Shown here one piece after another: positions 1 to 16,649 of a stretch of 16,649 nucleotides of DNA. Below the pieces are notes generated by a model, which ran no database searches, had not been told where the DNA came from, and worked only from the letters and a program-made list of their open reading frames with translations. Numbering within the stretch: the first letter of the stretch is position 1; each line of letters starts with the position of its first letter. The stretch comes from Candidatus Methanomethylophilaceae archaeon. Lineage in GTDB: Archaea; Thermoplasmatota; Thermoplasmata; Methanomassiliicoccales; Methanomethylophilaceae. Position numbers and translations under genes: made by a program. The stretch spans positions 1-16,649 of the forward strand of contig JAFSYZ010000223.1 in NCBI GenBank assembly GCA_017455785.1, in the 5' to 3' direction.

Positions 1-13
1 CGATTTTTATGTG

Positions 14-50
14 TCTGAGATCAGGAACGGATCATCTGGGTAATCTCAGA
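14..50. repeat. 8-bp inverted repeat at the 3' end of the first gene
   Basis: TCTGAGAT (14-21) and ATCTCAGA (43-50) are perfect reverse complements separated by 21 bases. The right arm overlaps the stop codon (46-48) of the minus-strand gene that ends here, so the transcript of that gene could fold into a 3' hairpin. No T-run follows on the minus strand, so it is not a clear terminator; it could also protect the mRNA 3' end. Confidence 0.35.
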
Positions 51-1014
51 ACTGATGTGTCCTTCCCCACTTGGATGCAGGCTCGCCAACAGAGATGGTT
101 AGAACCACATCGCTGTATGATGTGATATCTACATCCATGTTGATCTGTCCCTGGGATGTGGTGCCGGTGGCATGGGCCAATCCTTCACTTACATATGTCA
201 GTCCGGCAACGACTACCTCTGCGCAGAACGTACGGTCCGTCAATACCTGTGATACATTCTCAGTGACAGCTACGTTACCGCCGAAAACGGTCGCGGAACC
301 GTTACCTAATTTCACTGCGGTCACCGCGGAATAACCGTCATCGGATACATATCCCAACGGCAGGGAATCCGGTATGCTGACATCCAATCCGTAGGTGCAG
401 TCGTCGTATCTCACGCATGTGTATTGGTACATCTCGGAGTGACTGTAGCCGTATTTGTCCTTCTCATCACATACCTTGCCGTCGAACAGTCCCTTGGAGA
501 GGTCCTTCACTCCATCCGGAGTCGATACGTACCTTCCGATCTCCGGTCCCGTCCAGTATACCGAACTGCCCAGGTACAGCCATTCCGTGAAGATGTCAAG
601 GCCGCTTCCGTCGTATATCGTGTCGGGGAGTGCACCGCTCACGAAGAACACCGCACACCTGTGTGTCATCACGTCCTTCAATCCGTCCGCATCGACGAAT
701 TTCACATTGTCCATGCCTCTTCTTGAAAGCATGTCCTTCAGCACGTTCAGGAAGTCAGATTGCTGGTAGTACGTGTTCAGGTCGCTGGCGTATGAACTGT
801 CGAGGTAAAGGTACAGTTCCTGTGGGACCGATGTGTTGGAGTACACGGAGCATCTGTAGTCGGACGGCTGTCCGTTAACAGATACCGTGATGCCGTCGGA
901 ATCCGCTTTGCATTCGTAGGAATAGTCACCATGGTCCACATAGTAGACGTTGTAACAACCTATCAGTAGGAAGACTGCGAACACTGCGAATACGGCATAT
1001 CCCCAATTCTTCAT
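46..1014 (-). CDS. Secreted or membrane-anchored hypothetical protein, lipoprotein-like
   Basis: A 322-residue protein that I do not recognise as a named family. It begins with MKNWGY, a hydrophobic segment (about residues 6-19), then LIGC at 17-20, which fits a lipobox with Cys20 as the lipidated residue. The rest is hydrophilic, rich in Tyr, Ser, Asp and Cys, and should be outside the cell. The middle part (about residues 65-165) alternates predicted strands and helices and includes AVFFVSGALPDT and VYWTGPEIGRY, faintly like the Rossmann-type fold of class I amidotransferase-like domains; this is a weak inference. Its ATG overlaps the stop of the upstream glycosyltransferase gene as ATGA (1011-1014), so the two are translationally coupled and probably act together at the envelope. 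Confidence 0.6.
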   Translation of the reverse strand: MKNWGYAVFAVFAVFLLIGCYNVYYVDHGDYSYECKADSDGITVSVNGQPSDYRCSVYSNTSVPQELYLYLDSSYASDLNTYYQQSDFLNVLKDMLSRRGMDNVKFVDADGLKDVMTHRCAVFFVSGALPDTIYDGSGLDIFTEWLYLGSSVYWTGPEIGRYVSTPDGVKDLSKGLFDGKVCDEKDKYGYSHSEMYQYTCVRYDDCTYGLDVSIPDSLPLGYVSDDGYSAVTAVKLGNGSATVFGGNVAVTENVSQVLTDRTFCAEVVVAGLTYVSEGLAHATGTTSQGQINMDVDITSYSDVVLTISVGEPASKWGRTHQF

Positions 1015-2570
1015 TGACGATCACCTCTGAAGTATGCTTTGTACCATTTGTAGGAAACGTAGATGACGGACAGATAGGACAGCACGACCACTGGAGCATC
1101 CAGGATCCAGCTTCCAGGTACTATCAGGGCCGAGGGGTTCAGCAGGAACTCGAATCCTCCGATGATCACGGAAACGTCGATCCATCCCGTGTAAACGGAT
1201 AATGAACTCATCGATACGACGTATGCAGTGATCTCCCCTAATGCTACGAACACAGAGATCGCGAAAGCAGGTTTGACATATTTCACATCCACACAGCATG
1301 CGTATATGATGACGAACGGGAACAGTATGAGAACGTATGACGGCGCGGTCGGCCAAAGGAGTATGGCGAGTGCAGAGAGCATCATGATCGTGATGATCTG
1401 GTTGTCCGTAGGTTCGTCTATTATCAGCAATCTGTATGCAAGATAGAGCTCCAGGAACACCGAGAATATGGTGACCATCGTGACCAATGCCATGCCGATC
1501 GACTCGAAGGATGACATGTCACCAGTGATCAGCGATATCACCAGTTTGAATGCGTATGCTATTATCAGAAGGGCGGCAGCGATCGCGAGTACCTTAGCAA
1601 CCGTTTTCTTCTTGTCCTTCAGTGAGTTGACGATATCGTTCCCGTACTTGGATATGATCCAAAGAACAGCGGCGATGACCACCACGGCCGCGGACAGGAT
1701 CACGATCGTCTTCACAGTACCGATACTTGCCAGTGTCTCCCTCGAGATGCCCATCCTGTATGCCAGGAAGTACAGTGATTCCCAGAATTCGCCTCTGATT
1801 ATGTTGGGGAGATAGATGACCACGGAAGCCGCAACGAAACCGACGATCGCTTTCAGGAGGTTCTTGGCCCCTTTCTTGTCGATACCTTCCTGTTTGAGCA
1901 CAAGGGCCACTAGGAAGAATATGAAGAATATCGGGAAGAACTTGGTGAATACGGCCACGGAGAATGCTGCTCCGGCGATGATGTATTTCCTGTCCAGGCA
2001 GAACATTATTGCCAACAGGGTGAACATCACCGAGAAGTTGTCGAACGTTCCATGTACTGCGGATTCGGTTATAACCAACGGCGAGAGGAACCAGAGCAGG
2101 AACGCCAGAGCGGATTTGGTCTGGCTGCCTGTCCATCTCTCGACAAGTTTGTAGATAAGCACTCCAGTGACAATATCCGTGATTATCAGCGGTATCTTGA
2201 CGGATACGTTGAACGACAATGATGTGACGAAGTCGGATACCTTGAACTCATCATTGATCATGGATGCCAGCGGATCAAGGAAGGTTCCCATGTCGGCCAT
2301 GTTGATCATGTCGTTGAAGAACATTACACCGCCAAGGATGTAACCCCAGATCGGGGTGTAATAGTATCCTGCCGTACCGTAGAGTCCGAAACCGTTCTCG
2401 AACACCCCTATGACATGGGTCCAATATCCCATGTCGATGTTGAACGTCAGAAGGGGAGCGAGCACGAATCTTATGATAAGACCCACCACTAACAGTGTAA
2501 TTAGCGGGTGCTTCATACCGTCGATGTATGAGGTGACCTTCGAGACCGTGACGTTCAATGCAGGACCCAT
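1011..2570 (-). CDS. Polytopic membrane glycosyltransferase, GT-C fold (predicted)
   Basis: 519 residues with about 11-13 hydrophobic segments. The N-terminal part has the layout of GT-C enzymes, which transfer sugars from polyprenyl-phosphate donors on the outer membrane face: a first membrane helix (about 21-40), then an external loop with NIDMGYW, where Asp46 sits where GT-C enzymes carry their catalytic acid, and further loops with YYYTPIWGY and ESAVHGTFDNFS. FTKFFPIFF resembles a short motif seen in mannosyltransferase-like members. Acceptor and sugar cannot be told from sequence. The gene lies 35 bp after priS on the same strand and overlaps the downstream lipoprotein-like gene by 4 bp. 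The start at 2570 precedes the first membrane helix; Met19 is an alternative start. Membrane topology is certain, GT-C assignment likely. Confidence 0.7.
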   Translation of the reverse strand: MGPALNVTVSKVTSYIDGMKHPLITLLVVGLIIRFVLAPLLTFNIDMGYWTHVIGVFENGFGLYGTAGYYYTPIWGYILGGVMFFNDMINMADMGTFLDPLASMINDEFKVSDFVTSLSFNVSVKIPLIITDIVTGVLIYKLVERWTGSQTKSALAFLLWFLSPLVITESAVHGTFDNFSVMFTLLAIMFCLDRKYIIAGAAFSVAVFTKFFPIFFIFFLVALVLKQEGIDKKGAKNLLKAIVGFVAASVVIYLPNIIRGEFWESLYFLAYRMGISRETLASIGTVKTIVILSAAVVVIAAVLWIISKYGNDIVNSLKDKKKTVAKVLAIAAALLIIAYAFKLVISLITGDMSSFESIGMALVTMVTIFSVFLELYLAYRLLIIDEPTDNQIITIMMLSALAILLWPTAPSYVLILFPFVIIYACCVDVKYVKPAFAISVFVALGEITAYVVSMSSLSVYTGWIDVSVIIGGFEFLLNPSALIVPGSWILDAPVVVLSYLSVIYVSYKWYKAYFRGDRQ

Positions 2571-2605
2571 CTGTATATCGCTGGAACAGTAGAAAAAAGG
2601 TGGGC

Positions 2606-3826
2606 TTAGAAAAGGAGGTCCTTCTTCTGCCCATCGCCTATGTCGGCATACTTCCTGCCGATGAGGAACGGTGCCGCAAATTCAGGTACTTCAGTCGTAC
2701 CTTTTAATCTGAGGTCGGTGCCCCTGATGCGGATGTCCATGTCCTTCCTCATGGTCACCACCACGGGTTCGTCGGTGTATTCCTTGGGCATCGCATCTGA
2801 TAACGGGTCGAAGCCATCCAATTGTGATCTGGACAGCGGAACGACCTTCAATCCCGTCTTCCCATGCAGCGAACCCGGAAGACGTATCAGTCTCTTGATA
2901 TCAGCTGTGACGGGTTCGTCCACCTCTCCCGACAGACGTTTGGCCATATCCTCGGCCATGATCTTGATCAGGAAGTCCTGAGTCCCTTTCTTCAGGGTGG
3001 CCATCCTGTTGTTCTCGAATATGAGGTTCCTTGATGCCCTTAGGTCCTGTGCGTATCCCTCGATGGTCTTGGTCTGTGTTGATTTGATGGAGGGATACAG
3101 TTTCTTCAGGTCCTTGGGGTCCATGTCGCAGACATCGTTGACAACATCCCTCAGACCCCTCCTCATGCGTGCCTTCCATCCTCCCGCATCCTCAGGTGGG
3201 ATGGTGCGGTTCCTTGTGACGTTGGCCCTCTCCTGACCGTTGATGTTGGCGGTGGATGTGACCATCTTGTCGTAGGGGAACACCCAATCGATGTTCAGAC
3301 CTGTGGATGTGATGAAATCGACTATCTCCCTCCTCTCATGGGTTCCCAACCCGACGATATCGTTCAATTCAATATGTGCGTGGTAACCCCTTCCGCCGGA
3401 GAAGACGATGTCCACCTGTTTCTCATCGAAACCCAGGTCATCGAAAAGGAACGTGTCCACCAGATGGATCATCTCCTTCTTGATCTGGTCCATCATCTCG
3501 GTGTAGGACATGTTGTCCGCACCTTCCAGGTGATCCGCATCCAGATCGAATATCAGATCCGCACCCAGCCAGGTCTTCTCCTCCATGGTGGGTGCATCTG
3601 GTTTCCTGTAATATGCGGTGGAGTAGTAGCTGTGACGAGGGACCTGGGCGATCATGAACCTCTGCAGGTCCTGGGCGTTCGCGAACGCGAGGTGCCTCTG
3701 CATGAAGTCCCTGTCGAAGTACATGAATCCGAACTCCCTCCTGCCGAAACGGCTCGGCATGATTATCGGGTTCTCCTTGTAGTATCTCCTGAACATCTTG
3801 AGGAGGAAACGGGAGTTGGAATCCAT
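2606..3826 (-). CDS. priS: DNA primase small (catalytic) subunit PriS
   Basis: This is the archaeo-eukaryotic primase catalytic subunit, which makes RNA/DNA primers for replication together with PriL (not in this window). The active-site motifs are intact: FDLDADHL at about residues 93-100 carries the two metal-binding aspartates, SGGRGYHAH at 143-151 is the nucleotide-binding motif, and ADIKRLIRLPGSLHGKTG near residue 325 supplies the third aspartate and the family signature. I take the ATG at 3826, giving 406 residues, because a TATA box (3849-3856) lies 26 bp upstream, as expected for a leaderless mRNA. A GTG three codons earlier (3835) is open but too close to that box. Downstream, two membrane/envelope genes follow on the same strand. 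Confidence 0.95.
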   Translation of the reverse strand: MDSNSRFLLKMFRRYYKENPIIMPSRFGRREFGFMYFDRDFMQRHLAFANAQDLQRFMIAQVPRHSYYSTAYYRKPDAPTMEEKTWLGADLIFDLDADHLEGADNMSYTEMMDQIKKEMIHLVDTFLFDDLGFDEKQVDIVFSGGRGYHAHIELNDIVGLGTHERREIVDFITSTGLNIDWVFPYDKMVTSTANINGQERANVTRNRTIPPEDAGGWKARMRRGLRDVVNDVCDMDPKDLKKLYPSIKSTQTKTIEGYAQDLRASRNLIFENNRMATLKKGTQDFLIKIMAEDMAKRLSGEVDEPVTADIKRLIRLPGSLHGKTGLKVVPLSRSQLDGFDPLSDAMPKEYTDEPVVVTMRKDMDIRIRGTDLRLKGTTEVPEFAAPFLIGRKYADIGDGQKKDLLF

Positions 3827-3848
3827 GTCCTTCACATCGTTCCGTAGG

Positions 3849-3856
3849 TATAATTA
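3849..3856. promoter_or_regulatory. TATA box shared by the divergent priS and hydrolase promoters
   Basis: TATAATTA on the plus strand reads TAATTATA on the minus strand. Its centre (about 3852.5) is 26-27 bp from the ATG of the plus-strand hydrolase (3879) and 26-27 bp from the ATG of priS (3826). Both spacings match the archaeal TATA-to-start distance, so both transcripts can be leaderless. No Shine-Dalgarno sequence precedes either ATG. This placement also decides both start codons. Confidence 0.7.
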
Positions 3857-3878
3857 CGTTATCGACCATCAGAAGAGC

Positions 3879-4712
3879 ATGGAAGTCCCCGTCTACGACA
3901 ACCATCTGCATCTATCACCGTCAGGAAGGAATATCGTGGCTGCCAAGGAGTACGAGGCCGCGGGAGGGACGGGTATGACACTGGTCACACTGCCGTACAA
4001 GGAGGTCAGCATAGACGAGGGTGAGGATTTCATGAAGGGCTACAGGATAACGCTCTCCCTGGCCGAAAAAGTGAGGGAATCCACATCCCTAAAGGTAAAC
4101 GTCGCCGTCGGACCCTATCCTGTCACGTTGTTGTGGTTGGCGGAGCGGTTCGGTCTGGAGAAGGCGGAGGCCATGATGATGAAGGGCATGGAGGATGCCG
4201 CCGCTCTAGTGGCCGATGGAAAAGCCAACGCCATCGGGGAGATCGGAAGGCCCCATTTTCCAGTGGACGATGTCTACATGGAATCATCGAACCGTATCCT
4301 TCTGAGGGGTATGGAACTCGCAAGGGAATTGGACTGTCCGGTGATAATACATAGCGAGTCAGAACCATCCACATATGAGAGTCTGGGTCATATCGCTGAT
4401 GAGGCGGGATTGCCAAGGGAGATGGTGGTGAAGCACTCTTCCTTACCTTACGTCAGGGAGGATGAGAACAGGGGTCTGATGCCATCAATACCGTCCTCTA
4501 GGTCATTGATAAAGGAGGCGTTGTCGAAGGGCGACAGGTTCATGGTGGAAACCGATTTCATCGACGATCCCGATAAGCCGGAGGCCATCATGGCAGTGAC
4601 CACCGTACCAAAGAGAATCAAGGGTTACCTCCAATCCGGCGGGATGACCGAGGAGCAGGCCCATAGGATATGCGGCGATATCCCGTTGCATCTTTACGAG
4701 AGAAAACGGTAA
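3879..4712 (+). CDS. TatD-related metal-dependent hydrolase, TIM-barrel fold
   Basis: 277 residues. The start MEVPVYDNHLHLSPSG carries the HxH metal-binding pair of the amidohydrolase superfamily on the first strand. Later metal-ligand positions follow in order: GEIGRPHF (strand with Glu), VIIHSES, VVKHSSLP, and VETDFIDDP with the final aspartate. This pattern fits the archaeal predicted TIM-barrel metal hydrolases related to TatD DNases (COG1099-like); the real substrate is not established. The coding frame is open upstream to 3798, but ATG 3879 is the better start: the hydrolase fold begins there and a TATA box is 26 bp upstream. It heads a plus-strand run with the next two genes and diverges from priS. 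Confidence 0.8.
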   Translation: MEVPVYDNHLHLSPSGRNIVAAKEYEAAGGTGMTLVTLPYKEVSIDEGEDFMKGYRITLSLAEKVRESTSLKVNVAVGPYPVTLLWLAERFGLEKAEAMMMKGMEDAAALVADGKANAIGEIGRPHFPVDDVYMESSNRILLRGMELARELDCPVIIHSESEPSTYESLGHIADEAGLPREMVVKHSSLPYVREDENRGLMPSIPSSRSLIKEALSKGDRFMVETDFIDDPDKPEAIMAVTTVPKRIKGYLQSGGMTEEQAHRICGDIPLHLYERKR

Positions 4713-4715
4713 ACC

Positions 4716-4722
4716 TTTTTAC
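4716..4722 (+). promoter_or_regulatory. T-rich element, possible TATA-like box / terminator before the MBL-fold gene
   Basis: TTTTTAC lies four bases after the hydrolase stop codon (4710-4712) and is centred about 26 bp before ATG 4745. The position suits an archaeal promoter for a leaderless mRNA, and the T-run suits termination of the upstream transcript. No Shine-Dalgarno sequence precedes 4745, which favours the promoter reading. Confidence 0.4.
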
Positions 4723-4744
4723 GTAGGGCTCACAATGGAGTATC

Positions 4745-5479
4745 ATGCAGTCCAAGGTCTTCTGTATGTATAATGAGGGAGCGAAGGAGAACACCCATTT
4801 CATAGGTGCGAAGGGTTTCTCACTGCTCATAGATGTCGACGGAGAGAAGACGTTATTGGACACAGGCATGCGCGGACGCTATCTGATGCATAACATGGAT
4901 CATGCGCATGTGAAACCGGACGAGATCGACAGGGTTGTGCTGACACATGCCCACAGGAGCAACATCAACGGGCTGAAGAAACTTCTGGAGAACAGGACGA
5001 AACTGTTGAAGGTGTACGCCAACAGTTCGTATCCGGGGATAAGCAGTCTGTTCGTTTCCGCCAAGGCCGCCGTGGATAACATGGATCTGATAACGGTCAG
5101 GGAAAGGACGGACCTGAGTGAGCATCTTTCGATAATAGGTCCGTTCGGACCTATGGACGAACTGGTCCTTGCACTCAGGACGAAAAGAGGTCCGGCGGTG
5201 ATGACGTCCTGCTTCCACTGCGGTACCGAATGCGTATTGGATTCGGCCAAGGAGGAGTTCGGGAACGAGGCTGTGGCACTGATAGGCGGATTGCATCTTC
5301 CCAGGGCGAAACAGGAGACTGTGGATCCCACCGCCGATGTGCTCAAGAGGCACGGGCCGCCGAAGATGTACATCAACCATTGCGGGACACCTTCCGCGTT
5401 GATGCACTTGAGGGTACGTTTCGGTCTCAGCGGTGTGAACGACTTGTATGTAGGTGAGGAGATAACTTTCGAGGTGTGA
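4745..5479 (+). CDS. Metallo-beta-lactamase-fold protein with altered metal motif
   Basis: 244 residues with the layout of the MBL-fold group that includes the dihydropterin/ribofuranosylaminobenzene-phosphate synthase-like proteins (COG1237-like): LLIDVDGEKTLLDTG (about 27-41), a VVLTHAH strand, a later CFHCG segment (157-160), GGLHLP (181-186) and INHCGTP (210-216). The usual HxHxDH motif, as in SHGHYDH, here reads HAHRSN (68-73). His68 and His70 remain, but the Asp and third His are replaced by Ser72 and Asn73. The other candidate ligands His158, His184 and His212 are kept. It may bind one metal, bind differently, or have lost hydrolase activity. It is followed three bases later by htpX. 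Family assignment is good; enzymatic role is open. Confidence 0.75.
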   Translation: MQSKVFCMYNEGAKENTHFIGAKGFSLLIDVDGEKTLLDTGMRGRYLMHNMDHAHVKPDEIDRVVLTHAHRSNINGLKKLLENRTKLLKVYANSSYPGISSLFVSAKAAVDNMDLITVRERTDLSEHLSIIGPFGPMDELVLALRTKRGPAVMTSCFHCGTECVLDSAKEEFGNEAVALIGGLHLPRAKQETVDPTADVLKRHGPPKMYINHCGTPSALMHLRVRFGLSGVNDLYVGEEITFEV

Positions 5480-5482
5480 GAT

Positions 5483-6418
5483 ATGTTAGGCTGTTGGCTT
5501 AGGACTGGTGTCATGTTCATCTTCATGACCGCACTGCTGATGTTGGTCGGCGGAATAGTCGGATACTTCCTGGGCGGTTATTGGATGATCGGAACGGCGG
5601 TCATGCTTGCGATATCCCTGCTCATCTGTTTCGTCTCATATTACAAATCCAAGGACATGGCGTTGAAGGCGAACCATGTCAAGATAATCTTCAGGTCGGA
5701 GCAGCCCCGTCTGTACGATATGGTACAGGAACTGGCCGATAAGGCAGGATTGCCGATGCCCGAGGTCGGTATCGTCGACAGTCCGTTGCCGAACGCGTTC
5801 GCGACAGGCAGGAATCCTGAGAATGCGGCCGTGGTCGCAACCACAGGCATCCTGGATCTCCTTCCGGACGACGAGCTCAGGGGAGTGCTGGCACACGAGA
5901 TGTCGCACATCAAGAACCGTGACATCCTGGTCATGGGTATCGCATCGGCATTGGCGATCGTGATCTCATACGCCGCACGTATCACATGGTATCTGGCATT
6001 CTTCGGTTCCGGGAACAACAGGGACAACAACAGAGGGATAATTATCCTGATCGCACTGGCGGCACAGATCCTGGTGCCGTTCGCCGCATTGCTGATACAG
6101 ATGGGTGTGTCCAGGAGCCGTGAGTACCTCGCGGATGAATCCGGTGGTATACTCATCAACGATCCCCGCGCATTGGCAAGGGCGTTGGATCACCTCGATA
6201 AAGGTTCTGCAACTCTGGTAATGAACTACACCCTGGAGGGACAGGATCCAAGGACGAATCCCACCGCGGCCATCATGACCAATTCGAACTACGCCCACAT
6301 GTGGATATCGAATCCTCTGAAGAAGGAGGGCTTTTGGCAGTCGCTATTCAGCACACATCCTCCTATGCAGGACAGGATAGACAGGCTGAACAAGCTCGCT
6401 GACAAGATGGGCCTGTGA
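5483..6418 (+). CDS. htpX: HtpX-type membrane zinc metalloprotease (M48)
   Basis: 311 residues, close to the normal HtpX length. Two membrane helices at the N-terminus (about 8-30 and 34-53) are followed by the cytoplasmic protease domain. The zinc site is intact: HEMSH at 138-142 gives two histidine ligands and the catalytic Glu139, and SREYLADES supplies the third ligand, Glu214. Two more hydrophobic segments lie between them (about 150-172 and 186-207). HtpX degrades misfolded membrane proteins. The ATG is three bases after the preceding stop, with GAGGTG overlapping that stop as ribosome binding site, so the gene is co-transcribed with the MBL-fold gene. Its stop codon abuts the stop of the convergent minus-strand gene. 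Confidence 0.93.
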   Translation: MLGCWLRTGVMFIFMTALLMLVGGIVGYFLGGYWMIGTAVMLAISLLICFVSYYKSKDMALKANHVKIIFRSEQPRLYDMVQELADKAGLPMPEVGIVDSPLPNAFATGRNPENAAVVATTGILDLLPDDELRGVLAHEMSHIKNRDILVMGIASALAIVISYAARITWYLAFFGSGNNRDNNRGIIILIALAAQILVPFAALLIQMGVSRSREYLADESGGILINDPRALARALDHLDKGSATLVMNYTLEGQDPRTNPTAAIMTNSNYAHMWISNPLKKEGFWQSLFSTHPPMQDRIDRLNKLADKMGL

Positions 6419-7711
6419 TCACTTCACAGGTTCCCATTTCGAAAGCTCGTTGACCTTGGAGAGTGTGGATCCCCTGCGGATCTCCTCCCTGGTTCTGTTC
6501 TCGTTCTCGTGTACCGCCAACGCACGGTTGGCGACCTCTACCGCTTTTTCCTTAGGTACGACGATGAGCCCGTTCTCGTCACCGATGATCCAATCGCCGG
6601 TACGGACTATCTGTCCGCCTACCTTTATCTCGATGCCGATGCCGCCGTAACCCTTCGGTTCTCCTGCGTTCGGCACGCATGACCTGGCGAATGCCGGGAA
6701 TCCCAGGTCGATGATGTCATCTATGTCCCTGATCGCCCCATCTATCACGATGCCTGTGGCACCCATGACCATCGCCGAGTTGGAAGCAAGCTCGCCCCAG
6801 ACGGCGACAGGGGCCCCGCCGACATCCACGACGATTACATCCCCTTTCTTCACCTGGTCTATGGCCTCAACGGGCTTCGCCCAGTCGCCGTTGGTGGTCT
6901 GGACAGTAAGCGCACGTCCGACCATCTTCTGTTTATGCTTTAGATATGGGTGCAATCCGAGGATTATACCCTGTTTGTGGAACGCGTCGGAGATGTTGCA
7001 TGTGGACACTTTGGAGAATGCCTCGAACAGTTCGTCCTCACCGTACTTCTTCGCGAGATCGGTCTCGACCTTCACACCGGACATGGACTTCTTCAAAGCC
7101 TCCGCTGAAGCTTTGATATCCGTCGCCTTGGTGATACCTCCGCCGACGATGATTATGGATGCTCCCGCCTCTACGTACTGACCCGCGTTCTCTGCGGTGA
7201 TGCCGCCGGCCACTGCTATCGGTATGTTCGTGATGTTGACGACTTTGCGCAAAGTGTCCAATGGAGGTTCCTCACCTTTCATCTGCTGGTCGATGCCCAT
7301 ATGGAGACAGATGTAGGATACGCCGAGTTTCTCCACCTCGATGGACCTCTTCACCTTGTCAGGTACGTTGATCATGTCAATCTCGACCTCGGCACCGTAC
7401 TTCCTTGCCGCCATGACCGCTTCCGATATGGTGGAGTCATCGGCAAGACCCAAAATAGTGATGATGTCTGCTCCTGCTTTCGCAGCTATCTCCACTTCGA
7501 AACCGCCCGTATCCATGGTCTTGGTGTCGGCGATGATCTTCCTTCCGGGATACAGCTTCCTGAATGTACGTATCGCTTCCGTCCCCTCGCTCTTGACGAG
7601 AGGTGTTCCTACCTCGATCCAATCGGCGCCGCCTGCGACGGCCTCCTCGCATATCCCTATGCTCCTTTTCAACTGCATGAAGTCCAATGCGACTTGAAGT
7701 ACGGGCCACAT
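6419..7711 (-). CDS. Bifunctional 3-hexulose-6-phosphate synthase / RraA-like protein
   Basis: 430 residues in two domains. Residues 1 to about 208 are a hexulose-6-phosphate synthase of the OMP-decarboxylase barrel type: LQVALDF at the start, the active-site DTKTMDTGGFEVEIA (DxKxxD), and VAGGIT plus IIVGGGIT at the phosphate end. In archaea lacking the oxidative pentose-phosphate pathway, HPS runs in reverse with PHI to make ribulose 5-phosphate. Residues from about 215 form an RraA-like/class II aldolase-type domain with GGAPVAVWGELAS and the GIVIDGAIRD motif. This domain order is known from other archaea. The in-frame GTG two codons earlier (7717) is less likely: a TATA-like element at 7736-7741 is 27 bp before ATG 7711. 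No PHI gene is nearby. Confidence 0.9.
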   Translation of the reverse strand: MWPVLQVALDFMQLKRSIGICEEAVAGGADWIEVGTPLVKSEGTEAIRTFRKLYPGRKIIADTKTMDTGGFEVEIAAKAGADIITILGLADDSTISEAVMAARKYGAEVEIDMINVPDKVKRSIEVEKLGVSYICLHMGIDQQMKGEEPPLDTLRKVVNITNIPIAVAGGITAENAGQYVEAGASIIIVGGGITKATDIKASAEALKKSMSGVKVETDLAKKYGEDELFEAFSKVSTCNISDAFHKQGIILGLHPYLKHKQKMVGRALTVQTTNGDWAKPVEAIDQVKKGDVIVVDVGGAPVAVWGELASNSAMVMGATGIVIDGAIRDIDDIIDLGFPAFARSCVPNAGEPKGYGGIGIEIKVGGQIVRTGDWIIGDENGLIVVPKEKAVEVANRALAVHENENRTREEIRRGSTLSKVNELSKWEPVK

Positions 7712-7735
7712 GTCCACGCGATTGTCGTAGTTCCC

Positions 7736-7741
7736 TTTAAG
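7736..7741 (-). promoter_or_regulatory. TATA-like element of the HPS/RraA gene
   Basis: The minus strand reads ACTTAAAGG here. The centre lies 27 bp before ATG 7711, which suits a leaderless mRNA, and there is no Shine-Dalgarno sequence before either possible start. Confidence 0.5.
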
Positions 7742-7778
7742 TTTGCGTCCGTCGAATAACGAAGGTAGAAGAGGATTA

Positions 7779-7835
7779 CCGCTCAGCTCGCCCGTCTCTC
7801 ATCATCCTCAGCTCGAAAAACGATCATCATCGCGG
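7779..7835 (-). ncRNA. C/D box guide RNA (archaeal 2'-O-methylation sRNA)
   Basis: Read on the minus strand, every element of an archaeal C/D sRNA is present in order: CCGC (7835-7832), box C ATGATGA (7830-7824), a 12-nt guide TCGTTTTTCGAG (7823-7812), box D' CTGA (7811-7808), GG, box C' ATGATGA (7805-7799), a second 12-nt guide GAGACGGGCGAG (7798-7787), box D CTGA (7786-7783), then GCGG (7782-7779), which pairs with CCGC as a terminal stem. Both guides have the canonical 12-nt length. A TATA-like TTATC on the minus strand (about 7861-7866) is 26 bp before the predicted 5' end. The D guide is complementary to CGCCCGUC, the conserved 16S rRNA segment around C1400-C1407 (E. coli numbering). The N+5 rule would then place the methyl group on C1402, though guide positions 1 and 2 next to the box do not pair. 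Confidence 0.82.
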
Positions 7836-7840
7836 GTGAA

Positions 7841-7872
7841 CAATGAATGACGTTCATGATGATAACCATTGT
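7841..7872. repeat. Inverted repeats upstream of the C/D sRNA
   Basis: ACAATG (7841-7846) and CATTGT (7867-7872) are inverted copies, extendable by one base each. Inside them, ATGAA and TTCAT (7844-7848 and 7853-7857 region) form a second small dyad. The block covers the putative TATA element of the C/D sRNA, so it could be an operator, or simply chance in AT-rich DNA. Confidence 0.25.
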
Positions 7873-7883
7873 TTCTGTGAAAG

Positions 7884-8072
7884 TAGAAGAAAAGACTGCG
7901 GAGTCGAACCGCCTCCCCCTCCAGGTATAAGGGTGGTCCCCGGGACCGATTCAGTGATATCGTTGTCTTTCTGTTCGCTCTGTCGGTTGCTCGACAGTCC
8001 AAGTCTCCGAACCACGGGATAGGGAACGGTCGACAATCCTTTTCAGGAGTTGTTGTATCTTGGCGATACCCC
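7884..8072 (-). ncRNA. Candidate structured RNA, unidentified
   Basis: This stretch does not code convincingly on either strand but is rich in short perfect hairpins: TCCT-GAAA-AGGA with a GNRA tetraloop on the minus strand (8037-8048), CTGTCG/CGACAG (7980-7985 with 7992-7997), GGTCC/GGACC (7935-7939 with 7943-7947) and GCGG/CCGC around a TTCGACT loop (7898-7912). On the minus strand a TATATA box (8087-8092) lies about 25 bp before a GGGGTATCGCC start region, and the far end runs into a T-rich stretch (7896-7879). The last hairpin resembles a tRNA T-arm, but I could not complete a tRNA. The signatures I know for SRP RNA (helix 8) and RNase P RNA (CR-I) are not there. The ends given are estimates. 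Confidence 0.35.
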
Positions 8073-8086
8073 GTTCGCATTCTCGA

Positions 8087-8092
8087 TATATA
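8087..8092. promoter_or_regulatory. TATATA box, usable in both directions
   Basis: CGATATATAG is nearly symmetric. On the minus strand it would start the candidate RNA at about 8063. On the plus strand it would start a transcript at about 8115, within a long leader of the ATP-grasp gene. Confidence 0.4.
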
Positions 8093-8101
8093 GTCAAATC
8101 C

Positions 8102-8125
8102 CAAAGAAAAAAATCTCTTTCTTTG
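8102..8125. repeat. 8-bp perfect inverted repeat before the ATP-grasp gene
   Basis: CAAAGAAA (8102-8109) and TTTCTTTG (8118-8125) are exact reverse complements with an 8-base spacer. The element lies between the TATATA box and the proximal promoter of the ATP-grasp/exporter operon, so an operator is possible. A plus-strand transcript from the TATATA box would begin inside it. Confidence 0.4.
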
Positions 8126-8146
8126 TGAAATACGACACTATAACCC

Positions 8147-8153
8147 TAATAAA
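8147..8153 (+). promoter_or_regulatory. TATA box of the ATP-grasp/exporter operon
   Basis: TAATAAA is centred 26 bp before ATG 8176, which fits a leaderless transcript and supports that start. A second TATAA at 8139-8143 is 35 bp upstream and would give a leader of about ten bases. Confidence 0.5.
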
Positions 8154-8175
8154 CAACAATCGACATTCGTACGTT

Positions 8176-9825
8176 ATGAAATACATGGCCATCGTCGAGT
8201 GCGTATCCTCAGGGCGCCTTTATGTCGATGATATAATCTCCCACGGATACAGGCCTCTTGTCATCAATGTCAAAGATGCAGAGGCAGACCTCATCAGGTA
8301 TCGTGGAATAATAAGGAAAGGTCTGGGAGACAAGGTGGATTACATCGATGAGACCGAGGACTTCGACGAGTTCATCGATAAGCTCAAGGCATATGACATC
8401 GAAGCTGTCTTCCCTGGTTCGGAACACGGTGTACGTCTGGCCGACCGTATCGTGAAGGCATTGGGACTCAGGGGGAACGATGCCGATACGACATACCTCA
8501 GGAGCAACAAGCAGGGCATGTATGAAGCACTCGGAAAGGCCGGTTTACGCAGGATCGAGGGCAGGGCAGTCACCTGTGAGGATGACATCGTAAGCTTTTG
8601 GAAGGAGAACGATTTGGATTCCTGTGTCCTCAAGTATGCCGAATCCGCAGGAACGGTCGGATTCAAGATTTGTTCTTCTATAGATGATGCTTTGGAACAC
8701 TACAAGCGCATGATCGTCTCGATCAACGGATTGGGTACCGACAACAACGACGTGCTCATCCAGGAGTTCATAGGCGGTACGGAGTTCATCGTGGATTCCC
8801 TCAGTTGTGATGGGAGACATATGATAACTGACATCTGGTCGTACACCAAGGTACGTGCGGACGATGGTACGCTGGCCTATGATTACATCAAGCTGGTCAA
8901 AGATATGGAACCCGGCCACAGCGATATGGTACAGTACGTCTACAAGGTACTGGATGCAGTGGATATGAAGTGGGGTCTGTGCCATACCGAGATCAAGATA
9001 GATAAGAAAGGACCTGTGCTCATAGAGACGAATGCACGTCCCATCGGATTGGCGATGACATCGGCATATCTGGACGAGATCCTGGGATACCATCTTACGG
9101 ACATGGCGGTGGACATCTATCTGGACCCGAAACGTTTCGATAGGTTGATGCACAGGATATACAACCCGCCGAAATACGCGATGATGAAGACCATGATCGT
9201 TCCGGAGGATATCGAAGGCAGTTTCGGACCCACATTCGTATTCAGCAACATGATCCGCAGCACGAGGGAGCTGTTGTATTTCGGCAAGGAGGGCGTGGGG
9301 ATGTATCCGCGTACAGTGGATCTTGAAACGGTGCCGTTGGTCATCAAGATGGCCAATTCCGATTACGGGGAGCTGATGAGGGACTACGAGGTCCTTCGTA
9401 CCGTGGAATCCAGGTATTTCCATCTGTTCTATACGTTGGGTGAGGACCTGGAGGGTTCCGAACTGAAGACAGATATAGATGCGATAGTCAGGTTATTGGA
9501 TCGCAACAGGAAATACCTGATAGTGAAGGACAACGAGTCCTTCGTCTCCCAATACGGGATCGCCAAACCGACAGATGGCAACGACATCTTCGACGGAGTC
9601 ATCTATGCAGTATGCGGCAGGATGTCCGCTGAACAGAGATATAAGTCGATGTTCAGGGCCATGCACAACCTCAGATCAGGCGGAATATTCATCGTGGTCC
9701 CTGAGTCATACAGGGACATCAGGAGCGAGTCGGTCGTCGTCGACTTCCTGATGAACATCGCCGGCGTCAAGATTATCTTGCCCACTTATGATTCGAATGG
9801 TATAGTTTACGGAGTGAAGGAATGA
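8176..9825 (+). CDS. ATP-grasp ligase with an extra C-terminal domain
   Basis: 549 residues. Residues 1-105 look like the N-terminal Rossmann-type half of an ATP-grasp enzyme. Residues about 105-320 form the ATP-grasp core: LRSNKQGMYEALGKAGL, VLKYAESAGTVGF with the nucleotide-binding Lys153, VLIQEFIGGTEF, and IETNARPIG (283-291), whose Glu/Asn/Arg bind metal and phosphate. Such enzymes join a carboxylate to an amine through an acyl phosphate. The carnosine-synthase/amino-acid-ligase/CarB-like group is the nearest type I can name; the substrate is unknown. Residues about 400-549 are extra: FDGVIYAV, then HNLRSGGIFIVVPES, resemble the C-terminal half of a class I methyltransferase, but no glycine-rich SAM loop is visible. 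The frame is open back to 8050, but ATG 8176 has the TATA spacing. It overlaps the exporter gene by ATGA. Confidence 0.8.
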   Translation: MKYMAIVECVSSGRLYVDDIISHGYRPLVINVKDAEADLIRYRGIIRKGLGDKVDYIDETEDFDEFIDKLKAYDIEAVFPGSEHGVRLADRIVKALGLRGNDADTTYLRSNKQGMYEALGKAGLRRIEGRAVTCEDDIVSFWKENDLDSCVLKYAESAGTVGFKICSSIDDALEHYKRMIVSINGLGTDNNDVLIQEFIGGTEFIVDSLSCDGRHMITDIWSYTKVRADDGTLAYDYIKLVKDMEPGHSDMVQYVYKVLDAVDMKWGLCHTEIKIDKKGPVLIETNARPIGLAMTSAYLDEILGYHLTDMAVDIYLDPKRFDRLMHRIYNPPKYAMMKTMIVPEDIEGSFGPTFVFSNMIRSTRELLYFGKEGVGMYPRTVDLETVPLVIKMANSDYGELMRDYEVLRTVESRYFHLFYTLGEDLEGSELKTDIDAIVRLLDRNRKYLIVKDNESFVSQYGIAKPTDGNDIFDGVIYAVCGRMSAEQRYKSMFRAMHNLRSGGIFIVVPESYRDIRSESVVVDFLMNIAGVKIILPTYDSNGIVYGVKE

Positions 9826-11231
9826 GCGAACAGGAGAAGCTCCCCCCGGGGACACTGATGACATTGGCGATCATATTCCTGGCGGGATTGGTCGACGGAT
9901 TGGATGCGACCATAGTCACGGTATCCTTACCTACTATGGCCCAGGAGTTCGGTATAACCCCGACCCACAGTTCGTGGATAATGTTCGCATACGTCGTCGG
10001 ATTGGCAGCATTCCTCATACCGTTAGGGAAGATGGCCAAGAACGGACGTGTCAGGAAGTTCATGCTCCTGGGAACGGCGTTGTTCGGCATATCGTCATTC
10101 CTCTGCGGTATATCCAACAACTTCTGGATGCTGGTGTTCTTCAGGTTGATCCAAGGTATCTCGGCAGCAATGATGAGCTCGGTCCTGCCGTCCATGGTGG
10201 TGCACATGTTACCAGTGGACAGGAAGGGACTGGGTATGTCCATCCTAGGTGCATCCTCGGGCCTGGCGTTGATCCTGGGTCCGGTACTCGGAGGTCTGAT
10301 CGTCTCAAGCCTCAGTTGGCATTGGCTGTTCTACATCAACGTTCCTATCTGTATTGTCATCCTGCTGATGGCCATGTCACATATGCCCAAGGATGCCCCC
10401 AGAGATCCTGATAAGGATCCGACGATGTTTGGAGGAATGGGTGTCATGCTGCTCATAGGTTCGGTGCTTGTCCTGATGGAGGACCTGGGCGATTCGGATA
10501 TGAATCTCTGGGGCAGGACCATCTGTGTCATCCTGGCGGTGATAGGATCGATACTCCTCATAAGGAGCATCAAGATCGACAAGAAGAGGATGGTCATCTC
10601 AATGGAGATGCTGAAGAACAGGGAGTATCTCGTCGTAGGCAGCGCCTTTCTTCTCTGCACCATAGTGGTGGCAGGTGCACAGTACCTGATGCCGTACATG
10701 CTGCAGCACTACTGGGGTCTTCCCACTTTCGATTCCGGTATCTATCTGGCCTCGGCATCGGTCGCCATGGTGATATTCGTCATACCAGTGGGAAGGATGT
10801 GCGACAAGTTCGGATGCAAATGGCCCGCGGCCATGGCGGCGATTCTAAGGGGAACGTTCTGTGCGATCATGATATACATGGTGTATGAGACGAAGGAGCC
10901 TCTGCTGGTGATAATACCCTTGTTGGTCCTGGGGGTCTCCAATGCGTTCTCGGGAACCGCGCAGCCCACACGTATGATACACCATTCCACACCCGGGTAC
11001 GAGGACGAATCCACCAACTTCATGCTGGTGGTCAATTATGTCGCATCGGCATTGGGCTGTGTCCTGTTCGCGATGGTGTTCGGTATCTTCTCCCCTGGAC
11101 AGATCGAGGAATTGGGCAAGGATGGTCTGATGAACGGTTTCATACCCACGATGTGGATGTCCATAGCCCTTCTGGTGTTGGCCCTGATATGCACCTTGTC
11201 TGTCAAGAATAAGATAGTAAAGAAGGAGTGA
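9822..11231 (+). CDS. MFS multidrug-type efflux transporter, DHA2 (14-TMS) family
   Basis: 469 residues, nearly all membrane helices, with the length and layout of EmrB/QacA-type 14-helix drug:H+ antiporters. LVDGLDATIVTVSLPTM in helix 1 is the DHA2 signature with a membrane-embedded Asp. GRVRKFMLLG follows helix 2 (motif A region), FRLIQGISAAM is the helix 4 motif, and GLALILGPVLGG is the antiporter motif C of helix 5. RMCDKFGCKW begins the second half. It exports a small amphipathic compound across the cytoplasmic membrane. Its ATG overlaps the stop of the ATP-grasp gene (9822-9825), so production of the two proteins is coupled; the natural cargo may be the product of that enzyme. Specificity cannot be read from sequence. 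Confidence 0.9.
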   Translation: MSEQEKLPPGTLMTLAIIFLAGLVDGLDATIVTVSLPTMAQEFGITPTHSSWIMFAYVVGLAAFLIPLGKMAKNGRVRKFMLLGTALFGISSFLCGISNNFWMLVFFRLIQGISAAMMSSVLPSMVVHMLPVDRKGLGMSILGASSGLALILGPVLGGLIVSSLSWHWLFYINVPICIVILLMAMSHMPKDAPRDPDKDPTMFGGMGVMLLIGSVLVLMEDLGDSDMNLWGRTICVILAVIGSILLIRSIKIDKKRMVISMEMLKNREYLVVGSAFLLCTIVVAGAQYLMPYMLQHYWGLPTFDSGIYLASASVAMVIFVIPVGRMCDKFGCKWPAAMAAILRGTFCAIMIYMVYETKEPLLVIIPLLVLGVSNAFSGTAQPTRMIHHSTPGYEDESTNFMLVVNYVASALGCVLFAMVFGIFSPGQIEELGKDGLMNGFIPTMWMSIALLVLALICTLSVKNKIVKKE

Positions 11232-11233
11232 CC

Positions 11234-11261
11234 GCCCATCTCGTCCGTTTCGGGGGTGGGC
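11234..11261 (+). terminator. Hairpin after the efflux transporter gene
   Basis: GCCCA (11234-11238) pairs with TGGGC (11257-11261), and inner C/G-rich bases can extend pairing. It starts three bases after the transporter stop and lies before the promoter of the ribosomal operon. No long T-run follows directly. Confidence 0.4.
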
Positions 11262-11273
11262 TAAACCTCTATC

Positions 11274-11281
11274 TTTATATA
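11274..11281 (+). promoter_or_regulatory. TATA box of the L1-P0-P1 ribosomal operon
   Basis: TTTATATA is a close match to the archaeal consensus. Transcription should start near 11303, giving a leader of about 50 bases before the TTG start at 11355. Unlike most promoters in this window, this one produces a leadered mRNA. Confidence 0.7.
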
Positions 11282-11306
11282 TGACCCTATTATTAGCACG
11301 CTTTAC

Positions 11307-11342
11307 TTGTAGGAGGGCCCATAAAGCCCGCTAGCACTACGA
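11307..11342 (+). promoter_or_regulatory. Predicted ribosomal protein L1 binding site in the operon leader
   Basis: The leader folds as a lower helix TTGTAG/CTACGA (11307-11312 with 11337-11342, one G-U pair), a two-base GA bulge on the 5' side (11313-11314), an upper helix GGGC/GCCC (11315-11318 with 11326-11329) and a seven-base GCTAGCA on the 3' side (11330-11336). Two short helices joined by a short 5' GA and a longer 3' loop is the arrangement of the L1 site in 23S rRNA and in known archaeal L1 mRNAs. The lower helix ends inside the GAGGAGG ribosome binding site (11341-11347), so bound L1 would block translation of its own gene. In methanococci the equivalent site lies inside the L1 gene; here it is before it. 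Confidence 0.6.
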
Positions 11343-11354
11343 GGAGGAATTGAA

Positions 11355-11993
11355 TTGGCAGAGAAACCAACCGTAATGGCTGTGCAGAAGGCACTTGAGA
11401 GTGCAAAGAAGCGCAATTTTACTGAAACGGTTGAGTTGGCCATCAATCTGAAGGATGTGGACTTATCACTCCCTAAGAACCGTATCGCAGACGATATCGT
11501 TCTGCCCAACGGCCGCGGAAGGAAGGTCCGTATCTGTGTGATTGGTGGTGGCGAACTAGTCCAGAAAGCCAAAGACGTTGCCGACGTCACGATCACCGCT
11601 GATGAACTTCAGACGATCGCAGACGATAAGAAACAGGCGAAGAAACTCGCGAACGACATCGACTACTTCATCGCAGAGGCACCCATGATGGCCCTCGTCG
11701 GTAAGAGGCTCGGTATCGTTCTCGGTCCTCGCGGAAAGATGCCGAAGCCAATCGCACCCGGACTCGATCCTACTGCGATGATCAACGGTCTCCGCAACTC
11801 TGTTTCAGTTAGGACGAAAGACAGAATGACCTTCCACGCACCCGTCGGTACAGTAGACATGACGCCTGAGCAGATCGCTGACAACATAGAGGCGATCCTT
11901 AAGCGTGTCGAGCTGAAGCTTGAGAAGGGAAGGATGAACATCGCATCCTCCTACGTCAAGACCACGATGGGTCCGTCAGAGAGGTTGATCTGA
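11355..11993 (+). CDS. rpl1: Large-subunit ribosomal protein L1 (uL1)
   Basis: 212 residues, the normal archaeal length. MAEKPTVMAVQKALESAKKR opens the protein, and the conserved fold-switch region MMALVGKRLGIVLGPRGKMPKP is clear. The C-terminal half holds the second RNA-binding part (RTKDRMTFHAPVGTVDMTPEQ). L1 binds the mobile stalk of 23S rRNA near the tRNA exit site and in many prokaryotes represses its own mRNA. The start is TTG at 11355, fixed by GAGGAGG at 11341-11347 and by the family N-terminus. It is the first gene of a three-gene operon; L11, which often precedes L1 in archaea, is not here, an exporter gene being in its place. Confidence 0.96.
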   Translation: MAEKPTVMAVQKALESAKKRNFTETVELAINLKDVDLSLPKNRIADDIVLPNGRGRKVRICVIGGGELVQKAKDVADVTITADELQTIADDKKQAKKLANDIDYFIAEAPMMALVGKRLGIVLGPRGKMPKPIAPGLDPTAMINGLRNSVSVRTKDRMTFHAPVGTVDMTPEQIADNIEAILKRVELKLEKGRMNIASSYVKTTMGPSERLI

Positions 11994-12006
11994 GGGAGGT
12001 TCGAAG

Positions 12007-13011
12007 ATGGCACACGTCGCAGCATGGAAGAAGGACATCGTTGATGAGCTCGTCAAGGAGATGACCAGCAAGCCCGTCGTCGCAGTCGTCGACATGGCAG
12101 GCATCGCAGGTCAGCAGATTCAGTCAATGAGGGCAGGACTTAGGCAGCATGCGACCCTTAAGATGACCAAGAACAACCTTATGTTCCTGGCGATCGACGA
12201 GGCGGCGAAGCAGAAGCCTGGACTCGAGGAACTGAAATCCGCGGTACATGGACAGTGTGCGATCATCGCTACCGATCTTAACCCCTTCAAGCTGTTCAGG
12301 CAGCTGGAGTCCACTAAGACGGCAGCACCCGCGAAAGCAGGTCAGATCGCACCCATGGACATCGTGGTCCACCAGGGACCAACACCCTTCGGACCCGGAC
12401 CCATCATCGGAGAACTTCAGAAATTGGGTCTTCCCGCATCAATTGATGGCGGTAAGATCGTAGTCAGAAAGGACACGACACTCGTGAAGGAAGGAGAACC
12501 CATCCCCGCGAACGTCGCAGCGATGCTCCCCAAGCTGGAGATCCTGCCCATGATCGTAGGTCTTGACCTCAGGGCCGCCTACGAGGATGGAACGATCTAC
12601 CACAGAGACGTCCTGAACATCCCGGAGGACTACTATACGAATATGTTCGCTACGGCTGCTTTCAACGCCCGCGCGTTGGGTGTCGCGATCGCATTCCCGA
12701 CAACGGAGACGATCACACCGCTCATAACCAAGGCGTTCAGGGAGGCTATGGGCCTTTCTATCACAGCCGCGATACCAACCAAAGACAACATCAAGATGCT
12801 CCTTGCGAAAGCGGATTCACAGATGCTTTCGATCGCTTCAAAGGCGAACTACACGGATGGCAGCATCGGTGCGAGGCTCAGTGCCGCAGCATCAGTGGCC
12901 GCCGCAGCGCCTGCAGCACCGGCTGAGGAAGTCAAGGCAGCAGCAGATGAAGAAGAAGAGGAGGTCAGCGAGGAAGAAGCCGCCGCTGGCCTTAGTGCAT
13001 TATTCGGTTAA
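12007..13011 (+). CDS. rplP0: Ribosomal stalk protein P0 (L10, uL10)
   Basis: 334 residues, the long archaeal/eukaryotic form of L10. The N-terminal rRNA-binding domain includes MTSKPVVAVVDMAGIAG and KMTKNNLM. The middle (about residues 110-180) carries GPTPFGPGPIIGELQKLGLP, typical of the P0 insertion domain. The last third has helices that dock P1 dimers, then an Ala/Pro-rich hinge, an acidic run and the tail GLSALFG that recruits translation factors. The ATG is preceded by GGGAGG and follows the L1 stop by 13 bp. The protein anchors the stalk to the GTPase centre and is made with its partner P1 from the next gene. Confidence 0.97.
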   Translation: MAHVAAWKKDIVDELVKEMTSKPVVAVVDMAGIAGQQIQSMRAGLRQHATLKMTKNNLMFLAIDEAAKQKPGLEELKSAVHGQCAIIATDLNPFKLFRQLESTKTAAPAKAGQIAPMDIVVHQGPTPFGPGPIIGELQKLGLPASIDGGKIVVRKDTTLVKEGEPIPANVAAMLPKLEILPMIVGLDLRAAYEDGTIYHRDVLNIPEDYYTNMFATAAFNARALGVAIAFPTTETITPLITKAFREAMGLSITAAIPTKDNIKMLLAKADSQMLSIASKANYTDGSIGARLSAAASVAAAAPAAPAEEVKAAADEEEEEVSEEEAAAGLSALFG

Positions 13012-13029
13012 AATTGGAGGTTGAATACA

Positions 13030-13344
13030 ATGGAGTACATCTACAGTGCAATGGTGCTTTACGCAGCAGGCAAAGACATCACCGAGGACGCTGTCACAGG
13101 TATCCTCAAAGCCGCTGGTGTAGACGCCGACGCAGCCAAAGTCAAAGCACTGATCGCATCACTCGAGGGAGTTAACATAAAGGAGGCAATCGAATCCGCA
13201 TCCGTTATGGCAGCCCCCGCAGCAGCAGCCGCACCCGCAGCAGCAGGCGCAGCAGCAGCTGAGGCACCCAAGCAGGAGGAGCCTGAAGAGGAAGCAGTCA
13301 GTGAGGAAGAGGCTGCCGCTGGTCTGAGCGCATTGTTCGGATAA
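13030..13344 (+). CDS. rpl12: Ribosomal stalk protein P1 (archaeal L12)
   Basis: 104 residues. [20 protein letters not shown] is the dimerisation domain start. A helical domain to about residue 65 is followed by an Ala/Pro-rich flexible hinge (about 66-86), an acidic stretch and the tail [14 protein letters not shown], identical to the last 14 residues of P0. Several P1 dimers bind P0 and deliver elongation factors. A TTG three codons earlier (13021) is in frame but overlaps the ribosome binding site GGAGG (13016-13020), so ATG 13030 with 9-bp spacing is the start. It closes the L1-P0-P1 operon and is followed by T-rich stretches. Confidence 0.96.
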
Positions 13345-13366
13345 GCGAACGGTTGTCTTACTGACA

Positions 13367-13404
13367 CTTTCAAACCTTTTACCCTATCTCACTTTTATTA
13401 TTGT
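13367..13404 (+). terminator. T-rich termination region after the ribosomal operon
   Basis: Several T-runs follow the P1 stop within 60 bases (CCTTTTACC at 13375-13383 and CACTTTTATTATTG about ten bases later), without a strong hairpin. Archaeal RNA polymerase commonly ends at such oligo-T tracts. Confidence 0.5.
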
Positions 13405-13429
13405 CATTCTCGGAAAGAATTGAGTCATC

Positions 13430-13437
13430 TATTTATC
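13430..13437 (+). promoter_or_regulatory. TATA box of the RHH regulator gene
   Basis: TATTTATC is centred 27 bp before ATG 13461, matching a leaderless transcript. No Shine-Dalgarno sequence is present. Confidence 0.55.
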
Positions 13438-13460
13438 GGTCCTCGGACAATAGTAAAGAT

Positions 13461-13742
13461 ATGGACGGAACGGAGAGGATCACTGTCAGACTGCCGACGG
13501 ACAGCATCATACTGCTGAAGAGCCTGGTGGATGATGGTACGTACCACGATATCTCCGAGGCTGTCAGGGATGCGGTCGACGCGTTGATCAAGAAGAATAT
13601 GACGGTGGAGGAGATGATCGCCGCCAGGTCACGTACTACATTGGACGGGAACGCGCTGGAAGGACTGACATCCACCGACACCGAGGTAGATGATGCGATA
13701 AAGGATGCCGTCAGAGTATACCTGGAAAGGCGCACCGAATGA
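13461..13742 (+). CDS. Ribbon-helix-helix transcriptional regulator
   Basis: 93 residues. The first 45 fit a ribbon-helix-helix DNA-binding domain: a beta strand ERITVRLPTDS, helix SIILLKSLVDDG, then YHDISEAVRDAVDALI, the usual motif of CopG/NikR-like archaeal regulators, which bind palindromic DNA as dimers. The C-terminal part ends in EVDDAIKDAVRVYLERR, another amphipathic helix that may serve oligomerisation. The frame is open back to 13401, but ATG 13461 is where the domain begins and has a TATA box 27 bp upstream. The stop abuts that of convergent trmJ. Its target is unknown; the 12-bp dyad in the trmJ promoter, about 0.75 kb away, is one candidate. Confidence 0.8.
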   Translation: MDGTERITVRLPTDSIILLKSLVDDGTYHDISEAVRDAVDALIKKNMTVEEMIAARSRTTLDGNALEGLTSTDTEVDDAIKDAVRVYLERRTE

Positions 13743-14465
13743 TCATTCCTTCTTCTGGCTCGGATAACTGAGCTTTCCGGTGATGAGTCTGGATGCGTCA
13801 CCGATGACACCCATGATGGTGTTGTACTCGTATTTGCTCGGAACGGCACGACCCATCATCCTCCTGAACATCGCCGATGTGTATTCTTTCCTCTGCGGAG
13901 GATAATCTATGTTGTCCAGGAGTTCATCGAAGAACCTGAACATCCTCTCCTTCTCCTCGTGGTCCGCCGGTTCGGGGGAATCCAACACCTTGCCGAAGAG
14001 TTCGTACATGACTATGGTGGCCGCATGCGACAGGTTGAGGATCGGGTACATGTCACTGGACGGGATATGTACCAGGAGGTCGCATCTTGCGAGCTCGTCC
14101 TGGAGGAGTCCGATGTCCTCCCTTCCGAACAGTATGGCGATCTTCTCGTCGTAATCCCTGACACGTTCGGCGAACTCATGGGCGGAGATGGGGATCCTGA
14201 TGTAGTTCTTGTCACCCTTGGTGGCGACACCGCTGGTCCCTACGACCATGAAGCAACCCTCCAACGCCTCATCGATGCTCTCTACTATCTTCGCGTTTTC
14301 AAGTATGTCGGCACCGTGCTTCGCTCTTCTGTAAGCATCATCACCGATGTCACAGGGATGTATCAGGTATAGTTCGCTGATATCGAAGTTCGCCATCGAT
14401 CTGGCTATAGCGCCTATGTTACCCTCGAACTTCGGTGCTACAAGGATGATACGGACGTTGGTCAT
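13743..14465 (-). CDS. trmJ: tRNA 2'-O-methyltransferase TrmJ (SPOUT/TrmH family)
   Basis: 240 residues with all three SPOUT knot motifs: NIGAIARSMANF (about 16-27, with the catalytic-type Asn and Arg), ILFGREDIGL in the middle, and MYPILNLSHAATIVMYEL as the SAM-binding knot. A helical C-terminal extension of about 80 residues is typical of TrmJ rather than TrmL or TrmH. TrmJ methylates the ribose at position 32 of tRNAs; the archaeal enzyme studied so far prefers C32. The ATG at 14465 has a TATA box about 27 bp upstream and no Shine-Dalgarno sequence, so the mRNA is probably leaderless. That promoter lies inside a long dyad, unusual for a housekeeping tRNA-modification gene. Confidence 0.93.
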   Translation of the reverse strand: MTNVRIILVAPKFEGNIGAIARSMANFDISELYLIHPCDIGDDAYRRAKHGADILENAKIVESIDEALEGCFMVVGTSGVATKGDKNYIRIPISAHEFAERVRDYDEKIAILFGREDIGLLQDELARCDLLVHIPSSDMYPILNLSHAATIVMYELFGKVLDSPEPADHEEKERMFRFFDELLDNIDYPPQRKEYTSAMFRRMMGRAVPSKYEYNTIMGVIGDASRLITGKLSYPSQKKE

Positions 14466-14475
14466 CGTTCCGATG

Positions 14476-14507
14476 TATAGATACCGTGGATATAAACGGT
14501 ATCTATA
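14476..14507 (-). promoter_or_regulatory. Perfect 12-bp dyad around the trmJ TATA box (putative operator)
   Basis: TATAGATACCGT (14476-14487) and ACGGTATCTATA (14496-14507) are exact reverse complements with an 8-bp spacer. The spacer and first base of the right arm hold TATAAA (14491-14496), read TTTATA on the minus strand and centred about 27 bp before the trmJ ATG (14465). A dimeric repressor on this dyad would exclude TBP. The transcript should start at or near the ATG, so the dyad would not be in the mRNA, which argues for a DNA site rather than an RNA hairpin. Confidence 0.65.
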
Positions 14508-14592
14508 GCGTCTTTATGCAGTCTTAAACAGGAAAGATGATTATCGATGTTTATGTCGTTTAACTTAAATAATCGCTGTTCGGATTATTTCT

Positions 14593-14601
14593 ATTAATAT
14601 C
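14593..14601 (+). promoter_or_regulatory. Probable TATA box of the LRR surface-protein gene
   Basis: TATTAATATC is AT-rich and would start RNA near 14623, giving a leader of about 53 bases with GAGGAG (14661-14666) as ribosome binding site. An alternative AT-rich block lies at 14560-14574. GGACCG (14607-14612) and CGGTCC (14638-14643) are inverted copies around the expected start point. Confidence 0.4.
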
Positions 14602-14675
14602 AATCGGGACCGTACATCGTTTGTCGTGGCCGTTGATCGGTCCGCAGGATCCGGTGTCTCGAGGAGCCAGGTACA

Positions 14676-15959
14676 ATGAGGATACAAGATAGGAATCAGA
14701 TCATTGCGGGACTGTATATTGTAGCGGCGGTAGCGGTCGCTGCCATGATGCTATCATGCGGCTTCACAGTCCTACAGGGGTCGGAAGGAGCATCCGATGT
14801 TCAGCGCGGGGCAGTCTCCTCAGGAGCTGACGTCTCAGGGACGGACGGTGACATAATCTGGTCGATAACAGGCGATACGGCCACCTTCATCAAGGATCCG
14901 GATGCCGACAATGGAAGGATGGACGACTATCTCGGTTCATGGGATCCCCCATGGATGAGATCCAGTGCATGGAAGAATGTCAGGCATGTCGTGATTGGTC
15001 AGGGTGTCGAGAACATCGGGGACGATACATTCAGCAATAGCACCAGGGTAAAGACAGTGGATATGTCATCCGCTGATTCTCTGACTACGATAGGATATGG
15101 GGCGTTCAGGAACTGCAGTTCACTGACCACCGTTCTTATGCCGTCCTCTCTGACGGTCATAGATGAATTGGCGTTCAAAGACTGCAGTTCATTGATGTGT
15201 GTGGATCTGGGAGGCACATCGGTCACCGAGATAAAGGATGATGCTTTCCTCTGCTGCTCTTCCTTAACGAACATATCGCTGCCGTCATCCGTCAGGACAA
15301 TCGGCAATTATGCATTCAGTGAGTGTAGTGCTCTCCGTTTTGTAGTGATGCCCATGTCAGGGCTCACAGTCGGCGATGGGTTGTTCAGTTACTGCAGTTG
15401 TCTTTCCGATATTTGGTTTATCGGCGATACCTTCGACATTAAATGCAACGATTGGGATTTCGAGATAGGTGATGCTTTCTCCACAGGCGGTAATCCCTCT
15501 GTAAATTGCAACATCCATTCCAGATACAATGCTGCAGATGGAGTCTTCGACGAGTGTATGTACAGGGAAGGCACGGTATTCGTGTATGTCGAGATACCGG
15601 AAGAGAGATACACCATGCCCAACGTCTCGTACACATGGTTGAACTACGATGACACAGTCCTACAGGTGAATATGAACTCCCCTGGGTTCATGTCGGTTAC
15701 ATACACATCACCGACACCTGAGCATAAGGACGGCATGACATTCTGCGGTTGGGAGGATGTAAAGGATGAAGGCGGCATCGTAATACTCAGGGCCATGTTC
15801 CAGTATGGGTGGTTGGATGACATCGGAGGGAACTCAGAAGATGAGAGTCCATCATCCGATGGTCTGATGGGTATCGTCAAGGAAGCCATCCTCTATCTGA
15901 GGGATCTCATCATGGATTTCCTGAGAGGATTGCACCTTGTATCTTTCACGACTTCATGA
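14676..15959 (+). CDS. BspA-type leucine-rich-repeat surface protein
   Basis: 427 residues. An N-terminal hydrophobic segment (about 9-33) acts as signal peptide or anchor. From about residue 95 to 245 it has some six BspA/LRR_5 repeats, recognisable as AF-x-x-C-SSL-x-x-V-x-L/M-PSS-x-x-x-I (for example GAFRNCSSLTTV, LAFKDCSSLMCV, DAFLCCSSLTNI, YAFSECSALRFV). These form a curved beta solenoid used for adhesion in gut bacteria and gut methanogens. A later segment with MTFCGWEDV resembles the InlB/Listeria-Bacteroides-type repeat end. The last 40 residues have an acidic/Ser-rich linker and an amphipathic helix (KEAILYLRDLIMDFLRGLHL), possibly a membrane contact; no LPxTG motif. Codon use is like the neighbours. 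Family is sure, ligand unknown. Confidence 0.9.
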   Translation: MRIQDRNQIIAGLYIVAAVAVAAMMLSCGFTVLQGSEGASDVQRGAVSSGADVSGTDGDIIWSITGDTATFIKDPDADNGRMDDYLGSWDPPWMRSSAWKNVRHVVIGQGVENIGDDTFSNSTRVKTVDMSSADSLTTIGYGAFRNCSSLTTVLMPSSLTVIDELAFKDCSSLMCVDLGGTSVTEIKDDAFLCCSSLTNISLPSSVRTIGNYAFSECSALRFVVMPMSGLTVGDGLFSYCSCLSDIWFIGDTFDIKCNDWDFEIGDAFSTGGNPSVNCNIHSRYNAADGVFDECMYREGTVFVYVEIPEERYTMPNVSYTWLNYDDTVLQVNMNSPGFMSVTYTSPTPEHKDGMTFCGWEDVKDEGGIVILRAMFQYGWLDDIGGNSEDESPSSDGLMGIVKEAILYLRDLIMDFLRGLHLVSFTTS

Positions 15960-15962
15960 TAC

Positions 15963-16023
15963 AGCGGATCGAGGGAGTATCCCTCACTTCGATAGTATGA
16001 ACCCGGTAGTAATAGGATCCGCT
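15963..16023. terminator. Nested inverted repeats after the LRR gene
   Basis: Just after the LRR gene stop, GAGGGA (15971-15976) and TCCCTC (15980-15985) form a tight hairpin with a three-base loop. It is enclosed by AGCGGATC (15963-15970) and GATCCGCT (16016-16023), also perfect. No T-run follows on the plus strand, so this is a 3'-end structure of uncertain function rather than a classical terminator. Confidence 0.45.
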
Positions 16024-16057
16024 ATGCGGCGGAAGATAAAATGTAAGTGGAACCGGT

Positions 16058-16079
16058 GGTGCGGACAGATGTCCGCACC
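16058..16079 (-). terminator. 10-bp perfect hairpin after the small peptide gene
   Basis: GGTGCGGACA (16058-16067) pairs perfectly with TGTCCGCACC (16070-16079), leaving a two-base spacer. It lies eight bases beyond the stop of the minus-strand peptide gene, and the minus strand then reads CTTACATTTTATC, a T-rich tail. Symmetric enough to work for convergent transcripts as well. Confidence 0.6.
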
Positions 16080-16087
16080 GTGTCGGT

Positions 16088-16351
16088 TCACAAGTCCGTA
16101 GGCAGCGATAGTCCGCCACCCTTCATGAACGATTTCTCAGTGGTTATGACGGCAACCTCACCCTCGGCCATGGCCGGCGCCTTTGTTAACAATATCGTAC
16201 CGATCGAGACAGTTGCTATTGCAGCGATTGCGATTCCTCCGATCAGTGCGAAGGTCTTCCAACTGGCCCCCCCGGAGTAGTCAATCTCTTCGGAATCCAT
16301 GTCCACGTAATTCTTCGGCATATGCAGTTCCTTGTCATGTTCCAGTAACAC
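16088..16351 (-). CDS. Small membrane peptide with a Gly-Gly leader-like N-terminus
   Basis: 87 residues, family not recognised. The N-terminus is hydrophilic and acidic (MPKNYVDMDSEEIDYSGG), ending in Gly27-Gly28, then ASWKTF, a single membrane helix (about 33-55, rich in Ile, Ala and Gly) and a tail ending in KGGGLSLPTDL. A short acidic leader with a double glycine before a glycine-rich hydrophobic segment is how class II bacteriocin-type precursors look, but the leader lacks the usual hydrophobic residues at -4, -7 and -12, and no peptidase-transporter gene is in view. A plain signal-anchored membrane protein is the alternative. I chose GTG 16351 because AAAGGAGG is seven bases upstream; ATG 16357 sits almost on the Shine-Dalgarno sequence, and Met11 of the GTG form is a third option. 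Confidence 0.55.
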   Translation of the reverse strand: MLLEHDKELHMPKNYVDMDSEEIDYSGGASWKTFALIGGIAIAAIATVSIGTILLTKAPAMAEGEVAVITTEKSFMKGGGLSLPTDL

Positions 16352-16357
16352 GGTCAT

Positions 16358-16649
16358 TCCTCCTTTTTGATTTAATGTAATTATCTCTATGTATCTTATT
16401 CGGTGGTATCTTTATTGTTCGGGTTTATTGACCGATATTATGCATCGGTCCAACTCAACCTTAGACAAATAGTGGTCCATGGGTTGATAACGATTATCTA
16501 TGGAAAAAAATCACTTTGATTATAGTTGTATGAAGACAACAGTGGCTGTCAGAACCCGGAGCGCACCATCCACTACGGCGGCGGTTCAGCAGAACCTTTA
16601 GTTATCCCTTAGAACATTAACAGGACGTGAGCATTCCAAAGGATCATCC
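16358..16649. other. Non-coding tail of the window with inverted repeats
   Basis: No convincing protein gene. It holds the promoter and ribosome binding site of the small peptide (minus strand; AT-rich blocks at 16372-16400), a 7-bp inverted repeat GACCGAT/ATCGGTC (16430-16436 with 16444-16450), and CCAT-GATAA-cga-TTATC-ATGG-like symmetry at about 16477-16502. A plus-strand TATA-like TATAG (16521-16525) is followed by a G/C-rich stretch with hairpin GGTTC-AGCA-GAACC (16583-16596) and a T-rich end. This could be a short RNA, but the evidence is thin. Confidence 0.3.

Follow-up and report, generated by a model that had tools for sequence, protein, structure and literature searches.

Methylation of the ribose at the position equivalent to E. 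coli 16S C1402 has been described in bacteria, in eukaryotes and in Pyrococcus. Going by the available portions of the sources, the P. abyssi 16S residue Cm1376 corresponds to E. coli m4Cm1402, yeast Cm1639 and human Cm1703 (PMC7005279), and the same P. abyssi base is given as Cm1369 in PMC11542601. The C1402-equivalent nucleotide is guided by snR70 in yeast (PMC8307265) and by U43 in Arabidopsis (PMC11542601), and for the Pyrococcus and Sulfolobus RNA sR12 the predicted target is the counterpart of the yeast snR70 site (Gaspin 2000, as cited in the available text of PMC3511168). Helix 44 predictions are sparse in what is accessible of a seven-species survey (PMC4644070), which names A1408 and G1494 and in whose main text neither 1402 nor 1389, the equivalent number by arithmetic, occurs. 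In the accessible table of PMC2584109 the H. volcanii entry for 1402 is a dash, and a 2021 review (PMC7994747) presents, in its available part, guide sets of seven archaea with no rRNA position common to all seven.

The original prediction valued the locus described here as an RNA-guided parallel to bacterial RsmI. That novelty has to be given up, as the available texts of PMC3511168, PMC8307265 and PMC11542601 place the site under RNA guidance in eukaryotes and have an archaeal guide already predicted. The kind of RNA and the C1402 site are already known, but this version persists with small changes in many members of one phylum. Our literature searches found no paper joining Methanomassiliicoccales with the term ‘box sRNA’, and the literature searched held no account of the spread of this sRNA through the phylum Thermoplasmatota.

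The window, by which we mean the whole stretch of DNA analysed, is a contig of 16,649 nucleotides from a Candidatus Methanomethylophilaceae archaeon. Boxes C, D', C' and D are present in canonical order on its minus strand (Table 1). Both box pairs, the two 12-nt guides, the GG gap between D' and C' and the 4-bp stem can be read directly at 7835-7779, and the direct repeat CTCAGCTCG that had been pointed out is there too. The guides adjoin boxes D and D', and the expectation for the class is about 10-13 nt. The window contains a single match to a strict four-box pattern, and 1500 dinucleotide shuffles of it contain none; a relaxed box pattern also has one match there and 13 over the same 1500 shuffles. 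A mechanically predicted ORF (7808-8104, minus strand, 98 amino acids, TTG start) overlaps the 5' half of the element. We consider it highly likely, from sequence comparison, that the element is a free-standing gene for an archaeal C/D box sRNA that guides 2'-O-methylation of 16S C1402. L7Ae and Nop5-fibrillarin would bind at both kink-turns of the RNA. With the D guide paired to 16S G1401-C1407 (and C1400), fibrillarin would then 2'-O-methylate the base given by the N+5 rule, C1402, which belongs to the decoding/P-site strand of helix 44.

Table 1. Coordinates of the C/D box sRNA and of neighbouring features in the window. G001 is a genome of the window's genus.
Feature	Position	Strand	Basis or remark
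C/D box sRNA, whole element	7779..7835	minus	box anatomy, sub-threshold Rfam matches, relatives, stem covariation
Terminal stem, 5' strand CCGC	7832..7835	minus	pairs with GCGG 7779-7782; stem covaries (55 sequences)
Single G between stem and box C	7831	minus	
Box C AUGAUGA	7824..7830	minus	letters and alignment A1
D' guide UCGUUUUUCGAG	7812..7823	minus	weak candidate target: A612 in the 23S of genome G001
Box D' CUGA	7808..7811	minus	
GG spacer, box D' to box C'	7807-7806	minus	
Box C' AUGAUGA	7799..7805	minus	
D guide GAGACGGGCGAG	7787..7798	minus	core GACGGGCG (7796-7789) complementary to 16S C1400-C1407; G7791 opposite C1402
Box D CUGA	7783..7786	minus	
Terminal stem, 3' strand GCGG	7779..7782	minus	covariation
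TATA-like UUAUCAU	7859..7865	minus	placed by homology with 104 aligned loci; own letters off consensus
hps-rraA, bifunctional hexulose-6-phosphate synthase/RraA	6419..7717	minus	61 nt downstream of sRNA

The pattern TGATGANNNACGGGCGNNCTGA, with up to one mismatch allowed, was found in 112 of the 147 genomes of the order, compared with 3 matches for the reversed control. We inspected 102 of these 112 loci with their flanks, the remaining 10 being covariance-model matches at the same places; two of the inspected loci (L047 and L134) proved to be chance matches, leaving 110 true ones. Among the latter, the 15 one-mismatch loci carried their mismatch in box C' position 4 (10 loci) or as C to U at guide position -8 (5 loci), and nowhere else. 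A covariance model, R1, built from 55 sequences, matched 119 of the 147 genomes. One of these matches (G049) is a different C/D sRNA, so that an ortholog is present in 118, eight of them beyond the pattern loci. Among high-quality genomes of the order (at least 90% complete, at most 5% contaminated) 70 of 74 had an R1 match. Because ACGGGCG was part of the pattern by which the loci were chosen, and R1 derives from those loci, the counts that concern the guide are partly circular; they also share descent and hence are not independent.

Beyond the order, R1 matched 303 of 389 genomes in a phylum sample that includes the order's own members (183 of 203 at high quality). These matches were inspected in part, and those with E close to 0.01 could represent different C/D sRNAs. 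Of 40 matches outside the order, hand-picked from those listed, 39 had a GAYGGGC correctly spaced from box D (29 by script and 10 by eye), and the one other locus had GACAGGC. An exact-pattern scan of GTDB genomes gave at least 118 stretches, with a box C upstream in 103 of those listed. The 80 titles listed belonged mostly to Methanomassiliicoccales, Methanomethylophilaceae, other Thermoplasmata, DHVE2, Aciduliprofundum and further Euryarchaeota; the seven bacteria among them were all without box C. Conservation is well above chance, and across many members of one archaeal phylum the sRNA appears little changed, as judged by these matches.

The terminal stem covaries. Its covariation score over the 55 sequences was 0.384 against 0.194 in shuffles, none of 500 shuffles reaching the observed value. 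The inner five pairs fail in only 3 of 275 cells; the outer three of the eight pairs counted fail in around half of the 55 sequences. When 104 loci were aligned on box C, an AT-rich TATA position appeared at -34 to -29 (76-93% A or T); at -40 to -38, which 60-81 loci reach, there was a BRE position rich in A. Archaeal transcription starts are placed by a 26-nt rule, and with this placement transcription would start near the terminal stem. Anatomy, shuffle control and conservation in relatives bear out the identification as a C/D box sRNA, and the sequence is very probably a genuine small RNA gene.

With regard to a possible misbinning of the contig, its GC content is 0.52, compared with a mean of 0.51 for the 30 tRNA loci of the same MAG and 0.44 for the G001 locus that holds its 16S (L077), and ribosomal proteins L1 and L10 are encoded on it. 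A candidate tRNA at 7889-7971 was not supported, with an Rfam tRNA-Sec score of 18.2 bits (gathering 47) and only poor cloverleaves among those listed by a permissive ARAGORN run. BLASTN of the segment 7850-8175 gave no match at E≤0.01 against 109 other loci (L036-L065 and L191-L270, excluding L050). Elsewhere in the window, 13743-14465 on the minus strand encodes a protein-only RNA methyltransferase of the TrmJ/YjtD family (TIGR00050, 204.5 bits, over the cut-off).

Several observations on related loci were made alongside. A second conserved C/D sRNA occurs in relatives (L317-L321 and G073) with the D guide GCCCUAUGAGUK, for which the N+5 rule predicts C34 of a CAU anticodon, putatively that of elongator tRNA-Met as in H. 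volcanii. Between the C and D boxes, the U-U position of the k-turn is altered on both sides in L309-L316 and in L106, L131, L132, L038 and L039. UGACGA or UGAAGA goes with CCGA or CGGA in all eight loci of genera g21-g23 of family f5 (L309-L316), and at D'/C' CCGA goes with UGACGA (three loci) and CAGA with UGAAGA (two loci). Against a paired change, C' alone is altered in three loci and C alone in three parsed loci; an apparent D'-only change in L048 looks like a parsing slip. Four loci (L207, L219, L289 and L297) have AACGGGCGGU-CUGA behind an apparent tRNA 3' end with no plain box C upstream; L207 and L219 are titled Altiarchaeales/Altarchaeum, and L207 has an Rfam tRNA match there.

The D guide consists of GAYGGGC, the complement of 16S G1401-C1407, followed by three looser bases before box D. 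In the 16S of two relatives the base facing guide position -5 aligns to E. coli C1402, and by the N+5 rule the predicted target is thus C1402, as had been proposed; complementarity, alignment and the conserved guide core all agree with it. A concern raised at the outset was that guide positions 1-2 do not pair. It is answered by the 111 loci (of 114 given) that our guide parser could read, L047 and L134 having no match and L130 being too short: those two positions vary (AG, AA, GG or AT) whereas GAYGGGC is constant. The ten bases before box D were GACGGGCGAG in 89 loci, GACGGGCGAA in 8, GACGGGCGGG in 6, GATGGGCGAG in 5 and GACGGGCGAT in 3, counts that are partly circular because the loci were picked through the ACGGGCG pattern. 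Less circular evidence is the prevalence relative to the control, the site of the allowed mismatch and the base at -10. The last lies outside the pattern and is G in all 103 listed loci with an upstream box C but in only 3 of the 15 without one, so that in box C loci an unselected guide base faces C1407 each time. Furthermore, C and U at -8 each pair with G1405. In 10 of the 40 distant loci A stands at -3 and 7 bp are left, and the core that persists therefore complements 16S 1401-1407.

The D' guide had been left without a target that could be named. A candidate does exist, although it is not conserved: against the 23S hairpin UUCGUUUCGAAAAACGAA of G001, the sole genome of the window's genus with a 23S match, the D' guide forms 11 Watson-Crick pairs and one G-U pair, and none of 150 shuffled guides reached 11 Watson-Crick pairs. 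That it would methylate 23S A612 (G001 numbering) in this hairpin is nevertheless somewhat unlikely. Once G-U pairs are counted, 41 of 150 shuffled D' guides also reach 12 pairs, the hairpin is changed in G034, G036 and G037 with the D' guide unchanged, giving no joint change across the family, and the guides of the window's family are U-rich, variable in sequence and inconstant in length (11-14 nt). Against the 30 tRNA genes of the same MAG the D' guide had no Watson-Crick run above 8. Most loci of families f3 and f6 have the D' guide AAACCCAGC(U/A), which is complementary to 23S (A)GCUGGGUUUA; its N+5 base would correspond to E. coli G2581, within the peptidyl transferase region. As a second guide, the window's D' guide is probably either specific to its lineage or lapsed. 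In L105 (G065) and L263 a run of T replaces the D' guide and D' box, and the D half is intact.

At E≤0.001 a fibrillarin match (PF01269) was present in 135 of the order's 147 genomes, and in 132 it exceeded the cut-off. Two of the 74 high-quality genomes, G001 and G111, have no such match and also lack the sRNA, as do 2 of the 72 others (Fisher p 0.002); with over-cut-off matches only, G007, which has the sRNA, joins the fibrillarin-less set (p 0.0065). These results point to a functional link between sRNA and fibrillarin, with few genomes involved and p values that ignore kinship. The window's genome is the odd case, having the sRNA and no fibrillarin match at a completeness of 84.9%. None of the four genomes of its genus (G000-G003) gave a fibrillarin match, including G001 at 96% completeness, and the other three also lack the sRNA. 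Fibrillarin-neighbour ORFs of four relatives found no match at 1e-4 in the window and the 30 tRNA loci of its MAG, which cover a small fraction of the genome. The genus might thus have lost fibrillarin and left an intact but idle gene. We consider this improbable, as the MAG is incomplete and the fibrillarin gene may simply be missing, and as a drifting relic would be expected soon to lose the boxes, the guide core and the 4-bp inner stem, all of which are intact. If the genus does lack fibrillarin while this species has kept the guide, another 2'-O-methyltransferase could act in the guide RNP, or the genus could be in the course of losing RNA-guided methylation, the C1402 guide being one of the last to disappear; we give such a state of affairs a low probability as well.

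A rival reading is that the D guide's real target is some other RNA and not 16S. The MAG has no SSU or LSU match, and relatives' rRNA was therefore used, together with 30 of the 32 tRNA matches of the MAG itself. Scanning for complements on the sense strands found the C1402 site in 18 of 18 SSU loci, whereas any other site with at least 7 consecutive Watson-Crick pairs was limited to 3 of these at most and to at most 2 of 19 LSU loci; the best run in the tRNA genes was 7. With G-U pairs allowed, 23S runs of 10-11 occur in relatives, the commonest in 4 of 19 LSU loci, and in G001 a 23S run of 9 exceeds the 16S site. In 31 of 150 cases a shuffled D guide reached at least 8 Watson-Crick pairs in the 16S and 23S of G001. 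The 8-bp match in one genome is by itself not significant, and it is conservation that carries the case for the target. With only 7-8 conserved Watson-Crick pairs a different target RNA can be entertained, yet it appears quite improbable: the phylum-wide constancy of the guide needs a constant target, the alternation of C and U at -8 calls for an opposing G such as G1405, and no site in the SSU, LSU or tRNA sequences scanned is comparably conserved.

The hps-rraA gene is a frequent neighbour in the family and no part of the guide mechanism; it lies within 300 nt downstream on the same strand in 35 of 96 unique loci, a set that includes other families, chance matches and truncated contigs. That the element is instead a kink-turn leader controlling hps-rraA through L7Ae binding is hardly credible, since the same-strand placement within 300 nt downstream in 16 of the 17 loci of the window's family (L048-L065 minus its own; the 17th at 1.4 kb), with hps again downstream and same-strand, at a distance of about 2.5 kb, in L205 and L247 of family f6, is set against the lack of any hps match in the 146-1500 nt examined downstream of L036-L046 (families f2-f5) and against a D guide which is among the most conserved parts and which a leader would not need.

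Under the favoured reading, a C1402 guide would be kept in most of the sampled Thermoplasmatota, including the Methanomassiliicoccales of animal guts, and C1402 would be a site held by RNA in archaea. This would parallel eukaryotes, whereas bacteria use a protein. It offers a clean test of why one ribose needs methylation, with the genus members in which neither sRNA nor fibrillarin was found as a natural loss experiment.

As a molecule the element resembles archaeal C/D box sRNAs such as sR1 (RF01152) and snoPyro_CD (RF00095) in box order and spacing, two guides of about 12 nt, k-turn boxes and terminal stem. Many archaeal C/D families in Rfam match it, sR1 (34 bits, gathering 45) and snoPyro_CD (32.9 bits, gathering 45) scoring highest, but it lies below the gathering threshold of every one, which is compatible with membership of the C/D class as the archaeal sR families are defined per guide. 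The predicted target nucleotide of sR12 is the same as that of the window's D guide, while the consensus of the Rfam sR12 model (RF01147) contains different guides, and the match of that model to the element (20.1 bits, gathering 38) is due mainly to the boxes. SNORD43, snR70 and AtU43 (clan CL00059) guide human C1703, yeast 18S C1639 and Arabidopsis C1645, all equivalent to E. coli C1402 (available texts of PMC8307265, PMC11542601, PMC7005279 and PMC3511168), but are eukaryotic snoRNAs whose homology with archaeal guides is left undecided in the accessible part of PMC3511168. Bacterial RsmI likewise places a 2'-O-methyl group on C1402, but does so as a protein-only enzyme.
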